The notes beneath the pieces are model-generated. The model saw only the letters and a list, made by a program, of their open reading frames with translations, was not told where the DNA came from and ran no database searches. A program made the translations under genes and the position numbers. Of a stretch of DNA of 64,000 nucleotides, positions 1-64,000 are shown one piece after another (the stretch's first letter is position 1; each line of letters begins with the position of its first letter). This DNA comes from Halorarum halophilum (GTDB taxonomy: Archaea > Halobacteriota > Halobacteria > Halobacteriales > Haloferacaceae), in assembly GCF_013401515.1 (NCBI RefSeq), contig NZ_CP058529.1:620001-684000 (forward strand), given 5' to 3'.

Positions 1-897
1 CTCCTCGCGCTTGGGCGCGATGGAGTCCAGCTCGTCCATGAAGACGATCGCGGGGGCGTTCTCCTCGGCCTCCTCGAACACCTCGCGGAGCTGCTCCTCG
101 GACTCCCCGTAGTACTTCGACATGATCTCGGGGCCCGACAGGGTCTGGAAGTGCGCGTCGATCTCGTTGGCGACGGCCTTCGCGATGAGCGTCTTCCCGG
201 TGCCCGGCGGGCCGTGGAGCAGCACGCCCTTCGGCGGCTCGATGCCGAGCCGCTTGAACAGCTCGGGGTGGCGCATCGGCAGTTCGATCATCTCGCGGAC
301 CTGCTCGAGTTCGTCGTCGAGTCCGCCGATGTCCTCGTAGGCCACGTCCGGCGACTCCGCGCCCGACGTGGAGGCCTCGGCGATCTCCTCGGCCGGCTTC
401 TCGGAGATGTCGACGTCGGTCGAGTCCGTGATGACGACCGTGCCGGACGGCTGGGTCGAGGCGATCTTCAGCGGGACCGCCTGCGAGCCGCCGCCCATGA
501 GGCCGAGCCCGAGGGGGAACCTGATGGTCTGCCCCTGCGTGACCGGCTGGCCCGAGAGCTTGTCGCGGATGATCGAGCCGACGTTCCCGCGGATGCCGAA
601 CTGCTGGGGGAGCGCGATGGTGATGCGCTCGGCCGGCTCGACGTCGGCGGGTTCGACCTCGACGCGGTCGTCGATGCCGGCGCCGGCCTCCTGCCGTAGC
701 TGACCGTCGATGCGGACGACGCCCGTGTCGTCGTCCTCGGGGTAGCCGGGCCACACCCGCGCGATAGCGGTCGAGTCACCCTCGAGGCGGATGTAATCGC
801 CGCCCGAGAGCTCCAGTTCCTCGGCCGCGACGCGGTCGATCGCTGCGAGGCGCCGCCCCGCGTCCTTCTGCTTCAGTGGTTTGACAGTTAGTTTCAT
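1..897 (-). CDS. cdc48: Cdc48/VCP-like AAA+ ATPase, N-terminal part (cut by window edge)
   Basis: The protein is an ATP-driven unfoldase/segregase of the Cdc48/p97 type, expected to extract or unfold proteins for the archaeal proteasome. The visible 299 residues hold the double-psi-barrel N domain (about 1-190), a linker, and the start of the D1 AAA+ module with a Walker A motif GPPGTGKT and a Walker B motif [10 protein letters not shown] close to the cut. The D2 module would lie beyond base 1. The ATG overlaps the stop of the small upstream gene by four bases, so the two are very probably translated together. Family assignment is secure; which of several haloarchaeal Cdc48 paralogues this is cannot be told. 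Confidence 0.93.
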
Positions 898-1142
898 TGG
901 GTGATCGTGATAGTGAGTACGCCGTTCTGCGTGTCAATGTTTGCGGCCGTGCCGGGGAGATCGATCTCGAACTCCTCATCGCCGTCCTCACGCTGCAGGA
1001 CGACGATGGCGGTGTCGTCGACGGTGTCGACGTACACGTCCTCCTCGTCGATGTCGAGATCGGCGGCGAGCACGGTCGTGTCGTCGTAGTCGTAGCGACG
1101 CACGAACCGCTCGGTTTCCCCGTTGAATTGGCGTTGGTTCAT
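894..1142 (-). CDS. small acidic protein upstream of cdc48 (DUF7127-like)
   Basis: This 82-residue haloarchaeal protein has no known function. Its second half is beta-rich and ends [20 protein letters not shown], which resembles the last strands of an Hsp20/alpha-crystallin domain; that likeness is my inference. I recall the family as DUF7127. It ends in an ATGA overlap with the cdc48-type gene, which suggests a co-translated partner such as an adaptor. I chose the ATG at 1142 over the one at 1169 because the TATA box at 1175-1183 places transcription start near 1153, so the longer form would barely be transcribed. Confidence 0.72.
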
Positions 1143-1174
1143 GACGAATCCTAACTCCAGGTAATGCACCTTCC

Positions 1175-1183
1175 TATTTAAAT
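1175..1183 (-). promoter_or_regulatory. TATA box of the cdc48 operon
   Basis: Read on the minus strand this is ATTTAAATA, preceded by purines that suit a BRE. It sits about 25 bases before the predicted transcription start near 1153 and is the only good promoter before the two-gene operon. It also decides the start codon of the upstream gene. Confidence 0.6.
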
Positions 1184-1296
1184 CTTCCGTCGGCGAACCG
1201 CGGTACGACGGTGGTTATCGCACAATTGCGGTCGTGTTGCGGTTCATCCCGGCCCGCCCCCTGTCATTTTATCACACAGCCACGACGAGTACAGAC

Positions 1297-2079
1297 ATGG
1301 AGCGAATCGCGCACCACGGTCGCGAGACTGCCTACCGTGTTTCCGACAGAGGAGGTGACGGGCCGGGACTGCTGTGTATCCACGGGAGCGGGGGTTCCGC
1401 GGGGGCGTGGAAGTCCCAGTCTCGACTCGCCGACAGGGCACCGATTGTCGCGCTTGACCTCAGCGGCCACGGCGAGAGCGAGGACGTCGCCTCGTCGGCA
1501 GGTCCCGACGCCCTGGAAGCGTACGTCGAGGACGTCGTCGCGGTCGCCGAGGAGACGGACGCGAGCATCCTCGTCGGTAACTCGCTGGGCGGTGCCGTGG
1601 CGATGTGGACCGCCCTCGAACGTGGTCTCCCTCTCGACGGGCTCGTGCTCACCGGGACCGGCGCGAAACTCGCAGTTCTCGACGACCTGTTGGCGTGGCT
1701 CGGGGACGACTTCGACCGGGCGATCGAGTTCCTCCACGCACCCGACAGGTTGTTCCACGATCCCGACGAGCAGTCCCTCGAACTCTCGAAGGGGGCGATG
1801 CGGCAGGCCGGGCGCGCCGTCACGGAACGCGACTTCCGTACCTGCCACGCGTTCGACGTCCGCGACAGGCTCGGGGAACTCGACGTCCCCGCGCTAGCCG
1901 TCGTCGGCGAGCACGACAAGATGACACCACTGCGGTACCACGAGTTCCTGGCCGACAACATGCCCGATTGCGACATAGCCGTCGTCGAGGACGCCGCCCA
2001 CCTCGCGATGCTGGAGGCTCCCGAGGCGTTCAACGAGGCTGTGGAGACGTTCCTCGATCGGATCGGGGACGAAGGTTGA
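1297..2079 (+). CDS. alpha/beta hydrolase
   Basis: This is a 260-residue single-domain alpha/beta-hydrolase-fold enzyme of unknown substrate, probably cytosolic. The oxyanion-hole region CIHGSGG comes early. The nucleophile elbow GNSLGG supplies Ser, the acid is probably Asp in VGEHDKMTP, and the histidine is in DAAHLAML near the C-terminus, so the triad looks complete. The start ATG at 1297 follows a TATA-like TTTTAT at about 1267-1272 and gives a nearly leaderless message; the longer reading upstream encodes unlikely residues. It stands alone, convergent with panB. Esterase, haloperoxidase-like or lipase activity cannot be separated from sequence. Confidence 0.85.
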   Translation: MERIAHHGRETAYRVSDRGGDGPGLLCIHGSGGSAGAWKSQSRLADRAPIVALDLSGHGESEDVASSAGPDALEAYVEDVVAVAEETDASILVGNSLGGAVAMWTALERGLPLDGLVLTGTGAKLAVLDDLLAWLGDDFDRAIEFLHAPDRLFHDPDEQSLELSKGAMRQAGRAVTERDFRTCHAFDVRDRLGELDVPALAVVGEHDKMTPLRYHEFLADNMPDCDIAVVEDAAHLAMLEAPEAFNEAVETFLDRIGDEG

Positions 2080-2240
2080 AACGGGAGAGCGGGACCACCC
2101 TCACGTGTGAAGTGAACGTCACTCCGGCGTAGCTCGCAGTTGCGCAGTTCACGGCGCGGGGACGGTCGGCCGCACGTCCGTCGTCGAAACGGTCGCACGA
2201 GCGGCCGTCGAACCGCCTGTCAGCCCCCTGATCGACGAGA

Positions 2241-3053
2241 TCAGTACACGTTCTCGACGTCGTCCTCGACGTGGCTGTGTTCCTCGGCCGGGAACTCCCC
2301 GGCCTCGACCTCCTTCTTGTAGGCCGAAACGGCCCGTTCCATCTCCTCGCGCACGTTTCCGAACTGCTTCGAGAACGGCGGCGACCAGTCGTCCAGCCCG
2401 AGTACGTCTGTGATGACGAGCACCTGCCCGTCGGTGTGGCGGCCCGCGCCGATGCCGATCGTGGGAATCGAAAGCGCCTCCGTCACCTGGCGCGCGAGGT
2501 TCGCCGGAACGTGCTCGAGGACGAGGGAGAACGCGCCCGCCTCCTCGTGTTCCCGGGCCAGTTCGATCAGTTCCTCCGCCGCGCCACGATCGGTCCCCTG
2601 TCGCTGGTATCCGCCCAGTTGGTTCACGTGTTGTGGCGTGAGCCCGAGATGGGCCATCACGGGGATCCCGATGTCGACGAGCCGCCGGGTCAGTTCGACC
2701 GTATGAGGGCCCGATTCGAGCTTCACCGCGTCGGCGTCGGCCTCCTTGAGCATCCGACCGGCGTTCTCGACGCTCTCGGCTTCGTCGACGCCGAACGAGA
2801 GGAACGGCATGTCGGCGACCACCAGCGCGTCCTCGGTCGCCCGAGCGACGGCGCCAGTCCTGCTCCGCACCTCCTCGAGCGTGACGGGGAGCGTCGAGTC
2901 GTAGCCGAGCACCGCGTTCCCCATGCTGTCACCGACGAGGATGACGTCCACGCCCGCCCCGTCGACGACGGCCGCCGTCGGCGCGTCGTATGCCGTGAGC
3001 ATCGTGATCGGCTCCTCACCCGCCTTCTCCCGGAGGGTCCGTGTAGTGGTCAC
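2241..3053 (-). CDS. panB: 3-methyl-2-oxobutanoate hydroxymethyltransferase
   Basis: PanB transfers a hydroxymethyl group from methylene-tetrahydrofolate to 2-oxoisovalerate, the first committed step toward pantoate and coenzyme A. The 270-residue protein matches the family length. It shows the early MLTAYDAPTA segment, the metal-site region VGDSMGN, VMAHLGLTPQ and the GIGAGRHTDGQ loop. I chose the GTG at 3053 because a TATA-like TTTATC at about 3078-3084 predicts a leaderless start there and longer versions run into the divergent pilin gene. No other pantothenate or CoA gene is adjacent. Confidence 0.93.
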   Translation of the reverse strand: MTTTRTLREKAGEEPITMLTAYDAPTAAVVDGAGVDVILVGDSMGNAVLGYDSTLPVTLEEVRSRTGAVARATEDALVVADMPFLSFGVDEAESVENAGRMLKEADADAVKLESGPHTVELTRRLVDIGIPVMAHLGLTPQHVNQLGGYQRQGTDRGAAEELIELAREHEEAGAFSLVLEHVPANLARQVTEALSIPTIGIGAGRHTDGQVLVITDVLGLDDWSPPFSKQFGNVREEMERAVSAYKKEVEAGEFPAEEHSHVEDDVENVY

Positions 3054-3132
3054 GGGCGGGTATTCGACGGCGAGCCGATAAATTCGACCGGTTCGACGCA
3101 ACGGTTTACTTCCCCGGTGAGGAGGGCGAATC

Positions 3133-3603
3133 ATGGACTCCAGGGGGATCTCGCCGGTGATCGGGACGCTCCTCCTGCTCGCCATCGTCGCGATCCTGGC
3201 GGCCGTCCTCGGGACGTTCGCACTCGGATTCGACGATCAGCTGTTCCAGCCGGCCCCGCAGGTGGCACTGGAGGTCTCCGAGTACGACGCCGCCGGCGAC
3301 GGAAACGGTGGGAAACCCTACCTCGAGATAAACCACCGGGCCGGCGACATCGCCGACGGGACGAAGGTGTCCGTTCGTGACGAGTCGGGGAACGAGGTCG
3401 CCTGGGCGGACGTGTGGACGACCGGTCCGACCGTCGGGCCGGGGTCGTACGCCCACATCGACGGCTGTGGCAGCGACGGTGCCCTCGACCCGGTTACGAC
3501 CCGCGGTCAGACGTACTCCATCGTCTTCAAACACGACGGGAGAACGCTCACCATCCACGAGGTCGACGTCCCCTCGGAACCGACCGGGACGGGAACCTGC
3601 TGA
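3133..3603 (+). CDS. type IV pilin-like protein
   Basis: This 156-residue exported protein has the hallmark N-terminus of haloarchaeal type IV pilins: a very short leader MDSRG, then ISPVIGTLLLLAIVAILAA forming the hydrophobic assembly helix. Prepilin peptidase PibD should cut after the leader Gly. The rest is a soluble beta-rich domain with an acidic character and two cysteines (GCG and the C-terminal residue). Such proteins form adhesion pili or minor pilus subunits. No assembly genes (pilB, pilC) are nearby, so it must rely on a system elsewhere. The target surface is unknown. Confidence 0.85.
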   Translation: MDSRGISPVIGTLLLLAIVAILAAVLGTFALGFDDQLFQPAPQVALEVSEYDAAGDGNGGKPYLEINHRAGDIADGTKVSVRDESGNEVAWADVWTTGPTVGPGSYAHIDGCGSDGALDPVTTRGQTYSIVFKHDGRTLTIHEVDVPSEPTGTGTC

Positions 3604-3650
3604 GCGAGACGAACCGACACCCCTTAGCACGACCGTCCGAAGAACCAGCC

Positions 3651-3881
3651 ATGCCGACGCGCGTCGAGACGACGAACCCGGACGGCGTCGACTACGGGTG
3701 GGTGATGCAGACGACGTTCGTCGTCACGATCGTGGTCGGCGCCCCGCTCGTCACCGCGCTCTCGACGTTCGTGACGCTCACCTCGTGGGCCGCCCGTGCC
3801 GAGTTCGCGATCCGCGTGGGTGCGGTCGTGTGGTTTCTCACGGCTATTGCGGTGTTCCTCTACGCCCGATCGGCCCGCTGA
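3651..3881 (+). CDS. small two-helix membrane protein (DUF5822-like)
   Basis: This 76-residue protein has a polar N-terminus reading TTNPDGVDYGWVMQ, followed by two membrane helices at about residues 21-43 and 52-73, and no catalytic motif. I recall similar short haloarchaeal proteins as DUF5822, with moderate certainty. It starts 47 bases after the pilin gene and its last 22 bases overlap tail-to-tail with the HAD hydrolase on the other strand. A role in the membrane is all that can be inferred. Confidence 0.72.
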   Translation: MPTRVETTNPDGVDYGWVMQTTFVVTIVVGAPLVTALSTFVTLTSWAARAEFAIRVGAVVWFLTAIAVFLYARSAR

Positions 3882-4411
3882 CGGTACCAGCGGAAAGCGA
3901 CGCCAGCCCGCTCGGCAGTCAGTTCGTCGCGTTCCGAGTCGCCGACGAACACGGCCCGGTCGGGAGGAACGTCCAGCTCCCGAAGGGTCGCGAGGAGCGA
4001 CTCGGGGTCAGGTTTGTACGTCGCCGCCGAATCCCGACCGAGAACCGCGTCGACGTGTCCGGAGAGGTCGTGGACGTCGAGCGCGAGCCGACACGCTGCC
4101 TCGCAGTTCAGGGAACAGACGCCGGTCGGGACGGCCAGCGGGAGGTCGTCGGCGGGCGGGAGTCGCTCGGAGGTCCGCGCGCCCTCGCACTCGTGGTCGG
4201 AGAGCAGCGCCTCGAGTTCCCCGCGAAGGCCGACGTCGTCGGCACGCTCCAGGAGACTCCAGAGGTCCGCGTCGGACGCGTCGTGGCCGTTCCGTTCGAA
4301 CAGCGCGACGGCGTCACGGGCCGCGGCACCCCAGTCGACGGCGAGGTGGACCAGCGTCCCGTCGAGATCGTACACGACGGCGTCGTAACCGGCGAGTTCG
4401 TCGGCGTTCAC
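3860..4411 (-). CDS. HAD-superfamily hydrolase
   Basis: This is a 183-residue haloacid-dehalogenase-fold phosphatase. Motif I is YDLDGTLV with both aspartates, motif III is the Lys in TYKPDP, and motif IV is VGDSERDE. A helical cap of phosphoglycolate-phosphatase type lies between motifs I and II. It probably dephosphorylates a small metabolite; phosphoglycolate is one option but unproven. The start is a GTG at 4411 with a TATA-like CTTTTAG about 25 bases upstream, so the message is leaderless. It overlaps the end of the convergent small membrane-protein gene. Confidence 0.85.
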   Translation of the reverse strand: MNADELAGYDAVVYDLDGTLVHLAVDWGAAARDAVALFERNGHDASDADLWSLLERADDVGLRGELEALLSDHECEGARTSERLPPADDLPLAVPTGVCSLNCEAACRLALDVHDLSGHVDAVLGRDSAATYKPDPESLLATLRELDVPPDRAVFVGDSERDELTAERAGVAFRWYRQRADRA

Positions 4412-4495
4412 GGTCAGGGTCAGGAGCCACGCCGCTAAAAGCGTGGGGTAGACGGGCGGGCAGCCTGGTCGCTCGGTTCGGACGCCCGGTCTGCG

Positions 4496-5650
<1,155 letters not shown>

Positions 5651-5739
5651 GGTCCCGGGTTCGCGCGCCCGGGATTAAACGTGTCCGACTCGGCCGCCGT
5701 CGGGGGAAGACACTTCCTCGTGTCGGGCGAACGTCGTCC

Positions 5740-5985
5740 ATGACGTCCGAGCACGAGCACGACGGGGCGGAGCGGCTGTACGTCAGGATCAGACGGCGGC
5801 TCCCGCCCGGCGGCGAGGACGAACTGAACGAACTCGGCGCCGCCATCGTGTTCGCGGTCGTCGCCGCCGTCCTGTGGCTTGTCGCCGCGGCGCTCGGCTC
5901 CGCGAGCCTCGGTCCGGTCATCGTCGGCTTCTTCGCCGTGATGTGGCTGCTGTACGTCGCGCTCGACTACTTCTCTACCGCGTAG
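5740..5985 (+). CDS. small two-helix membrane protein
   Basis: This 81-residue protein starts with a charged cytoplasmic segment (EHEHDGAERLYVRIRRRLPPG), followed by two hydrophobic helices at about 32-52 and 57-76. No family with a known function was recognised. It is divergent from the acyl-CoA dehydrogenase gene and its last 19 bases overlap the tail of the convergent AlaX-like gene. The codon pattern and strong hydrophobicity support a real gene; the role is unknown. Confidence 0.7.
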   Translation: MTSEHEHDGAERLYVRIRRRLPPGGEDELNELGAAIVFAVVAAVLWLVAAALGSASLGPVIVGFFAVMWLLYVALDYFSTA

Positions 5986-7172
5986 TTGCGGACCCACTCC
6001 AGCAGTTCGCCGGACTCCGCGTTCAGGCCACCGCCCTGTGCGAACGGCGGCCCGCCGCCCCCGCCACCGCCGAACTCGTCGGTGAGCGCGTCGACCACCT
6101 CGCCCGCGTGAACCGCCCCGTCGGCGGCGACGACGACGAACGGTGCGTCCCCCTCGCCGACGGCGACGACCGTGGCCGACTCCTCCTCGGCGACCGCCTT
6201 CGCCCGTTCGCTCACCGCGTTCGACTCGAACCCGGAGACGCCCCCGACGAGCCACGGGTCGTCCCCGCCAGTGAGTTCCTCGAACTCGCGGAGCCGCGCG
6301 TCGAGCACCTCGCCCCGGAGGTCGGTCAGTTCGGATTCGAGCGCGTCACGCTCCTCCCGCAGGCTCGTGACCCGTCGAGCCATGTTATCGACGTTGCTGT
6401 CGAGTTCGCGCGCCGCGGCGAGCGCGGCCCCGTGACGGTCCGCGCCCGCTCGGATGGCCGGCGGACCGACCGAGAACTCCACGCGCGTCATCCCCTCGCC
6501 GGGGTTCGAGCGCGAGCGGACCGCGATTGGCCCGATCTCCGCGGTGTTCCTCACGTGCGTCCCGCCACAGGCGGCCCAGTCCCAGCCGTCGACGGTGACG
6601 ACCCGAACCGCGTCGGCGTCGGCCATGACGCCCTCCTCGGTCTTCGTGTTGAACGCGACCTCCTCCCGTCCCCGCGCCTCCTCGACGGGGAGTTCCTCCC
6701 AGGAGACGTCCCGGGACTCCCACACTGCCCTGTTCACGAGCCGTTCGAGTTCCACGAGGGTCTCGTCGTCGATGTCGGTGCTGGTGGTGAAGTCGACGCG
6801 GACCTTCTCCGGGGAGATGCCGAAGCCGCCGTAGCCCAGGTCCTCGAGCAGGTGCCGGCCCGCGCCGTACAGCAGGTGGCTCGCGGTGTGGGCCCGCATG
6901 CAGTAGGTACGGAAGTCGTCGTCGACGACGCCGGTCACCTCCTCGCCGGCCGTGAACTCCGGCGGCTCGGCGAGTTCGTGGACGACGGTGTTCGACCGGG
7001 ACTGGACGTCGGTGACGGCCACGCCGCCGAGGGTCCCGCGGTCGGCCGGCTGGCCGCCGGCCTCGGCGTAGAAGTACGTCTCCTCCAGCACGACCTCGGT
7101 GCCGTCGACGCGTTCGACGGTCGCCACGAACTCCCGGACGTCTGGGTTCGCCGGCGCAAGCGTTCCGCTCAT
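5967..7172 (-). CDS. alaX: AlaX-type alanyl-tRNA editing protein with DHHA1 domain
   Basis: This is a stand-alone trans-editing factor that hydrolyses mischarged tRNA-Ala (for example Ser-tRNA-Ala). The 401-residue protein has an AlaRS-like second additional domain with the zinc motif split as HTASH and CGGTH, an N-terminal barrel (FYAEAGGQPADRG), a helical linker and a C-terminal DHHA1 domain ending in the Gly-rich stretch GGGGGGGPPFAQGGG. This is the long AlaX-L architecture. It lies 39 bases downstream of the aMBF1 gene on the same strand but has its own AT-rich promoter-like ATTTTTC at about 7194-7200. Confidence 0.9.
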   Translation of the reverse strand: MSGTLAPANPDVREFVATVERVDGTEVVLEETYFYAEAGGQPADRGTLGGVAVTDVQSRSNTVVHELAEPPEFTAGEEVTGVVDDDFRTYCMRAHTASHLLYGAGRHLLEDLGYGGFGISPEKVRVDFTTSTDIDDETLVELERLVNRAVWESRDVSWEELPVEEARGREEVAFNTKTEEGVMADADAVRVVTVDGWDWAACGGTHVRNTAEIGPIAVRSRSNPGEGMTRVEFSVGPPAIRAGADRHGAALAAARELDSNVDNMARRVTSLREERDALESELTDLRGEVLDARLREFEELTGGDDPWLVGGVSGFESNAVSERAKAVAEEESATVVAVGEGDAPFVVVAADGAVHAGEVVDALTDEFGGGGGGGPPFAQGGGLNAESGELLEWVRNYAVEK

Positions 7173-7211
7173 GGGCCGAGGTAGCAGTCGGACGGGAAAA
7201 ATCGCTCGGGG

Positions 7212-7736
7212 CTACTCGTCCACGAGGTCGACGTCGAGTCGCTCCTCGAGGGTACGGACGACGGACCCGCCGACGCCCGCCCGGGACGCGCGCCCCTCCT
7301 CGACGGCGAGGAGGTCGTCCTCGTCTATGCCGGTGTCCGCGGAGAGCTCCTGGACGGAGAGCCCCTCCTCCTGACGGGCGACCTGGACGCGTTCGCCGTA
7401 CGCCTTCACCAGGTACGGGAGGCGATCCTCCTCGTAGTCCGTGCCCTCCTCCTCCCACCGCTTCGTGTTGGCTCGGGTGGCGTCGTAGACGCGGGCGGTG
7501 TTCTGCGCCGCGCGCTTCTTGCGGTTCCGCTCGGTGTCGTCGCGGGAGCCGCCCTCCTGCTCCGACTTCTTCCGGCGCTGGTTGCGGTTCTCGCCGTGCG
7601 GCGCGCAGTTCGAGCAGACCAGCAGGTCGGCGCCGGCGACGTTGGTGCGCGTGAGCGAGGTCCCCTCGCGCCCGCACAGTTCGCAGGCGTCCGCGTCGTC
7701 GCCACCGCCCCCGCTGCCGGTGGAGTACTTGGCCAT
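7212..7736 (-). CDS. multiprotein bridging factor aMBF1
   Basis: Archaeal MBF1 is a small basal-transcription or ribosome-associated factor. The 174-residue form has an N-terminal zinc ribbon (CELCGREG and CSNC), a basic charged linker and a C-terminal Cro/C1-type helix-turn-helix (about 110-165, with VQVARQEEGLSVQELSADTG). I prefer the ATG at 7736 to the one at 7745 because a TATA box TTTAAA at about 7760-7765 sets transcription start near 7737. It precedes alaX on the same strand. Confidence 0.88.
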   Translation of the reverse strand: MAKYSTGSGGGGDDADACELCGREGTSLTRTNVAGADLLVCSNCAPHGENRNQRRKKSEQEGGSRDDTERNRKKRAAQNTARVYDATRANTKRWEEEGTDYEEDRLPYLVKAYGERVQVARQEEGLSVQELSADTGIDEDDLLAVEEGRASRAGVGGSVVRTLEERLDVDLVDE

Positions 7737-7884
7737 ACCCACCATATTCGGTCCCGGCTTTTAAATCCGTGCTCCGGGTCCGCCCGACGCCGGGTGGGTT
7801 GGCGCACGGAACGACGGTCGCAGGACCGAGTTGATCCCGGCTGGGATGGCAAGAGTGACACCGCGGGCGACCGCAGTACCGGGC

Positions 7885-9051
7885 ATGACAGATCGGTCCG
7901 AGGACTTCCGCATCGAGACGGACGCGATACACGCCGGGCAGGAACCCGACGAGGAGACTGGGGCGCTGATGACGCCCATCCACGCGAACTCGACGTACAA
8001 GCAGGACGGGCCCGGCGAGCACCGCGGGTACGAGTACAGCCGGACCGGGAACCCGACGCGGACCGACCTCGAGGCGAACGTCGCTGCCCTGGAGGGCGGC
8101 GAGTACGGGCGCGCGTTCTCCTCCGGGATGGGGTCGATCAACACCGTCCTGAACCTGCTCGAGGCGGGCGACCACGTCGTCGCCGGCGACGACGTGTACG
8201 GGGGGACCCACCGCATCTTCACGCAGGTGTACGAGAAGTTCGACCTCGAGTTCGACTTCGTGGACACCACCGACCACGACGCCGTGCGCGACGCGGTGGG
8301 CGAGTCGACGGAGCTGGTGTGGGTCGAGACGCCGACGAACCCGCTCATGAACGTGAACGACATCGACGCGCTCGCCGATATCGCTCACGAGTACGACGCG
8401 CTCTGTGCGGTCGACAACACGTTCGCGACGCCGTACCTCCAGCGCCCGCTGGAGCACGGCGCGGACATCGTCTCCCACTCGCTCACGAAGTACCTCGGCG
8501 GGCACTCCGACGTGGTCGGCGGCGCGCTCGTCACCGACGACGAGGAACTGGACGAGGAGATCGGCTTCTACCAGAACTCGGTCGGGGCGACGCCGTCGCC
8601 GTTCGACTGCTTCCTCGTGCTCCGCGGGACGAAGACGCTCCCCATCCGGATGGACCGCCACTGCGACAATGCCCGGGAGCTCGCACGGTGGCTCGACGAG
8701 CACGAGGCCGTGGACGAGGTGTTCTACCCCGGGCTCGACTCGCACCCGCAACACGAACTCGCGACCGAGCAGATGGACGACTTCGGGGGCATGCTCTCGT
8801 TCGAACTCGACGGGACGCTCGAGCAGGCGAGCACGGTGGTCGAGGGGACGGAGGTGTTCACCCTCGCGGAGAGCCTCGGCGGCGTGGAGAGCCTCATCGA
8901 GCAGCCGGCGGTGATGACCCACGCGGCCATCCCCCGAGAGGAACGGATCGCGGCGGGGTTAACGGACGGCCTGATCCGCGTCTCGGTCGGCGTCGAGCAC
9001 ATCGAGGACATGAAGGCCGACCTCCAGCGGGCGTTCGACGCGGCGCTGTAG
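7885..9051 (+). CDS. cystathionine gamma-synthase/gamma-lyase family PLP enzyme
   Basis: This fold-type I pyridoxal-phosphate enzyme of the Cys/Met metabolism family is 388 residues long. It shows [17 protein letters not shown] for phosphate binding, the aspartate in [10 protein letters not shown], and the PLP lysine in [13 protein letters not shown]. The C-terminal part keeps [13 protein letters not shown]. It may act in transsulfuration, as cystathionine gamma-synthase, gamma-lyase or O-acyl-homoserine sulfhydrylase; sequence alone does not settle this. The aspartate-semialdehyde dehydrogenase gene lies just downstream, and that enzyme feeds the homoserine branch. Confidence 0.9.
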
Positions 9052-9273
9052 ACCCGCCTCCTGCCCGAACCCCTCCCGAGCGTAACTCGGCGAATAAGCG
9101 TCGGGGCGCCCCGGCAGTTGTCGCGTCTCCGACGAACCGTCGCTCCACTCGACCGGTCGCCGGCGATCCCTCGGCGAGGAACGGGAAACGTCGTGGACAC
9201 GTCGATACGGTAAATCTCGCCGCCCTCCCCCGAATCCGAACCGTCTTATGCCCGTGTGACACACGGCCACACA

Positions 9274-10314
9274 ATGACCCAACGAGTCGGAATCCTCGGC
9301 GCGACGGGCGCCGTGGGCCAGCGGTTCATCCAGCTCCTCGAGGACCACCCGGAGTTCGACCTCGTCTGCGTGACGGCCAGCGGCGAGAGCGCGGGTAAGT
9401 CGTACCGAGACGCGGCCAAGTGGCGCGTCGACACCCCCATCCCCGAGGACGTCGCCGAACTCGTCGTCCGCGAGACCAGCCCCGAGGCGATCCCCGACGA
9501 CGTCGACCTGCTGTTCTCGTCGCTCCCCTCGGGCGTCGCCGCGGAGGTCGAGCCGGAGCTGTGCGAGGCGGGGTACGTCGTCTCCTCGAACTCATCGAAC
9601 GACCGGATGGCGCCGGACGTGCCGCTCACCATCCCCGAGATCAACCCCGATCACCTGGGCCTCATCGAGGTGCAACGGGAGGAGCGCGGCTGGGACGGCG
9701 CGTTGCTCAAGAACCCCAACTGCTCGACCATCACGATGGTGCCGACGCTCGCCGCGCTCGACGAGTTCGGGCTCGAACGCGTCCACGTCTCGACGCTCCA
9801 GGCCGTCTCGGGCGCTGGCTACTCCGGCGTCACCTCGATGGAGATCCTCGACAACGCCATCCCCCACATCGGCGGCGAGGAGGAGAAGATGGAGTCGGAG
9901 TCGCGAAAGCTCCTCGGCTCGTTCGACGGCGCGGAACTGTCGATGCACGAGGCGGAAGTCGCCGCCTCCTGCAACCGAATCCCGACGCTCGACGGTCACC
10001 TGGAGAACGTCTTCGCGGAACTGACCGCCGACGCGGACCCGGAGGACGTCCGGGAGGCGATGCGGAGCTTCCCCGGTGCGGACCTCCCCTCCTCCCCCGA
10101 CCCGCTCATCCACGTCTTCGGCCCGGAGGACCCCGAGCGGCCACAGCCCCGCATGGACCGGATGCGTGGCGGCGGGATGCAGGTCGTCGCCGGCGGCGTC
10201 CAGTCCACCCCCGAGGGCGTGAAGTACAACTGCCTGGCGCACAACACCATCCGCGGCGCGGCCGGGGCGTCCGTGTTGAACGGGGAGTTGCTCGCGGCCG
10301 AAGGCTGGATCTGA
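9274..10314 (+). CDS. asd: aspartate-semialdehyde dehydrogenase
   Basis: The enzyme reduces aspartyl phosphate to aspartate semialdehyde with NADPH, the branch point for lysine, threonine and methionine. The 346-residue protein has GATGAVGQRF for NADP, the catalytic Cys in NPNCSTIT, and the downstream dimerisation domain; it is the archaeal/fungal type of Asd. The ATG at 9274 follows a TATA-like CTTATG at about 9244-9249, so a near-leaderless message is likely. It sits between a Cys/Met-metabolism enzyme and an aldo/keto reductase, all on the plus strand but with separate promoter-like sequences. Confidence 0.94.
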   Translation: MTQRVGILGATGAVGQRFIQLLEDHPEFDLVCVTASGESAGKSYRDAAKWRVDTPIPEDVAELVVRETSPEAIPDDVDLLFSSLPSGVAAEVEPELCEAGYVVSSNSSNDRMAPDVPLTIPEINPDHLGLIEVQREERGWDGALLKNPNCSTITMVPTLAALDEFGLERVHVSTLQAVSGAGYSGVTSMEILDNAIPHIGGEEEKMESESRKLLGSFDGAELSMHEAEVAASCNRIPTLDGHLENVFAELTADADPEDVREAMRSFPGADLPSSPDPLIHVFGPEDPERPQPRMDRMRGGGMQVVAGGVQSTPEGVKYNCLAHNTIRGAAGASVLNGELLAAEGWI

Positions 10315-10385
10315 GAGGGCGAAAACCCGCACCGAGGGGTACCGGCGGGCGGCAGACTATTTTGTTCGGCGTCCCTGGACGGTCC

Positions 10386-11276
10386 ATGGAACACGTCACG
10401 GTGCAGGACGTGGACGTTCCGGCGGTCGGGATGGGTACGTGGCGGCTCGAGGGTCGAGAGTGCCGGCGGGCTGTCGCCGACGCGCTGGACCTCGGTTACC
10501 GGCACCTCGACACGGCGCAGGCGTACGACAACGAGGCCGACGTCGGCGCGGCCATCGCCGACGCCGAGGTGCCCCGCGAGGAACTGTTCGTCGCGACGAA
10601 ACTCGACGGCGACCACCGCGCGTACGAGGACGTCATCGCCGGGGTCGAGGCGAGCCTCGATAGGCTCGGACTCGACTGGGTGGACCTGCTGTACGTCCAC
10701 TGGCCGAACGACTCGCTGCCCGTCCTCGACGAGTTCCTCCCCGACTGGCTGGCCCTGCCGGGTCCGCTCGCCCCCGACGCGGCCGCCGTTCCCATCGGCG
10801 AGACGCTCGACGCGATGGCGACGCTCCGCAGGGAGGGACTGATCGACCACCTCGGCGTGAGCAACTTCGGGCCGGAGCGACTGGCGGCCGCCCGGGAGCG
10901 GTCCGGCGCGCCGATCCTCGCCGACCAGGTTCAGTACCACCCGTACTGGGACCAGTCGGACCTGCTCGACTACTGTCTCCGCGAGGACGTGCTCCTCACC
11001 GCCTACAGCCCGCTCGGACAGGGAGGCGTGCTGGACGACGAGCGGTTGAGACGCATCGGCGAGCGCTACGACAAGTCGCCCGCGCAGGTGGCGATCCGCT
11101 GGCTCGTCCAGCAGGCGGGCGTCTGTACCATTCCGAAGGCGACCAGCCGCGACCATCTGGCGGCCAACCTCGACGTGTTCGACTTCGAACTCACGGACGC
11201 GGAGCTGCTGGCGGTCCATCAGCCGTCGAAGCTCCGTACCGTCGGAAGCATCCTCCGGGGTCAGGGGCCGTTCTGA
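10386..11276 (+). CDS. aldo/keto reductase
   Basis: This is a 296-residue NADPH-dependent oxidoreductase with the TIM-barrel AKR fold. The catalytic tetrad is visible as Asp and Tyr in LDTAQAYDNE, Lys in VATKLDGD and His in YVHWPNDS. The coenzyme site is near the end (IPKATSRDHL). It probably reduces small aldehydes or ketones such as methylglyoxal or sugars. An AT-rich TATTTTG at about 10358-10364 lies 25 bases before the ATG. No operon partner is evident. Confidence 0.9.
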   Translation: MEHVTVQDVDVPAVGMGTWRLEGRECRRAVADALDLGYRHLDTAQAYDNEADVGAAIADAEVPREELFVATKLDGDHRAYEDVIAGVEASLDRLGLDWVDLLYVHWPNDSLPVLDEFLPDWLALPGPLAPDAAAVPIGETLDAMATLRREGLIDHLGVSNFGPERLAAARERSGAPILADQVQYHPYWDQSDLLDYCLREDVLLTAYSPLGQGGVLDDERLRRIGERYDKSPAQVAIRWLVQQAGVCTIPKATSRDHLAANLDVFDFELTDAELLAVHQPSKLRTVGSILRGQGPF

Positions 11277-11296
11277 CGCCGAATTCGAACGGTCGT

Positions 11297-11678
11297 TCAC
11301 CGTCCGGACTGTCGACTGTCGAGGAACGGGACGTGCTGTAGCCGCCACCCGTTCCAATGCCGAACGGGTACGTCGAGGACGGCGTCCCATCGACCGCTTT
11401 CCCCGGGGTTCTCGGTTCGACCGGACCGACAGGAGCCACATCGTGACCGGCACGACGCCGATGGCGAGGAGCACGACCCCGACCCAGCCGGTCGCATCCA
11501 CGCCGCCGGCGGCCGCGTCGGTGGTTCGGGGGTCGGTCAACAGGAGCAACGCCTTGTCCTGGGGCAACACGGCCGGGAACTCGGTGTACGCAGGCACCTG
11601 GGAGAACCTGACGACCGATGGACTCGCGTCCGTCGACCCCGAGCTGACCCGAGCGTAGAAGCCGAATCCGGCGACCAC
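11297..11678 (-). pseudogene. possible frameshifted small membrane-protein gene
   Basis: A GTG at 11678, 12 bases after the stop of the upstream 59-residue gene, opens a frame with a signal-like start and a clear membrane helix (GVVLLAIGVVPVTMWLLSV). After that helix this frame becomes Arg-rich and implausible. The adjacent frame instead reads on sensibly (WDAVLDVPVRHWNGWRLQ) to a stop at 11297. The switch falls near 11400-11440. This fits a frameshift mutation or a sequencing error. It could also be non-coding; confidence is low. Confidence 0.32.
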
Positions 11679-11690
11679 CGTCCCTGGCGA

Positions 11691-11870
11691 TCAACGGAAC
11701 AGTCGCGCGTCGCCGAACGAGAGGTACGCCAGGAAGACGAGCGAGAGCGCGAGGCCCGCCGCCGCGAGATAGATGCCCTCGGAGAAGAGCTTCATCGAGA
11801 CGAGGACGGCCGAGACGAGGATGGTCTTGTTCAGGAGGCCCGCGAGCAGGGCACCGACTGGATCGCTCAT
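11691..11870 (-). CDS. tiny two-helix membrane protein
   Basis: This 59-residue protein reads MSDPVGALLAGLLNKT followed by two hydrophobic stretches (about 17-34 and 36-54) and a short polar tail. A TATA-like CTTTTC about 25 bases before the ATG predicts a leaderless message. The gene is divergent from the CFI-box gene and may be cotranscribed with the doubtful frame downstream. I know similar tiny haloarchaeal membrane proteins but no function for them. Confidence 0.65.
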   Translation of the reverse strand: MSDPVGALLAGLLNKTILVSAVLVSMKLFSEGIYLAAAGLALSLVFLAYLSFGDARLFR

Positions 11871-11970
11871 GCGCGCGGTTCGAATCGGACGCTGAAAAGT
11901 CGCGCGAGTCGAGTCGCGCGAGTCGAGGACGTAGTGGGGCTTTTTCACGTGGAGGACGATAGCGGCTAGC

Positions 11971-12636
11971 ATGACGGACGACCGAATCACCGACGTCCCC
12001 GACGACCCCTCCGACGCGGGCGGTGTCGGTCCGGATGGCGCCGAGGAGGTCGACGCCGGGGAACCGACCCACGACCCCTCCGAAGCGGTGGGCGACGGGC
12101 GTCAGAAGTACGTCGAGGTCGTGACCGCCACCGGCGAGCGCCACGAGCACGGCGACTCGTACATCCGGCAGTCCGAAGGGGCGATCTTCGTCTCGACCGA
12201 ACCCGGATTCGCCCCCGAGGACACCGTGACCTACCGGAAGCCCGAACTGTCGCGCGTGACGATCGAACAGCACCACAGTTCCTGTTTCATCACGACCGCT
12301 GTGGCGGGCGAGGAGCGGACACTGGCGGCCCTCAGGGGATTCCGGGACAAGGCGATGGCGCCCTCGCCCCTCGGTCGGCCGCTCGTCGGCCTGTACGAGC
12401 AGATCAGCCCGCCGATCGCCGGGACCCTCGCCGAGCGACCGGACGGCGCTACAGCGCGTGTGGTCCGGGCGCTCGTCCGCTCCTGTGCCGGGCTAGCGAG
12501 GCGACGGGAGGCGACGTCGGGGCACGGGCGAGTGGCTCTCTCGGCGCTCCTCGTCGCCCTCTACGTCGTCGGCGTCGTGGTCGCGGCGGCCGGACACGTC
12601 GCCGCGACGCTCGGCGTCGGCGGGCCGAACGGGTGA
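11971..12636 (+). CDS. CFI-box-CTERM domain membrane protein
   Basis: This is a 221-residue protein. The first 45 residues are acidic and disordered, followed by a small beta-rich domain (about 46-105). Next comes a segment that I recognise as the CFI-box-CTERM element: SSCFITTAVAGEE, then LRGFRDKAMAPSPLGRP and LYEQISPPIA. A final hydrophobic helix (about 190-212) should anchor it. The element usually sits at the C-terminus of bacterial surface or exported proteins and its role is unknown. The invariant Cys-Phe-Ile is intact. The gene ends 14 bases from the end of the convergent 12651-13193 gene. Confidence 0.75.
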   Translation: MTDDRITDVPDDPSDAGGVGPDGAEEVDAGEPTHDPSEAVGDGRQKYVEVVTATGERHEHGDSYIRQSEGAIFVSTEPGFAPEDTVTYRKPELSRVTIEQHHSSCFITTAVAGEERTLAALRGFRDKAMAPSPLGRPLVGLYEQISPPIAGTLAERPDGATARVVRALVRSCAGLARRREATSGHGRVALSALLVALYVVGVVVAAAGHVAATLGVGGPNG

Positions 12637-12650
12637 GCGTGGGGACCGAT

Positions 12651-13193
12651 TCAGCCGAAGAACCGACGGAGGCTCTCGCGGGGCCTGTACCCGAGCCCCG
12701 ACTCCAGGACCACGTCGAACCCCCGCTCGTCCGCGAGTTTCGACAGCTCCGCCTCCAGTGACTCGGGAACGAACGAGTCGTCGTGCATCCGGTAGGCGTG
12801 CGTCCCGCCGTCCTCTGCGTACACGCCCACCCGGGGGTTCCCGAGCACGCCGCCGTCGCTGATCACGACCCGATCAAGCGCGTCGTAGGAGAGCCACGTC
12901 ACCGCGTCGGCCCGGGCGAGAACCTCGTCGACGCCGAACCGGTCGAAGATCTCCGCCATCGCGCCGGCCTCGCGCTCGTGTTTCTTCACGCCGAGGCCGA
13001 ACAATGGTGTGATGAGGCCGTACTCGGCGATGTGGAGGCCGTCGGAGGCGAAGAACAGTTCCGCGATCCGGAGGGGGAACGAGCCGGTCATCCCGAAGTG
13101 GGCGTGCACCTCTACCTCGATTCCGGACTCGCCGTACTCCAAGTCGTCCTCCCACGGCTCCTCGTCCTCCCACGGCTCGTCGGCGGCGCTCAT
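12651..13193 (-). CDS. haloarchaeal protein of unknown function, linked to Nramp-like operon
   Basis: This is a 180-residue soluble protein with an acidic Trp-rich start (two PWED repeats) and a mixed alpha/beta body containing LRIAELFFASDGLHIAEYG and VVISDGGVLGNPRVGVY. No catalytic motif or known family was recognised with confidence. Its ATG at 13193 overlaps the stop of the preceding membrane-protein gene by four bases, so it is translated as the third gene after the Nramp-like transporter. The link suggests a cytosolic accessory for that transporter; this is inference. Confidence 0.7.
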   Translation of the reverse strand: MSAADEPWEDEEPWEDDLEYGESGIEVEVHAHFGMTGSFPLRIAELFFASDGLHIAEYGLITPLFGLGVKKHEREAGAMAEIFDRFGVDEVLARADAVTWLSYDALDRVVISDGGVLGNPRVGVYAEDGGTHAYRMHDDSFVPESLEAELSKLADERGFDVVLESGLGYRPRESLRRFFG

Positions 13194-13627
13194 CGGCCAC
13201 CCCCGTCGCCCGCGTAGGCCAGATAGGCGAAGAAGTACGCCCCGGCGACGAACATGAGGCCCGCGAGCCACGACACCTCCAGGCCGACGTAGACGCCGGC
13301 AGCCAGCCCGAGTACGGCCGAGGCGACGGCGATCCGGGTCCGCATCGGGTACTCCCCGGTGTTCGCGTCCGAGCCGACGGTCCCGTCCTCGTCCCCTGTC
13401 ACGTCGGAGTCCCGGCCGAGGCGCCGTTCGGCGATGTAGGTGGCCGTCATGAGCCCGAGGGTCGCGATCGTGATCGCCAGGCGAGCGGACTGGGACACCG
13501 TCACGCCCGCCGTGTTGTGGAGCACGAGCGGGAGGCCGATGACGGCGACCCCGCCGAGGTAGATTGCCATGCGATACGTCACGAGGAACGCACCCGGGCC
13601 CCCGGGCGCGTCGATGTCGTTGTTCAT
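13190..13627 (-). CDS. four-helix membrane protein in Nramp-like operon
   Basis: This 145-residue integral membrane protein has two pairs of hydrophobic helices (about 18-38, 47-65, 98-116, 118-138) separated by an acidic loop rich in Asp, Gly and Thr. No family of known function was recognised. It lies 83 bases downstream of the Nramp-like gene on the same strand and overlaps the next gene by ATGA, so the three form a likely operon. It may be a small subunit or accessory of the transporter. Confidence 0.72.
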   Translation of the reverse strand: MNNDIDAPGGPGAFLVTYRMAIYLGGVAVIGLPLVLHNTAGVTVSQSARLAITIATLGLMTATYIAERRLGRDSDVTGDEDGTVGSDANTGEYPMRTRIAVASAVLGLAAGVYVGLEVSWLAGLMFVAGAYFFAYLAYAGDGGGR

Positions 13628-13710
13628 AGGTGTTTGATGAGCGTCCGGTCCAAAAAACGTGGTCGGTCGTTCGGGTTCCCGGTTCGTTCGAAGCCGCGAG
13701 CGGTGAAGCC

Positions 13711-15429
13711 TCAGGACAGCAGCCCTGTGGCCTCGTCCGCGTTGTCCACGGTGTCGCTCGACGCGAGCTTGCCCTGCGCGGAGCGGTACATGGTGTACAC
13801 CTGCACGACCAGCGCGAACAGCCAGAGGACGTAGCCTCCGGGGCTGCTGCCTACGACGCCGACGGTGGTCGCCATGAAGTCCGCACCGAGGTACTGCACC
13901 GCGGTGTCGCCGATCAGCAGGACGCTGAAGAAGCCGAAGAAGCCCGTCGCCCACCACATCGCGATGACGCGGCCCCAGCCGGGCTGGGTGTGCTCGGGGA
14001 GCCGGGTGGCGTTGAGGATGGTCACGAGGGCGTTGTACGGCCACATCATCACGCCGGCGATCGCCGCGCCGATGACCAGCAGGATGAACGGCTGTTCGAG
14101 CTGCAGCCCGATGATGGCGATGCCCCACAGCGTGAAGATGGTGAGCAGGCCGATGAACACCTTGTTGAGATCCCAGCCCGCGCCACGGCCGTACATCTCG
14201 AAGATGATGTCGACGCTGTTCCTGACGAACGCCTCCAGGATCGCGTACTGGGTCGAGAACAGCGCGATGAAGAGGACGACGTACAGCAGCGCGCCGCTCA
14301 CGCCGCCGACGGCCGGGATGACCTGGTCGAGCCACATGTCGATGGCGCCCTCGGTTGTACCCGGAGCGTACTCCGCGGTGATGGTCATCGCGACGGTCGC
14401 GACGACGAGCAGGCCGACGACGAAGGTGAGGAAGTGCTCCTGCTGGACGATCTTCCACCAGCCACGCCAGCGCCGCATGTTTGTCGTCGTCGGTTCGAAC
14501 ACCATCCCGCTCTCGTGGACCTCCTCGATCTCGCCGCCCGATTGGAGCGGGTTGAGGATCCGGCCCTGGTAGGTCGCCATGCCGTACCCCTTCTCGCGTG
14601 CCCAGACGCCCTGTGCGAGGTTGATGTAACCACCTGCACCGGCGTACGCCAGCCCGCCGAGGAACACGGCGATGTTCATGTCCGCCGGGAGAGCGCCGAA
14701 GTTGACCGCGCCGGCGGGGACGTTCGCTAGCTGTCCCACCGAACCGACGATGAAGATGAGCACCACGGCGCCGAAGATGGCGATGAACATCAACGCCACC
14801 TGCGCCTTCTCGACCATGTTGTAGACGATCGGGCCGGCTTGGTACGACAGCCAGATGAGGATCATCAGCGCGATGCCGATCATCGGCCAGTTGCCCCTGG
14901 GTATGCCGACGGCGGCGGCGCCGACCTCGGCGGCTCCGGCGGCCCAGCCCGGCCAGCCGACGTGGGCGAATCCGGCGGCGAGGAAGAACCACGGCCAGAA
15001 CGAACTCATGCGCTCGAACGCCCGGAAGATGCTCTCACCGGTCGCGAGGGTCCACCGTTGGATCTCCGTGTTGATGAAGAACTGCGTGATGACGCCGACC
15101 CAGAACGCCCAGTACAGGCCCCACCCGTTTGTGGCGACGAGCGTCGGCCAGAAGATGGTCTCGCCGCTCCCGAGCGAGGCGCCGAGCATGATGGCGCTCG
15201 GCCCCACGATGTGTGATACCTTCGGGACCTTCGGGAGGTTCGCTATCTTGTACCGCCCCTCCCCGTCCGTCTTCGGGTAGTCGGCCGTCTCAGGTGCGGT
15301 CTCGAGCGAATCGTAGTCGATGTCGCGATACACGGTATCGCGGTACTGTACTCCCTCGTCATCCGACGCGAAGACCTCGTCCCTCGCGCCGGCGACGCCG
15401 CCGTCTGATTCGATGTCGTCCGTGGTCAT
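13711..15429 (-). CDS. Nramp-like (LeuT-fold) transporter lacking the metal motifs
   Basis: This is a 572-residue protein with about eleven membrane helices and an acidic 75-residue N-terminal extension. The first helix reads IVGPSAIMLGASLGSGETIF, matching the layout of Nramp helix 1, but the metal-binding DPGN of true Nramp transporters is absent. Helix 6 has GGLAYAGAGGYINLAQG rather than the MPH motif. It therefore belongs to a divergent Nramp-related branch; the substrate may be a different ion or an organic solute. Two small genes follow in the same direction. A TATA-like sequence at 15528-15536 and a palindrome at 15489-15504 suggest repressor control. Confidence 0.8.
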   Translation of the reverse strand: MTTDDIESDGGVAGARDEVFASDDEGVQYRDTVYRDIDYDSLETAPETADYPKTDGEGRYKIANLPKVPKVSHIVGPSAIMLGASLGSGETIFWPTLVATNGWGLYWAFWVGVITQFFINTEIQRWTLATGESIFRAFERMSSFWPWFFLAAGFAHVGWPGWAAGAAEVGAAAVGIPRGNWPMIGIALMILIWLSYQAGPIVYNMVEKAQVALMFIAIFGAVVLIFIVGSVGQLANVPAGAVNFGALPADMNIAVFLGGLAYAGAGGYINLAQGVWAREKGYGMATYQGRILNPLQSGGEIEEVHESGMVFEPTTTNMRRWRGWWKIVQQEHFLTFVVGLLVVATVAMTITAEYAPGTTEGAIDMWLDQVIPAVGGVSGALLYVVLFIALFSTQYAILEAFVRNSVDIIFEMYGRGAGWDLNKVFIGLLTIFTLWGIAIIGLQLEQPFILLVIGAAIAGVMMWPYNALVTILNATRLPEHTQPGWGRVIAMWWATGFFGFFSVLLIGDTAVQYLGADFMATTVGVVGSSPGGYVLWLFALVVQVYTMYRSAQGKLASSDTVDNADEATGLLS

Positions 15430-15488
15430 GATCGGTTTCCGTCACCCTCCATCGTTCCGTGCCAGATTGGAACGCGATGCGTGTCAAC

Positions 15489-15504
15489 GTACCACGTATG
15501 GTAC
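15489..15504. promoter_or_regulatory. palindromic operator at the transporter promoter
   Basis: The sequence is GTACCA-CGTA-TGGTAC, a perfect 6-base inverted repeat with a 4-base spacer. On the minus strand it lies at the predicted transcription start (about 15506), just after the TATA box TATTTTATC (15528-15536), where a bound repressor would block transcription. The bound protein is unknown. Confidence 0.55.
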
Positions 15505-15527
15505 GGAGGAAAGAGGAAACTGACATG

Positions 15528-15536
15528 ATAAAATAC
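15528..15536 (-). promoter_or_regulatory. TATA box of the Nramp-like operon
   Basis: On the minus strand this reads TATTTTATC. It predicts a start near 15506 and a leader of about 75 bases before the ATG at 15429, longer than for most genes here. It lies between two palindromes of the same geometry. Confidence 0.5.
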
Positions 15537-15544
15537 TACCGGTG

Positions 15545-15560
15545 GTTTCGTTACCGAAAC
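15545..15560. promoter_or_regulatory. second palindrome upstream of the transporter promoter
   Basis: The sequence is GTTTCG-TTAC-CGAAAC, again a perfect 6-base inverted repeat with a 4-base spacer, on the upstream side of the TATA box (minus strand). Its arms differ from those of the first palindrome, so it may bind another regulator or, from this position, an activator. Confidence 0.5.
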
Positions 15561-15674
15561 GACGCCGCGCCGTCCGGCGAAATTCGGTCGATGGGCGCTA
15601 GGAGGTTCCTACCCCGGAATCGATCCGAGCTTTCGAGGTCGGTACGGCGGTGTTACCTCCGCTTCCCGGAATCC

Positions 15675-18600
15675 TCACCGTGCTCGCGCCCTGGACAGCA
15701 TCTCTATCGGGTGGGGCGGACGCTCGTCGACTCCTTCACGGTCGCCTAACTGCGTCCGGCAGGACGCGCCGGGGGCCGTCACGATCCCCGCGTCGCTCGC
15801 GTCGACCGCGTCGAACAGCAACGAGCCGATGGCCTTCGAGAGGTCGTAGTGCTCGACTTCGTAGCCGAAACTCCCCGCCATCCCGCAGCAACTCGTGTCC
15901 AGCGGATCGACCTCGTACCCCGCGCGCCGGAGGACGCCGACGGCGTGGTGGTCCTTGTTCGTCGCCTTCTGGTTACAGTGGCCGTGGTACGCGAGCGACG
16001 TGCCGGCCCCGTCGAACTCGATGCGTTCGTCGGCGCGGCCGACGTCGAGGTACTCGAGCACGCCGTAGCTCGCCGCCGAAACCGCCTCCACGTCGTCGCC
16101 GTCGAGGAGGTCGAGGTACTCGTCCTGGAACATGACGGCGTCCGACGGTTCGACGAACACGACCGACGCGCCGTCCTCGACGTGCGGGAGCAGCGCCTCG
16201 ACGTTTCGCTCGGCCCGGGACCGGGCCCGGTCGAGGAAGCCGCTGGAGAACGCCGCACGGCCCGATGGGGCCAGGTCGGTCGGCACCGTCATGTGGCAGC
16301 CGGCGGCCTCGAGCACGTCGACGGCCGCCCTGCCGATCTCGGGCGCGCTGTAGTTGGTGTACGTGTCCGGGAACAGCACGACGCTCGCCTCGGCCTCCGC
16401 CTCGGGGACGGCCGGGCCGCCGCGGTCCTCGAACCACGTCACGAACGTCTCCCGTTCGAACGTCGGCAGTTTCCGATCGGCGGCGATACCGAGCGTCTTC
16501 TCCATCGCCCACCGCGCGCCCGGCACCTTGGTCGCGACGTTCGAGAGCGGTGCGAGCGCCGACCCGAGCCGGCTCGCCGAGTCGATGTCGGCGAACAGCC
16601 GCTCGCGAACGCCCGCGCCCTCCTCGCGATGGTGCTGGTGTTTCACCTCCGCCTTCAGCTTCGCGAGGTCGACCCCGGTGGGGCAGTCCGACTTGCACCC
16701 CTTGCAGCCGACGCAGAGCCCGAGCACCTCGTCCTGGAAGCGGTCGGAGTGGATCTCGTCCTCGTCGAGTTCCCCGGAGATGGCCGCCCGGAGCATGTTG
16801 GCGCGGCCGCGGGTGGTCTGGATCTCCTCCTCGGACGCGCGGTATGTGGGACACATCACGTCGCCGCGGGTCTGCCGGCACGTCCCACAGCCGTTGCACA
16901 GTTCGACGAGATGCGAGAAGCCGCCCTCGTCCGAGAAGTCGAGCGCCGTCTGCGGTTCGAGCGACTGGTATTCGGCGCCGTAGCGGAGGTTCTCCCGCAT
17001 GTCAGTGTCCGCTGCCGAGTCCGGGTAGCCCCGTTCGGAGGCCGTCTCCGAGTCGGTGTACACCACCTTCCCGGGGTTCATCCGCCAGTCCGGGTCGAAC
17101 GCGGACTTGAGGTCCTGGAACGCACCCCACAGCGCCTCCCCGTACATCTTCGGGTTGAACTCCGTCCGTGCGAGGCCGTCGCCGTGCTCCCCCGAGAACG
17201 ACCCGTGGTGTTCGAGTACCAGGTCGGTCACGTCGTCGGTGATGGAGTGCATCGCCTCGATGCCGTCGCCGTCCTTCAGGTTGAGGATCGGACGGATGTG
17301 CAGCGTGCCGGCGCCGGCGTGAGCGAAGTACGCCGCCGAGGTGCCGTGGTCCGCGAGCACCTCCTCGAACTGTTGGACGTACTCCGCGAGCTCCTCGGGT
17401 GGCACGGTTGCGTCCTCGATGAACGGGTACGGCTTCGGGTCGCCCTCGAGGCTCATCAGCAGCGGGATGGCGGCCTTCCGGAGCTTCCAGAGGTCCGCCT
17501 GCGCCTCGTCGGTGTACGCCTCGAGCACGTCGAACGCTGCGCCCTCGGTGACGAACTCCGTCGTGGTGTTGGCGACCGAGGTCTGGAAGTCGTCGACGAC
17601 CTCCGAGTCCCACTCGAGCATCAACGCCGCCTCGGTCCCGTCCGGGATCGGCTCCTCGTACTGGGCGTACTCGGTCGACTCGCGGGCGAGCCGGAACACC
17701 TCGTCGTCCATCAGCTCCACCGCCGAGACCGGGTACTCGAGCGCCACCGGCACCGCGCGCATCGCGTCGATCAGGTCGTCGAAGCAGTAGAGCGCGAGCG
17801 CGGTCTCCTCCGGCCGCGTTACGAGCGACACCGTCGCCTCCACGATGACGCCGAGGGTACCCTCCGCGCCGACGAACAGCTTGCTCAGGTTGATGACCTC
17901 CTCGCCGGCGTCGTTCTCGTAGATCACCTTGTGGAGGTTGTACCCGGAGACCGACCGCTTCAGCGTGGGGTACCGCTCCTCGATCTCGGCCTCGTTCTCC
18001 TCGACGAGTCCCCGCACCGTCCGGTACAGTTCGGCCTCTCGGTCGCGTTGTCCGACCACTTCCTCCCACTCCGGCGAGTCGAGCACGATCTCGCGCGTGT
18101 GGATCAGGGAGCCGTCTGCGAGGACAACGTCGAGCTCCTCGGTGTAGGCGTCGCTGATCCCGTACCGCACCGAGTGCGCGCCGGTGGAGTTGTTCCCGAG
18201 ACCGCCGCCGACGGTCGCGCGCGCGGACGACGCCGGGTCGGGTGCGAACTTCAGCCCGTGTTCGGCCAGCCTGTCGTCGAGGTGGTCCTGCACGACGCCG
18301 GGCTGGACGGTCGCCCGCCTCGCCTCCGGGTCCACGTCCAGGATGGAGTCCATGTGCCGCGACAGGTCCAGCACGACACAGCCCGGCCCGACTGCCTGAC
18401 CGGCGAGCGACGAGCCCGCGCCCCTGGGGAGCACCGGGACGTCGTGCTCGGCCGCCGTCCGGACGGCTGCCTGGACGTCGTCGATGTCCTGCGGGCAGAC
18501 CACCCCCGCCGGCCTGGCCTGGTAGATGCTCCCGTCGGTGGCGTAGAGCACCTGCGCGTACTCGTCGAACTGGACCTCCCCGGAGACACGCCCGCGGAGA

Positions 18601-18704
18601 TCATCCGCGAGCGCCGCGTACGCCGGCTCGTCCGGCCGGTCGTGGCCGAGTGCCGCCGCTGACGTGTCCCACGACCGCGACTCGCTCTGCCTCTCCGTCG
18701 CCAT
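15675..18704 (-). CDS. FAD-linked oxidase fused to Fe-S (GlpC-like) domain
   Basis: This is a 1009-residue fusion. Residues about 50-270 form a PCMH-type FAD-binding domain (LPRGAGSSLAG, VGGGLGNNSTG). Residues about 270-545 form the FAD-oxidase C domain with HAGAGTLHIRP and GEHGDGLART. Residues about 610-710 hold two Cys clusters (CNGCGTCRQTRGDVMCP and CVGCKGCKSDCP) for 4Fe-4S centres. The rest has CCG-type motifs (HGHCNQKATN, DTSCCGMAGSFG). It is probably a D-lactate, glycolate or 2-hydroxyglutarate dehydrogenase passing electrons to the respiratory chain. Family is certain, substrate is not. It lies upstream of the transporter operon on the same strand. Confidence 0.93.
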   Translation of the reverse strand: MATERQSESRSWDTSAAALGHDRPDEPAYAALADDLRGRVSGEVQFDEYAQVLYATDGSIYQARPAGVVCPQDIDDVQAAVRTAAEHDVPVLPRGAGSSLAGQAVGPGCVVLDLSRHMDSILDVDPEARRATVQPGVVQDHLDDRLAEHGLKFAPDPASSARATVGGGLGNNSTGAHSVRYGISDAYTEELDVVLADGSLIHTREIVLDSPEWEEVVGQRDREAELYRTVRGLVEENEAEIEERYPTLKRSVSGYNLHKVIYENDAGEEVINLSKLFVGAEGTLGVIVEATVSLVTRPEETALALYCFDDLIDAMRAVPVALEYPVSAVELMDDEVFRLARESTEYAQYEEPIPDGTEAALMLEWDSEVVDDFQTSVANTTTEFVTEGAAFDVLEAYTDEAQADLWKLRKAAIPLLMSLEGDPKPYPFIEDATVPPEELAEYVQQFEEVLADHGTSAAYFAHAGAGTLHIRPILNLKDGDGIEAMHSITDDVTDLVLEHHGSFSGEHGDGLARTEFNPKMYGEALWGAFQDLKSAFDPDWRMNPGKVVYTDSETASERGYPDSAADTDMRENLRYGAEYQSLEPQTALDFSDEGGFSHLVELCNGCGTCRQTRGDVMCPTYRASEEEIQTTRGRANMLRAAISGELDEDEIHSDRFQDEVLGLCVGCKGCKSDCPTGVDLAKLKAEVKHQHHREEGAGVRERLFADIDSASRLGSALAPLSNVATKVPGARWAMEKTLGIAADRKLPTFERETFVTWFEDRGGPAVPEAEAEASVVLFPDTYTNYSAPEIGRAAVDVLEAAGCHMTVPTDLAPSGRAAFSSGFLDRARSRAERNVEALLPHVEDGASVVFVEPSDAVMFQDEYLDLLDGDDVEAVSAASYGVLEYLDVGRADERIEFDGAGTSLAYHGHCNQKATNKDHHAVGVLRRAGYEVDPLDTSCCGMAGSFGYEVEHYDLSKAIGSLLFDAVDASDAGIVTAPGASCRTQLGDREGVDERPPHPIEMLSRARAR

Positions 18705-18824
18705 GATCGCTCTCAGAGGTCAGTGCGCAAAACCCTTTGGTAGACCATGACGTTCGCGGCAAGCGGTCGCACGGCGTTGCCACCGCCGGAACCTGTTTGT
18801 CGCTTGCGCTCGCCACTCCTGACG

Positions 18825-19190
18825 ATGAAGTTCCTGCACGTCTGCCTGAACGTCGCGGACGCGGACGCCGCCGTCGAGTGGTACGATGAGAACCTCGGGT
18901 TCGAGTACAGCTGGGAGTTCGAGAGCGGCGACACCCGGAACGTCTACGTCGCGGACGAGGGGGGCGTCGAACTCCAGCTCTCGGATACCGAGGGCGAGGA
19001 CGAGTTCGATCCCGGAACGGGCGTGGACCACTTCGCCGTGGTGGTCGACGACGTCGACGCGGCGTTCGCCGACATCGACCACCACGGCGTGGTGGAGGAG
19101 CCGGGCGACCAGCCGGCCGCCGGTGCGCGGACGGCGTTCGTGAAGGACCCGGACGGCCATACGGTCGAACTCGTCGAACCGCTGGAGTGA
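18825..19190 (+). CDS. VOC-family (glyoxalase I-like) protein
   Basis: This is a 121-residue vicinal-oxygen-chelate protein with paired beta-alpha-beta modules. Metal-site candidates are the His in KFLHVCLNV, the Glu in VELQLSD, the His in DHFAVVV and the final Glu in GHTVELVEPL. That set matches glyoxalase I (lactoylglutathione lyase), though haloarchaea use other thiols, so another VOC activity is possible. I chose the ATG at 18825 because the upstream in-frame residues are Pro/Arg-rich and unlike the family start. It is divergent from the FAD/Fe-S oxidoreductase gene. Confidence 0.85.
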   Translation: MKFLHVCLNVADADAAVEWYDENLGFEYSWEFESGDTRNVYVADEGGVELQLSDTEGEDEFDPGTGVDHFAVVVDDVDAAFADIDHHGVVEEPGDQPAAGARTAFVKDPDGHTVELVEPLE

Positions 19191-19340
19191 CGGTCACGCG
19201 CGCTTCCGGTCGTCGGTCGATCCGACTCCGAGGGTAACGAATCACTCGGAAGCGAGTTGGAAACCGGGACACTCGTCCGCAGTATGTGCCACCTGGGCCA
19301 ACGTTTATGAGTTTTCCAGGGGACGAATCAACCGAATACC

Positions 19341-20648
19341 ATGAGTGTGTCACGCAATTACGAACGGGAGTTCGTCAGGACGTTCTTCACCTCCCCCACG
19401 GCGGTGGAGGGCGAGGACGATTCGGCGAAGATGCTGCGACGAGCGGCGGAGCTCCGCGGGATGCAGGCTCCGGACGTCTGGATCCCCGACAACGAGGACG
19501 CGACGGCCCCGTCCATGCGCGACGAAGGGGCCGAGAACATCGTCGAGGTGGTCGCCGAGAACGGCGCCGACTTCCCCGGGGAGATCCACCCGCGCATCGT
19601 CTGGCACCGGGAGGACCCGACGACACGGTACCAGGGGTTCCAGTACATGCTGGAGATCGCGGACCCTGACAACGGGGCCGTCGAGCACATCGACGGGTTC
19701 GTCGTCCCGGAGGTCGGCGACATCGACGACTGGAAGAAGGCAGACGAGTTCCTCACCATCGTCGAGCGCGAGCACGGGCTGGAGGAGGGGAGCCTCTCGA
19801 TGTCGGTCATCGTCGAGAGCGGCGAGGCCGAACTGGCCATGGGCGACCTCCGCGAGGAGATGGGCAAGCCCTCGAACAACCTGCAGCGGATGTTCATGCT
19901 CGTCGACGGGGAGGTCGACTACACGAAGGACATGCGCGCGATGACGCCGACCGGTGAGCTCCCGCCCTGGCCGGAGCTGAGACACAACACCTCCAGGGGG
20001 GCCAGCGCGGCGGGGCTCATCGCGGTGGACGGCCCGTACGACGACATCCGCGACGTGGAGGGGTACAGGGAACGGATGAAGGAGAACCGGGCGAAGGGGA
20101 TGACCGGAATCTGGTCGCTGACCCCCGGCCAGGTCGAGGTGGCGAACAAGGCGCCGCTCCCGCCGAAGGAGGGGAGCTGGCTCCTCCGGTTCGACGGGAA
20201 GGAGGTCGAACTCCGGTCCGAGGACGGTCGCGAGGTGTACGACGGCGACGCCGTCGAGTTGGAGGAGGCGAGCGACGGCACGTACGAGCTCGAGGTCGGC
20301 AACGACGAGTTCGAGCTCGACGAGGACGGCCTCCACGAGAAGCTCGTGGACATGACCGCCTACGTCCCGAGCATGGACGACATCGTCGACTCCATGGAGG
20401 AGTTCGAGGCGGCCAAGGAGTCCGGCAAGGGCGCCATCGCCATGACCCAGTCGGCGACGGTCGTCATCGACGGAATCGAGGTCGAACTCAGCAAGGACCG
20501 GATGTGGGACGAGGCGACCTACCAGGCGGCCCAGACGCCGATCACGCTGTTCCAGGACGTCTACGAGCACCGGCCGGACCAGCACGAGGAGCTGGAGGAG
20601 CTGTACGGCTCGGACGTCGTCGAACGCGCGACGGACGTCGGCGCCTGA
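19341..20648 (+). CDS. aceB: malate synthase, haloarchaeal type
   Basis: The enzyme condenses acetyl-CoA with glyoxylate to give malate in the glyoxylate bypass. The 435-residue protein belongs to the short haloarchaeal class (about 430 residues), distinct from bacterial A and G types and related to the CitE fold. Visible pieces are WIPDNEDATAPSMRDEG, GEIHPRIVWHRED and GMTGIWSLTPGQ. A TATA-like GTTTATGAG at about 19302-19310 predicts a start within a few bases of the ATG. In Haloferax volcanii isocitrate lyase is adjacent; here it is not, so the partner must lie elsewhere. Confidence 0.92.
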   Translation: MSVSRNYEREFVRTFFTSPTAVEGEDDSAKMLRRAAELRGMQAPDVWIPDNEDATAPSMRDEGAENIVEVVAENGADFPGEIHPRIVWHREDPTTRYQGFQYMLEIADPDNGAVEHIDGFVVPEVGDIDDWKKADEFLTIVEREHGLEEGSLSMSVIVESGEAELAMGDLREEMGKPSNNLQRMFMLVDGEVDYTKDMRAMTPTGELPPWPELRHNTSRGASAAGLIAVDGPYDDIRDVEGYRERMKENRAKGMTGIWSLTPGQVEVANKAPLPPKEGSWLLRFDGKEVELRSEDGREVYDGDAVELEEASDGTYELEVGNDEFELDEDGLHEKLVDMTAYVPSMDDIVDSMEEFEAAKESGKGAIAMTQSATVVIDGIEVELSKDRMWDEATYQAAQTPITLFQDVYEHRPDQHEELEELYGSDVVERATDVGA

Positions 20649-20803
20649 ACGGAGCACGGCTCCCCTCGGATCGATTTTTCCGCGTCGAGTTACGGCGTGT
20701 AGCTCAAGGTCCCCATTGACTCCCCTGGCCGGAACGCCGGACCGACCGTGTTATACTGGACCAAACCGGGAGCTACTTTCGGAAGGGGCCGCATGGCACG
20801 GGC

Positions 20804-21517
20804 ATGCGACTCGCGCGTGCACGCACCGACGACGGCGTCCGCGAGGGGGAGTACCGGGACGGTCGACTCGTCGCCGACGACGCCGAGTACGAGGTCGACG
20901 AGGGGGACCTCCTCCCGCCCTGTGACCCCGACGCGCTGTTCTGCGTCGGCCGGAACTTCGCGGCGACGCTCGACCAGATGGACTACGAGCGACCCGAGGA
21001 ACCCGACTTCTTCATCAAGCCGCCCCACTCGCTGCTCGGGCACCGCGACCCGATCCCGTACCCCCGATGGACGGACGAACTCACGTACGCCGGGGAACTC
21101 GCCGCCGTCATCGACGAACCCTGCGCCGACGTCGAGCCGACTGAGGTGCCGGAGTACGTCCGGGGCTACACCGTCATGAACGATATGGACGCGCTCGACC
21201 AGCAGGGGCGGACGGCGCGCAAGGCGTTCACGGGGTCCGGTCCGCTCGGTCCGTGGCTCGAGACCGAGGTCGACCCGACGGCCATCGACATGTACACCGA
21301 CGTCGCAGGCGAGCGGCGACAGGAGGCGAACACGGAGCTCATGCTGTTCGACCCGTACGAGGTCGTCTCCTACCTCTCGGAACACTTCACCCTCCGTACC
21401 GGGGACGTGGTGGCGTTCGGCAGCCCCGCCAACCCCGGTCTGGTCGAGCCGGGCGACTCCGTCGAGATCACGTACGAGGGCATCGGCACGCTGGTCAACG
21501 AGGTCGCGGCGGAGTAG
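20804..21517 (+). CDS. fumarylacetoacetate hydrolase family protein
   Basis: This 237-residue FAH-fold protein contains FCVGRNFAATLDQM, FFIKPPHSLLGH, a metal-site Glu in YAGELAAVID and an Asp/Asn region VMNDMDALDQQ, and ends in GDVVAFGSPANPG and GDSVEITYEGIG. Members include hydratases, decarboxylases, acylpyruvases and oxaloacetate decarboxylases; the substrate is open. A TATA-like TTATACTGG at about 20750-20758 lies some 50 bases before the ATG. It starts 155 bases after malate synthase on the same strand. Confidence 0.85.
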   Translation: MRLARARTDDGVREGEYRDGRLVADDAEYEVDEGDLLPPCDPDALFCVGRNFAATLDQMDYERPEEPDFFIKPPHSLLGHRDPIPYPRWTDELTYAGELAAVIDEPCADVEPTEVPEYVRGYTVMNDMDALDQQGRTARKAFTGSGPLGPWLETEVDPTAIDMYTDVAGERRQEANTELMLFDPYEVVSYLSEHFTLRTGDVVAFGSPANPGLVEPGDSVEITYEGIGTLVNEVAAE

Positions 21518-21573
21518 CGGCGGTTCGTACCGACCCCGGCGCGACTAAGTGACCCCGCGTCGTGCCGTCGCGC

Positions 21574-22518
21574 ATGCGAATCCTGGTCACGCGACAGAAG
21601 ATCCACGGCCACCCCGCCACCGAGTACGCGTCGGAGATCCGCGACCGACTCCCCGACCACGAGGTGGTCCACGCGGCGACGCCGGAGGAGGAGTCGGAAC
21701 TCGTCGCCGACGCCGACGTCGTGACCGGCCCGGGGTCCGCGACGGAGTCGCTGCTCGACTCCGCCGGGTCGCTGCGGCTGTTCGCCGGCGTGTACGCCGG
21801 GACCGGCCACCTCGATCTGGACTCGTTCCGCGAGGCCGGCGTCGCGGTGACGAACGCCTCCGGCGTACACGGGCCGAACATCTCCGAGTACGTCGTCGGC
21901 GCGCTCGTCTCCATGGCGCGCGACTTCCGGCGCGCGACCCGCCAGCAGGACCGCCGCGAGTGGCGCGCGTACCCCACTCGAGAGCTGCACGGCTCCACCG
22001 TGACCATCGTCGGACTCGGCGCGATCGGACGGGCCATCGCCGAGCGCCTCGAGCCGTTCGGGGTGGAGCAACTGGGGGTCCGCTACTCCCCTGAGAAGGG
22101 CGGCCCGACCGACGAGGTGTTCGGGTTCGACGACCTCCACGACGCGCTCGCCCGGACGGACCACCTCGTGCTCGCCTGTCCGCTCACCGACGAGACCGAG
22201 GGGTTGATCGACGCGGAGGCGTTCCGGACGCTCCCGCCGGACGCGACGCTGGTGAACATCGCGCGGGGACCCGTCGTCGACACCGACGCCCTCCTCTCGG
22301 CGCTCCAGCGCAACTTCGTCGGGAGCGTCTTCCTCGACGTGACGGACCCTGAACCGCTCCCCGAGGACCACCCGCTGTGGGGGTTCGACGACATCCACAT
22401 CACCCCGCATAACGCCGGCCACACGCCGGAGTACTTCGCGCGCGTGGCGGACATCCTCGCCGGCAACGTCGAGCGCCTCGCCGCGGGCGAGGAGGACCTC
22501 GAGAACAGGGTCGTCTGA
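21574..22518 (+). CDS. D-2-hydroxyacid dehydrogenase
   Basis: This is a 314-residue NAD(P)-dependent dehydrogenase of the D-isomer-specific family. The nucleotide motif GLGAIG is at about 143-148. The catalytic Arg is in NIARGPVVDT, Glu in DPEPLPEDHPLW and His in ITPHNAGHTP. It probably reduces a 2-keto acid such as glyoxylate, pyruvate or hydroxypyruvate. The ATG at 21574 is preferred over the GTG at 21562; a TATA-like GACTAAG at 21543 lies about 30 bases upstream. It is 56 bases downstream of the FAH-family gene and may share its transcript. Confidence 0.9.
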   Translation: MRILVTRQKIHGHPATEYASEIRDRLPDHEVVHAATPEEESELVADADVVTGPGSATESLLDSAGSLRLFAGVYAGTGHLDLDSFREAGVAVTNASGVHGPNISEYVVGALVSMARDFRRATRQQDRREWRAYPTRELHGSTVTIVGLGAIGRAIAERLEPFGVEQLGVRYSPEKGGPTDEVFGFDDLHDALARTDHLVLACPLTDETEGLIDAEAFRTLPPDATLVNIARGPVVDTDALLSALQRNFVGSVFLDVTDPEPLPEDHPLWGFDDIHITPHNAGHTPEYFARVADILAGNVERLAAGEEDLENRVV

Positions 22519-22563
22519 GCCGTCGACGGCGTCCGTCCGGTTCGGGAGTCCCGTCGGCCCGGT

Positions 22564-23943
22564 TCAGTACACGTACTCGTCCGCTGTGAGCTGCACGTAC
22601 CGGCGGTCGCGGAGCTTCCACTTGTTCCACCTGTACGTGAGGAGGAGTTTCATGGCGCCGAAGCCCGCGGCGAACCGCTGTTCGAACATCCCGAAGCCCT
22701 TCTCGTCGGCGAGCATCTTCCGGCCCGTCCGGAATATCCCGTCCCAGTCGCCCGGCCCGAAGTCGCGGCACATCTCCGCCATCGCCACGTTCCTCAGGAC
22801 CTCCTCCCCGATGGCCTCGTGCCACCGCTCGTTGTACCCGGAGAGGTCGCCGGCGGCGGCGAGTTCCCCGGCGATCGCCCCGGTCCTGACGGCGACGTGG
22901 TCGCCGCCCTCGTGGAATGCCGAGGTGGCACCCATCGCGCCCCCAGCGACCGCGACGCCGGCTTCGACGGGCGATTCGATGGGTTTCGTCGAGGAGATCG
23001 GGTACGTCTCGGTCCCCCTCGCCTTCCCGGCGTCCTCGACGAGCGGGAAGTCCGTCTCGACGTCGTACTCGTCGCCGTACTCGCGTTCGAGGAGGCGGCG
23101 GACGTACTCCTTCCCCGTCGGGATGCGGTCGTCCTCGGGGCGCAACAGCGCGTACTGGTCCCGGTCCTCGACCTCGTCGAGGTCCATGCCGATCGGCATC
23201 GTCAACCCGACCCGGCAGATGCGCTCCGCGTTCGGGAAGACCCACGGGTAGGCGGTGTGACCGGGCATCACGCCCCACCAGAAGGTGATGCCGCCCGACA
23301 CCTCCTCGTACACCTCCCTCGGGAAGCGCCGGTACTCCTGGTAGGCGATGTGGTTGTTCCTCGTCGAGGCAAGGCGCTGGGACGCGGACTCGTCCGCCGG
23401 GAGGTAGTCATCGAGGACGCGATTCGTCACGGTGCGCTGGGGTCCGTCCGCGAGCACGAGGAACTCCGCGCCGACCTCCTCGCCCGACCCCAGGAGGAGG
23501 ACGTGGCGCGGGTCGCCGCCGGGATCGGTTTCGACGTCCTTCACTGACGCCTTCACGCGATAGTCGGCGCCGGCCTCCTCCGCCCGTTCCCGCATGAAGT
23601 CGTCGAAGCGGGCGCGGTGCATCGTGAAGCCGAAGTGGTCGTACGAGGACTCGATACCGGTCGCGCGGAGGGTGCAGCGCTCGGTGGGGCCCACGAACTC
23701 CGCCCGGTCGAGTTCCTGCTGGAAGACGCCGTCGGGGAACTCGTCCGGATGGATGTCCATGATGTCGACCCAGTAGTCGAGGATGCCGGCCGCGTCCGTG
23801 GAGTCGGGGCCGAGCCCCTCGCGGTCGGCGCGGGGGACGCCCTTCTCGAGCACGAGGGCGGACGCGCCGCGCGAGGCGGCCGCGTGTGCCGCCGAGGCGC
23901 CGGCCGGTCCCCCGCCGACGATTGCGACGTCGACTCGTTCCAT
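22564..23943 (-). CDS. geranylgeranyl reductase family FAD protein
   Basis: This is a 459-residue flavoprotein with the Rossmann motif VAIVGGGPAGASAAHAAA at the very start, a second FAD motif GVAVAGGAMGATSAFHEGG and a substrate domain in between. The type resembles digeranylgeranylglycerophospholipid reductases and related oxidoreductases that saturate isoprenoid chains of archaeal lipids or quinones. A TATA box TTTAATAG at about 23968-23975 puts transcription start at the ATG, so it is leaderless. It is convergent with the D-hydroxyacid dehydrogenase. The exact isoprenoid substrate is unknown. Confidence 0.85.
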   Translation of the reverse strand: MERVDVAIVGGGPAGASAAHAAASRGASALVLEKGVPRADREGLGPDSTDAAGILDYWVDIMDIHPDEFPDGVFQQELDRAEFVGPTERCTLRATGIESSYDHFGFTMHRARFDDFMRERAEEAGADYRVKASVKDVETDPGGDPRHVLLLGSGEEVGAEFLVLADGPQRTVTNRVLDDYLPADESASQRLASTRNNHIAYQEYRRFPREVYEEVSGGITFWWGVMPGHTAYPWVFPNAERICRVGLTMPIGMDLDEVEDRDQYALLRPEDDRIPTGKEYVRRLLEREYGDEYDVETDFPLVEDAGKARGTETYPISSTKPIESPVEAGVAVAGGAMGATSAFHEGGDHVAVRTGAIAGELAAAGDLSGYNERWHEAIGEEVLRNVAMAEMCRDFGPGDWDGIFRTGRKMLADEKGFGMFEQRFAAGFGAMKLLLTYRWNKWKLRDRRYVQLTADEYVY

Positions 23944-24124
23944 GGCCGATAAGGGGCCACGTTCGACTATTAAACCCCCCGAACCGTCCGTGCTTCCAGT
24001 CCAGTGACGTAATTCCGCGAACGAGCGACCCTGGCGGCGGAACAGACGCGAATACCGAACGACGCGAGCGCGGGGCGGCGTCGGGCAGGACAAGGCATAT
24101 CCACCGCGGTCGCCCAGTTGGTGT

Positions 24125-25081
24125 ATGGACCTCACGCGGAGCATCCGGGCGATCGCCGACGCCGCGGACGCTCCCGGCGGCATCATCGACTGGGAGGCGG
24201 TCGCGGAGGCCGCCAAGGGAGGGGTGGAACCGGGGGACCTTCGGATGGAGCCGGCCGAGCGGAAAGCGATCGCCGCTGACGTTCGCGCCGCCCGCGACGG
24301 CCTCCGGGAGGCGAGCGGCGTGCAGTTCGACCTCCCCGACACCGTCGAGGTGCAGAGCCGCCACCACTGGATCGACGCGAACGTCAGCACGTTCGAGCGG
24401 GTGCTCCGACCGCTCGAGGAGCAGGGCGGCGGGGTGTTCCCGGGCATCGCCCGATCGGTGAACTCCGGGACGATGGCCGTGACGCTCGCCTTCCTGGCTC
24501 GCAACGTCCTCGGGCAGTACGATCCGCTGCTGCTGGCCGACGGCGACGACCACGGCCTCTACTTCGTCCGGCCGAACATCCAGCGCGTCGCCGTCGAACT
24601 CGACGTGGGTTACCCGCGGTTCCGGCGCTGGATCGCCTTCCACGAGGTCGCTCACGCTGCTGAGTTCTCCGCGGCGCCGTGGCTCTCGTCGTACCTCGAG
24701 GCGCGGATGGAGGAGGGCGTGGATGCGCTCTCCGAGGGAACTCTCGACCGCGAGGCGTTCGGCGAACTCAACACCGCGATGACCGCAGTCGAGGGGTACG
24801 CGGAGCTACTGATGGACAGGGCGTTCGACGAGGAGTACGCCGACCTCCGGCGGAAGCTGGACGAACGACGCGGCGGCGGCGACCCGCTCACGCGACTGCT
24901 CAAGCGGATCCTGGGGTTCGAGATGAAGCGCGAGCAGTACGAGCGCGGCGCGGCGTTCTTCGAGGCCGTCGCGGACGAACGCGACCTCGCGACGGCGAGC
25001 CTCGTCTGGGAGGACCGGGACAACCTCCCCACCGACGCGGAACTCGACGAACCGGGACTCTGGCTCTCGCGCGTGGCGTAA
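24125..25081 (+). CDS. DUF2342 zinc-dependent metalloprotease-like protein
   Basis: This is a 318-residue protein of the family annotated as zinc-dependent metalloprotease or coenzyme-F420 biosynthesis-associated. The zinc motif HEVAHAAEF is at about 175-183, with VEGYAELLMD (about 223-232) a candidate for the third ligand region. The sequence is otherwise helical with no signal peptide, so it should be cytosolic. No proteolytic activity is proven for the family to my knowledge. It is divergent from the flavoprotein gene. Confidence 0.82.
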   Translation: MDLTRSIRAIADAADAPGGIIDWEAVAEAAKGGVEPGDLRMEPAERKAIAADVRAARDGLREASGVQFDLPDTVEVQSRHHWIDANVSTFERVLRPLEEQGGGVFPGIARSVNSGTMAVTLAFLARNVLGQYDPLLLADGDDHGLYFVRPNIQRVAVELDVGYPRFRRWIAFHEVAHAAEFSAAPWLSSYLEARMEEGVDALSEGTLDREAFGELNTAMTAVEGYAELLMDRAFDEEYADLRRKLDERRGGGDPLTRLLKRILGFEMKREQYERGAAFFEAVADERDLATASLVWEDRDNLPTDAELDEPGLWLSRVA

Positions 25082-25178
25082 CGCGTTTCGTCTCCCGGGC
25101 GTCTCTTCTCGAAGTTCTCGTTCCTCGGCCCGCAGCGTTCAGTCCCACGCGGTGCCGACGAATTCGTCCTCGTTCATC

Positions 25179-25418
25179 CTACCGTCGCGGGCGACGCTGA
25201 GTCGGGGACTGTACCCCGCGGAGGAGGCGGACGACGAACCATAGGAGCGCCGCCCCGACCGCCAGTGCCGCGCCGACGACGATCGCTCCCTCCCGCAGGG
25301 TCGCGCCCGCCTGGTAGGAGACGAGCCCGGCGGAGAGGCCGACGAGGAGCACGAACCCGGCCTTCAGCCGCCTGCTCGCCACGCGACGGTCCTCCTCCGT
25401 CAGGGAGGGGCCGACCAT
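25179..25418 (-). CDS. small two-helix membrane protein
   Basis: This 79-residue protein has a charged N-terminus (TEEDRRVASRRLKAG), two membrane helices (about 20-40 and 45-66) and a basic tail. Its ATG shares one base with the stop of the upstream SnoaL-like gene (TGATG), so translation is coupled. No family with known function was recognised. Confidence 0.68.
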   Translation of the reverse strand: MVGPSLTEEDRRVASRRLKAGFVLLVGLSAGLVSYQAGATLREGAIVVGAALAVGAALLWFVVRLLRGVQSPTQRRPRR

Positions 25419-25798
25419 CAGGCGTCGACCTCCACCGAGACGTGCATCCCGAGGAACTTCCAGCCGGGGTCGTCGTCGACGCGCGTGAGCGTCCCGCTCC
25501 ACCGGGTCTCGTGGTCGTGCTCGCTGAACGACTCCGTGTCGAACCACGCCATGTGCACGTCGTCGGAGAAGGCGGCGTGGTCGCCGCGGTCGACGACGCG
25601 CAGCCCCCGACTGTCGACGACCCAGTCCTCGGTCGTGCGCGTCTGTTCGCGCAGCCCCCGCCCCACGTCGGCGTAGCCGGTCAGGCGCTCCCCGATACCG
25701 AACTTCACCACGTCGGGCGACTCGACGAAGAACGGCGCGAGCGGGTCACCGTCGCGGAGGGCGTCGTAGTACGCTCGGACGGTCTCCTCGGGTGTCAT
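25418..25798 (-). CDS. SnoaL-like (NTF2-fold) protein
   Basis: This is a 126-residue cone-shaped NTF2-like protein resembling the calcium/calmodulin-dependent kinase association or ketosteroid-isomerase group. It begins TPEETVRAYYDALRDGD, a typical first helix, and ends KFLGMHVSVEVDA, the typical last strand. No catalytic residues are clear, so it may be a ligand-binding protein or enzyme of unknown substrate. It leads a two-gene unit with the overlapping small membrane protein and is divergent from the zinc-ribbon gene. Confidence 0.78.
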   Translation of the reverse strand: MTPEETVRAYYDALRDGDPLAPFFVESPDVVKFGIGERLTGYADVGRGLREQTRTTEDWVVDSRGLRVVDRGDHAAFSDDVHMAWFDTESFSEHDHETRWSGTLTRVDDDPGWKFLGMHVSVEVDA

Positions 25799-25888
25799 CG
25801 TCAGTAGGCTGGGGCGCGGGGGGCTTGAAAACCGCGTTCGTCCGCCGCCCGACAGGCGGAAGTCCCGCAGCGCCGTAGTTCGGCCGAG

Positions 25889-26251
25889 ATGGGCTTCCCG
25901 GTCACCTACTACTGTCCCCACTGCGGCGCACTCGCCGAACTGGAACGCGACGCCTACCTGGCGGACAAGGCGGTCACGCCGTACCCGTTCGAGGGGTGGG
26001 AGTACGCCGCTCCGGACGAGGCGTTCGAGGACGCCGACGGCGTGCGGTTCGTCTGCGGGGAGGACGGCACGCTCGTTCCCGGCGAGGACGGGTGCGGGGA
26101 GCCGTTCTACCTCTCGTTCGTCCGGTTCGCGAACGGTGAGGAACTCGACCCACGTGTGCCGAGCGAGTACGTCGAACTCGCGGAGGGCAACGACCCACGC
26201 GGCCCGAGTCAGCCCGACAGCCCTGACGGGCCGACCGGCGGGTTCTACTGA
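25889..26251 (+). CDS. small zinc-ribbon protein
   Basis: This is a 120-residue haloarchaeal protein. It starts MGFPVTYYCPHCGALAELER, half of a zinc ribbon, and supplies two more cysteines at RFVCGEDG and DGCGEPF, so one metal site is likely. The C-terminal 25 residues are Pro/Gly/Asp-rich and probably disordered. Its function is not known; nucleic-acid or protein binding would be typical. It is convergent with rtcB. Confidence 0.75.
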   Translation: MGFPVTYYCPHCGALAELERDAYLADKAVTPYPFEGWEYAAPDEAFEDADGVRFVCGEDGTLVPGEDGCGEPFYLSFVRFANGEELDPRVPSEYVELAEGNDPRGPSQPDSPDGPTGGFY

Positions 26252-26406
26252 ACCGAGGGTTCAAATCCGAAGCCGGGACCAGATGCACCGTGACGTGAGG
26301 AACGCCGGGGTTCGCTCGAGGTCGTCTCCTCGCGCCGATTCCCGCGTCGGCGCGAGGTTCGCGGCACCACGCCCCCCGGTCGCAGTTCCGTGCCGCCTGT
26401 CAGCCC

Positions 26407-27870
26407 TCAGCCCTTGATGTTGCAGACCGGGTACGTCCGGACCACCTTGTCGCCGATACCGAGTTCGTCGCTCACACGGACCACCTCGTCGACGTCCTTG
26501 TAGACGCCCGGCGCCTCTTCGGCGACGGTCGCGCCCGACTGCGCCTTCACGTATATGGCGTTCTGGTCCCGCAGTTCGTCCCGGACGGTCTCCCCCCAGA
26601 ACTCCTGTTTCGCCTGCGTTCGGGACATGGTCCGGCCGGCGCCGTGGGCCGTCGAGCCGAAGGTCTCCGAGAGCGATCGCTCCCCGCCGACGAGGACGTA
26701 GCTCCCCGAGCCCATGCTCCCGGGGATGATGACCGGCTGCCCGACGTCTCGGTACGCCCGCGGAACTTCCGGGCGGCCGGCGGGGAACGCCCGCGTCGCC
26801 CCCTTCCGGTGGACGAACAGCTCCCGGTCCTCGCCGTTCACGTCGTGGACTTCCCTCTTCGCGATGTTGTGGGCGACGTCGTAGAGGAGCTCCATGCCGA
26901 GGTCCTCCCAGTCCTCGCCGAACACCCGCTCGAACACCCGGCGCGTTCGGTGGGTGATGAGCTGCCGGTTCACCCAGGCGAAGTTGATCGCCGCGCACAT
27001 CGCCCCGTAGTACTCCTCGGCGAGGCGGGACCCGGCGGGGGCGGCGGCCAGCTCCTTGTCCGGGAGCCGGTCGAGGAGGTCGCCGTGTTCGCGCTCGATC
27101 CGCCGGAGGTAGTCCGAGCAGACCTGGTGGCCGAGGCCGCGGGAACCGCAGTGGATGAGGACCACGATCTGCTCCTCGACGAGGCCGAACGCCTCCGCCA
27201 CCTCGTCGTCGAAGACGTCGGTCACGCGTTGCACTTCCAGGAAGTGGTTGCCGGAGCCGAGGCTCCCGAGCTGGTTCTTCCCGCGGTCCTTCGCCTTCTG
27301 AGAGACGAACTCCGGACGCGAGTCCGTTCGCTGCCCCTCGTCCTCGCAGTGAGCGAGGTCGTCCCGCGTCGCGTAGTCGTGTTCGAGCGCCCAGTCCATG
27401 CCGCGGTCGAGCACCGACTCGACGGTGCCGACATCGCCCTCGACGACGCCGCCGCCCCCCAGCCCGGACGGGACGTTCGCGAACAGGGAGTCGACGAGTT
27501 CCTCCTCTCGACCCTCCAGGTCGTCGTAGGTGAGGTCGGTCCGCACCATCCGGACACCGCAGTTGATGTCGTAGCCCACGGCGCCGGGCGAGATGCAGCC
27601 GTCGGTCGCGTCGGTGGCGCCGACGCCGCCGACCGGGAAGCCGTAGCCCTGGTGCCCGTCCGGCATGCAGACTGCGTACTTGGCGATTCCGGGCAGATGC
27701 GTCGCGTTCTTCAGCTGCTGGAGCGTCCTGTCGTCGGCGATCTGTTCGAGGAGGGGCTCGCTCGCCAGCACCCGCGCGGGGGCGTTCATCCCTCCCTCCT
27801 GCGGGATCTCCCAGACGTGCTCCCGGAGCTTCTCCAGCCGGATTCCGTCGTACTCGCGTGTCTCGTTCAT
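26407..27870 (-). CDS. rtcB: RNA-splicing ligase RtcB
   Basis: RtcB joins 2',3'-cyclic phosphate and 5'-hydroxyl RNA ends, sealing tRNA exons after intron removal, with GTP and Mn. The 487-residue protein is full length and lacks the intein seen in some archaea. Metal and guanylate sites are visible: CMPDGHQGYGFPVGG, GYDINCGVRM, GSLGSGNHFLEVQ, LIHCGSRGLGH and the late SMGSGSYVL with HGAGR, whose His should be the guanylated residue. I chose the ATG at 27870 as the family start. Its helper archease is encoded 2.5 kb away on the same strand. Confidence 0.95.
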   Translation of the reverse strand: MNETREYDGIRLEKLREHVWEIPQEGGMNAPARVLASEPLLEQIADDRTLQQLKNATHLPGIAKYAVCMPDGHQGYGFPVGGVGATDATDGCISPGAVGYDINCGVRMVRTDLTYDDLEGREEELVDSLFANVPSGLGGGGVVEGDVGTVESVLDRGMDWALEHDYATRDDLAHCEDEGQRTDSRPEFVSQKAKDRGKNQLGSLGSGNHFLEVQRVTDVFDDEVAEAFGLVEEQIVVLIHCGSRGLGHQVCSDYLRRIEREHGDLLDRLPDKELAAAPAGSRLAEEYYGAMCAAINFAWVNRQLITHRTRRVFERVFGEDWEDLGMELLYDVAHNIAKREVHDVNGEDRELFVHRKGATRAFPAGRPEVPRAYRDVGQPVIIPGSMGSGSYVLVGGERSLSETFGSTAHGAGRTMSRTQAKQEFWGETVRDELRDQNAIYVKAQSGATVAEEAPGVYKDVDEVVRVSDELGIGDKVVRTYPVCNIKG

Positions 27871-28277
27871 TACTGGAAGAGTCACGTCGGGGGCGGAAGA
27901 GCGTTTCTCAACCTGAATCCCAGCTCCCCCCACCGCTTCTCGGTGGAGCACACACGAGGGATGCTGCACCGGCTCGTTAGCCTGGTGATGGAGATCTACG
28001 CACTCGATTCACAACCTCTGCCGCATCCAGGCATCGAGAGAGGAGGTGATGGGAGAGAACCACTACGCGCCCCTCCTTGTTCGGTCGTACGGCGAACGAC
28101 GAGAGCGGAGCGGAAAACGGGTGGGCGGGACAGGGGCAGCGACCTGCTGAGTACCGACCCCAGCGGAACTGAATTCGGTCTCCCGGCGTACACCAGGCGC
28201 TCGCCTCGGGTCCTGCCGGATCTGAAACGCGAAGAGGCGTGGAACTGGGCACCACGCGGTGGTAGATCCTCCGAGAG
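27871..28277. other. intergenic stretch between rtcB and the PAC2 gene
   Basis: About 400 bases without a supportable gene. Short open frames exist on both strands but have no family likeness and no promoter-start arrangement. A GGTGATGG near 28045 resembles a C box, but the next CTGA is roughly 100 bases away, too far for a normal C/D RNA. The rtcB promoter must lie at the left end, though I see no strong TATA box there. Confidence 0.5.
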
Positions 28278-29033
28278 CTACTGGTACATGGAGGACGTCC
28301 CAGTGCGGCGTTCCTGGCTGTTCTGTAGTTGCTCGAAGTGCCGCGAGACCTGCTCCATCTGACGCCGGATCTCGTCGGTTTGCTCCTCTAACTCCCCCGT
28401 ATCGATCTCGAAGTCGACGAGCGGTTCCAGCGCCTTCTCGATGACCGCCTGTGCAGCCTTCGGGTCCGGGAAGAACGGGTGCGCCTTCACGACGAGCGCC
28501 ATCGTGGGTACGTTCGCGTGATAACACTCGTCCAAGATCGCACCGCTCGCCCCGGTGAGATACCCCACACTGGGCTCCAACTGGACCCCTGCCTCCCGGA
28601 GCTCGTTCTCCGTCTCCTCGCACGTGACGACCCCGGTGACCTCGCCGATCTGCTCCTCGCTCGGTGCCGGAACGCCGGCCATGATGATCGCCCGTTCGAA
28701 CTCCGCGGCGAGGTCGTTGACCACGCAGGTCGCCAGATCAGCGCTGGCGGACATCGGCAACGCGATATCACAGTGCGGTATCACGACGGGTGGATCGGCG
28801 CCGGCAAACACCCTCACCAGATCACGAACCTTCCCCTCCCCGAACGTCGACACGTTCGGAAACGACTCCGAAACGATGTTTCCCTCGTGGCCGAGCCCTA
28901 GCTGTTTGGTGATCTGATTGACCACGATACTCCCGACGACTCCGTTTTCCGGCATACCGACGATCAGCGTCGGGGATTCCGCGGTGGTCTCTCCACGGCG
29001 TTCGAACCGAGCGAAGGTGTCTGTTCTCGGCAT
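28278..29033 (-). CDS. PAC2-family proteasome assembly chaperone-like protein
   Basis: This is a 251-residue protein of the PAC2/PbaB superfamily. It contains LIVGMPENGVVGSI, PHCDIALPMSA and VGYLTGASGAILDECY, typical of archaeal PAC2 proteins, and ends in a charged coiled coil (about 212-245). Archaeal relatives bind proteasome subunits, though many are uncharacterised. It lacks a signal peptide. The left flank is the 400-base gap beside rtcB; the upstream neighbour is the DoxX gene on the same strand, 95 bases away. Confidence 0.85.
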   Translation of the reverse strand: MPRTDTFARFERRGETTAESPTLIVGMPENGVVGSIVVNQITKQLGLGHEGNIVSESFPNVSTFGEGKVRDLVRVFAGADPPVVIPHCDIALPMSASADLATCVVNDLAAEFERAIIMAGVPAPSEEQIGEVTGVVTCEETENELREAGVQLEPSVGYLTGASGAILDECYHANVPTMALVVKAHPFFPDPKAAQAVIEKALEPLVDFEIDTGELEEQTDEIRRQMEQVSRHFEQLQNSQERRTGTSSMYQ

Positions 29034-29128
29034 ACCACTACCCTACAACGCGAGGCCGTGTAACTCTACGCGGACAGGGGTCGGACTTCGAACCCTGTAT
29101 GATGAGGGGTAGAGCGTATCCGCTCGCG

Positions 29129-30205
29129 TCAGTCGGCCGGGACGCCATGCTCGTCGGGAGCCAGAAACGACGTCATGTCGACCGAGAACGGTCCGGCGCC
29201 CGTGACCAGCAGCGCCGAGACCAGACCGAACAGCGAGATGTGCGCGAGTACGGGGTCGTCGGGGAGCGCGAACAGCGTCGTCGTGAAGACGGCGAACGCG
29301 GCCGCCGACGCTGCCCGGGTGAAGAACCCGACGAGGAGCAGCGCGCCGATGAACAGTTCGGTGAACGCCGCGCCGAGCACCCACAGCTCCGGAGGGACCG
29401 CCAGTGCCGTCGTCAGCCCGTACTTGTCCACGACGGCGAGCGCGGCCTCGGGGGCCAGTAGCTTCTCCGCGAGTGCGAGATAGACGAACACGGCGCCCAT
29501 CCCGACACGGACGATCGTCGGAACGAAGCGCTGGTACGGCTCCGTCCAGCGATCGAAGGGGACCGCGACGCGCCTGTAGAACGGGTCGATCCGGGAGTAG
29601 ACGGTATCCTCGTCCTCGGAGAGTCGTGTGAGAAGGTGGTCGGCGCTCGGTCGACCACTTCCCACCACGAGCACGGCGACCAGCCCGGCCGAGTACTCGA
29701 ACGCGAACAGGAAATCGGGGTGGATGGGCAGGAGCGCGACGTAGGTGACGAGCGCGACGAGGGCGACCGCCCGGGTCGCGAGCCCGAACAGGAGGAGGAA
29801 GCCGACCGCGACGCCGAAGGGTCGGACGGGAACGGCGGTGGCGCCGTCTGTGACGAGCGGTGTGAACAGGTAGCCGGCGTACCCGGCCCCCACCATCGGG
29901 AGCCCGAGGCTGAGTCGGAACAGCCAGGGGAGGAACTCCTCGTACTCGGAGAGCGCCCGACGGAAGGCCCGGACGTCCGCCGAGAACGGCTGGAACCAGA
30001 GGTAGCCCGCCATCGAGACGATGACCGCGACGGCTCCAGCAGCCAGCGCGCCGACGACGACCGGATCGCCCAGCGCTGCGACCAGGAACGCCACGGGGTC
30101 ACCGCGTTCCGACGCTTCCGTGACGTACTCGACGTGCGCGGCAGCCACCCCCGGAAGCGAGAGAACGCCGAGGAGCACTCCCCAGACCGTGGGTCGAAGT
30201 GCCAT
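29129..30205 (-). CDS. DoxX-family membrane protein
   Basis: This is a 358-residue membrane protein. It has a cleavable-looking N-terminal hydrophobic segment (VWGVLLGVLSLPGVAAAHVEY), several helices, then a C-terminal DoxX-like unit with VRVGMGAVFVYLALAEKLLAP and FTELFIGALLLVGFFTRAA. DoxX proteins are linked to thiosulfate/quinone or redox chemistry in some organisms, but most are uncharacterised. The protein looks like two related four-helix modules in tandem, an inference from the repeated pattern. A TATA-like ATTTACG lies about 25 bases before the ATG. Confidence 0.8.
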   Translation of the reverse strand: MALRPTVWGVLLGVLSLPGVAAAHVEYVTEASERGDPVAFLVAALGDPVVVGALAAGAVAVIVSMAGYLWFQPFSADVRAFRRALSEYEEFLPWLFRLSLGLPMVGAGYAGYLFTPLVTDGATAVPVRPFGVAVGFLLLFGLATRAVALVALVTYVALLPIHPDFLFAFEYSAGLVAVLVVGSGRPSADHLLTRLSEDEDTVYSRIDPFYRRVAVPFDRWTEPYQRFVPTIVRVGMGAVFVYLALAEKLLAPEAALAVVDKYGLTTALAVPPELWVLGAAFTELFIGALLLVGFFTRAASAAAFAVFTTTLFALPDDPVLAHISLFGLVSALLVTGAGPFSVDMTSFLAPDEHGVPAD

Positions 30206-30318
30206 CGTTGGACGTTCCCACGGTACCGTCGTAAATCCCCACCTTCGTCCACGGATAGACGTAGTGGGACCGCCGAACACGTCGTGGGAGACGACGGCGT
30301 TCGTCGAAACGGACGGTG

Positions 30319-30747
30319 CTAGACGTCGAACACCACGTACGCTCGCCAGCCGTCCGACGTCTCCGTCAGGTCCATCTCCGAGTACGTCACCGCCTTCACT
30401 TCGCGCGCGCCGGCGACGTCGGCGAACGGGACACCGCGGGCGCTCGCCTCGACCACCCACTCCTCGCCGTCCCGTCGGACCGTCGCCTCGTTGTCGACGG
30501 GGAGGACGCCGCGCACGTCCCGCTCGTAGATGAGCTGGTCGAGGTAGTCGAACAGCGCCGCCTCCGGGTTCTCCGAACGGATCGAGAACGAGAAGCGCTC
30601 GCCGCTCTCGGGTACGTCATCGCACATCGCGGCCGCGAGCCCGTCCGCCAGGGCGCCGAAGACCGCGTCGACGCTCGGCCCGCGTGCCGCGACACCGACG
30701 TCCGCGGTGTGGTCGCGGAGTTCGTAGGTCGCCTCCGAGGCCGTCAT
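30319..30747 (-). CDS. archease, RtcB cofactor
   Basis: Archease speeds guanylation and turnover of RtcB. The 142-residue protein is full length, with the hallmark YELRDHTADVGVAARG at the start, the metal-site aspartate in that segment, and the C-terminal VKAVTYSEMDLTET and YVVFDV. Its ATG overlaps the stop of the DUF502 gene by four bases, so it is cotranslated with that membrane protein and not with rtcB itself, which lies on the same strand 2.5 kb to the left. Confidence 0.92.
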   Translation of the reverse strand: MTASEATYELRDHTADVGVAARGPSVDAVFGALADGLAAAMCDDVPESGERFSFSIRSENPEAALFDYLDQLIYERDVRGVLPVDNEATVRRDGEEWVVEASARGVPFADVAGAREVKAVTYSEMDLTETSDGWRAYVVFDV

Positions 30748-32132
30748 CGCGCTTCGTCCTCGCTGTCGTCGTCGCTCTCGTGGGTGCCGTCTTCCCCGAG
30801 GGAGTCGTCGTCGGACTCCCCGGAGCAGTCCCGTGTCGATTCGAGGTCGCTCCGGTCGGCTATCTCGGCTGGCGGAGTGGCGGTCCCCTCCCGTTCGGCG
30901 TCGGTTCGAGTGGCTTTCGCCGGAGGTCGCTCCGTCCCCTCTCGGAGGTCCGGGTCCCGATCCGCGAGTTCCGCCGGCCGTTGGCGCTCTTCCTCCCGGA
31001 GCTCCTCGTCTCGGTCGGCGACAGCCTCGGGACGCCGGTCCTCCGTCTCCCGCAGTTCCTCGTCCCGATCCGCGGCGGACGCGGGGGGTCGGTCGGTCCC
31101 ATCCGTCTCCGGGTCGTAGCGACCCGCCTCCCGGGCAGGTGTGACGGTGGTCTCGTCACGCCCGTACAACGAATCGTGTCGACGATCCTCCTCCGGGTCG
31201 TCCGCGTCGTCCGCGTCGTCCCGCTGGGCGCGAGTGCGGCGGGCGATGTCCGTCGGGGTCTTCGACCGTTCCGGCGTGACCTGGCGGTCCCACTCGTCGG
31301 ACCGATCCCCCTCGACGTCCTCGGTCCGGCGGACGTCGGGGGAGTCGGCGCCGGGGTTCAGCTTCTGGTCGGCGTGCTCGACGCTGGCCAGTTCCCGCAT
31401 CTCCTCCTCCGAGAGGCCCGCCGATCCCCCCGAACCGCTGCTGACCGCGACGCCGCTGGTGACCACCGCGCGGATCCCCTCCTCGACGGTCATGTCCACG
31501 TTCATCACCTTCTCCTCGGGCATGTGGACGAGGTGTCCGCCCATCACCGGGTTCGGTGCGAGCGGGAGGAACAGCGTGAGCATCCGGGAGTGTCCGGCCG
31601 GCTCGCGGAGCGCGTCCGGGGTCTCGGTCGTGACGAAGCCGAGCGTGTAAGCGCCCTCGTGGGGGAACTCCACGAGCTTCACGTCACGGAAGTTCTGCGT
31701 GTCGTCCTCGAGCATCACGTCCGACATCTGCCTGAACGACTCGTACACCGAGCCGACGCCCGGGATGGCCGCGATGGCGGCGTCGAAGTAGTCGATGGCG
31801 ATGCTCCCGAAGCGGGTCGAGTTGACGAACAGGCCGACGACGAAGATGACCGCGAGGAGGACGACCGGGGAGACGAGTTCGATGAGGTCCTCCCGGTTCA
31901 CGGTGACGCCTCCGAGGTTGCCGACGGGGATCGTCAGCTCCGTCCCCCTGCTGATGCCGAGAACGCCGTCGGAGAGCAGGTCGAGGTACGTGAACACGTA
32001 CTGTGCTGCGATCGCGAGGACGATCGCCGTGATGAGCAGCGGAACGATGACGGCGACCCCGGTGATGAACGCACCCCGGATCGTGGCGCGGAGCGAGTCC
32101 CCGACTTCCCGGGCCGACCAGTCCCTTTCCAT
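30744..32132 (-). CDS. DUF502 membrane protein with repetitive acidic tail
   Basis: This is a 462-residue protein. Residues about 1-210 form the DUF502 core: two membrane helices (about 20-45 and 85-105), the TRFGSIAIDYFDAAIAAIPG and GSVYESFRQMSDVM elements, and a soluble domain with LPLAPNPVMGG. The remaining half is hydrophilic and low-complexity, with an 18-residue unit repeated (see the repeat entry). The tail should be in the cytoplasm. Function is unknown; DUF502 is widespread in bacteria and archaea. ATG at 32132 is preferred over the preceding GTG. It is first in an overlapping pair with archease. Confidence 0.85.
   Translation of the reverse strand: MERDWSAREVGDSLRATIRGAFITGVAVIVPLLITAIVLAIAAQYVFTYLDLLSDGVLGISRGTELTIPVGNLGGVTVNREDLIELVSPVVLLAVIFVVGLFVNSTRFGSIAIDYFDAAIAAIPGVGSVYESFRQMSDVMLEDDTQNFRDVKLVEFPHEGAYTLGFVTTETPDALREPAGHSRMLTLFLPLAPNPVMGGHLVHMPEEKVMNVDMTVEEGIRAVVTSGVAVSSGSGGSAGLSEEEMRELASVEHADQKLNPGADSPDVRRTEDVEGDRSDEWDRQVTPERSKTPTDIARRTRAQRDDADDADDPEEDRRHDSLYGRDETTVTPAREAGRYDPETDGTDRPPASAADRDEELRETEDRRPEAVADRDEELREEERQRPAELADRDPDLREGTERPPAKATRTDAEREGTATPPAEIADRSDLESTRDCSGESDDDSLGEDGTHESDDDSEDEAR
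30826..31091 (-). repeat. tandem 18-residue coding repeat in the DUF502 tail
   Basis: About five copies of a 51-54 base unit encode an 18-residue pattern RPxAxxADRDEELREtED. Copies one to three are close (RPPASAADRDEELRETED, RRPEAVADRDEELREEER, QRPAELADRDPDLREGTE) and the last two are decayed. The pattern is highly charged and predicted helical or disordered. Confidence 0.75.
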
Positions 32133-32255
32133 CACCCCGAACGATGAGAAGGGGAGGCAAAACCGTTCCCCCCGACGGCCGTCGGCGTCGTCACCGGCTC
32201 GGCGTGGTCGGATCCGACGGTGGAGTTATATCCCCTTCACGACTACCGGACCCTT

Positions 32256-32750
32256 GTGAGCGTCAACGTGGAAAAGCGTGTGGACGGACCCGGAGACGCC
32301 ACACACGTGGAGGACGCCTGGACGTTGAAGGAGCGGATCCGGGCGGAGGAGGGCGTCCTCAAACAGCGACGCGGATTCTTCACCGACGCCTACCGACGCT
32401 CGACGACGTACCTGTTCTTCGAGGAGGGTTCGCTCGACTCCGACGGCGACACCCTCGTCGCCTTCGCATCGGTTCGACGCGACGGGTACGTCCTCTTTCT
32501 CGCCGTGGAGCCCGACACGCGAGGCCGCGGGTACGCGGAACGGCTGGTCGCACAGGTCGCGGAGGAGCACGGGAGCGTCACCTGCCACGCGCGGACGACC
32601 AACGAGGACGCGCTCGGCTTCTACGAACACGTCGGGTTCGACATCGTCCGCCGGATCGACAACTACTACGAGGACGGCGGCGCGGCGTACTACCTCCGTC
32701 TCGGCGACGACGGCGGGCTAACGGAGCGGCTCTCTGAGTTCCTCCGGTGA
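32256..32750 (+). CDS. GNAT-family N-acetyltransferase
   Basis: This is a 164-residue acetyl-CoA-dependent N-acetyltransferase. The pantetheine/acetyl-CoA signature is LAVEPDTRGRGYAERLV at about 87-103, followed by NEDALGFYEHVGFDIVRR, the typical last part. The N-terminus carries WTLKERIRAEEGVLKQRRGF. The GTG at 32256 is chosen because TTATATC at about 32225-32231 predicts a start near 32253, and longer readings lie over the promoter. Substrate is unknown; acetylation of a protein N-terminus or small amine is possible. It is divergent from the DUF502 gene. Confidence 0.85.
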   Translation: MSVNVEKRVDGPGDATHVEDAWTLKERIRAEEGVLKQRRGFFTDAYRRSTTYLFFEEGSLDSDGDTLVAFASVRRDGYVLFLAVEPDTRGRGYAERLVAQVAEEHGSVTCHARTTNEDALGFYEHVGFDIVRRIDNYYEDGGAAYYLRLGDDGGLTERLSEFLR

Positions 32751-33410
32751 CGGGAGTCGACACCCCCTTGTGCCCGGGTCGCGTACCTCCCGGTGCGCGC
32801 CACTAGTCCCCGCCCGAGTCTACCCATCAGGGTGCGATGACAGCGCGGAGAACCCAGGCGCGCGACATCGGTCGCTGACGCGACCCGGCTCCCTCGTCAG
32901 CCGCATCCGACGATACCAGCCACGCCGGTTCACGCCGGTACGGCATCCGGTGGCTTCTTCGAAGCCGCCCGCCCGGCACGAGGGTTTCCCGACCGACGCG
33001 GCACGCCGCCACGGGATGAGGTCGGACGTTAGTGTTCCGGGCGCACATTTCAGATATCCAATCAGGAGTATCTGCAAATATTATTCACAACATCGGTTAC
33101 GGTCTATCGTTTAGATTGGTCATCCCCCAAGGAGCCGATCTCCTGTCGTGCATACGGGAATTGAATGATGATGAGGAGCCAGGAATAATGTCTGCCGGGA
33201 GTGGTGTATGTCTGTAAGGTTCGAATGTCCGTGCTGGATATACGGCGCATATCGGGCACGAGAACGGGACCGTGTGATGGTCGAAGGTATCGCTAAGAAC
33301 GAGTGGTTCACCAATCATTCACTACAGACGGAACTAATAGCAGCCTCCTTCGCGCACAGCATGTGAAGGGTTAACATGAGCTGCCAGCGTAGTCTAGGAG
33401 CCGAAGTACG
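32751..33410. other. gene-free stretch, becoming AT-rich rightwards
   Basis: No gene is supported over 660 bases. The left half is GC-rich and has a small hairpin GGCTTC-TTC-GAAGCC (32952-32966) and a directly repeated CACGCCGGT (near 32930). From about 33040 the composition drops to a clearly more AT-rich state with several short frames on both strands (for example 33120-33314 minus) that have neither family likeness nor a promoter. It may be decayed DNA. Confidence 0.5.
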
Positions 33411-34205
33411 ATGGAGACAGTCACATCAGCAGACGGAACCGCAATCGCCTTCGAGCGGACGGGAAACGGACCACCGCTCGTGCTCGTGCATGGGAACGGC
33501 GATGTCCACGAGTTCTGGGACCTGGCTGGCGCCCGCCTCGCCCTCGCGGAGCACTGCACGGTCTACGCGATCGAGCGTCGTGGTCGCGGCGAGAGCGGCG
33601 ACGCCGCCGAATACGCACTGGATCGGGAGGCCGAGGACGTGGCTGCGGTCGTCGATGCGATAGACGAACCGGTGACCCTGCTCGGTCATTCCGGGGGAGC
33701 CGTCTATTCGTTGGAGGCGGCCCTGCGATCGGACAATCTGCACACACTCGTCTTGAACGAACCCCCTATCGCTGTCGACGACCACGAACTCGACGTCGAG
33801 GGTCTCGTCGAATTGGAGAAGCTGCTGGACGACGGCGAGAACGAGCAAGCGCTCGTCGTGTTCCTGCGAGAAGTCGCCGGGATTTCGCAGGCGGAGATCG
33901 ACGAGTTTCGCTCGGAACCGATGTGGCAAGAGATGGTTGCGGCGGCCAATACACTGCCCCGCGAACTGCGGGCGATCGCCGAGTACGAGTTCGACGCGAC
34001 CCGGTTCGCGGACATGACCACCCCCACCCTGGTGTTGTCCGGCAGCGAGAGCCCCCAACTATTCAAAGATGCTGCGGAAGCGGTCGACGAGGCGCTCCCG
34101 AACAGCCGGGTCACGTTCCTCGACGGGCTCGCACACGAGCCGATGAACACCGCACCGGACCGCTTCGTCGACGAGGTGCTCACGTTCGTCCGTGAATCGA
34201 ACTGA
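33411..34205 (+). CDS. alpha/beta hydrolase
   Basis: This is a 264-residue single-domain hydrolase. It has VLVHGNGDVHEFWD for the oxyanion hole, nucleophile elbow GHSGGAVY and histidine in LDGLAHEPMN. The acidic member of the triad appears to be Glu in SGSESPQLF rather than Asp. The substrate is unknown. The gene stands alone in the gene-poor patch, with AT-rich flanks on both sides. A TTAACATG at 33372-33379 may be its promoter region; the start ATG at 33411 fits the family. Confidence 0.85.
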   Translation: METVTSADGTAIAFERTGNGPPLVLVHGNGDVHEFWDLAGARLALAEHCTVYAIERRGRGESGDAAEYALDREAEDVAAVVDAIDEPVTLLGHSGGAVYSLEAALRSDNLHTLVLNEPPIAVDDHELDVEGLVELEKLLDDGENEQALVVFLREVAGISQAEIDEFRSEPMWQEMVAAANTLPRELRAIAEYEFDATRFADMTTPTLVLSGSESPQLFKDAAEAVDEALPNSRVTFLDGLAHEPMNTAPDRFVDEVLTFVRESN

Positions 34206-34627
34206 CGGATCAGCGATCGGCCTTCTCATCGCCGGTGTCCGTTCCGTACGCAGGTTCTTCTTAGCGGCTATTTCAGAATTCTCTGCCGACAATATCGACG
34301 GTGCGCTGCTGAAAACACCCTTTTCATTCGGCAGATGACTCGTGACAGCGACAGGGTTGGCTGTCGAACTGACTACAAGCACGCTCTATCTAATGCCCGA
34401 TTCAGCGAGAAAACGTGAAACGACGCTCTCTCCGCGGTGTATCCGTCCTCTGTAGTGAGCAGGCCAGTTCCTCCGGAGACTCGATAACTCGCTCTGGCAC
34501 TGCGGCATACAGGCGTGTATCTCCCGCAAAATTCCATCGGAAATGGAGTTGTCGGGTTGCAGTTTTAGATCGTGGGGGTTCTGTTGAAAGCCTCTTCTTC
34601 AGACAGTTACCATAGCGGAACTGCTCA
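34206..34627. other. gene-free AT-rich stretch with two similar elements
   Basis: No supportable gene. Two short stretches resemble each other in the same direction: 34306-34338 (starting CTGCTGAAAACACC) and 34581-34610 (starting CTGTTGAAAGCC), both followed by a CTT-rich run and a CAG near the end. Such ends recall insertion-sequence termini, but no transposase, target duplication or inverted partner is visible. Short minus-strand frames here look fortuitous. Confidence 0.4.
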
Positions 34628-34939
34628 CTACAGTTGCACACCAAACATAGCCAATATACCCGAGAGAAGGGAGTACAGGAGATACCCTCCGAGAAGGGCT
34701 GCCATTGCTATCACTATGACCGAGTTGAGGGTTGAATGCCAAGAACTCGTAGAATCCCCGTCCCCCTGTCCCATTTCAGCTCCACCATCTATGTATCCCA
34801 TCGACTGGAGGGCTGCAACCCCAGAATCTCCGTCCGTATTCTCCATTCTAGCTTCTATATCCCCATTTACATCCCTTATTCCACCACTATTCATACCCCC
34901 CATACCGCCACCCTCTAATCCTCCGCCATCTCCATCCAT
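34628..34939 (-). CDS. small Gly-rich protein with C-terminal membrane helix
   Basis: This is a 103-residue protein of no recognised family. The first 70 residues are rich in Gly, Asp, Met and Ser (GGGLEGGGMGGMNSGG near the start), followed by one long hydrophobic helix (about 73-98, with AALLGGYLLYSLLSGILAMF). A TATA-like CTTATTTACG at 34962-34971 lies about 27 bases before the ATG, which supports a real leaderless gene. Base composition is lower in GC than most neighbours, which suits acquired or viral-type DNA. A tail-anchored membrane protein is the simplest reading. Confidence 0.55.
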   Translation of the reverse strand: MDGDGGGLEGGGMGGMNSGGIRDVNGDIEARMENTDGDSGVAALQSMGYIDGGAEMGQGDGDSTSSWHSTLNSVIVIAMAALLGGYLLYSLLSGILAMFGVQL

Positions 34940-35385
34940 ATTTATTCAGACCTTTCGGCGTAAATAAGCTTTCTCCTGCGTAAGTCTCCGATTTCTCGAA
35001 TCACCACTAGAGACGCTTTGAATTCCGTACTCTCTATTCAACACGCTGCTCTTGATAGATCTTCCACCAGTACGTGGCCGATAGACTATGCGTGGTCCCA
35101 TAATCGAGTGATCTGCCCTCTGACTGTCACATCCTCAAGAAGGTTGAATACGAGAGAACCTGCCGATCCTTTGGCTTTTGAGTGCTGTATGCCCCAGTTT
35201 TCCTTCCGCTGAGTTTACTGGTAGATTTACACCCAGTAGTGCACCGGCCGACATCCTCGAACGACCGATACCGGTCCGCTCGTTCGCCACCGGACACTAC
35301 ACAACCGACGTCCCCTACTGTAACGACCGAGTACGCGAATCCAGCGAGACACACGCTTTTGTACGCCGACCATGACCCATCTGCT
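34940..35385. other. gene-free AT-rich stretch
   Basis: About 445 bases with lower GC than the surroundings. No frame has family likeness or haloarchaeal codon character. The left end carries the promoter of the minus-strand small protein; the right end carries a TATA-like CTTTTGTAC (35356-35364) about 25 bases before the aldo/keto reductase start. Confidence 0.5.
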
Positions 35386-36270
35386 ATGCAGACGCGCGCC
35401 CTCGGCGAGACCGGTCACGACAGCACCATCACGACGTTCGGCGCCATCGCGCTCAACTGGCTCGAACAGGAGGGGGCGGACCAGATGGTCGAACTCGTGC
35501 TCGACTACGGCGTCAACCACTTCGACGTCGCCCCGACGTACGGGGACGCGGAACTCAAACTGGGGCCGAAGCTCCGCCAGCACCGCGAGGAGATCTTCCT
35601 CGGCTGCAAGACCCAGGAGCGCGGGTACGAGGGGGCCAGGCGGAAGCTCGATCGGTCGCTCGACCGCCTCGGCGTCGAGCACATCGACCTCTACCAGGTT
35701 CACGGGCTCGAGTACGAGGAGGAACTCGACACGATCACGGGCGACGACGGCGCGCTCGAGGCGTTCTGGGAGGCGAAGGAGGAGGGGCTCGTCGACCACA
35801 TCGGGCTGACGAGCCACGGCGACCCGCGGCTCATCCTCGAGGCGATGGACCGCATCGACGACCTCGAGACCGTGATGTTCCCGATGAACCCGGTGGTCGC
35901 CGGGAAGGACGACGACGAGCACGATTACGGGGCGGTGCTCGACCGCGCGAACGACGAGGGAATCGGCACACTGGGCATCAAGGCCTTCGCGAAGGGACCC
36001 TGGCCCTCGACCGACGAACTCCCCGAGGGTGACCGACCCTACTCGAACTGGTACGAGCCCGTCGATACACCCGACGAGATCCGGGAACGGTTCGACTTCG
36101 CGGCCGAACAGGGGCTCACGAGCGTCATCAACCCCGGCGATCCGAAGCTGGTCGCGATGGTACTCGACGCGGCCGAGCGCTACGACGGGATGGACGAGGC
36201 GGCCCAGCGCTCCCTGATCGAGCGCCTCCGTCACGAGCAGAGCCCCGTCCCGGAGCAGCTCCACCACTGA
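35386..36270 (+). CDS. aldo/keto reductase
   Basis: This is a 294-residue AKR TIM-barrel protein. The Asp and Tyr are in HFDVAPTYGDAE, the Lys in LGCKTQERG and the His in YQVHGLEY. The late coenzyme region is less conserved (VINPGDPKLV), as in the subfamily often annotated as predicted oxidoreductases. The ATG at 35386 is chosen by the family start (QTRALGETGHD) and promoter spacing. It is followed 25 bases later by the methyltransferase gene, so the two may be one transcript. It is unrelated in detail to the reductase at 10386. Confidence 0.88.
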   Translation: MQTRALGETGHDSTITTFGAIALNWLEQEGADQMVELVLDYGVNHFDVAPTYGDAELKLGPKLRQHREEIFLGCKTQERGYEGARRKLDRSLDRLGVEHIDLYQVHGLEYEEELDTITGDDGALEAFWEAKEEGLVDHIGLTSHGDPRLILEAMDRIDDLETVMFPMNPVVAGKDDDEHDYGAVLDRANDEGIGTLGIKAFAKGPWPSTDELPEGDRPYSNWYEPVDTPDEIRERFDFAAEQGLTSVINPGDPKLVAMVLDAAERYDGMDEAAQRSLIERLRHEQSPVPEQLHH

Positions 36271-36295
36271 CTCGCCCGAGTTACGACGATCGCTG

Positions 36296-37015
36296 ATGGA
36301 CGTACCGAGTACGGTGACTGCGGCGCTCGCGGACCGCCCCGTGGAGGGTGCGGTCTGCCTCGAAGCCGGGGCGGGCGTCGGGAACACGAGCGCGGGACTG
36401 CTCGCGGCCGGCGCGGACCGCGTCTACGCCATCACGAACGACGTCGAACACGCGACAGTAGTACGCGAGCGGGTCGGCCGCGACGACCCGGACCGAATCG
36501 CCGTGATCGAGGCGGACCTCAGCTCCGTCCCCCTGGCGGACGACTCGGTCGGGATCATCACCGCCCATGGACTATTCAACGTTCTCGATCCCTCGGTACT
36601 CGAGCCGGTCGTCGCCGAACTGACGCGGGTCACGGCTCCCGGGTGCCACCTCGTCGTGGACGACTACGAACCACTACCCGACGGTGCTGCTGTGGCCGAC
36701 CTGTTCGCCGTCGAGAACGCGGCGACACAGTTGGCCGAGAACCGTCCCGCACTGACGTTCTACCCGGCGCCAGTTCTCCGACGGCTCCTCGTCGGGCACG
36801 GCTGGGAGTTCGAGCGCGAGCGGACCTTGCTGGACCCCGTCCCCTGGACGGCGAATCACCTCGAGGCGCACGCGGACGTGACGCGCTCCGCCGCGTCGGA
36901 GCTCCCCGACGACCTGGGCGAACGCCTGACGGCGGAGGTCGAGCGCCTGGCGACGGAGATCGGTGGCGAGTCGGCGGGGCGGATGTACAGCCTCGCGCTC
37001 CGCCTGCCGGTCTGA
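36296..37015 (+). CDS. class I SAM-dependent methyltransferase
   Basis: This is a 239-residue Rossmann-fold methyltransferase. Motif I is VCLEAGAGVGNTSAG at about 20-34, an acidic residue for the SAM ribose is near YAITNDVEH, and the motif IV region reads VGIITAHGLFNVL. The C-terminal third is helical. It probably methylates a small molecule; substrate unknown. It follows the aldo/keto reductase by 25 bases. Confidence 0.82.
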   Translation: MDVPSTVTAALADRPVEGAVCLEAGAGVGNTSAGLLAAGADRVYAITNDVEHATVVRERVGRDDPDRIAVIEADLSSVPLADDSVGIITAHGLFNVLDPSVLEPVVAELTRVTAPGCHLVVDDYEPLPDGAAVADLFAVENAATQLAENRPALTFYPAPVLRRLLVGHGWEFERERTLLDPVPWTANHLEAHADVTRSAASELPDDLGERLTAEVERLATEIGGESAGRMYSLALRLPV

Positions 37016-37459
37016 CCCGCCCGGAACACGTTCGGCTGGGAGCCCTTCGACGGACCCGGAACGGGGTGAGTGACGACCGGGAGTCCTGTGACCGATTCCG
37101 AGCTACGACGGGACGGCCGTGTCGGTTCAGATTCTGTTAACTCCGGGAGAGGTCGCCCCGACAGGGTCGGGGCGACGCCGGCCCGCGAGTACGTGAAGGA
37201 TCGTATCGTCACCCGATGATCCCGACTGTGGCCGAATCCTGCTCCACCCGGTTCCGGTAAACGAGTGGTTTTCAACCCTCGGGAACTGAATTAATAGTGA
37301 TGACGAATCGGTTACATAGTCCACCCTCTCGTTCTATCCTCGGGCTCCGACCGCCGGTCGAACCGGGTGCGCCCTGTGCGAGCGAACGTGCTGGTCGTTC
37401 GGCCTCGACCACAAGGCTATTTTACTCCAGGGTTGTTAGAGGAATTAACGAGGGGTACC
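37016..37459. other. intergenic region with a strong hairpin, before the Bat-like gene
   Basis: No gene is supported in 440 bases. It contains the long inverted repeat at 37152-37176 and an AT-rich block at about 37285-37300 (GAATTAATAGTGATGACG). The promoter of the Bat-like gene is at the right end: CTATTTTACT at about 37413-37422 puts the transcription start near 37443. Confidence 0.55.
37152..37176. terminator. perfect 11-bp hairpin downstream of the methyltransferase
   Basis: GTCGCCCCGAC-AGG-GTCGGGGCGAC is an 11-base perfect inverted repeat with a 3-base loop, 136 bases after the methyltransferase stop. No T-run follows, so it is not a canonical archaeal terminator; it may stabilise an RNA end or mark an RNA or regulatory site. 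Confidence 0.4.
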
Positions 37460-40400
37460 GTGTGTGACCAACCCGACCGAGTGCTCTACGCGGACCCGAA
37501 CGAAGGACGCGCCGAACGGGTTCGGCACCACCTCGAAACGGGCGGGGAGCGTCGCGTCACGGTAGTCCGGACGGTCGAGGAGATCCGGGACGTGATCGAC
37601 GACGAGTACGCGTGCGTGATTCTCACGCCCGACGTCGCCGCCGACGACCCCTGCTCGTTGCTCTCCGCGGTGGCCGACGAGTACCCGACGGTCAACTCCA
37701 TCCTCCTGTCGGAACTCGACTCGCCGGTCCTGTTCGAACGAGCCTACGACGTCGGCGTCGACGAGGTGGTCCACTACACGGGCGAGGAGGCGGCCCGTAT
37801 CCTCGATCACCACGTCGGGAAGTTCGCCACCGACGAGGAGTCGGGGGTCTCCCTGTCCCCCACACACCTCGAGGAGTTGATGGACGTGACGGAGGATGCC
37901 GTCGTCACCATCGACGCACGGAGCCGGATACTGTACGCGAACCCCGCCGTGGAGTCGGTGTTCGGCTACACGCCGGAGGAACTCGTCGGCGAGTCGTTGA
38001 CGGAGATAATGAGCGACGAGTTCGCCCGGAAGCACAGCGAGGGGATACGGCGGTACCTCGAGACGGGGGAGCGGACGCTCGACTGGGCCAACGTCGAACT
38101 CCCCTGTCGACACAAGGACGGCCACAGCGTCCCCCTCAGCATCTCGTTCTCGGAGTTCACCGTGGACGGGAAGCGGTACTTCACCGGCATCATGCGGGAC
38201 GTCACCGAGCGGAAACGGCACCTTGCGGAGCGGAGACTCCTCCACGAGACGAGCCAGCGCATCCTCCACGCCGAGACCTTCGAGGACGGGCTCGAAATCG
38301 CCCTGAACGAGGTCGGCGACGCGATGAACTGGGCGTACGGCGAGGCGTGGGTGCTGGGCGAGAACGGGGAACGCCTCGAACGCGCACCGGGGGAGTACGT
38401 CACGACCGACGAGTCGAGCGAGTTCGCGGAGGGTGCTCGCTCGACCACCTTCGAACGCGGCGAGGGACTGCCCGGCCGCTGCTGGGAGACGGGCGAACCG
38501 GAGTGGATCGCCGATCTGACCGACGACGGCGGCTTCGAGCGGGCGACGACCGCGCACGAGGCTGGCCTCCACACCGCCCTCGCCGTGCCGATCGTCGCGG
38601 ACGGCGACGTGGTCGCAGTGCTCGTGTTCATGCTACCCGAGGCGCGCGAGGTCGACGAGGGGATGATCGAGGTGACGGCGACGGTCGCGGCCGACCTCGG
38701 CCGGCTCATGCAGCGGCTCCGGGTCGAGACCGATCTCCGCGAGGAGCGGGCGCTGAAGGATCTGATCCTCGAGACGAGTCCGGTCGGGATCCTCATCCTC
38801 GACGACGAGGGCACGTTCAAGTACCTGAACGGGCACGCGAGGGAGATGCTCGGCCTCGCCGCCGACGAGCCGGCACCTTCGTACGACGCGCTCGACATCG
38901 AACTCCTCGACGCCAAGGGGGACCGGTTGGGCGAGGACGGTCGGCCGTACCGGACCGTCATCGAGGATCGGAGTCCGGTCGCCGGCGAGTTCCGCCTCCG
39001 GATCGACGGCGAGGACCGGTGGCTCTCGGCGAGCGGCGTCCCGATGGTCGAGGGATCGGACGAGGTCACCGCGGCGGTGTTCTCTATCCAGGACCTCACC
39101 GAGCGGAAGCGACGGGAGCAGCAGCTCGTCCAGTACGAGACGGTGATGCAGACGGTGAGCGACGGCATCTACGCAGTCGACGAGGACGGGAGGTTCGTCG
39201 CGGTCAACGACGCCTACACGGCGCTCGTTGGACACAGCCGCGACGAACTGCTCGGGCGACGCGCCGACGAGGTCGTCTCCGACAGCGTGATCGCGAAAGC
39301 CCGCCGCCTCCAGGAGGAGCTGCTGGAGGGCGACGACGAGGTGACGACCCTGGAGACGACGATCACGACCGCGGACGGGCGCGTCGTCCCGATCGAGGTG
39401 CGGATCTCCCTGTTCCCGCTCGGCGACGATCGCTTCGGCCGGGTCGGGGTCGTCCGTGACATCACCGAGCGTCGACGGCGGGAGGAACGGCTCGCGCTGT
39501 TGAACGAGGTGGCTCAGTCCCTGACGGGTGCCGAGACGTACGAGGAGGTGACGGACATCGTGCTGGAGGCCGCGTCCGAGACCCTCGGCCTCCCGCTCAC
39601 GAGCGTCGAGTTCTACGACGAGGAGCGCGGCCACCTCGTCCCGACGGCGCGGACCGAGGGGGTCGTCGACCTCGTCGGGACGGGGCCGCTCTTCGAGTCT
39701 ACCAGGGGGATCCCCTGGCGCGCCTACGCCGGGAGCGAGCAACTCGTCTACGACGATCTGCGGGCGGAACAGGACGTCCCGGACGGCGAGACCCCGCTGC
39801 GGAGCGCCATCGTCGTCCCCATCGGAAAGTACGGCGTCTTCGTCTCGGGTGCGACGGAGCCGGACGCCATCGGCGAGACGGAGGTGACGGTCGCGAACAT
39901 CCTCGCCGCGAACGTACACGCGGCTCTGGACCGGGTCGATCGGGAACAGGAGCTCCGCGCGCGGAAGGACCGCCTCGAGGAACAGAACGACACGCTCGAA
40001 CGGGTCAACCGGATCAACCGCGTCATCCGAAGCATCACGCAGTCGTTGACGCAGGCGACGTCCCGGGAGGACATCGTCGAGGCGGTCTGTCGGGAGCTGA
40101 CGGAGGACGGGCCGTACGCGTTCAGCTGGGTCGCGGAGCGGACGAGCGTCACCGGGAACGAGGTGACCGCGAGCGCGTCCGCCGGCGCGGGCGACGGCTA
40201 CCTCGACGGGATCGGCGTCTCGGTCGACGGGGACGACGAGGAGGGTACCGACCCGACGGGACGCGCGTTCCGGACCCACGAGATCCAGGTCCAGAACGAC
40301 CTCCACACCGACCCGCCGTTCGAGCCGTGGCGGTCGAGGGCCATCGAGCACGGCTTCCGATCGAGCGTCGCCGTCCCGCTGACGTACGGTGAGACGCTGT

Positions 40401-41209
40401 ACGGCGTGTTGAACGTCTACGCCGCCCGGGCGGGGATGTTCGAGGAGATGGAGGCGTCCGTCCTCGAGGAACTCGGGGAGATGGTCGGCTACGCCATCAA
40501 CGCGATGGAGCGGAAGAAGCTCCTGGTGAGCGACTCGGCCGTCGAACTCGAGTTCGAACTGTCGGACCCGTCCATCCCGGCCATCCGGTTCGCGCGCGAG
40601 ACGGGCGGGACGTTCGAGTTCGACGAGTTCGTCCAGGGGGTCGACGGGAGCTTCCGGGTGTTCTTCACCGTCTCGGGCGCCGACCCGGAGACGGTCTACG
40701 AGTTCGCGGACCGGATCGACTCCGTGACCGGGGTGTCGCTCATCTCCGAGCGGGACGGGGCCGTCCGCTTCGAGGCGAACGTCTCCGAGTCCGGCTACCT
40801 GGGGAAACTGGTCTCGTACGGGGCGCACCCGAGGAGCATGTCGGCCACGCCGGACGGCGGCAGGGTGACCGTCGAACTCCCGCGCAGCGGGGACCTCCAG
40901 TCGTTCATCCGCATGTTCCTCGATACGTTCGAGGGCTCGGAACTCGTCGCCAGACGGGAACGGGACCGGCCGATCAGGACCCGCAAGGAGTTCCAGGCCG
41001 TGTACAAGGAACGCCTCACGGAGCGGCAGGAGGAGGTGATGAAGACGGCGTACTTCAGCGGGTTCTTCGAGTGGCCCCGCCACAAGACCGGACAGGAGAT
41101 CGCGGAGATGCTCGGCGTCTCCCAGCCGACCGTGAACCGGCACATCCGGACGGGCGAACGCAAACTGCTGGACGTCGCGTTCGAGGACGACGACCCCCCG
41201 GGGGGTTAA
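37460..41209 (+). CDS. Bat-like multi-PAS/GAF transcription regulator
   Basis: This is a 1249-residue one-component sensor of the bacterio-opsin-activator type. Approximate order: receiver-like domain 7-120, PAS 135-255 (ITIDARSRILYANPA style), GAF 270-425, PAS 435-560, PAS 565-690, GAF 695-845, short coiled coil, GAF 875-1020, Bat core 1030-1180, and a C-terminal HTH_10 domain (about 1185-1238, LTERQEEVMKTAYFSGFFEW and GVSQPTVNRHIR). The GTG at 37460 is chosen because GAGGGG lies five bases upstream and the TATA box fits; the longer reading covers the promoter. It likely senses light, redox or ligands through its PAS/GAF domains. Targets unknown; three tiny genes follow. Confidence 0.85.
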   Translation: MCDQPDRVLYADPNEGRAERVRHHLETGGERRVTVVRTVEEIRDVIDDEYACVILTPDVAADDPCSLLSAVADEYPTVNSILLSELDSPVLFERAYDVGVDEVVHYTGEEAARILDHHVGKFATDEESGVSLSPTHLEELMDVTEDAVVTIDARSRILYANPAVESVFGYTPEELVGESLTEIMSDEFARKHSEGIRRYLETGERTLDWANVELPCRHKDGHSVPLSISFSEFTVDGKRYFTGIMRDVTERKRHLAERRLLHETSQRILHAETFEDGLEIALNEVGDAMNWAYGEAWVLGENGERLERAPGEYVTTDESSEFAEGARSTTFERGEGLPGRCWETGEPEWIADLTDDGGFERATTAHEAGLHTALAVPIVADGDVVAVLVFMLPEAREVDEGMIEVTATVAADLGRLMQRLRVETDLREERALKDLILETSPVGILILDDEGTFKYLNGHAREMLGLAADEPAPSYDALDIELLDAKGDRLGEDGRPYRTVIEDRSPVAGEFRLRIDGEDRWLSASGVPMVEGSDEVTAAVFSIQDLTERKRREQQLVQYETVMQTVSDGIYAVDEDGRFVAVNDAYTALVGHSRDELLGRRADEVVSDSVIAKARRLQEELLEGDDEVTTLETTITTADGRVVPIEVRISLFPLGDDRFGRVGVVRDITERRRREERLALLNEVAQSLTGAETYEEVTDIVLEAASETLGLPLTSVEFYDEERGHLVPTARTEGVVDLVGTGPLFESTRGIPWRAYAGSEQLVYDDLRAEQDVPDGETPLRSAIVVPIGKYGVFVSGATEPDAIGETEVTVANILAANVHAALDRVDREQELRARKDRLEEQNDTLERVNRINRVIRSITQSLTQATSREDIVEAVCRELTEDGPYAFSWVAERTSVTGNEVTASASAGAGDGYLDGIGVSVDGDDEEGTDPTGRAFRTHEIQVQNDLHTDPPFEPWRSRAIEHGFRSSVAVPLTYGETLYGVLNVYAARAGMFEEMEASVLEELGEMVGYAINAMERKKLLVSDSAVELEFELSDPSIPAIRFARETGGTFEFDEFVQGVDGSFRVFFTVSGADPETVYEFADRIDSVTGVSLISERDGAVRFEANVSESGYLGKLVSYGAHPRSMSATPDGGRVTVELPRSGDLQSFIRMFLDTFEGSELVARRERDRPIRTRKEFQAVYKERLTERQEEVMKTAYFSGFFEWPRHKTGQEIAEMLGVSQPTVNRHIRTGERKLLDVAFEDDDPPGG

Positions 41210-41261
41210 CTGTATAGCCCCGGCCACTGCAAGTCACGGCATACAGATATCGTCCGTCGTC

Positions 41262-41615
41262 ATGGGCCTGGGGGTCTTCTTACCATATGTGAACCCGGAC
41301 GAGACAGGAACCGGTTCGTTTACGGACCAATCGAAGGGGACGTTCAGTCCCACCGACGCCGCCTCGACGGCACGCTCGACCCGTGGCCGGGACGAGGTGC
41401 CCCCCTACGACGCCGACGAGATCGCCGACCAGTCGCTCGACTCCAGCAACCAGCAGGACGGGATCGCCTACGTCTGTGCGTCCTGTGCGGCCGCGATCGA
41501 CGCGAGCGAGTGGCACCCGGTCGTCGCCCGATCGGACGATGTACCGACGGTCTTCCTCTTCTGTGGAGCGTCCTGCCGGCGGGAGTGGCTCGGCCACGGC
41601 GGGGCCGACGAATGA
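41262..41615 (+). CDS. small zinc-finger protein after the Bat-like gene (DUF7576-like)
   Basis: This 117-residue protein has a polar disordered front half and a C-terminal metal site: YVCASCAAAI and LFCGASCRREWLG give two C-x2/3-C pairs. I recall related haloarchaeal zinc-finger proteins as DUF7576. It is read in the same direction as the large regulator, 52 bases after it, and ends in an ATGA overlap with a 41-residue gene. A GTG at 41289 is an alternative start. A DNA- or protein-binding accessory role is a guess. Confidence 0.7.
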   Translation: MGLGVFLPYVNPDETGTGSFTDQSKGTFSPTDAASTARSTRGRDEVPPYDADEIADQSLDSSNQQDGIAYVCASCAAAIDASEWHPVVARSDDVPTVFLFCGASCRREWLGHGGADE

Positions 41616-41737
41616 CCGGCGGACGGTACGAGTTCGTCGTGTTCGACACCGAATCGAGTTCCCTCGGTATCATCCGGGACACCGAGAACACCGACGCGTG
41701 GCTGCAGTCGACCATCCGCGTCCCCGTGGAGTGCTGA
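41612..41737 (+). CDS. 41-residue protein (DUF7331-like)
   Basis: The frame starts in the stop of the zinc-finger gene (ATGA overlap) and encodes TGGRYEFVVFDTESSSLGII then ENTDAWLQSTIRVPVEC. The end of the sequence recalls short haloarchaeal proteins that I know as DUF7331, with an AWLQS-like core. The overlap and the likeness support a real gene. Function is unknown. Confidence 0.55.
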   Translation: MTGGRYEFVVFDTESSSLGIIRDTENTDAWLQSTIRVPVEC

Positions 41738-41748
41738 GCTTAAGACCG

Positions 41749-41970
41749 ATGTACGACACTGCACACCAGACCCGTAGGAGCGACGAACCGACGACGAGTA
41801 CCGACGCCGACGGGCCGACGTACAACCCGTACGACGGCGACCCGCCGCGATGTCACCGACAGTGCAAGGACGGGTCGGTCTGCGACCGCCTCGTGCCGCT
41901 GGCGGGCGTCGCGTGTCACCACCACATGGGCCAGGACCGGATCAGTTCGAACGTGGTGGCGGACGACTGA
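41749..41970 (+). CDS. 73-residue Cys/His-rich protein
   Basis: The protein is mostly polar. Its metal-site candidates are RCHRQCKDGSVCDR and GVACHHHMG: four Cys and four His in 30 residues. It starts 11 bases after the 41-residue gene, with TTAAG just before the ATG that may be a separate promoter remnant. Family not recognised; a zinc-binding small protein is the likely class. Confidence 0.6.
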   Translation: MYDTAHQTRRSDEPTTSTDADGPTYNPYDGDPPRCHRQCKDGSVCDRLVPLAGVACHHHMGQDRISSNVVADD

Positions 41971-42043
41971 CCGGTCCGGGAGGAAGTCCGCACGCTTCAG
42001 CAACCGAAAACCGGCCGAGCCAGGAGGGTCTGGCCGGGAACGC

Positions 42044-43033
42044 TCACCGCGCCACGGACACGCTCGGACGGGCTTGAGAGGTCGGCGGACGCTGGTTCGA
42101 CGGCGAGTCGGCCGACGGCCGTTCGCCCTCGACGAGGCCGTGGAGTCGGAGGAGTTCCCACGTCACCGCCGTCGTCCACTCGACGCGGATCTCGAGGTCG
42201 GTCCCGCGCTTGGTCGTCTCGACGACGTACGCCGACTCGTTCAGGTCGCCGGCGACCTTCCGCGTGAGCGACATCCCGGACCGTCCCATGACGTTCCCGC
42301 GCTTGAACGAGTGGTTCCCCGTCAGCCCGAACTCGTCGTTGACCCGTCGGGTGGCCGCCTCTGCGTTGCCCTTCGCGGGGCCGGTGACGGTCGGGAAGAC
42401 GGCCTGTCCGACGCCGCCGTCGACGCCGTAGATGCCGCTGGAACTGTGGAGGTCGACGACGACGTCGGCGTCGTGACGTTCGACGACACCCCAGACGACC
42501 CGCGCCTGCTCGCTGGTCGGGCGCTCGCCGACGGGGAACTGGGCGTTGAGGTCCCGGCCCTCGACCTTCCTGGTCCCGTTCGCTATCGCCCGCGGGTTCG
42601 CCTCGGGGATCACGACGAGGGTCCCACGTTCGACGTCCCAGTTCTCGATCCGGTGGGCGCTCCGGTACCCCGATTGCTCGTTACCGTGCTGGCCGCCCAC
42701 GACGACGACCGTCGGCCCCGGCCGCTCCGCCTCGACGACGGTCACCGAGAGCGCGGTGGCCCCCTCGCCCGCGGTGTACCTGTACGAACCGTTGGCGGGC
42801 GTTTCGTTCGATTCCGCCGTCCCCGATTCGTTCGCCCCCGTCGCCGGAGTCGGCGACGCGGACGGCCCGGCGGAACTCCCGTCGGGGGTCTCTACCGCCC
42901 CCTGTGACGGTACTGCTCCATCCCAGACGGCGCCGATCGCACCCGGCGCGAGGACCGCTGTCGCACCGACCGCTAGCAGACAGACCGCCGCGAACGCCGC
43001 CAGTACGAAACGGGGCCGGGAGGATCCTGTCAT
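42044..43033 (-). CDS. exported succinylglutamate desuccinylase/aspartoacylase-like protein
   Basis: This is a 329-residue protein with a Sec-type signal (helix at about 10-30), a Ser/Thr/Gly linker (about 45-80) and an AspA/AstE-like zinc carboxypeptidase fold. Zinc ligands fit VGGQHGNEQSG (His, Glu) and VVDLHSSSG (His), and a catalytic Glu lies in AYVVETTKRG. The usual substrate-binding DLNR is DLNAQFPVG here: Arg is replaced by Ala. It should act outside the cell on a peptide-like or acyl-amino substrate. A GTG at 43051, almost at the predicted transcription start (TATA-like AGTAATAACG at 43070-43079), is an alternative start. It is divergent from its paralogue. Confidence 0.8.
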   Translation of the reverse strand: MTGSSRPRFVLAAFAAVCLLAVGATAVLAPGAIGAVWDGAVPSQGAVETPDGSSAGPSASPTPATGANESGTAESNETPANGSYRYTAGEGATALSVTVVEAERPGPTVVVVGGQHGNEQSGYRSAHRIENWDVERGTLVVIPEANPRAIANGTRKVEGRDLNAQFPVGERPTSEQARVVWGVVERHDADVVVDLHSSSGIYGVDGGVGQAVFPTVTGPAKGNAEAATRRVNDEFGLTGNHSFKRGNVMGRSGMSLTRKVAGDLNESAYVVETTKRGTDLEIRVEWTTAVTWELLRLHGLVEGERPSADSPSNQRPPTSQARPSVSVAR

Positions 43034-43307
43034 CGAAGTGGTTCGGTTCACGTGGTGTGTGCGACCGACGTTATTACTGACCCTGTAAGGGACGACGTCG
43101 GGGCTCGCGTGCCGCGAGGGGATGCCGCCACCGCCGCCGGAACGTCAGTACGATCGGATTATCCCCAGAATAAGCAAACCCGTCGCGGCCCGAGTCGACA
43201 CCGATGACAGGGCACGTCCGGAAACGGAGTCGTCCCCCGTCGGGCGACGAACGGCGATTGGCCCCGACGGCCACCGGCTACCCGGGTCGGGGGCCGGTAG
43301 GGCGGGC

Positions 43308-44159
43308 ATGAATCGACGAGCCTTCCTCCGCCGGACAGGGGCCGCCGCGGCCGTCCCGGCGTTCGCATCCGCGACCGCTGCGCACGGGGAGTCCACGGAC
43401 TCCCGTCCGTCCAACGACGGGAACGGGACCGCCGGCGACGCGGGCGTTTCGCCCGCCGCCACCGTCATGCAGGGGACCGAACACGCCACGCCCGTCTACG
43501 TCAACGAGTCCGGAACTGACGGTCCGACCGCACTGGTCGTCGGCGGCGTCCACGGCGACGAACGGCCGGGCTATCTCGCCGCCGAGCGATTGCGGTCGCG
43601 CGTTCCCGACGCGGGGACGCTCGTCGTCCTCCCGCGGGCGAACCAGGTCGCCATCGAGCGCGACACCCGTGAAGGGAAGAACGGGGACCTCAACCGCCAG
43701 TTCCCGCCGGGCAAGGCGCCCGAGACGGAACTCGCCGAGGAGATCTGGGACTTCGTCCGGGGGACGGACCCCGACGTTTTCGTCGACCTGCATCGCTCGG
43801 TGGGGATCTACCGGCGCCACGACGCCAGCGTCGGACAGGCCATCTTTCCGGCCGAGGTGGACGACGCACCGGGCGTGGCGGAAGCCGTCGTCGACCGCCT
43901 GAACAGCGACGCCGTCCCGTGGTACATGCCGCTCCACGAGTTCGTGAGGGGCAACACCATCACCGGCGAGAAGCCGATGCTCGTCCACAAGGTGGTCGGC
44001 GAACTCGATCGCCCGGGGTACATCGTCGAGACCACGCGGTTCCTCGTGGACACGGAGACGCAGACGAAGTGGCTGACGGAGGCGGCCACCGCGCTGCTCG
44101 CGCGGCACGGCGTCGACCTCTCCAACGGCGAGGAGGCTGCAACGGAGGGGGGATCGTGA
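43308..44159 (+). CDS. Tat-exported aspartoacylase-like paralogue
   Basis: This is a 283-residue protein beginning MNRRAFLRRTGAAAAVPAFA, a twin-arginine signal. The mature part has VGGVHGDERPG (His and Glu zinc ligands), GDLNRQFPPG with the substrate Arg intact, VFVDLHRSVG (zinc His) and YIVETTRF (catalytic Glu). It is a paralogue of the divergent gene at 42044-43033 but keeps the Arg that the other lost. It should hydrolyse an acyl-amino bond outside the membrane; natural substrate unknown. Its stop overlaps the next gene. Confidence 0.82.
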   Translation: MNRRAFLRRTGAAAAVPAFASATAAHGESTDSRPSNDGNGTAGDAGVSPAATVMQGTEHATPVYVNESGTDGPTALVVGGVHGDERPGYLAAERLRSRVPDAGTLVVLPRANQVAIERDTREGKNGDLNRQFPPGKAPETELAEEIWDFVRGTDPDVFVDLHRSVGIYRRHDASVGQAIFPAEVDDAPGVAEAVVDRLNSDAVPWYMPLHEFVRGNTITGEKPMLVHKVVGELDRPGYIVETTRFLVDTETQTKWLTEAATALLARHGVDLSNGEEAATEGGS

Positions 44160-44452
44160 CCCTCGACCGCGGGACCGCGGGCCGCGTGCTCGTCGGGCGC
44201 GACGTCGTGGTCGTCTTCGCGCTGCTCGTCGTTCCGGTCGCCGTGGGGGCGATCGAGACGTCGCTCATGACGCCGCTCGCGTTGCCTGGCTACCTCCTGC
44301 TCACGGTCGGGAGCTGGTACGGGAGCCACCTCCTCCCGAACTTCGCGCTCTGGCTGTTCTGGGTCCCCTTCGTCGCCGGGTCCTACGGCGTCGCGGTGGT
44401 CACCGCGGCCGGCTACCGGGCGATCCGCCGCCGCACCTCGGGAGGGAACTGA
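44156..44452 (+). CDS. small membrane protein coupled to the Tat hydrolase
   Basis: This is a 98-residue protein with three hydrophobic helices (about 18-38, 42-58, 64-85) and a basic tail. It starts with GTG inside the stop of the previous gene (GTGA overlap) and a strong GGAGGGGGG lies just upstream as ribosome-binding site. Function is not known; being coupled to the exported hydrolase, it may anchor or assist it. Confidence 0.7.
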   Translation: MTLDRGTAGRVLVGRDVVVVFALLVVPVAVGAIETSLMTPLALPGYLLLTVGSWYGSHLLPNFALWLFWVPFVAGSYGVAVVTAAGYRAIRRRTSGGN

Positions 44453-44499
44453 TTCGGCCGATACCACTACACGGGTGAACCACGAATCGTTACACGATA

Positions 44500-46233
44500 A
44501 TGGACGGCGTCGACCGCCGTGCGTTCTGTAGCCTGTTGGCAGCGGCCACGGGCGTCCTCTCGGGATGCAACTCCATGAGTACGAACCCAACCAGCGGACG
44601 ACCCGAATCGAACGGGAGAGGCGTCGTCGTCACCACCCGGTCGGAACTCGAGGCCGCCTTCGAGGACCTCTCGCCCGGCGAGACGGTGTACATCAGCGAG
44701 GAGAACGCACCGTACCGCACGACCGACTGGCTGGACATCGACGTCGACGACGTGACCGTCGTCGGGCCCGGCGTGCGGACGCTCATCAGACCGGCCGCCG
44801 GGGCGAACGTCGGCGGGTTCCGGATCGGCCACAATCGACGCTGCCGGGGAACCGTGATCCGGGGAGTCGGGTACCAGGGCACGCCGGTCGAGCCGCGGGG
44901 CGCCAGCGACAGGCACCACGGCATCGCCGTCAGGGACGCCAGGAACGTGACGCTCGAACGGAATCGCATCCGGGAGACGTACCCGCGGGGGCACGGTGAT
45001 GGGGGCTGCGGGATCAGCGTCACCAGGGAGTGTTCCAACGTTCGGATCGTCGACAACCGCATCCACGCGTTCGGCGACCGGGGCGTCCAGCTGGGCGGCG
45101 AGCGTATCGTCGTGTCGGGGAACGAGATCGCCAACGGACTCGACAGGGCGATCGCCTGCGACATGTGGTACCCGGACCACCGCAACCACACCGCGGAGAG
45201 CGTCTCGATATTCGGCAACATGCTCGGGAACACGGTCGAGGGAAGCCTCGTCGGCGTCGCGCGGAACTCGCCGCGCAGATCGGACCACGGCTACGTCAAC
45301 ATCTTCGGGAACGTCGGGTTCGGCTCGCACAAGTCGTTCTGTCACATCCGGGGCCCGCGGCCCGTCCGGAACGTCAGCATCCAGAACAACGTGAGCCGTC
45401 AGTCCACCGAACGGCTCCGAACGGAGGAGACGACGAAGTTCTCGGGGGTGGCCATCGACGGGAAGGGAGGGGGGAACCTGGCCGTCAAGAACAACGAGCT
45501 GTACGACTACAGCGGCCACGGCGTCAGGATTAACAGCACCGTCGACGGACTCACCGTTCAGAACAACACGGTCTCCTCGCCGGGAATCGCCGGAATCAGG
45601 GTGATCGGCGACGTCGATGGCGTGGTCAGCGGCAATCACGTCAGGGACCCGGCCGAAGCGGGCATCCTGCTCGACGGGACCTCCGGCGTCGCCGTCAGGG
45701 GGAACGACGTCCGAGGGGCCGGAACGTACGGTATCGTCACGAGGGGGTCGAAGTCGAACGCGAGCACCGTCATCGCGGGGAACTACGTCGTCGCCAACGA
45801 CCGGAACGCGGAGGACGGATCGTTCCCCGGGGTTCTCGTCGACGACCGCGGCGTCTGGGTGACGGGGAACGCTATCCGGCATCCCGGGGCGCCGGCGATC
45901 GCCGAGGGGGACGGCGCCGGGAGCAACGTCTTCCAGGGGAACTGGACCGGCGAGGAGCGGCCATGGCGGATCACGAGTTCGACGTCCCGGGTCCTGAACA
46001 ACACGCCGGCGGTCGACGTTCACCGCGGCCTGCGGACCCGTTCGGACCGACCGACGGTCTCCGTCGAGTTCGACAGCCCCTACGCCCGCCCCCCGCGGAT
46101 CTCGTTCGGACGGACGGCCGGCGGCGTGCGCGAGCGGTCCTTCGAGACCGACGGCGACGGCAACTACGTGGGCGTGACGATCCGGGCCAGGAACTCCGAT
46201 GCGCCGCTCGACGTCTTCGTGGACGGGATGTGA
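44500..46233 (+). CDS. lipoprotein with parallel beta-helix repeats
   Basis: This is a 577-residue exported protein. It starts with a twin-arginine-like and lipobox signal (RRAFCSLLAAATGVLSGC), so a lipid-anchored surface protein is expected. Residues about 50-500 are right-handed beta-helix repeats with many short NN/GN turns (for example VTLERNRIRETYPRG and GVAVRGNDVRG), the fold of pectate lyases, other carbohydrate-active enzymes and adhesins. No lyase active site could be identified with confidence. A C-terminal beta domain follows. It lies 47 bases after the small membrane gene. Confidence 0.82.
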   Translation: MDGVDRRAFCSLLAAATGVLSGCNSMSTNPTSGRPESNGRGVVVTTRSELEAAFEDLSPGETVYISEENAPYRTTDWLDIDVDDVTVVGPGVRTLIRPAAGANVGGFRIGHNRRCRGTVIRGVGYQGTPVEPRGASDRHHGIAVRDARNVTLERNRIRETYPRGHGDGGCGISVTRECSNVRIVDNRIHAFGDRGVQLGGERIVVSGNEIANGLDRAIACDMWYPDHRNHTAESVSIFGNMLGNTVEGSLVGVARNSPRRSDHGYVNIFGNVGFGSHKSFCHIRGPRPVRNVSIQNNVSRQSTERLRTEETTKFSGVAIDGKGGGNLAVKNNELYDYSGHGVRINSTVDGLTVQNNTVSSPGIAGIRVIGDVDGVVSGNHVRDPAEAGILLDGTSGVAVRGNDVRGAGTYGIVTRGSKSNASTVIAGNYVVANDRNAEDGSFPGVLVDDRGVWVTGNAIRHPGAPAIAEGDGAGSNVFQGNWTGEERPWRITSSTSRVLNNTPAVDVHRGLRTRSDRPTVSVEFDSPYARPPRISFGRTAGGVRERSFETDGDGNYVGVTIRARNSDAPLDVFVDGM

Positions 46234-46291
46234 GGACAGCGCTCCGAGGGGATGGGTTCTGCACACTCGCCCCGGTCCCCCGCCGGCGCGT

Positions 46292-46561
46292 TCACATTCC
46301 CATATCCGTCGCGTTCTCGGGGACCGGGAGTTCGTCGACGCCGACGCCGAGCAGTTCGGCCGCGTGGTCGAGCGCCATGTCGAAACCGTAGTAGCGCTCC
46401 AGTTCGTCGCCGTCGGCCCCCGTACGGACCTTCAACATCGCGTACCCCTCGAGGTTCTGCGCGACGGCCGCGGTCCGGCCGTCGCGCTCGAAGGTGAGCA
46501 CGCGCTCCGCGTCGGTCGTGTAGTATCGGGCGGTGACGCCGTCCGCCTCGGCTTCGCTCAT
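46292..46561 (-). CDS. haloarchaeal small protein (DUF7111-like)
   Basis: This 89-residue protein contains TARYYTTDAERVLTFERDGR, AVAQNLEGYAMLKVR and DELERYYGFDMALDHAAELL, a compact beta-then-helix pattern. I recall it as DUF7111, moderately sure. It lies downstream of the SRP RNA gene on the same strand, 88 bases away. Function unknown; no signal peptide, so cytosolic. Confidence 0.72.
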   Translation of the reverse strand: MSEAEADGVTARYYTTDAERVLTFERDGRTAAVAQNLEGYAMLKVRTGADGDELERYYGFDMALDHAAELLGVGVDELPVPENATDMGM

Positions 46562-46649
46562 ACGTGGCGGTCGGGACGCCGGGTAATCGAAGCTTCGGAT
46601 GCCGACCGGCGTGCTCGCCGCTCGGCGACGGGAAATGCGGTATGAATGA

Positions 46650-46958
46650 TGGACGAACCGGCGTTGCCCGGGGGTTCCGTCGCGGGGAATCCCGGGTGCC
46701 TCCTCGGCCCCGCGACCCGACGAGCGACGGGCGTTCGGCGGTGGGCTGCTCGCTTCCGCGCCTGGCCCGGTGCCGCCGACGAACCGCGGGCGAGCACCCC
46801 TGCGGGTGCGACCCGACGGACCGCTGTCCCCGGCGGACGAGGCTTCGACGTCGGCTTCCGGGGCCCGCGACGGGCGCCCCGGACGCGGCCGGCGTTCGGT
46901 CCCCGCTAAAGACTCTCTCACGGGTTACGGGCAGGGCCTAACTGCCCGACCTAGTCCA
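46650..46958 (-). ncRNA. ffs: signal recognition particle RNA (7S RNA)
   Basis: The minus-strand transcript of about 309 bases carries the archaeal SRP RNA signatures. The S-domain helix 8 has CCAGG opposite AGCAG with a GGAA tetraloop closed by CGC/GCG (loop at plus 46754-46757). Helix 6 is GCACCC-GCAG-GGGTGC with a GNAR loop, the SRP19 site (plus 46794-46809). The 5' Alu region reads TAGGTCGGGCAGTTAGGCC then TGCCCGTAACCCG. The ends pair as TGGAC (46954-46958) with GTCCA (46650-46654). A TATA box CATAAG at 46980-46985 lies 25 bases before the 5' end. Ends are accurate to a few bases. It serves cotranslational membrane targeting. Confidence 0.92.
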
Positions 46959-46979
46959 GTTCGTGCTAGACCGGACCGA

Positions 46980-46985
46980 CTTATG
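46980..46985 (-). promoter_or_regulatory. TATA box of the SRP RNA gene
   Basis: Minus-strand CATAAG centred about 25 bases before the deduced 5' end of the RNA, the expected archaeal spacing. Confidence 0.55.
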
Positions 46986-47097
46986 GGCCTTGCGGTCCGG
47001 CCCCGACTCGACCCGACAGATTCTCGGTACAATAGGCGGAAATCGCGGGACGCGACCGCGGAAGCTTTCCCCGTCGGCGCCGTCTCACCGACAGTCG

Positions 47098-47691
47098 ATG
47101 CGGGAGGACGAACTGGCGACGGCCGTGGTGGCGCACTTCGAGGCCGCCTTCGACGACGTCGAGGTCCGCCTCGAGGAGCCGTACGACCACTACGGGAACC
47201 GGGGGGTCGTCGACGCGTACGTGCGGGTCCGGACGCCGGCCCGGGTGGAGTACCTGATCGAGCTCAAATCGGACGCGGCGCTCGGGCACGTCACGGGCGC
47301 GAACGAGGTGCTCCGGCAGTACCGGCGGATGGAGCGCTACTTCTACAAGGACGACGAGCACGGCATCCGGAAGTCTGTCGGACGGGACGGTCCGGGTGTG
47401 TACGTCATGCTGCTGTTCGCGCCCACCAGCCGCTGCGTCGAGCACGTGCACGAGCACCGCCGGCTCTACGGCTCGGTCGAGGAGTCGGGAACGGTCGCCG
47501 GCGTCCCCGCCACCCGGAAGGTCGCGTTCCTGACGAACCTCGACGCGGCGGCGGAGGGCGGGCTCGGGTTCCTCGCGGTGAACGGCGACGTCGCGATCGG
47601 GAGCGATGCGTTCGCCCGGATGGTGCCGTCGGGATCCCGCCTCGCCGGGGCGCTCGCCGACGCGCAACTCGCGGAGTCGGTCGGGGACTGA
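47098..47691 (+). CDS. PD-(D/E)XK nuclease-like protein
   Basis: This is a 197-residue soluble protein. Residues about 35-60 read GVVDAYVRV then EYLIELKSDAA, which has the Asp and the Glu-x-Lys spacing of a PD-(D/E)XK nuclease core, followed by helices ANEVLRQYRRMERYF that often form the next part of the fold. A conserved Gln/Tyr after the core fits restriction-endonuclease-like folds. Function is unknown; a DNA nuclease or a catalytically active defence-type enzyme is possible, though no partner gene is nearby. It is divergent from the SRP RNA promoter, 110 bases apart. Confidence 0.6.
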   Translation: MREDELATAVVAHFEAAFDDVEVRLEEPYDHYGNRGVVDAYVRVRTPARVEYLIELKSDAALGHVTGANEVLRQYRRMERYFYKDDEHGIRKSVGRDGPGVYVMLLFAPTSRCVEHVHEHRRLYGSVEESGTVAGVPATRKVAFLTNLDAAAEGGLGFLAVNGDVAIGSDAFARMVPSGSRLAGALADAQLAESVGD

Positions 47692-47734
47692 TTCGTCCGC
47701 GACGTCCGTGTCTGTCGGATCGAACCCTTCGACG

Positions 47735-48151
47735 TCAGGCAAGACTCGCGCGAGCGTACGCGGCGGCGCTGCCGGCCACGACGCCGGTGCACGCGAGCAC
47801 GACCCAGCGGTGGGACGTCATCCAGTCGGCGCTCGGGGGGAACGAGAGGACGTTCTGGGGGTCGACCGTGAACGCCCAGAGCGCCGTCAGCGCGAGGAGT
47901 CCGAGGCCGGCGACGACCGCGACGCCGGCGACCGTGTCGGGCGCGGTTCGACGCTGCTTCCCGGAGAGGAAGACCACCACGAGCAGCGCCGCGAGGAAGC
48001 CGGTTCCCCAGACCCCGACGGGGCCGCTGGCGTAGTACACGGAGAGCCCGGTGCCGGGCTCCCCGATGAGCACGTACGGCGCGGCGAGCGCGAGTAGCGT
48101 CGCGAGACAGCCAACGATGCCGGCTACGGGCGCGGCGTCGGCCAGTTCCAT
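47735..48151 (-). CDS. four-helix membrane protein
   Basis: This 138-residue protein has hydrophobic helices at about 9-30, 42-62, 73-92 and 115-134. Motif-free, similar to small haloarchaeal membrane proteins that I loosely recall as DUF7548. The ATG at 48151 is 26 bases from a TATA-like GTTAAGTG (about 48175-48180), so a leaderless start is likely and the longer upstream reading is not. It is divergent from the thiolase gene. Confidence 0.7.
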   Translation of the reverse strand: MELADAAPVAGIVGCLATLLALAAPYVLIGEPGTGLSVYYASGPVGVWGTGFLAALLVVVFLSGKQRRTAPDTVAGVAVVAGLGLLALTALWAFTVDPQNVLSFPPSADWMTSHRWVVLACTGVVAGSAAAYARASLA

Positions 48152-48238
48152 ACCCGGAATCCGGACGGACGGCACTTAACCAGTGCACGTTTCGGCCGGG
48201 AGGGAAACTGCGAAGTGGCCCCGGGCCGGTCGCTCGAT

Positions 48239-49393
48239 ATGGACAGAGTCGCAGTCATCGGCGCGTCGATGACCCAGTTCGGGCAGCGCGACGCGTGGAT
48301 ACGTGAACTGCTCGCCGAGGCCGGGCAAGCGTGTCTCGACGACGCGGGCGTCCCGCCCGACGCGGTCGAACACCTGTACGTCTCCAACATGGCCAGCGGC
48401 GAGTTCGAGGGACAGACGGGCGTCCCGAACGCGCTGGCACACGACCTGGCGGCCATGCCGGCGTACACCGCCCGGATCGATCAGACCTCCTCGTCCGGCG
48501 GCGCCGGCGCGTACGCGGCGTGGCAGTCGGTCGCCTCCGGGGCCTCGGAGATGACGCTGCTCGTCGGGGGGGAGAAGATGACCCACCGCTCGACCGCGGA
48601 GGCGACGGACGTCATCGCGTCGCTCACGCACCCCGTCGAGTACAAGCACGGCGTCACGCTCCCCTCGTTCGCCGGGTTGACCGCGCGGCTCTACCTCGAC
48701 ACGTACGACGCGCCGCGGGAGAGCCTCGGCAAGGTCGCCGTGAAGAACCACCGGAACGGCGTCGACAACCCCCACGCGCAGTTCCGCAAGGAGGTGGACC
48801 TCGACACCGTCCTCGACTCGCCCATCGTGGCGGACCCGCTCCGCCTCTACGACTTCTGTCCGATCACCGACGGCTCGGCGGCGCTCCTGTTCTGCCCCGA
48901 GTCCGTCGCGCGGGAGTACGCGGACGAGTACGCGGTCGTCTCCGGGATCGGGGGTGCGACCGACACCCACGTCGTCCACGAGCGCGCGGACCCGACGACG
49001 ATGCGCGGGGTCGTCGAGTCGAGCGACCAGGCCTACGAGATGGCCGAACTCCGACCGAACGACGTCGACGTCGCGGAACTCCACGACATGTTCACCATCC
49101 TCGAGTTCCTGCAGTTCGAGGACCTCGGCTTCGCCCCGAAGGGCGAGGGCTGGACGGCCATCGAGGAGGGACGAACCGAGCGTGACGGCGACATCCCCGT
49201 CAACACGTCCGGCGGCCTCAAGTCGAAAGGTCATCCGCTCGGCGCCTCGGGCGTCGCGCAGGTGTACGAGATCTACCAGCAGGTGATGGGCGATGCGGGG
49301 AAGCGCCAGGTCGACGCCGACGTCGGCCTCGCCTGCAACGTGGGCGGCTTCGGTAACTGCGTCACGACGACCATTTTGGAGGCGGAAGCATGA
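48239..49393 (+). CDS. thiolase-family protein with serine at the nucleophile site
   Basis: This is a 384-residue SCP-x-type thiolase homologue. It keeps the catalytic His in KSKGHPLGASG and the second cysteine in LACNVGGFGNC. The first catalytic cysteine should lie in the segment QTSSSGGAGAY (about 82-92), but only serines are there. True thiolases need that Cys to form the acyl-enzyme. The protein may be a noncanonical condensing enzyme or a structural partner. A DUF35 gene overlaps its stop (ATGA), as usual for archaeal thiolase complexes. Confidence 0.85.
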   Translation: MDRVAVIGASMTQFGQRDAWIRELLAEAGQACLDDAGVPPDAVEHLYVSNMASGEFEGQTGVPNALAHDLAAMPAYTARIDQTSSSGGAGAYAAWQSVASGASEMTLLVGGEKMTHRSTAEATDVIASLTHPVEYKHGVTLPSFAGLTARLYLDTYDAPRESLGKVAVKNHRNGVDNPHAQFRKEVDLDTVLDSPIVADPLRLYDFCPITDGSAALLFCPESVAREYADEYAVVSGIGGATDTHVVHERADPTTMRGVVESSDQAYEMAELRPNDVDVAELHDMFTILEFLQFEDLGFAPKGEGWTAIEEGRTERDGDIPVNTSGGLKSKGHPLGASGVAQVYEIYQQVMGDAGKRQVDADVGLACNVGGFGNCVTTTILEAEA

Positions 49394-49827
49394 GAGAGAA
49401 AGACGGGAACGGGACTGGGGAAGTGCAGAAAGGGGAGGACGGGAGCAAGGGGGAACTGAAACCGACGTTCGAGGCGGCGTGCTACCCGGACGGCAGCCTC
49501 ACGTACCCGCCCCACCCGGTCGGTCCGGGCGGTGAAGCGCCGGTCGACACCGTGGACCTGAGCGGGTACACCGCGGAGGTCGTCACGTGGACCACCTCCA
49601 CGGCGACGCCGCCGGGGGTCCGCGAACCGAACACCCTGGCGATCGTCGAGTTCGACGTCGACGGGGAGCCGGTGCGGGCGATCGGCCAGGTCACCGACGA
49701 GGACGAGGTCGCCATCGGCGACGAGGTCGAACCGGTGTACGCCGAGGAACTGCGCGACCCCGACGCCGGCATCCGCGAACCGGCCAGCCAGTCGTGGGAC
49801 GGCTACCGGTTCCGGCCTGTCGAGTAG
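49390..49827 (+). CDS. DUF35 OB-fold protein with degenerate zinc ribbon
   Basis: DUF35 proteins bridge thiolase and HMG-CoA synthase in archaeal mevalonate complexes and bind CoA groups. This 145-residue member has an N-terminal 20-residue charged lead, then ACYPDGSLTYPPHPVG where the rubredoxin-like zinc ribbon should be; only one Cys remains. The OB fold follows (TAEVVTWTTSTATPPG, NTLAIVEFDVDG). It overlaps the thiolase gene by ATGA, so it is its expected partner. Metal binding is unlikely here. Confidence 0.8.
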   Translation: MREKDGNGTGEVQKGEDGSKGELKPTFEAACYPDGSLTYPPHPVGPGGEAPVDTVDLSGYTAEVVTWTTSTATPPGVREPNTLAIVEFDVDGEPVRAIGQVTDEDEVAIGDEVEPVYAEELRDPDAGIREPASQSWDGYRFRPVE

Positions 49828-49840
49828 TCCGGATCGCCGT

Positions 49841-50248
49841 TCAACACTCCTCGGCCATCGCGGTACGGGTCGCGTCGGGGTTCACCGTCGCCACCCGACA
49901 GTCGTCCGCACACGACTCGCAGTCGACGTACTCCACCTCGCTCTCGACCCCGCGGAGGAGGTCGACGAGTCGCTCGCCCTCCTCCGTCAGCCTGTATCGC
50001 GCCATCGGCGGCGACGCGGGTTCGTACTCCCTGACGAGGAGGCCCCGGCATCGAAGCTCGCGGAGCCGTCGCGCGAGGCTCTTCTCCGGGGCCCCGCCGA
50101 CGCGCTCGCGGAGGTCGCCGAACCCGACCGGCCCGTCCGCGAGGCCGCGAAGGACGTGCAGCGCCCACTTCCCGGAGAGCGTTCCGTGGAGGTCGTCCAG
50201 CCGACGCTGCCACGTCGTTCCGCCGCTGTCGTCGCTCATCGTGGGCAT
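49841..50248 (-). CDS. HxlR-family transcription regulator with C-terminal cysteine cluster
   Basis: This is a 135-residue winged-helix regulator. The HxlR core has SGKWALHVLRGLADGPVGF and the recognition region (KSLARRLRELRCRGLLVRE). The C-terminus YVDCESCADDCR plus a final Cys give five cysteines beyond the HTH, suited to redox or metal sensing. The ATG at 50248 is leaderless, with GTTATCC about 22 bases upstream; 50239 is an alternative start. The divergent gene encodes a 17-cysteine peptide and the shared intergenic region holds two matching palindromes. Confidence 0.82.
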   Translation of the reverse strand: MPTMSDDSGGTTWQRRLDDLHGTLSGKWALHVLRGLADGPVGFGDLRERVGGAPEKSLARRLRELRCRGLLVREYEPASPPMARYRLTEEGERLVDLLRGVESEVEYVDCESCADDCRVATVNPDATRTAMAEEC

Positions 50249-50279
50249 CCAGACCCCGCCCCGGGATAACGGCAGCGCC

Positions 50280-50299
50280 GACTGTCGGTCGCGACAGTC
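50280..50299. promoter_or_regulatory. HxlR operator candidate 1
   Basis: GACTGTCG-GTCG-CGACAGTC is a perfect 8-base inverted repeat; it contains ACTGTC-N6-GACAGT at 50281-50298. It lies between the divergent HxlR gene and the Cys-rich gene, just upstream of the HxlR TATA-like sequence. Confidence 0.65.
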
Positions 50300-50334
50300 G
50301 GAGTACCGGCGATGGAAACGCACGGCACTTGCGG

Positions 50335-50352
50335 GCTGTCGGCGGTGACAGT
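50335..50352. promoter_or_regulatory. HxlR operator candidate 2
   Basis: GCTGTC-N6-GACAGT, the same arms and spacing as the first site and 54 bases from it (about five helical turns). It lies 43 bases before the ATG of the Cys-rich gene, so one regulator could bind both and control both genes. Confidence 0.65.
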
Positions 50353-50395
50353 CGGCATCGGTGGGGAAGGTGATGTGGCGCCTCGGTGAGCCCGC

Positions 50396-50632
50396 ATGTC
50401 CGAGACCGAGACGTGTGACTGTGGTATCGACCCGACGGAGACCGTCGACGTTCCGGCCGCCGTCCTCGCCGCGCTCGCGTGCGGGTGTGGCTGTGGGTGT
50501 GCGGGGAATCGAGGTGGCTGCCGGTGTTCGGAGAACCGGCGTGACTGTGGGTGTTCGGAAAGCCAGTCCGATTGCGGGTGTTCGGGAACTCGGTGCGACT
50601 GCCGACCGGTTCAGCAGTCGTGTTGTTGCTGA
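50396..50632 (+). CDS. Cys-rich metallothionein-like peptide
   Basis: This is a 78-residue protein with 17 cysteines (22 percent), arranged in C-x-C pairs: TCDCG, then ACGCGCGCAG, RCSE, DCGCSE, DCGCSG, RCDC and a final SCCC. A short Pro/Val helix lies between the first and second clusters. The C-x-C density is like metallothioneins and metal-cluster peptides; disulfide-rich is an alternative. It is divergent from the HxlR regulator with shared operators, so expression is probably induced by metal or oxidant. No near homologue known to me. Confidence 0.75.
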   Translation: MSETETCDCGIDPTETVDVPAAVLAALACGCGCGCAGNRGGCRCSENRRDCGCSESQSDCGCSGTRCDCRPVQQSCCC

Positions 50633-50660
50633 CGCGTCCCGGCCAGGAAGCGGGCTGACC

Positions 50661-51479
50661 TCACTCGGCGGGTGACGCGTCGTCCCCGTCCGAGTCGTCG
50701 TCCGGTTCGTCCGCGTCGCGGCGTCCCGACCCGTCGTCCGCGGCACCGTCCCCGTCCGGCGACTCGGCCTTCCCCAGCTGTCGCTTGATGGACTCGAGTT
50801 CCGCCTCGACGTCGACTTCCGGGTTCTCCACGACAGCGTTCCCGGCTTTCTCGTCCCCTCCCTCGCTGTCCTCGCCCTCACCGTTTCCGTCCGCGGTAGA
50901 GTCCTGCTCCTCCCCGTCCGTCACGTCGATGGTCACGGCACCGTCGGCCGAGGCGTCCTCGGATCGCTCGCGGTCGCGCTCCCGGGCGACCGTCTCCCGG
51001 GACGCCGCGATGCGCTCCTCGATCTGCTCTGAGAGACTGCGTGCCTCCTCGATGACGTCCCGCGACTCCTCGTCCTCGGGGAGGTCGGCCTCCGCGAGCG
51101 CGGTCCTGAGCTGCGAGAGGGCGTCGCTCGCGTCCGAGGCCGCGCGCTCGCCCGCGCCGGAGAGGATCGGCGACAGCCGGGACCGGTCCCTCGCTGACAC
51201 CCGGCCGCCGTCCCGATCCGTGCCGGCGGTGAGTTCGAGGAACCGGCGGAACAGTTCGAGCGCCTCGATCGTCGCCTGGAGCGTGGCGATGACCGTCGGG
51301 ATGGTGTAGTCGTTCGTGAAGCGGAGGAGGTCGCCGACGCTGGGGGGACGGGGAGGGCCCCGTCGCCGCCGTCGTCCCCGCCCGTCGTCGAGTTCCGACC
51401 GTAGCTCCGAGAGGGTGGACTCCAGTTCCGAGAGGAGGGTCTCGAGTTCCTCGTCGTCACGGGGTGACCGGTCGCTCAT
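50661..51479 (-). CDS. helical haloarchaeal protein with acidic tail (DUF7547-like)
   Basis: This is a 272-residue protein: a Glu/Ser/Leu helical start, a basic Arg/Gly stretch (about 34-45), a conserved core GDLLRFTNDYTIPTVIATL, then long coiled helices (about 100-165) and a disordered acidic Ser/Asp/Glu-rich tail. I loosely recall it as DUF7547. No enzymatic motif. It lies 28 bases from the Cys-rich gene end (convergent). Cytosolic protein of unknown role. Confidence 0.72.
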   Translation of the reverse strand: MSDRSPRDDEELETLLSELESTLSELRSELDDGRGRRRRRGPPRPPSVGDLLRFTNDYTIPTVIATLQATIEALELFRRFLELTAGTDRDGGRVSARDRSRLSPILSGAGERAASDASDALSQLRTALAEADLPEDEESRDVIEEARSLSEQIEERIAASRETVARERDRERSEDASADGAVTIDVTDGEEQDSTADGNGEGEDSEGGDEKAGNAVVENPEVDVEAELESIKRQLGKAESPDGDGAADDGSGRRDADEPDDDSDGDDASPAE

Positions 51480-51600
51480 ACCCGGGGGTTGTGACGCTCG
51501 GGCGAAAAACCCTCCCCTGCACCTGAAACAGCGGAACGGGCGATTCGCCGTCGGTCGCCTCGCACGGACAGCGTGGCCGCAGTACGAGTATCCGAGTCCG

Positions 51601-52707
51601 TCACTCGGGCGCGACACGGCCGTACTGGACCGGCCACTCGACCGCGTCGTCCTCGCCGAGTTCGTGAGCGGCGTGGAGCGGCCAGTACGGCGAGCGGAGG
51701 AACTCGCGGGCCATCAGGACTGCGTCGGCGCGGTCGTTGCGCACGATCTCGTCTGCCTGCTCCGGTGAGGTGATGCCCCCGACGGTTCCGACGGCGATGT
51801 CGGCGTTCTCGTCCACCACGTGCTCGCGGATGGTCTCCGCGTAGGGGAGCTGGTAGCCTGGCCCGGCGTGGGGGACCTCCTGGGCCGGCGAGATGCCGCC
51901 CGAACTCACGTCGACGAGGTCGGCGCCGGCGTCGGCCAGGAGCGGGGCCAGCCTGGCGGACTGTTCGACGTCCCACGACTCCTCGTCGTCGATCCAGTCC
52001 GTCGCGGAGATACGGACGAAGACCGGTTTGTCGTCGGGCCACACGGACCGCACCGCCCCCGTAACCTCCCGGAGGAGACGCGTCCGGTTCTCGAACGAGC
52101 CGCCGTACTCGTCCGTGCGGTCGTTCGCGACCGGGGAGAGGAACTCGTGGAGGAGGTAGCCGTGCGCGGCGTGGACCTCCGCGACCTCGAACCCGGCCTC
52201 GAGCGCCCGGCCGGCGGCGTCCGCGAAGGCGGCGACGGTCTCCTCGATCCCGTCGCGGTCGAGGCGGCGTGTCGGGTGTTCGTCCCCGTCGCGAGGATAC
52301 GGCTTCGCGCTCGGAGCGATCGTCTCCCAGCCGCCCGAGTCGAGCGGGACTGGGTCGCCGCCCTCCCAGGGGCGGTGGGTCGACGCCTTCCGGCCGGCGT
52401 GGGCGAGCTGGATCGCGGGCACCGACCCCTGCGAGCGGACGAAGTCCGCGACCGGCGCGAGCGCGTCGGCGTGCTCGTCCGACCAGATGCCGAGGTCGTA
52501 GGGCGTGATGCGCCCCTCGGGCGTCACGGCCGTCGCCTCCGCCATCACCAGCCCGGCCCCCCCGACCGCGCGCGAGCCGAGGTGGACGAGGTGCCAGTCC
52601 GTCGCCAGCCCGTCGGGCGAGGAGTACTGGCACATCGGCGACACCATCACCCGGTTCGGGAGTTCCGTCCTGCGCAGGGTCAACGGGGAGAACAGCGTCT
52701 CGACCAT
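51601..52707 (-). CDS. Old Yellow Enzyme-type NADH:flavin oxidoreductase
   Basis: This is a 368-residue FMN ene-reductase of the YqjM class. The redox Cys near the start is in VSPMCQYSS. His and Tyr/Arg substrate and FMN sites are in HAAHGYLLHEFLSP and NDRTDEYGGS; the FMN phosphate region is near GTVGGITSPEQ. It reduces activated double bonds, such as those of toxic enones. A TATTTAAG-like box lies about 28 bases before the ATG (52705-52707). It is divergent from the 50-residue gene with the palindromic operator. Confidence 0.9.
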   Translation of the reverse strand: MVETLFSPLTLRRTELPNRVMVSPMCQYSSPDGLATDWHLVHLGSRAVGGAGLVMAEATAVTPEGRITPYDLGIWSDEHADALAPVADFVRSQGSVPAIQLAHAGRKASTHRPWEGGDPVPLDSGGWETIAPSAKPYPRDGDEHPTRRLDRDGIEETVAAFADAAGRALEAGFEVAEVHAAHGYLLHEFLSPVANDRTDEYGGSFENRTRLLREVTGAVRSVWPDDKPVFVRISATDWIDDEESWDVEQSARLAPLLADAGADLVDVSSGGISPAQEVPHAGPGYQLPYAETIREHVVDENADIAVGTVGGITSPEQADEIVRNDRADAVLMAREFLRSPYWPLHAAHELGEDDAVEWPVQYGRVAPE

Positions 52708-52800
52708 ACGCGTCGTAACGGGGGATGGCTTAAATGGTCGATGTCGGGCGACGGCCTTGCCCCGATCGACGACCCGTGAGCGATCTTTCGGCGGACCAAA

Positions 52801-52826
52801 ACCTATAAACGATTAGGTCGACCTAA
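52801..52826. promoter_or_regulatory. TATA box plus DtxR-like palindromic operator
   Basis: CCTATAAAC at 52802-52810 is the TATA box, and TTAGGTCGACCTAA at 52813-52826 is a perfect 14-base palindrome between it and the predicted start (about 52832). TTAGG...CCTAA matches the half-site pattern of DtxR-family metal repressors (SirR/IdeR type). Iron- or manganese-dependent repression of the downstream 50-residue gene is the inferred effect. Confidence 0.6.
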
Positions 52827-52834
52827 CTTCGGTA

Positions 52835-52987
52835 ATGGCAGTCGCCGACGGCGAGAACGCGGACGAGGGGGAACGAAGAGTGGCCGTTGCGGCCCTCCGC
52901 AGTTCCCCGGGGAGAACGGTGTTCACCGAGGACGGGAACTGCGACGGCTGGATATCGACCGACCTGACGCTCGACGTCGAACGCTGA
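52835..52987 (+). CDS. 50-residue protein under the DtxR-like operator (DUF7556-like)
   Basis: The protein has an acidic start, then VAVAALRSSPGRTVFTEDGN and CDGWISTDLTLDVER. The TVFTEDGN..GWISTD core resembles short haloarchaeal proteins that I recall as DUF7556. The short frame is supported by its promoter arrangement: TATA box, palindrome, then an ATG a few bases after the predicted start. Function unknown; control by metal would suit a small metal-response protein. Confidence 0.6.
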   Translation: MAVADGENADEGERRVAVAALRSSPGRTVFTEDGNCDGWISTDLTLDVER

Positions 52988-53158
52988 AGTCCCGGCGGAA
53001 CGGATCCACTCTCGTCTACCTGTCGGTCCTGATCGAACGACTTCTCCGACCAGCTCCCGGTTCTCGATACCCACCGGTACTCGGTCGAGTGCGGAAAGAA
53101 CGCGGAGTCGGAGGCGATCCGTTCCCGTTCGAACCGGGCGGACCGCGAGGAATGGACC

Positions 53159-53725
53159 CTACTCGGTCGTCACGGGCGCGTCCATCGCCTCGGGGAAGAC
53201 GAGCGTGTCGTCCTCGAGGTAGTGCTCGACGTGGTGGGCGTCCTCCTCGACTTGGACGAGGTTCTCGCGGAGGATCTCGGCGGTCGCCGGGTCGCCGAGG
53301 TTCTCGGCGAGTTCGATGTGCTCGCGGAGCGTCTCGATGATGTCGCCGTACATCTCCATGTCGTTGGCGAGCGACGTGCGGATGTCGTACACGTCCTCGT
53401 CCTCGGCCTCGACGGGGGACGCCTCGGCGAGCGTCGTCATGTTCGCGTGCGGGACGCCGCCGAGAGCCTGCGCCCGCTCGGCGAGCTCGTCGGCGAACAG
53501 TTCCGCGTGTTCGGCCGCCTCGTCGAGGAACAGGTGGAGGTCGCGGAACTCCGCTCCCTCGACGTTCCAGTGGTGTTTCTTCAGCTGGTGGTAGAGGACG
53601 TACGTCGCCGCCAGGTCCGTGTTGAGGGCGTCGACGATCTGCTCGGCCTTCTCCGCGTCCATGCGGAGCGCCTCGCTCCCTTCGACCGTCCCCTGGGTCT
53701 GGCGAACGTGCTTCTGGGTGCTCAT
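53159..53725 (-). CDS. dpsA: DNA-protecting ferritin DpsA
   Basis: This is a 188-residue Dps-type dodecamer subunit that oxidises and stores iron and shields DNA from peroxide. The intersubunit ferroxidase signature HHWNVEGAEFRDLHLFLDE is at about 51-69, with further Glu/His in the helical bundle (EHAELFADELAERA). The length fits haloarchaeal DpsA. A TATA-like GGTTTAAGTG at about 53749-53758 predicts a leaderless start. It is close to the DtxR-like operator on its left flank (170 bases after the convergent 50-residue gene), which suits iron-stress grouping. Confidence 0.93.
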   Translation of the reverse strand: MSTQKHVRQTQGTVEGSEALRMDAEKAEQIVDALNTDLAATYVLYHQLKKHHWNVEGAEFRDLHLFLDEAAEHAELFADELAERAQALGGVPHANMTTLAEASPVEAEDEDVYDIRTSLANDMEMYGDIIETLREHIELAENLGDPATAEILRENLVQVEEDAHHVEHYLEDDTLVFPEAMDAPVTTE

Positions 53726-53778
53726 TGCGTCCGTAACTTGGACACGGAGCCACTTAAACCTATACGAACGAGAACTCC

Positions 53779-53799
53779 AGTTTTCGATTGGCCAAAACT
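53779..53799. promoter_or_regulatory. inverted repeat upstream of dpsA
   Basis: AGTTTT-CGATTGGCC-AAAACT is a perfect 6-base inverted repeat with a 9-base spacer, about 25 bases upstream of the dpsA TATA box. It may be a binding site for a regulator of dpsA. Confidence 0.45.
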
Positions 53800-54124
53800 A
53801 TTTCCCCATCTGTGACTCGAGCGAGCGTAGGCTAGTATCGCGATCACCAGTTAGGTGGGGGTAGCGGACGCCGAATTCTGTCCTTCGGTGCGTTTTCCGT
53901 TGGGTTTGCCCGACCAAAACAGTACCCCGTCGGAGTGTTATCCGAACCGTCTCCACGATTCGTCGGTTCGCTCCGGGTTCGGGACCGTGCAGCGGCGTTC
54001 TCGAAACTGACGACTGGAAGCCTACACTTAAGTAATGGTCCTGTCATTTCAGTACAATTGTCGTGCAGAACGTGGTACCTACGATGAGCGACGACAGGCG
54101 GCCGATCGGTCGCGAGCGACCGTG
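53800..54124. other. intergenic region between dpsA and the histidine kinase
   Basis: No gene is supported. A CTTAAGTA at 54025-54032 is a probable TATA box for the histidine-kinase gene, giving a leader of about 70 bases. A CCAAAAC sequence occurs at 53792-53798 and near 53933-53939, also in the promoter at 52795; this may be BRE sequence and is not distinctive. Confidence 0.5.
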
Positions 54125-55879
54125 ATGACGGTCGGACTATCGGCCAGCGCGACGTACCTGGCCCTGCTCGGGATCGCCGTGGTCACCAGCGTCGTCACCG
54201 CCGTGGCGTCGTGGCGATACTACGAGCGGACCGGGGGACGAGCGTTCGGCGTGCTCACCGGCGCGGTCGCACTCTGGGTGCTCGCCGACCTCACTGGCCT
54301 CCTGAGCCGGACGCTCTTCCAGGCGATGGTCGCCCAGCGTGTAACGTACTTCGCGATCAGCGTCGTTCCGGTCGCCTGGGTCGTCCTCGCGTTCAGGTAC
54401 GTCGGGCGGCCGGGGATGGTGAACCGGCGTCGCGTCGTACTTATGTGTCTCGTCCCCGCGGCGACGCTCCTCGTCAGCCTGACGAACGACCTCCACCACC
54501 TCCTCTGGCGGGTCCACGGGATCTCGCAGGACGGGGTCATGACGACCGTGGTCAGCACTTCCGGGCCGTGGTTCTGGGTCCACACCCTCTACTCCTACGG
54601 GTTGCTCGCCGTCGGGGCCGGCGTGTTCGTCAACTGGTCGCTCCGGACACGGGACGCCTACCGGTCGCAGTCGGTCGCCGTCCTCGCCGCCGTCGCCCTC
54701 CCATGGGCGGCGAACGTCGCCTACGTGACTGGCCTGGTCTCCGTTCCGGCCGACGTGACGCCGCTCGTGTTCCCGGTGACGTGCGTCCTCCTCTGGATCG
54801 GCCTCTTCCACTACCGGTTCCTCGACGTCGTCCCCGTCGCGAGGGACCGCGTCGTCGAGGAGATGCGCGAGGGCGTCGTCGTCCTCGACGATCGGGACAA
54901 GGTGGTGGACGCCAACCCCGCCGCCCGACGACTGCTCAGGCCGGACGAGATCGTCGGCCGGCACATGGACTCGGTGTTCAACGCGGAATCCGTCGACCGC
55001 TTCGGCGACGTCGTGGAGGGACGCGGTCGCATCGCCGTCGACCGCGAGGACGGAACGTGGCACTTCGAGGTGCGCATCTCGCCGCTCTCCGTCGACGCCG
55101 GGGAACGCGTCGTCATCTTCCACGACGTGACGGAGGAGGAACGGCACCGCGAGCGCCTCGCCGAGCAGACCGCCGAACTCGAGCGCCAGAACGAGCGGCT
55201 CGATCGGTTCGCGTCGGTTCTCAGCCACGACCTCCGGAACCCGCTGGCCGTCGCCCGCGGCTGGACCGACGTCCTCGCCGAGGACGAGGTGAACGAGGAC
55301 GCGCTCGAACGGGTACACAACGCACACGATCGCATCGACACGATCGTCGACGACACGCTCGCGCTCGCCAGGTCGGGAACCGATCCAGAACTCGAACCGG
55401 TGGCGCTGGACGAACTGGCCCGACGCGCCTGGGAGAGCGTCGAATCGGGGGGACGCGTCGAGCCGGGCGGACGACTGGACGTGGACGCGGGCGTGGTCGT
55501 GATGGCGGACCCGGATCGGACGATGCGGCTGTTCGAGAACCTCTTCCGAAACGCGGTCGAGCACGCGGGAAGCGACGTAGAGGTGACCGTCGGCCTGCTC
55601 GATGGGCGCGAGGACCCCCATGCGGACGGGGAACTCGATGGTGGTAGCGTCGGGTTCTTCGTCGCCGACGACGGCCCCGGCGTCGACGAGGACGACCGCG
55701 ACGCGGTGTTCGAGTACGGGGTCTCGGGGGACGGCGGCGGCACCGGACTCGGGCTTGCGATCGTCCGCGACGTCGCGGAGGAGCACGGTTGGACCGTCGA
55801 CCTCGAATCGACTGAATCCGGGGGCGCCCGGTTCGCCGTCCGCGGACTGGTTCCCGCTGAAAGGGAAACGCCCTTGTAG
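54125..55879 (+). CDS. membrane sensor histidine kinase
   Basis: This is a 584-residue kinase. Residues about 1-220 form seven membrane helices of the N-terminal 7TM histidine-kinase type. A PAS domain follows (about 232-340, VVLDDRDKVVDANPA), then HisKA with the phosphoryl His in SVLSHDLRNPLAVA (about 385) and a HATPase domain with NAVEHAGS, DDGPGVDEDD and GTGLGLAIV. A response regulator is not adjacent, common in haloarchaea. The ATG at 54125 is chosen because the first membrane helix begins there and TATA is at 54025-54032; an upstream ATG at 54035 would precede the predicted start. Signal unknown. Confidence 0.88.
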   Translation: MTVGLSASATYLALLGIAVVTSVVTAVASWRYYERTGGRAFGVLTGAVALWVLADLTGLLSRTLFQAMVAQRVTYFAISVVPVAWVVLAFRYVGRPGMVNRRRVVLMCLVPAATLLVSLTNDLHHLLWRVHGISQDGVMTTVVSTSGPWFWVHTLYSYGLLAVGAGVFVNWSLRTRDAYRSQSVAVLAAVALPWAANVAYVTGLVSVPADVTPLVFPVTCVLLWIGLFHYRFLDVVPVARDRVVEEMREGVVVLDDRDKVVDANPAARRLLRPDEIVGRHMDSVFNAESVDRFGDVVEGRGRIAVDREDGTWHFEVRISPLSVDAGERVVIFHDVTEEERHRERLAEQTAELERQNERLDRFASVLSHDLRNPLAVARGWTDVLAEDEVNEDALERVHNAHDRIDTIVDDTLALARSGTDPELEPVALDELARRAWESVESGGRVEPGGRLDVDAGVVVMADPDRTMRLFENLFRNAVEHAGSDVEVTVGLLDGREDPHADGELDGGSVGFFVADDGPGVDEDDRDAVFEYGVSGDGGGTGLGLAIVRDVAEEHGWTVDLESTESGGARFAVRGLVPAERETPL

Positions 55880-55900
55880 CCGACATACGGACTCACGAGT

Positions 55901-57202
55901 ATGAGTGACGACGAACCCGCCGAGGACCCGACCGAGGAGGCGGGCGAGGTGGCCCCCGTCGTGTCGCCCGAGGACCTCGAGGCGCGGCTCGACGAGGCCG
56001 CCGAATCGCTCGAGAACGCGGAGACGGAGTCCGACCTCGACGAGGTGGAGACGACGCTCGACGCCGTCGAGGCCGACCTCGAGGCCGCCGACCTCCCCGA
56101 ACCGGACGAGGACGACGAGGACGCGGAGGACCCACGCGAGGAACTGGAGTCCCGCCTCTCGGAGCTCCGGGACGAACTCGAGGAGAAGCGCGGCCCGTAC
56201 GCCGAGGAGGTCGTCGCGGACATCGAGGACGCCCAGGCGACGCTCCGGGACACCCGATGGACCGAGAACGGCGCCGAGGAGATCCCCGAGGCCGTCGACT
56301 CCTTCCTCGAAGCGGTGAACTGGGAGCTGGAGACGAACCTGTCCCGGACCGGGACGGAGCCCGAGGGACTCGCCGCCGACCTCGACGGGGCCATCGAGGC
56401 CGTGGAGGACGCCGATCTCGATCCCGACGAGGACGCGGAGACGATCTCGGCGCTGCTCGACGCGACCGAGGAGCTGCGGAACGACCTCGAGGACGCCGAG
56501 GAGTGGGACGACCTGGAGACGAACGAGCAGCTTCGGGCGCAGGGGTTCTACGACGTGCTCGGACACTACAAGGACTTCCCGCCCGAGTGGGCCGCCCTGA
56601 AGGAGTGGGAGAAGCGCGGGAACGTCGAGATGGTGCTGCTCGCGCTCGACTCGCTGCAGTCCGACTTCATGGAGCGGCACGCGCTCGAGGCCATCACCCG
56701 GATGAACGACCAGGGCGCGTTCGAGGCGATGCACCAGCGCGCCGGGAAACGGGACAAGCCCTCCATCCGGGCGCTGGGGAAGATGGGTGCCGAGGACGCC
56801 GTCGAGACGCTCGTCGAGTACGTCGACGCCGACTCCGACCCCGCGCTCCAGAAGGTGACGTTCAAGGCGCTCGGCGAGATCGGCCACGAGGACGCCGTCC
56901 AGCCGCTCGCCGACAAGCTCGTCATGGACAACGACGAGGTCCGCCCGCTGGCCGTCCGGTCGCTCGGACTCATCGGCGACACCCGCGCCGTGGACCCGCT
57001 CGCGGACGCCGCATCCGACGACGACAGCGACACGGTCCGCGCGGCGGCGCTCTGGGCGCTCCGGCAGATCGGCACCGAGGAGGCGCTCGAGGCGGCGGCC
57101 GAGCACGTCGACGACCGCACGTTCATCGTCCAGACGGAGGCCGAGAAGGCGCGGGACGCCCTCGACACGGACGAGGGCGAACCCGAACGGGCGACCGCGT
57201 AA
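55901..57202 (+). CDS. HEAT-repeat protein with acidic coiled N-terminus
   Basis: This is a 433-residue protein. Residues about 1-200 are very acidic, helical, with many Glu/Asp-Leu heptads (for example SPEDLEARLDEAAESLENAE). Residues about 240-430 hold HEAT/PBS-lyase-type repeats such as AVETLVEYVDADSDPALQKV and AVQPLADKLVMDNDEVRPLA, a protein-interaction solenoid. It lies 21 bases after the kinase gene, so it is probably cotranscribed. No enzyme motif; scaffold role is inferred. Confidence 0.82.
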   Translation: MSDDEPAEDPTEEAGEVAPVVSPEDLEARLDEAAESLENAETESDLDEVETTLDAVEADLEAADLPEPDEDDEDAEDPREELESRLSELRDELEEKRGPYAEEVVADIEDAQATLRDTRWTENGAEEIPEAVDSFLEAVNWELETNLSRTGTEPEGLAADLDGAIEAVEDADLDPDEDAETISALLDATEELRNDLEDAEEWDDLETNEQLRAQGFYDVLGHYKDFPPEWAALKEWEKRGNVEMVLLALDSLQSDFMERHALEAITRMNDQGAFEAMHQRAGKRDKPSIRALGKMGAEDAVETLVEYVDADSDPALQKVTFKALGEIGHEDAVQPLADKLVMDNDEVRPLAVRSLGLIGDTRAVDPLADAASDDDSDTVRAAALWALRQIGTEEALEAAAEHVDDRTFIVQTEAEKARDALDTDEGEPERATA

Positions 57203-57273
57203 GCAGCCTCGCTCACGTCTCCACTTCCTCGTCCGACCGATCGCCCCCCGCGGTTCGACAGTTCCCTTCCGTT

Positions 57274-57513
57274 CTACAGCAGCTCGCCCAGGAACAGCAA
57301 CGCGAAGCCGCTGCCGACGAGTAACCCGCCGGCACGACCCAGCCAGGTGTGTTCCCGGAGTTCCCGGGGCGCGATGTCGATGTCGTAGCTGTCGTACTCC
57401 TCGCGGTACTCGACGTACGAGGGATACTGCATGAACTCGACGAACACGAGCACTCCCCCGACGACGCCGAGCGCTGCGCCGGCGAGCGTGAGTCCCTCGG
57501 CGAGCGTGACCAT
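57274..57513 (-). CDS. small two-helix membrane protein
   Basis: This 79-residue protein has a hydrophobic N-terminal helix (about 5-25), an acidic Tyr-rich middle (YPSYVEYREEYDSYDIDIAP) and a C-terminal helix (about 58-78). The pattern suggests a hairpin with a Tyr/Asp loop. No family with a known role. It is convergent with the HEAT-repeat gene and divergent from the PLD gene (70 bases apart). Confidence 0.65.
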   Translation of the reverse strand: MVTLAEGLTLAGAALGVVGGVLVFVEFMQYPSYVEYREEYDSYDIDIAPRELREHTWLGRAGGLLVGSGFALLFLGELL

Positions 57514-57583
57514 ACCCCGCCGGGGGCGTGTCGGAGCAAAAGCGCACCGAAGCTTCTTGTAGCGGAACGGGACCAGGACCGCC

Positions 57584-59200
57584 GTGCGTCGTTCCGCTCG
57601 CCTGCTGTTGCTCGCGGTCGTCCTGGGGGCGGTCGTCCCGGGAGCCGTCGCCCCGTCGGCCGGCCTCGCGGCGACCCCCGACACCGAGACCGTGGCCGGA
57701 TCGACGGTGTCCGCTCCCCGCATCGTCGAGGTGTATCCGAACCCGGCGAGGGCGGACGACCGCGGCGAGTACGTCAGGCTCCGGGTGCCGGCCGGAAACT
57801 GGACGCTCTCCGACGGGGAGTCGACCGTCTCCGTGAGCGCCGACCCTGGATACCTCGTCGTCACGGGGGCGCCCGACGCCCTCCCGAACGGAACCGAGGG
57901 ATCCGTGGTGGCCGCCCCGCTGTCGCTCGCGAACGGCGGCGAACGACTGACGCTCCACGAGGGGACCGCGAACGGCCGGCGGGTCGACTCGGTCGAGTAC
58001 GGGTCCGCCCCGGAGGGGGAACCCTGGCTCCGTGGCACCGACCCTCCCTGGCGACCGGTCGGCTACCATCCCCGGGACCCGGCCTCCGTCGGAACGGCGA
58101 ACGCGACGGCGTTCGTCCTCCCCGACGCGCCGGGTCCGCCAGCAGCCACACTTCGTGGGGCTGATCGACGGATCCTGCTTGCCGGCTACACCTTCGAGTC
58201 CGAGCGGGCGACGGAGGAACTCCTCGCGGCCGAGCGGCGCGGGGTGCGGGTGCGCGTCCTCGTCGACGACGCGCCGGTCGGGGGGATCACCGACCGCCAG
58301 GCGCGACTGCTCGACCGTCTCGTCGCCGCTGGCGTCGAGGTGCACGCCCTCGGCGGTCCCGTCGCGCGCTTCCGGTACCATCACGCCAAGTACGCCGTCG
58401 TGGATGACACCGCCCTGGTGCTGACGGAGAACTGGAAGCCGGCGGGGACGGGCGGCGCCGACAGCCGCGGGTGGGGCGTGCGCCTCGACTCGCGCGCCGC
58501 GGCCGACGAACTCGCGTCCGTCTTCGAACACGACGCCGGCTGGCGCGACGCCCGACCGTGGGACGAGTACCGGACGGGGCGGTCCTTCACGGCGGCGGCA
58601 CCTGCTGACGAGACGTACGCCCAGCAGTTCGGCCCGGCGAACGTCCGGGTTCGGAATGCGATAGTGCTGACGGCGCCGGGCAACGCAGAAACCGGGGTCG
58701 TCCGCGTCGTCGACGCGGCGACGGAACGCGTGGACGTCGTCCAGCCCACCGTCGAGGACGGACCGATGCTCACCGCGACGCGGCGGGCGGCCGAGAGGGG
58801 CGTCGAGGTCCGGATCCTCCTCTCGAGCGCGTGGTACGTCCGCGAGGAGAACGAGGCCCTCGCCGGGCGTCTCAACGGCTGGGCCGACCGGGCTGGCCTC
58901 CCGCTGGAGGCCCGCCTTGCCGACCCAGCCGGACGGTACGGGAAGATCCACGCCAAGGGGGTCGTCGCGGACGACGTCGCCGTCGTCGGCTCGCTGAACT
59001 GGAATCCGACGAGCGCGCGTGAGAACCGGGAGGTCGCAGTGGCGCTTCGCGGGCCGGAGGTCGCCACGTACTACCGCGAGGTGTTCGAGGCGGACTGGCG
59101 GGCCGGGAGCGACGCGGTTCCGCGGTCCCTGCTGCTCGTCGGTGTCGGCGTCGCGGCCGCGACGGTACTGTACGCCCGACGGAGGATCGAGTTCGCGTGA
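57584..59200 (+). CDS. exported phospholipase D-like protein with lamin-tail-like domain
   Basis: This is a 538-residue protein with a GTG start, a Sec signal (about 5-30), a lamin-tail-like beta domain (about 45-140, IVEVYPNPARADDRGEYV), and two PLD active-site motifs: HAKYAVVD then LTENWKP (about 266), and HAKGVVAD then GSLNWNP (about 450). A C-terminal helix (about 513-530) anchors it to the membrane with catalytic domain outside. It could cleave phosphodiester bonds of lipids or nucleic acids. No operon partner. Both HKD motifs are intact. Confidence 0.85.
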   Translation: MRRSARLLLLAVVLGAVVPGAVAPSAGLAATPDTETVAGSTVSAPRIVEVYPNPARADDRGEYVRLRVPAGNWTLSDGESTVSVSADPGYLVVTGAPDALPNGTEGSVVAAPLSLANGGERLTLHEGTANGRRVDSVEYGSAPEGEPWLRGTDPPWRPVGYHPRDPASVGTANATAFVLPDAPGPPAATLRGADRRILLAGYTFESERATEELLAAERRGVRVRVLVDDAPVGGITDRQARLLDRLVAAGVEVHALGGPVARFRYHHAKYAVVDDTALVLTENWKPAGTGGADSRGWGVRLDSRAAADELASVFEHDAGWRDARPWDEYRTGRSFTAAAPADETYAQQFGPANVRVRNAIVLTAPGNAETGVVRVVDAATERVDVVQPTVEDGPMLTATRRAAERGVEVRILLSSAWYVREENEALAGRLNGWADRAGLPLEARLADPAGRYGKIHAKGVVADDVAVVGSLNWNPTSARENREVAVALRGPEVATYYREVFEADWRAGSDAVPRSLLLVGVGVAAATVLYARRRIEFA

Positions 59201-59201
59201 G

Positions 59202-61109
59202 CTACTCGCCGATGCTGACCGTCGTGGAGAGCTCCTCGTCGATGGCCGCGTCGCCCATCTTCTCGACGAGCGCGTCGATGACGTCCTCCCGTCGGCCCTT
59301 CACGAACTTGATGGAGCCGACGACGAGGTGGCCGCCGCCGGAGACGCCGCCGCCGACGATCTCCTCGTTCAGTTCGGTGACCATCTGCGGGATGTCGAGC
59401 CGGACGCCGTCCGAGCGGAGGACTGCGAAGTCCGGACCGTAGCCGATGGTGATGACCGGCTCGCCGTGCTCGCGGACCTTCAGGTCGTGGAGCTCGCCCG
59501 TGGTCTTGCCCGGCGCGGGGTAGGTGAAGCGGTGAGCGAAGCGTTCGAGGTCGACGCGGTAGAGGTGGGCGTCGGACTCGAGCGTCTCGTGTTCGACGTG
59601 CGGTTCGACGGCCTCGAGCTGGCGGTCGACGTCCTCCTCGGCGCGCGCCGCGAGGAAGTCGACGAGCTCCTCGTGCCGCTCCTCGTCCTCGCAGCCGACG
59701 TTGAGCACGTCGTTCACCAGGGTCTTGCCCTCGCTGTAGCGGAGCCAGTGGGCGGCGTAGTCGAGCGCCTCGCCCACGTCCTCCAGTTCCCTGCGGTCGT
59801 AGCCGACCGTCCCGGCGAGCTCGACGAACTCGTCCATGACCTCCGCCTTTGAGCGGTCGGAGAGGCCGGCGACTGCGGGGACGTGACGGAGGTCGTCGGT
59901 CACGTCTGGGTCGATCATCCGCGCCAGTTCGACGCACATCATGCCGGTCGTGATGCGGTAGTCCTCGTCGTGGAGGTACGGGTTCACGTGGGCGTCGAGC
60001 AGGTCGTCCACGGCGTCGGGGTCCGGGTGGTGGTGGTCGACGACCGCGATGGGCATGTCGTAGTGCGCGAGGTTCTTGTACGCCGGCACGTCCTCCTCGG
60101 TCGAGCCGTTGTCGAGCATCAGGAGGAACGGGAGCTTCTGCCCGTGGCGCGCCCGGCCCTCGAGCGCGAAGTTGAGGTCGCGCGTGACGTCCTCCATCTC
60201 GTAGAACGGGGCCTTGCTCGGCAGGCGCTTCAGGTGGTGGAGCGCGGCACCGGAGTCGGCGTGAACCGAGCGGATGAAGTTCTCGAGTGCGAGCTGGACG
60301 GGGATCGCGGCGCACATCCCGTCGCCGTCGGCGTGGTGGCGGATGCGGATGGGGCGTCCCTCGAGCACCGTCCGGCGGAGCAGCGTCGCGACCTCCTCGA
60401 GGTCGGGGCGGAGCTTCTCGAAGGCGTCCCACTCCACGAGCGGTTCGACCTGTGCCGGTTCGGCGCGCTCGGCGAGCTCCCGGTCGAGCCGTTCGCGAGC
60501 GGTCGCTGCTGTCTCGTCTTCGAGTACCGTGACGGCGTCGGCCTCGAGCTGGAGGGCACCGTCGTGTTCCTCGGCCGTGCCGGCGACGCGGACCAGGTCG
60601 CCGACGTCGATCTCGGGGTAGGCTCGGACGCCCGCCTCCTCGAACGCCGCCGCCGCGACGATACCGGACTCGTCGCCGACGTGGAAGATGGTGGGGCCGC
60701 CCGTCTGCTTGATCTGGACGACCTCGCCCTCGACAGTCACCTCGCGGCCGATCTGCAGGCGCGAGACGGTCGTGATCTCCGGTTCGTGCTCGACGGAGAC
60801 CGTTCGGTACTCGTCGTCCTCGGCCAGGCCGAAGGAGATGTCGCCGTTCCCCTTCACCTCCTCCAGGACGACGACGAGTTCGTCGCCCAGTTCGAACGAT
60901 TCGCCGTCCATGTTCGATTCGTGGACGAGCCCCGAGAGCTTCTCCGAGATGTCGACGAAGACACCGTAATCGACGACGCCGTTGACGGTCGCGCGGTAGT
61001 GTTCGCCGACCTCGACGTCCGCGAGCGAGCAGTCGGAGTCGAGGTCGTAGACGACGGGACTCGAATCGTCCCGGGTGTCGCCGGAATCCCCGGCGGCTGA
61101 GTCGGTCAT
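59202..61109 (-). CDS. DHH-family phosphoesterase with S1 and OB domains
   Basis: This is a 635-residue archaeal RecJ-like protein. An N-terminal S1 domain (about 30-90, ATVNGVVDYGVFVDI), a second OB domain (about 115-180, VTVEGEVVQIKQTGG), then the DHH domain with IRIRHHADGDGMC, LLMLDNGS and VVDHHHPD, and a DHHA1 domain at the end (GGGVSGGGHLVVGS). This class degrades or processes RNA or single-stranded DNA, and cooperates with replication or tRNA/RNA repair in archaea. A TATA-like CTTATACG (61133-61140) predicts a leaderless start. Very strong family assignment; exact substrate unknown. Confidence 0.9.
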   Translation of the reverse strand: MTDSAAGDSGDTRDDSSPVVYDLDSDCSLADVEVGEHYRATVNGVVDYGVFVDISEKLSGLVHESNMDGESFELGDELVVVLEEVKGNGDISFGLAEDDEYRTVSVEHEPEITTVSRLQIGREVTVEGEVVQIKQTGGPTIFHVGDESGIVAAAAFEEAGVRAYPEIDVGDLVRVAGTAEEHDGALQLEADAVTVLEDETAATARERLDRELAERAEPAQVEPLVEWDAFEKLRPDLEEVATLLRRTVLEGRPIRIRHHADGDGMCAAIPVQLALENFIRSVHADSGAALHHLKRLPSKAPFYEMEDVTRDLNFALEGRARHGQKLPFLLMLDNGSTEEDVPAYKNLAHYDMPIAVVDHHHPDPDAVDDLLDAHVNPYLHDEDYRITTGMMCVELARMIDPDVTDDLRHVPAVAGLSDRSKAEVMDEFVELAGTVGYDRRELEDVGEALDYAAHWLRYSEGKTLVNDVLNVGCEDEERHEELVDFLAARAEEDVDRQLEAVEPHVEHETLESDAHLYRVDLERFAHRFTYPAPGKTTGELHDLKVREHGEPVITIGYGPDFAVLRSDGVRLDIPQMVTELNEEIVGGGVSGGGHLVVGSIKFVKGRREDVIDALVEKMGDAAIDEELSTTVSIGE

Positions 61110-61240
61110 GACCGTGGGTAGGGTGAGGCGGCGTATAAGGCTTGTAATCTGGCCGTCCGGTCGCGCGGTCCCGTCCGTCCGCCGACTCCGCGGCTGCACC
61201 CATCGATACCCTTAGAAGGCACTCGGACCCACGGAAGAGT

Positions 61241-61726
61241 ATGCGACTGTTCCGGTCGGGCGAGGTGCTCGGCATCGCCGCCGAGACGCTGGAGTTCGCG
61301 CTGGAGGCGGCCAGCGAGACCCACCCGAACGAGTACATGGGGTTCCTCCGCGGGACCGACGCCGCCGAACTGAACCTCGCGCGCGAGGGCACCGTCATCA
61401 CCGACGTGCTCGTCATCCCGGGGACGACCTCCTCGCCCGAGAGCGCGACGGTCCGCGAGAACTTCATCCCGAACGGGTCGAAGGCCGTCGGGTCGATCCA
61501 CTCCCACCCGAACGGCGTGCTCCGCCCCTCCAACCAGGACCTCTCGACGTTCCACGCCGGCGACGTTCACGTCATCATGGGCGCCCCCTACGACCGCGAC
61601 TGCTGGCGGGCGTTCGACTCGGACGGCGAGACCCGGGAACTGGAGGTGCTCAACGTCGCGCTCCCGTCCGACGACGAGTTCTTCGACTTCGACCAGTCGG
61701 ACATCGACGCGGAGCTGTACGAATGA
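61241..61726 (+). CDS. JAMM/MPN-domain metalloprotease
   Basis: This is a 161-residue Mpr1/Pad1 N-terminal (MPN) protein. The JAMM zinc motif is complete: Glu in HPNEYMGFL and [16 protein letters not shown], exactly His-x-His-x10-Asp. In haloarchaea such enzymes release ubiquitin-like SAMP proteins from conjugates. It overlaps ribL by ATGA. I recall the same pair in Haloferax volcanii. Cytosolic. The preceding DHH gene is divergent. Confidence 0.9.
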
Positions 61727-62163
61727 GCGGGGAGCCGCGCCGGGCGCTCGCGCAGGGAACGTTCGACATCCTCCACCCCGGTCACCTCCACTACCTCGAG
61801 GAAGCGGCGGACCGCGGGGAGGAACTCCACGTCATCGTCTCGCGTGCGAAGAACGTCACGCACAAGTCGGCACCCGTCTGCCCCGACCGCCAGCGGCGCG
61901 ACATGGTCGGGGCGCTCTCGATCGTCGACGAGGCGCACCTCGGCCACCCGGAGGACTTCTTCGTCCCGGTCCGCGAGATCGACCCGGACGTGATAGTGCT
62001 CGGGTTCGACCAGCACCACGACGACGATGCGATCCGCACGGCGCTGCGCGACCGCGGCCTCGACGCCGAGGTCGTCCGCGCGTCGGCCCGCGAACCCCGG
62101 TACGACGGCGAACTGCTCTCGACGAAGGAGATCGTCGCGAAACTGGTCGAGAGACACGGCTAA
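61723..62163 (+). CDS. ribL: FAD synthase RibL
   Basis: Archaeal RibL adenylylates FMN to FAD. The 146-residue protein is full length, with the nucleotidyltransferase motif [15 protein letters not shown], the adenylate site in [10 protein letters not shown] and [10 protein letters not shown] for the C-terminal part. It overlaps the JAMM gene by ATGA. The function of the pair is not clear; coexpression may simply reflect a housekeeping transcript. Confidence 0.88.
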
Positions 62164-62227
62164 CCCGCCTCGCCGTCCCGTCGGCGACCCACCGAGATCC
62201 CGACGAGAGCGCTGCCGCGCCGCGGGA

Positions 62228-62873
62228 TCAGTCCCCCGAGACGTCCACCTCCTTCGACGCGCGTACAGTCACGGGGTCGGCTCCGGTAGGTACGGTGCCC
62301 CCTGGGTCGGATTCGGCGAAATCGGCCTCGGCCGATCCGGTTTCCGTCGGATCGGACTCGACCGCTTCCTCCTCGGCTTTCCTGACCGTCAGCGGCTGTC
62401 TCGAGACCAGTTCGCAGTCGAACACCGGGTGTTCGGCGAAGTGGCGCAAGAGCATGTGTCGCCTGCCGCCCGTGAGCCCCGTCCGACCGACCTCCTCGGC
62501 CGTGAACTCGCTGGGGAGGCGGCCGTACAGCCGCTCTAGCGCGATGAACCGTTCGAACACCTTGCTGTGGCCCGCCGAGTCCGCGGCGCGACGCTCGACG
62601 ACGTAGCTCCCGTCCTCGCGGTGTTCGCCCGCGGTGTAGAGGAACTCGCGTCGTCGGGTGAGCGCGTCCGCGAGGTCGTCGCGCAGCGCGCACGCCGCCT
62701 CGCGCGAGAGCCGTCGCTGTGTACCGTCGAACTCGAGCAGTACATCGCCGTTCGGGTCCGTCGACGCGTCGACGTCGGTCCCAGAGTTAGAACTCGTGTC
62801 GGCCGATTTCTCGACCAGTCGCCTGGTGGCGACTTCCTCTATCCTCCGCCGACGGCGTGGAATCCGTCTGCAT
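62228..62873 (-). pseudogene. frameshifted haloarchaeal gene (DUF7528-like)
   Basis: The body frame reads well from about 62840 down to the stop at 62228: RIEEVATRRLVEKSADTSS, EFLYTAGEHREDGSYVVERR, SKVFERFIALERLYGRLPSE and TGGRRHMLLRHFAEHP, then an acidic tail. I recall this family as DUF7528. It has no in-frame ATG or GTG at its start. The only promoter-matched ATG is at 62873 in another frame and reads MQTDSTPSAED before running to a stop (TAA). Restoring two bases (GAG-GA[GA]TA) at about 62841-62845 would join them into SAEEIEEVATRR. A TATA-like TTTATC lies 28 bases before that ATG. A frameshift, sequencing error or slippage would explain this. Confidence 0.6.
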
Positions 62874-62994
62874 GGTACCCGGTACGCGACGCCCCGACAA
62901 GATAAAGGGAGCGGTCGTACAGGTTCCTTGCCGTCGCGTCGGGGCTGTCGAAGCGATTACTGCGCCGTGGAAGTACGCCGGTCACCGGACCGGT

Positions 62995-63402
62995 TCACTC
63001 GAGATGTTCGATGAGTTCCACCAACGTCCCCGTCGGGTCGAGGAGGAACGCGATGCGGAGGTCGCCGAAGTCGGTCGGCTCCATGACGAACTCGACGCCC
63101 GCCTCGCCGAGGTCCGCGCGGGCGGCGTCCACGTCCTCGACGACGAAGCCGAAGTGGAGCAGCCCCGTCGGGAGGTCCTCGACGAGCCCCGACGCCTCGT
63201 ACGGCGGCCGGTCGAAGACGTAGAGGCGCTTGTCGGCGATCTCCAGGGCGGCGTACTCCACGGCGTTCTCGTCCCCGTCCTCGCCCTCGTCGGGGATCCC
63301 GCGGTCGAACACCTCGGCGCCGAACTGCCTCTCGTAGAACTCGGCTGTCGCCGCGACGTCGTCCGCTTTAATCGCGACGTGGTAGAACTCCGTGGGCGTC
63401 AT
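62995..63402 (-). CDS. VOC-family (glyoxalase/dioxygenase-like) protein
   Basis: This is a 135-residue vicinal-oxygen-chelate protein with paired modules. Metal candidates are the His in EFYHVAIKADD, Glu in AALEIADK, His in LLHFGFVVEDVD and the final Glu in LVELIEHLE. Activity is unknown; it is not closely similar to the VOC protein at 18825. The ATG at 63402 is the family start. It is divergent from the zinc-ribbon gene, 84 bases away. Confidence 0.85.
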   Translation of the reverse strand: MTPTEFYHVAIKADDVAATAEFYERQFGAEVFDRGIPDEGEDGDENAVEYAALEIADKRLYVFDRPPYEASGLVEDLPTGLLHFGFVVEDVDAARADLGEAGVEFVMEPTDFGDLRIAFLLDPTGTLVELIEHLE

Positions 63403-63486
63403 GCGAGGCGTAACGCCGCCCGACGACAAGTAGGTTCGCGCCGTCCCGACGGGTGGTTTTTGAGGGCGGGACCGGTACGACCGGCC

Positions 63487-64000
63487 ATGGAGGTTCGCGG
63501 CGAGCGCGAGTGCAAGGAGTGCGGCGCGCGGTGGTCCTACTTCGAGACGGGGAGCGTCGCGTGCCCGAACTGCGGGAGCCTGCGGAGCGTCGGGACGGGC
63601 GACCGGAAGCAGCACACCGACGCGCCGGCGGAACTCGACCTCGACCCGGTGCTCGCTCGGCTCGACGACGAACCGTTCCGGGACCTCGCCGACGAGATAA
63701 AGGATGCCTGCCGGTCGTACCTCCGAAAGCGGGGCTTCATCCGCGCCGGCGAGCTGAAACCGCTCGACGATGCCTACCTCGCCGCGGCCGAACTGCTGCA
63801 GGCCGCCGATCTGTACGGCCGCCTCCGCGACCCGACCGACGACGAGGAGTGGTACGTCACGTCGCTGCTCCGGGCGACGGACACGGGCGAGCGACCGGCC
63901 GCCACGGACGTCCCTCCCCGTCTGCGCGAGGCCCGGGGGCTGGCCGCCGCGTCGGTGGTACTGACCTACAGGGGCGACGTGTCGACGTTCCTCGACGGGT
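63487..64000 (+). CDS. zinc-ribbon protein (DUF7117-like), cut by window edge
   Basis: The 171 visible residues start with a zinc ribbon: ECKECGARWSYFETG then ACPNCGSLRSV. Helical segments follow (DEIKDACRSYLRKRGFIR, AYLAAAELLQAADLYGRLR). I recall it as DUF7117, a haloarchaeal family of unknown role; the TFIIB-like ribbon hints at nucleic-acid or protein binding. It continues beyond base 64000. Confidence 0.75.
   Translation, partial: MEVRGERECKECGARWSYFETGSVACPNCGSLRSVGTGDRKQHTDAPAELDLDPVLARLDDEPFRDLADEIKDACRSYLRKRGFIRAGELKPLDDAYLAAAELLQAADLYGRLRDPTDDEEWYVTSLLRATDTGERPAATDVPPRLREARGLAAASVVLTYRGDVSTFLDG

Follow-up and report, generated by a model that had tools for sequence, protein, structure and literature searches.

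The window, that is the whole 64,000-nucleotide stretch of Halorarum halophilum DNA that was analysed, carries a divergent gene pair made up of an HxlR-family regulator with a cysteine tail (P0001) and a cysteine-rich micropeptide (P0002), with two matched palindromes between them. The pair is a real conserved unit, a new combination of known parts for which no description was found. The regulator, the Cys-rich peptide and the paired palindromes are kept together in several haloarchaeal families, and because of this conservation the earlier note's reading of a sensor with a thiol- or metal-binding effector has good support at the level of anatomy; the lack of such a pairing in other genomes had been named there as what would refute it. 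The pair is proposed to form a self-regulated two-gene stress module in which the regulator would control its own gene and that of a chelating Cys-rich micropeptide upon sensing a metal or metalloid (probability about 0.5). That the signal is a soft metal or metalloid of any kind is fairly probable, and that it is specifically As(III)/Sb(III) stands just short of an even chance. The interpretation overall is partly supported, and the arsenic link, which comes through sister regulators, is an addition to the earlier note.

Regulator, operators and promoters

The regulator P0001 (132 aa) is encoded on the minus strand at 49841..50239, with an alternative ATG at 50248, and was characterised using its translation, Pfam, AlphaFold and Foldseek. 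It scored 56.5 bits against Pfam HxlR, above the curated cut-off of 20.8, and by Pfam it belongs to HxlR and not to HTH_5, which places it outside ArsR/HTH_5. This match and the two ORF translations confirmed an HxlR regulator with a CESCADDC cluster (residues 107-114 of the translated ORF) divergent from a 78-residue peptide with 17 Cys, as had been claimed. The AlphaFold model (pLDDT 90, pTM 0.77) has a winged helix at residues 9-101 followed by a C-terminal beta-hairpin and helix carrying C107, C110, C114 and C132. This predicted tail, residues 103-132 (EYVDCESCADDC...C), is encoded at 49844..49933 on the minus strand. No metal site is claimed from the model, because AlphaFold is reported to be unable to distinguish metal-binding Cys clusters from others (PMC11241148).

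The top solved matches of the model in Foldseek were YodB/HypR/QsrR/HxlR (5hs8, 4a5n, 4hqe, 7bzd), with an E value of 5e-7 and TM scores of ~0.6 (query) and 0.7-0.8 (target). By profile, the nearest relative of solved structure was YodB, a redox/electrophile sensor, and the profile alignment stops at a YodB Cys facing the first tail Cys of P0001. These HxlR/DUF24 regulators of Bacillus and Staphylococcus have the Pfam domain, the fold and palindromic operators in common with P0001, and YodB likewise has a C-terminal Cys (PMC8063818). However, YodB, HypR and CatR sense through an N-terminal Cys (PMC6943732), which is Cys6 in YodB (PMC8063818), whereas an N-terminal Cys (before residue 20) was absent in 41 of 42 regulators compared, P0001 included. 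P0001 further differs in its longer, structured Cys-rich tail and in its partner, which is a Cys-rich micropeptide and not a reductase. Because the N-terminal Cys is absent, P0001 is placed by its sequence outside the YodB/HypR redox subgroup. The analogy with HypR drawn earlier thus holds for the fold and fails for the sensing residue, the conserved Cys being C-terminal.

A tree was built of the 42 regulators, and the regulator of the window fell in clade A (22 rows, support 97/94). In groups A-D, each of the 39 regulators has a tail with at least three Cys, and C64 is present in 37 of these 39, while all three group-O regulators were tail-less and had no C64. Within A1, residues C107, C114 and C132 are invariant. 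A Cys-rich partner, which the three tail-less relatives lack, always goes with a Cys-tailed regulator.

The two ACTGTC-N6-GACAGT-type palindromes noticed earlier were verified as ACTGTC-GGTCGC-GACAGT at 50281-50298 and GCTGTC-GGCGGT-GACAGT at 50335-50352, spaced 54 bp apart inside a 25-bp direct repeat that is 80% identical. Putative operator 1 (50277..50301; core CTGTC-N6-GACAG at 50282-50297) lies 42 nt from the regulator ATG, and it has the same place (40 nt) in L067 and L065, the pair's two closest relatives. Putative operator 2 (50331..50355; core 50336-50351) lies 44 nt from the peptide ATG, again as in L067 and L065, where the same CTGTC site occupies the same intergenic place and the spacing between the two sites is 19 bp against 54 in the window. 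A TATA-like TTATCCC of the regulator promoter (50263..50269, minus strand), assigned by consensus resemblance only, is located 30 nt before the ATG, and such boxes were found ~29-37 nt ahead of starts. One site directly upstream of each TATA-like box is an arrangement that would fit activation or repression alike.

These two sites are the only exact matches to RCTGTC-N6-GACAGY in the 64-kb window. The 4.28-Mb genome holds 4 copies of the core CTGTC-N6-GACAG, which is no excess over the 4 found for a control pattern; two of the four sit at this locus, 54 bp apart, and the other two are at G000:C1:1589454 and 3332711. The genome-wide operator search gave few sites per genome, and therefore no large regulon was seen. 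Taken one at a time, most loci gave no significant result in a shuffle test of single palindromes, and the case for the operators is made from the conservation of motif, position and clade.

One operator geometry (5+N6+5) is kept while the half-sites vary by clade. The operator beside the regulator promoter is present in nearly all clade-A loci and lies 40-43 nt from the start codon in most of them. Within clade A, CTGTC-N6-GACAG is confined to the window, L067 and L065, which form one subclade on a long stem of the tree, and the other loci have GTTTC-N6-GAAAC, some with one mismatch. The second site, near the peptide, is weaker; its distance from the ATG is 44 nt in CTGTC loci. In the other loci it is 40 nt, an offset at which the match averaged 5.3/10 versus a mean of 2.4 over all offsets. 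The predicted recognition helix (residues 52-64, EKSLARRLRELRC, codons at 50048..50086 on the minus strand), which also carries C64, reads PEK or SEK in the CTGTC loci and TAK or SAK in most others. Since the helix variant matches the half-site type, helix and operator appear from these sequences to have changed together, as a correlation on one branch. The tail-less L103 and L105, which are without a Cys-rich partner, have a perfect GGTACC-N6-GGTACC or GTACC-N6-GGTAC ~40 nt before the start.

The cysteine-rich micropeptide and the conserved pairing

The micropeptide P0002 (50396..50632, plus strand) has 78 aa with 17 Cys, ends in CCC-stop, and has same-slot equivalents in 20 other clade-A loci. 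It is metallothionein-like in being small and Cys-rich, with CxC/CC arrays and no aromatic residue (F, W, Y), and it has no His or Lys. Internal near-repeats (R/S)DCGCSE (tgtgggtgttcggaa), encoded at 50500-50610 of the window, suggest growth of the gene by internal duplication. No Pfam or NCBIfam model, metallothionein models included, was matched above cut-off by P0002 and the relatives scanned, and P0002 and four relatives gave no match to NF041416 and NF041415 (HcsL/HcsS). One relative gave a weak match to streptolysin S that did not reach the cut-off (E 0.005) and was rejected as low-complexity.

The micropeptides are 29-89 aa long, lengths which depend on the start codons we chose, and contain 8-18 Cys, many of them adjacent, with a CC-stop ending in 18 of 23 by manual count. 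They have little in common except Cys, the residues between being hardly conserved, and in some a short stretch precedes the Cys run (ETVDVPAAVLAALACGC in the window, ERIEVPVALLFALRTGCC in L067, ETTVEVPVGMVLAGGCC in L072). In all nine pairs of related peptides pN was below pS, clearly so in most (0.07/0.25, 0.13/0.46 and 0.20/0.64, for example), the difference being small for L068/L069 and L075/L076. From their recurrence in the same slot and from pN below pS, the micropeptides are best read as real, fast-evolving genes.

Ten further close homologues of the regulator (L004-L012, L024) were found among 170 genomes of the window's family, and a divergent Cys-rich ORF was present at nine of these ten loci. 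The exception was L024 (L024/L071); this clade-A regulator has a ~15-residue insertion in the DNA-binding domain before the recognition helix and keeps the operator while the Cys peptide is missing, and is perhaps part of a decaying pair. Further loci in other families came from a profile search across 392 genomes of the order, and many of these share the layout. The named loci are five, in Halobium salinum, Haloprofundus marisrubri, Halogeometricum pallidum, Halobaculum litoreum and Halogranum rubrum; a contig search with P0001 alone as query gave no match, although the profile search did find these five. In 197 genomes sampled across the phylum, matches at E <= 1e-25 were confined to the window's own family. 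The unit is patchy in the order-wide sample, and of three genomes of the genus this one alone has an orthologue.

A Cys-rich micropeptide ORF lies upstream and divergent in 21 of the 22 clade-A loci, which span four family-level groups of Halobacteriales, at a distance of ~115 nt in most. The count is 20 at a threshold of 17% Cys, and the peptide of L080 (11 Cys in 67 aa), slightly under the threshold, makes 21. The more distant group-D regulators L099 and L102 both have a divergent Cys-rich ORF as well, and the same search found none beside 18 regulators of groups B, C and O. Elsewhere in 507 kb, counting both strands, one other such ORF was found; Cys-rich ORFs in the divergent slot are far above chance. 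In Haloferacaceae the clade-A pair occurs in one chromosomal context, and genes for DUF7547, an FMN oxidoreductase and a Dps-like ferritin (window 50661-53725) adjoin the pair and recur around it in this family. Neither a recurring Cu/Zn/Cd transporter nor a recurring modification enzyme was noticed among the neighbours of clade A.

Several known systems resemble the pair in part. In SmtB-SmtA and other bacterial repressor-metallothionein pairs, a winged-helix regulator is divergent from a small Cys-rich protein. The layout is that of P0001-P0002, but SmtB is a bacterial protein of the ArsR/SmtB family with other sensor sites, while P0001 is an HxlR protein. HcsL/HcsS, which are found in arsenic islands, are like the micropeptides haloarchaeal proteins with CC-stop endings; the micropeptides differ in having far more Cys for their length and in matching neither model. 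No modelled family of metallothioneins or halo-CC-star proteins includes the unit, which may nonetheless function in a similar way. The C(P)XCG zinc-finger micro-proteins of Haloferax volcanii, with two C(P)XCG motifs and four Cys (PMC11241148), are also very small haloarchaeal proteins with Cys motifs, whereas in the micropeptides 8-18 Cys are arranged as runs of CC and CxC; P0002 has no C(P)XCG.

Sister regulators and arsenic

The regulators of group B were found near arsD and arsA in 4/4 loci, with ArsD, ArsA and ArsR-type HTH identified by Pfam. The gene order on the annotated plasmid pHLAC01 of Halorubrum lacusprofundi is arsB(ACR3)-arsR // arsD-arsA-hcsL-hcsS-M20 peptidase-Rdx-HxlR. Plasmids of Halosimplex aquaticum and Halorussus limi carry the same set of genes except for the peptidase, and after it, on the opposite strand, comes a gene for an arsenite methyltransferase. 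Loci L107 (NC_012030.1; 3110-8378), L108 and L110 are plasmid ars islands in which Rdx and the halo-CC-star genes hcsL/hcsS precede the HxlR gene. The HxlR proteins of the pHLAC01, Halosimplex aquaticum and Halorussus limi islands are like P0001 in domain, C64 and a three-Cys tail, and group-B tails have exactly three Cys, the number used by well-studied As(III) repressors (PMC11868830). An operator-like GTTTC-AGCGCT-GAAAG was located ~725 nt before the group-B HxlR gene and ahead of Rdx, so a similar site (GTTTC-N6-GAAAG) precedes a CC-stop protein as at the P0001 locus; the CC-stop ending is common to group-B Rdx proteins, HcsL/HcsS and most micropeptides. Unlike P0001, these regulators have an Rdx/SelW-like partner, are in tandem and not divergent, and are plasmid-borne with arsA/arsD.

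The group-C regulators lie opposite DUF2703 in 11/11 loci, three of which also have ArsP and ArsR genes. The divergent protein at these loci (L055/L060/L094-L104) is of the thioredoxin-fold DUF2703 family (PMC3091736), mostly with a CGCGC-like C terminus. In Rhodococcus, DUF2703 is an As(V)-induced ars gene beside arsO (PMC6514093), and in haloarchaea the arsADRC operon of Halobacterium NRC-1 is inducible by arsenite and antimonite (PMC3600143). The absence of DUF2703 in group-A genomes was dropped as evidence because control genomes gave no match either.

Arsenic is the strongest clue to the signal, although by guilt by association: because the sister regulators sit in ars clusters, the pair would most likely serve to detect and sequester a toxic, thiol-binding metalloid such as arsenite. 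Against this, tblastn with ArsA, ArsD, ArsP, ArsR and LMW phosphatase queries found no ars genes within 6 kb of any clade-A locus, and ACR3 and ArsD had no match in the genome of the window, which does have an ArsM-like methyltransferase gene. The literature searched held nothing on HxlR with haloarchaea and cysteine-rich proteins, mentioned HxlR with arsenic only in passing, and held nothing on halo-CC-star or on the HxlR gene of plasmid ars islands.

Proposed circuit and its rivals

The proposed circuit would work as follows. The regulator is expected to act as a dimer, and it would bind the two palindromes, one directly upstream of each divergent promoter, thereby holding its own gene and the micropeptide gene under control. 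The Cys tail (C107, C114, C132, perhaps with C64 beside the recognition helix) would bind a soft metal or metalloid with affinity for thiols, the likeliest being As(III) or Sb(III). Such binding would alter the DNA contact and switch the peptide on, whether by activation or by de-repression, and the peptide would then chelate the metalloid through its adjacent Cys and CC-stop tail. In its full form, as a new arsenite/antimonite sensor class on the HxlR fold with an archaeal metallothionein-like CC-tail peptide, widespread in haloarchaea and with operator specificity switched along with the recognition helix in one clade, the proposal is tentative and somewhat less than even in its odds.

Redox sensing and response to another soft metal are serious rivals. 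The pair could be a redox/electrophile switch in which a C-terminal Cys senses disulfide, quinone, hypochlorite or reactive sulfur stress, as Cys101 of YodB, and the peptide is a sacrificial thiol buffer. YodB, the top profile and fold match, counts for this and against a metalloid signal, as do the facing of its C-terminal Cys to the first tail Cys and the FMN oxidoreductase and Dps-like ferritin nearby in Haloferacaceae, which would suit oxidative stress; the Rdx and thioredoxin-fold DUF2703 partners of the sister groups point the same way. But the N-terminal sensing Cys of YodB, HypR and CatR is missing in nearly all the regulators, ars islands hold the sister regulators, and a peptide with runs of adjacent Cys fits the binding of metal(loid)s no worse than a buffering role. 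Redox sensing is considered rather unlikely. The same architecture could also belong to a metallothionein circuit of the classical type, with Cu(I), Zn, Cd, Hg or Ag and not As(III)/Sb(III) as its metal. The composition of P0002 (17/78 Cys, aromatic-free) is suited to this, and the missing ACR3 and ArsD and the lack of ars genes beside clade A favour it over arsenic. Arsenic, however, is the sole metal association found for the wider regulator family, and no recurring Cu/Zn/Cd transporter was seen beside clade A; a circuit for these other metals is considered unlikely.

It is very improbable that the Cys-rich ORF is no gene, or that it encodes the precursor of a modified peptide (RiPP) with no metal-related role, even though the sequence between the Cys is hardly conserved and no model was matched. 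The recurrence of the ORF in one slot against a single similar ORF elsewhere, pN below pS in every pair, TATA-like boxes before the starts and the lack of a recurring modification enzyme among the neighbours all speak against it.

The literature searched yielded neither a characterised archaeal metallothionein nor an HxlR protein that senses metals. If the proposed module is true, the regulator-peptide unit would provide both an archaeal metallothionein that can be characterised and a metal-sensing HxlR regulator, with sister loci in plasmid arsenic islands, and a function would be assigned to a set of so far nameless micropeptides. The clade-wise change of operator with recognition-helix residues would offer a clean, testable case of co-evolving DNA specificity.
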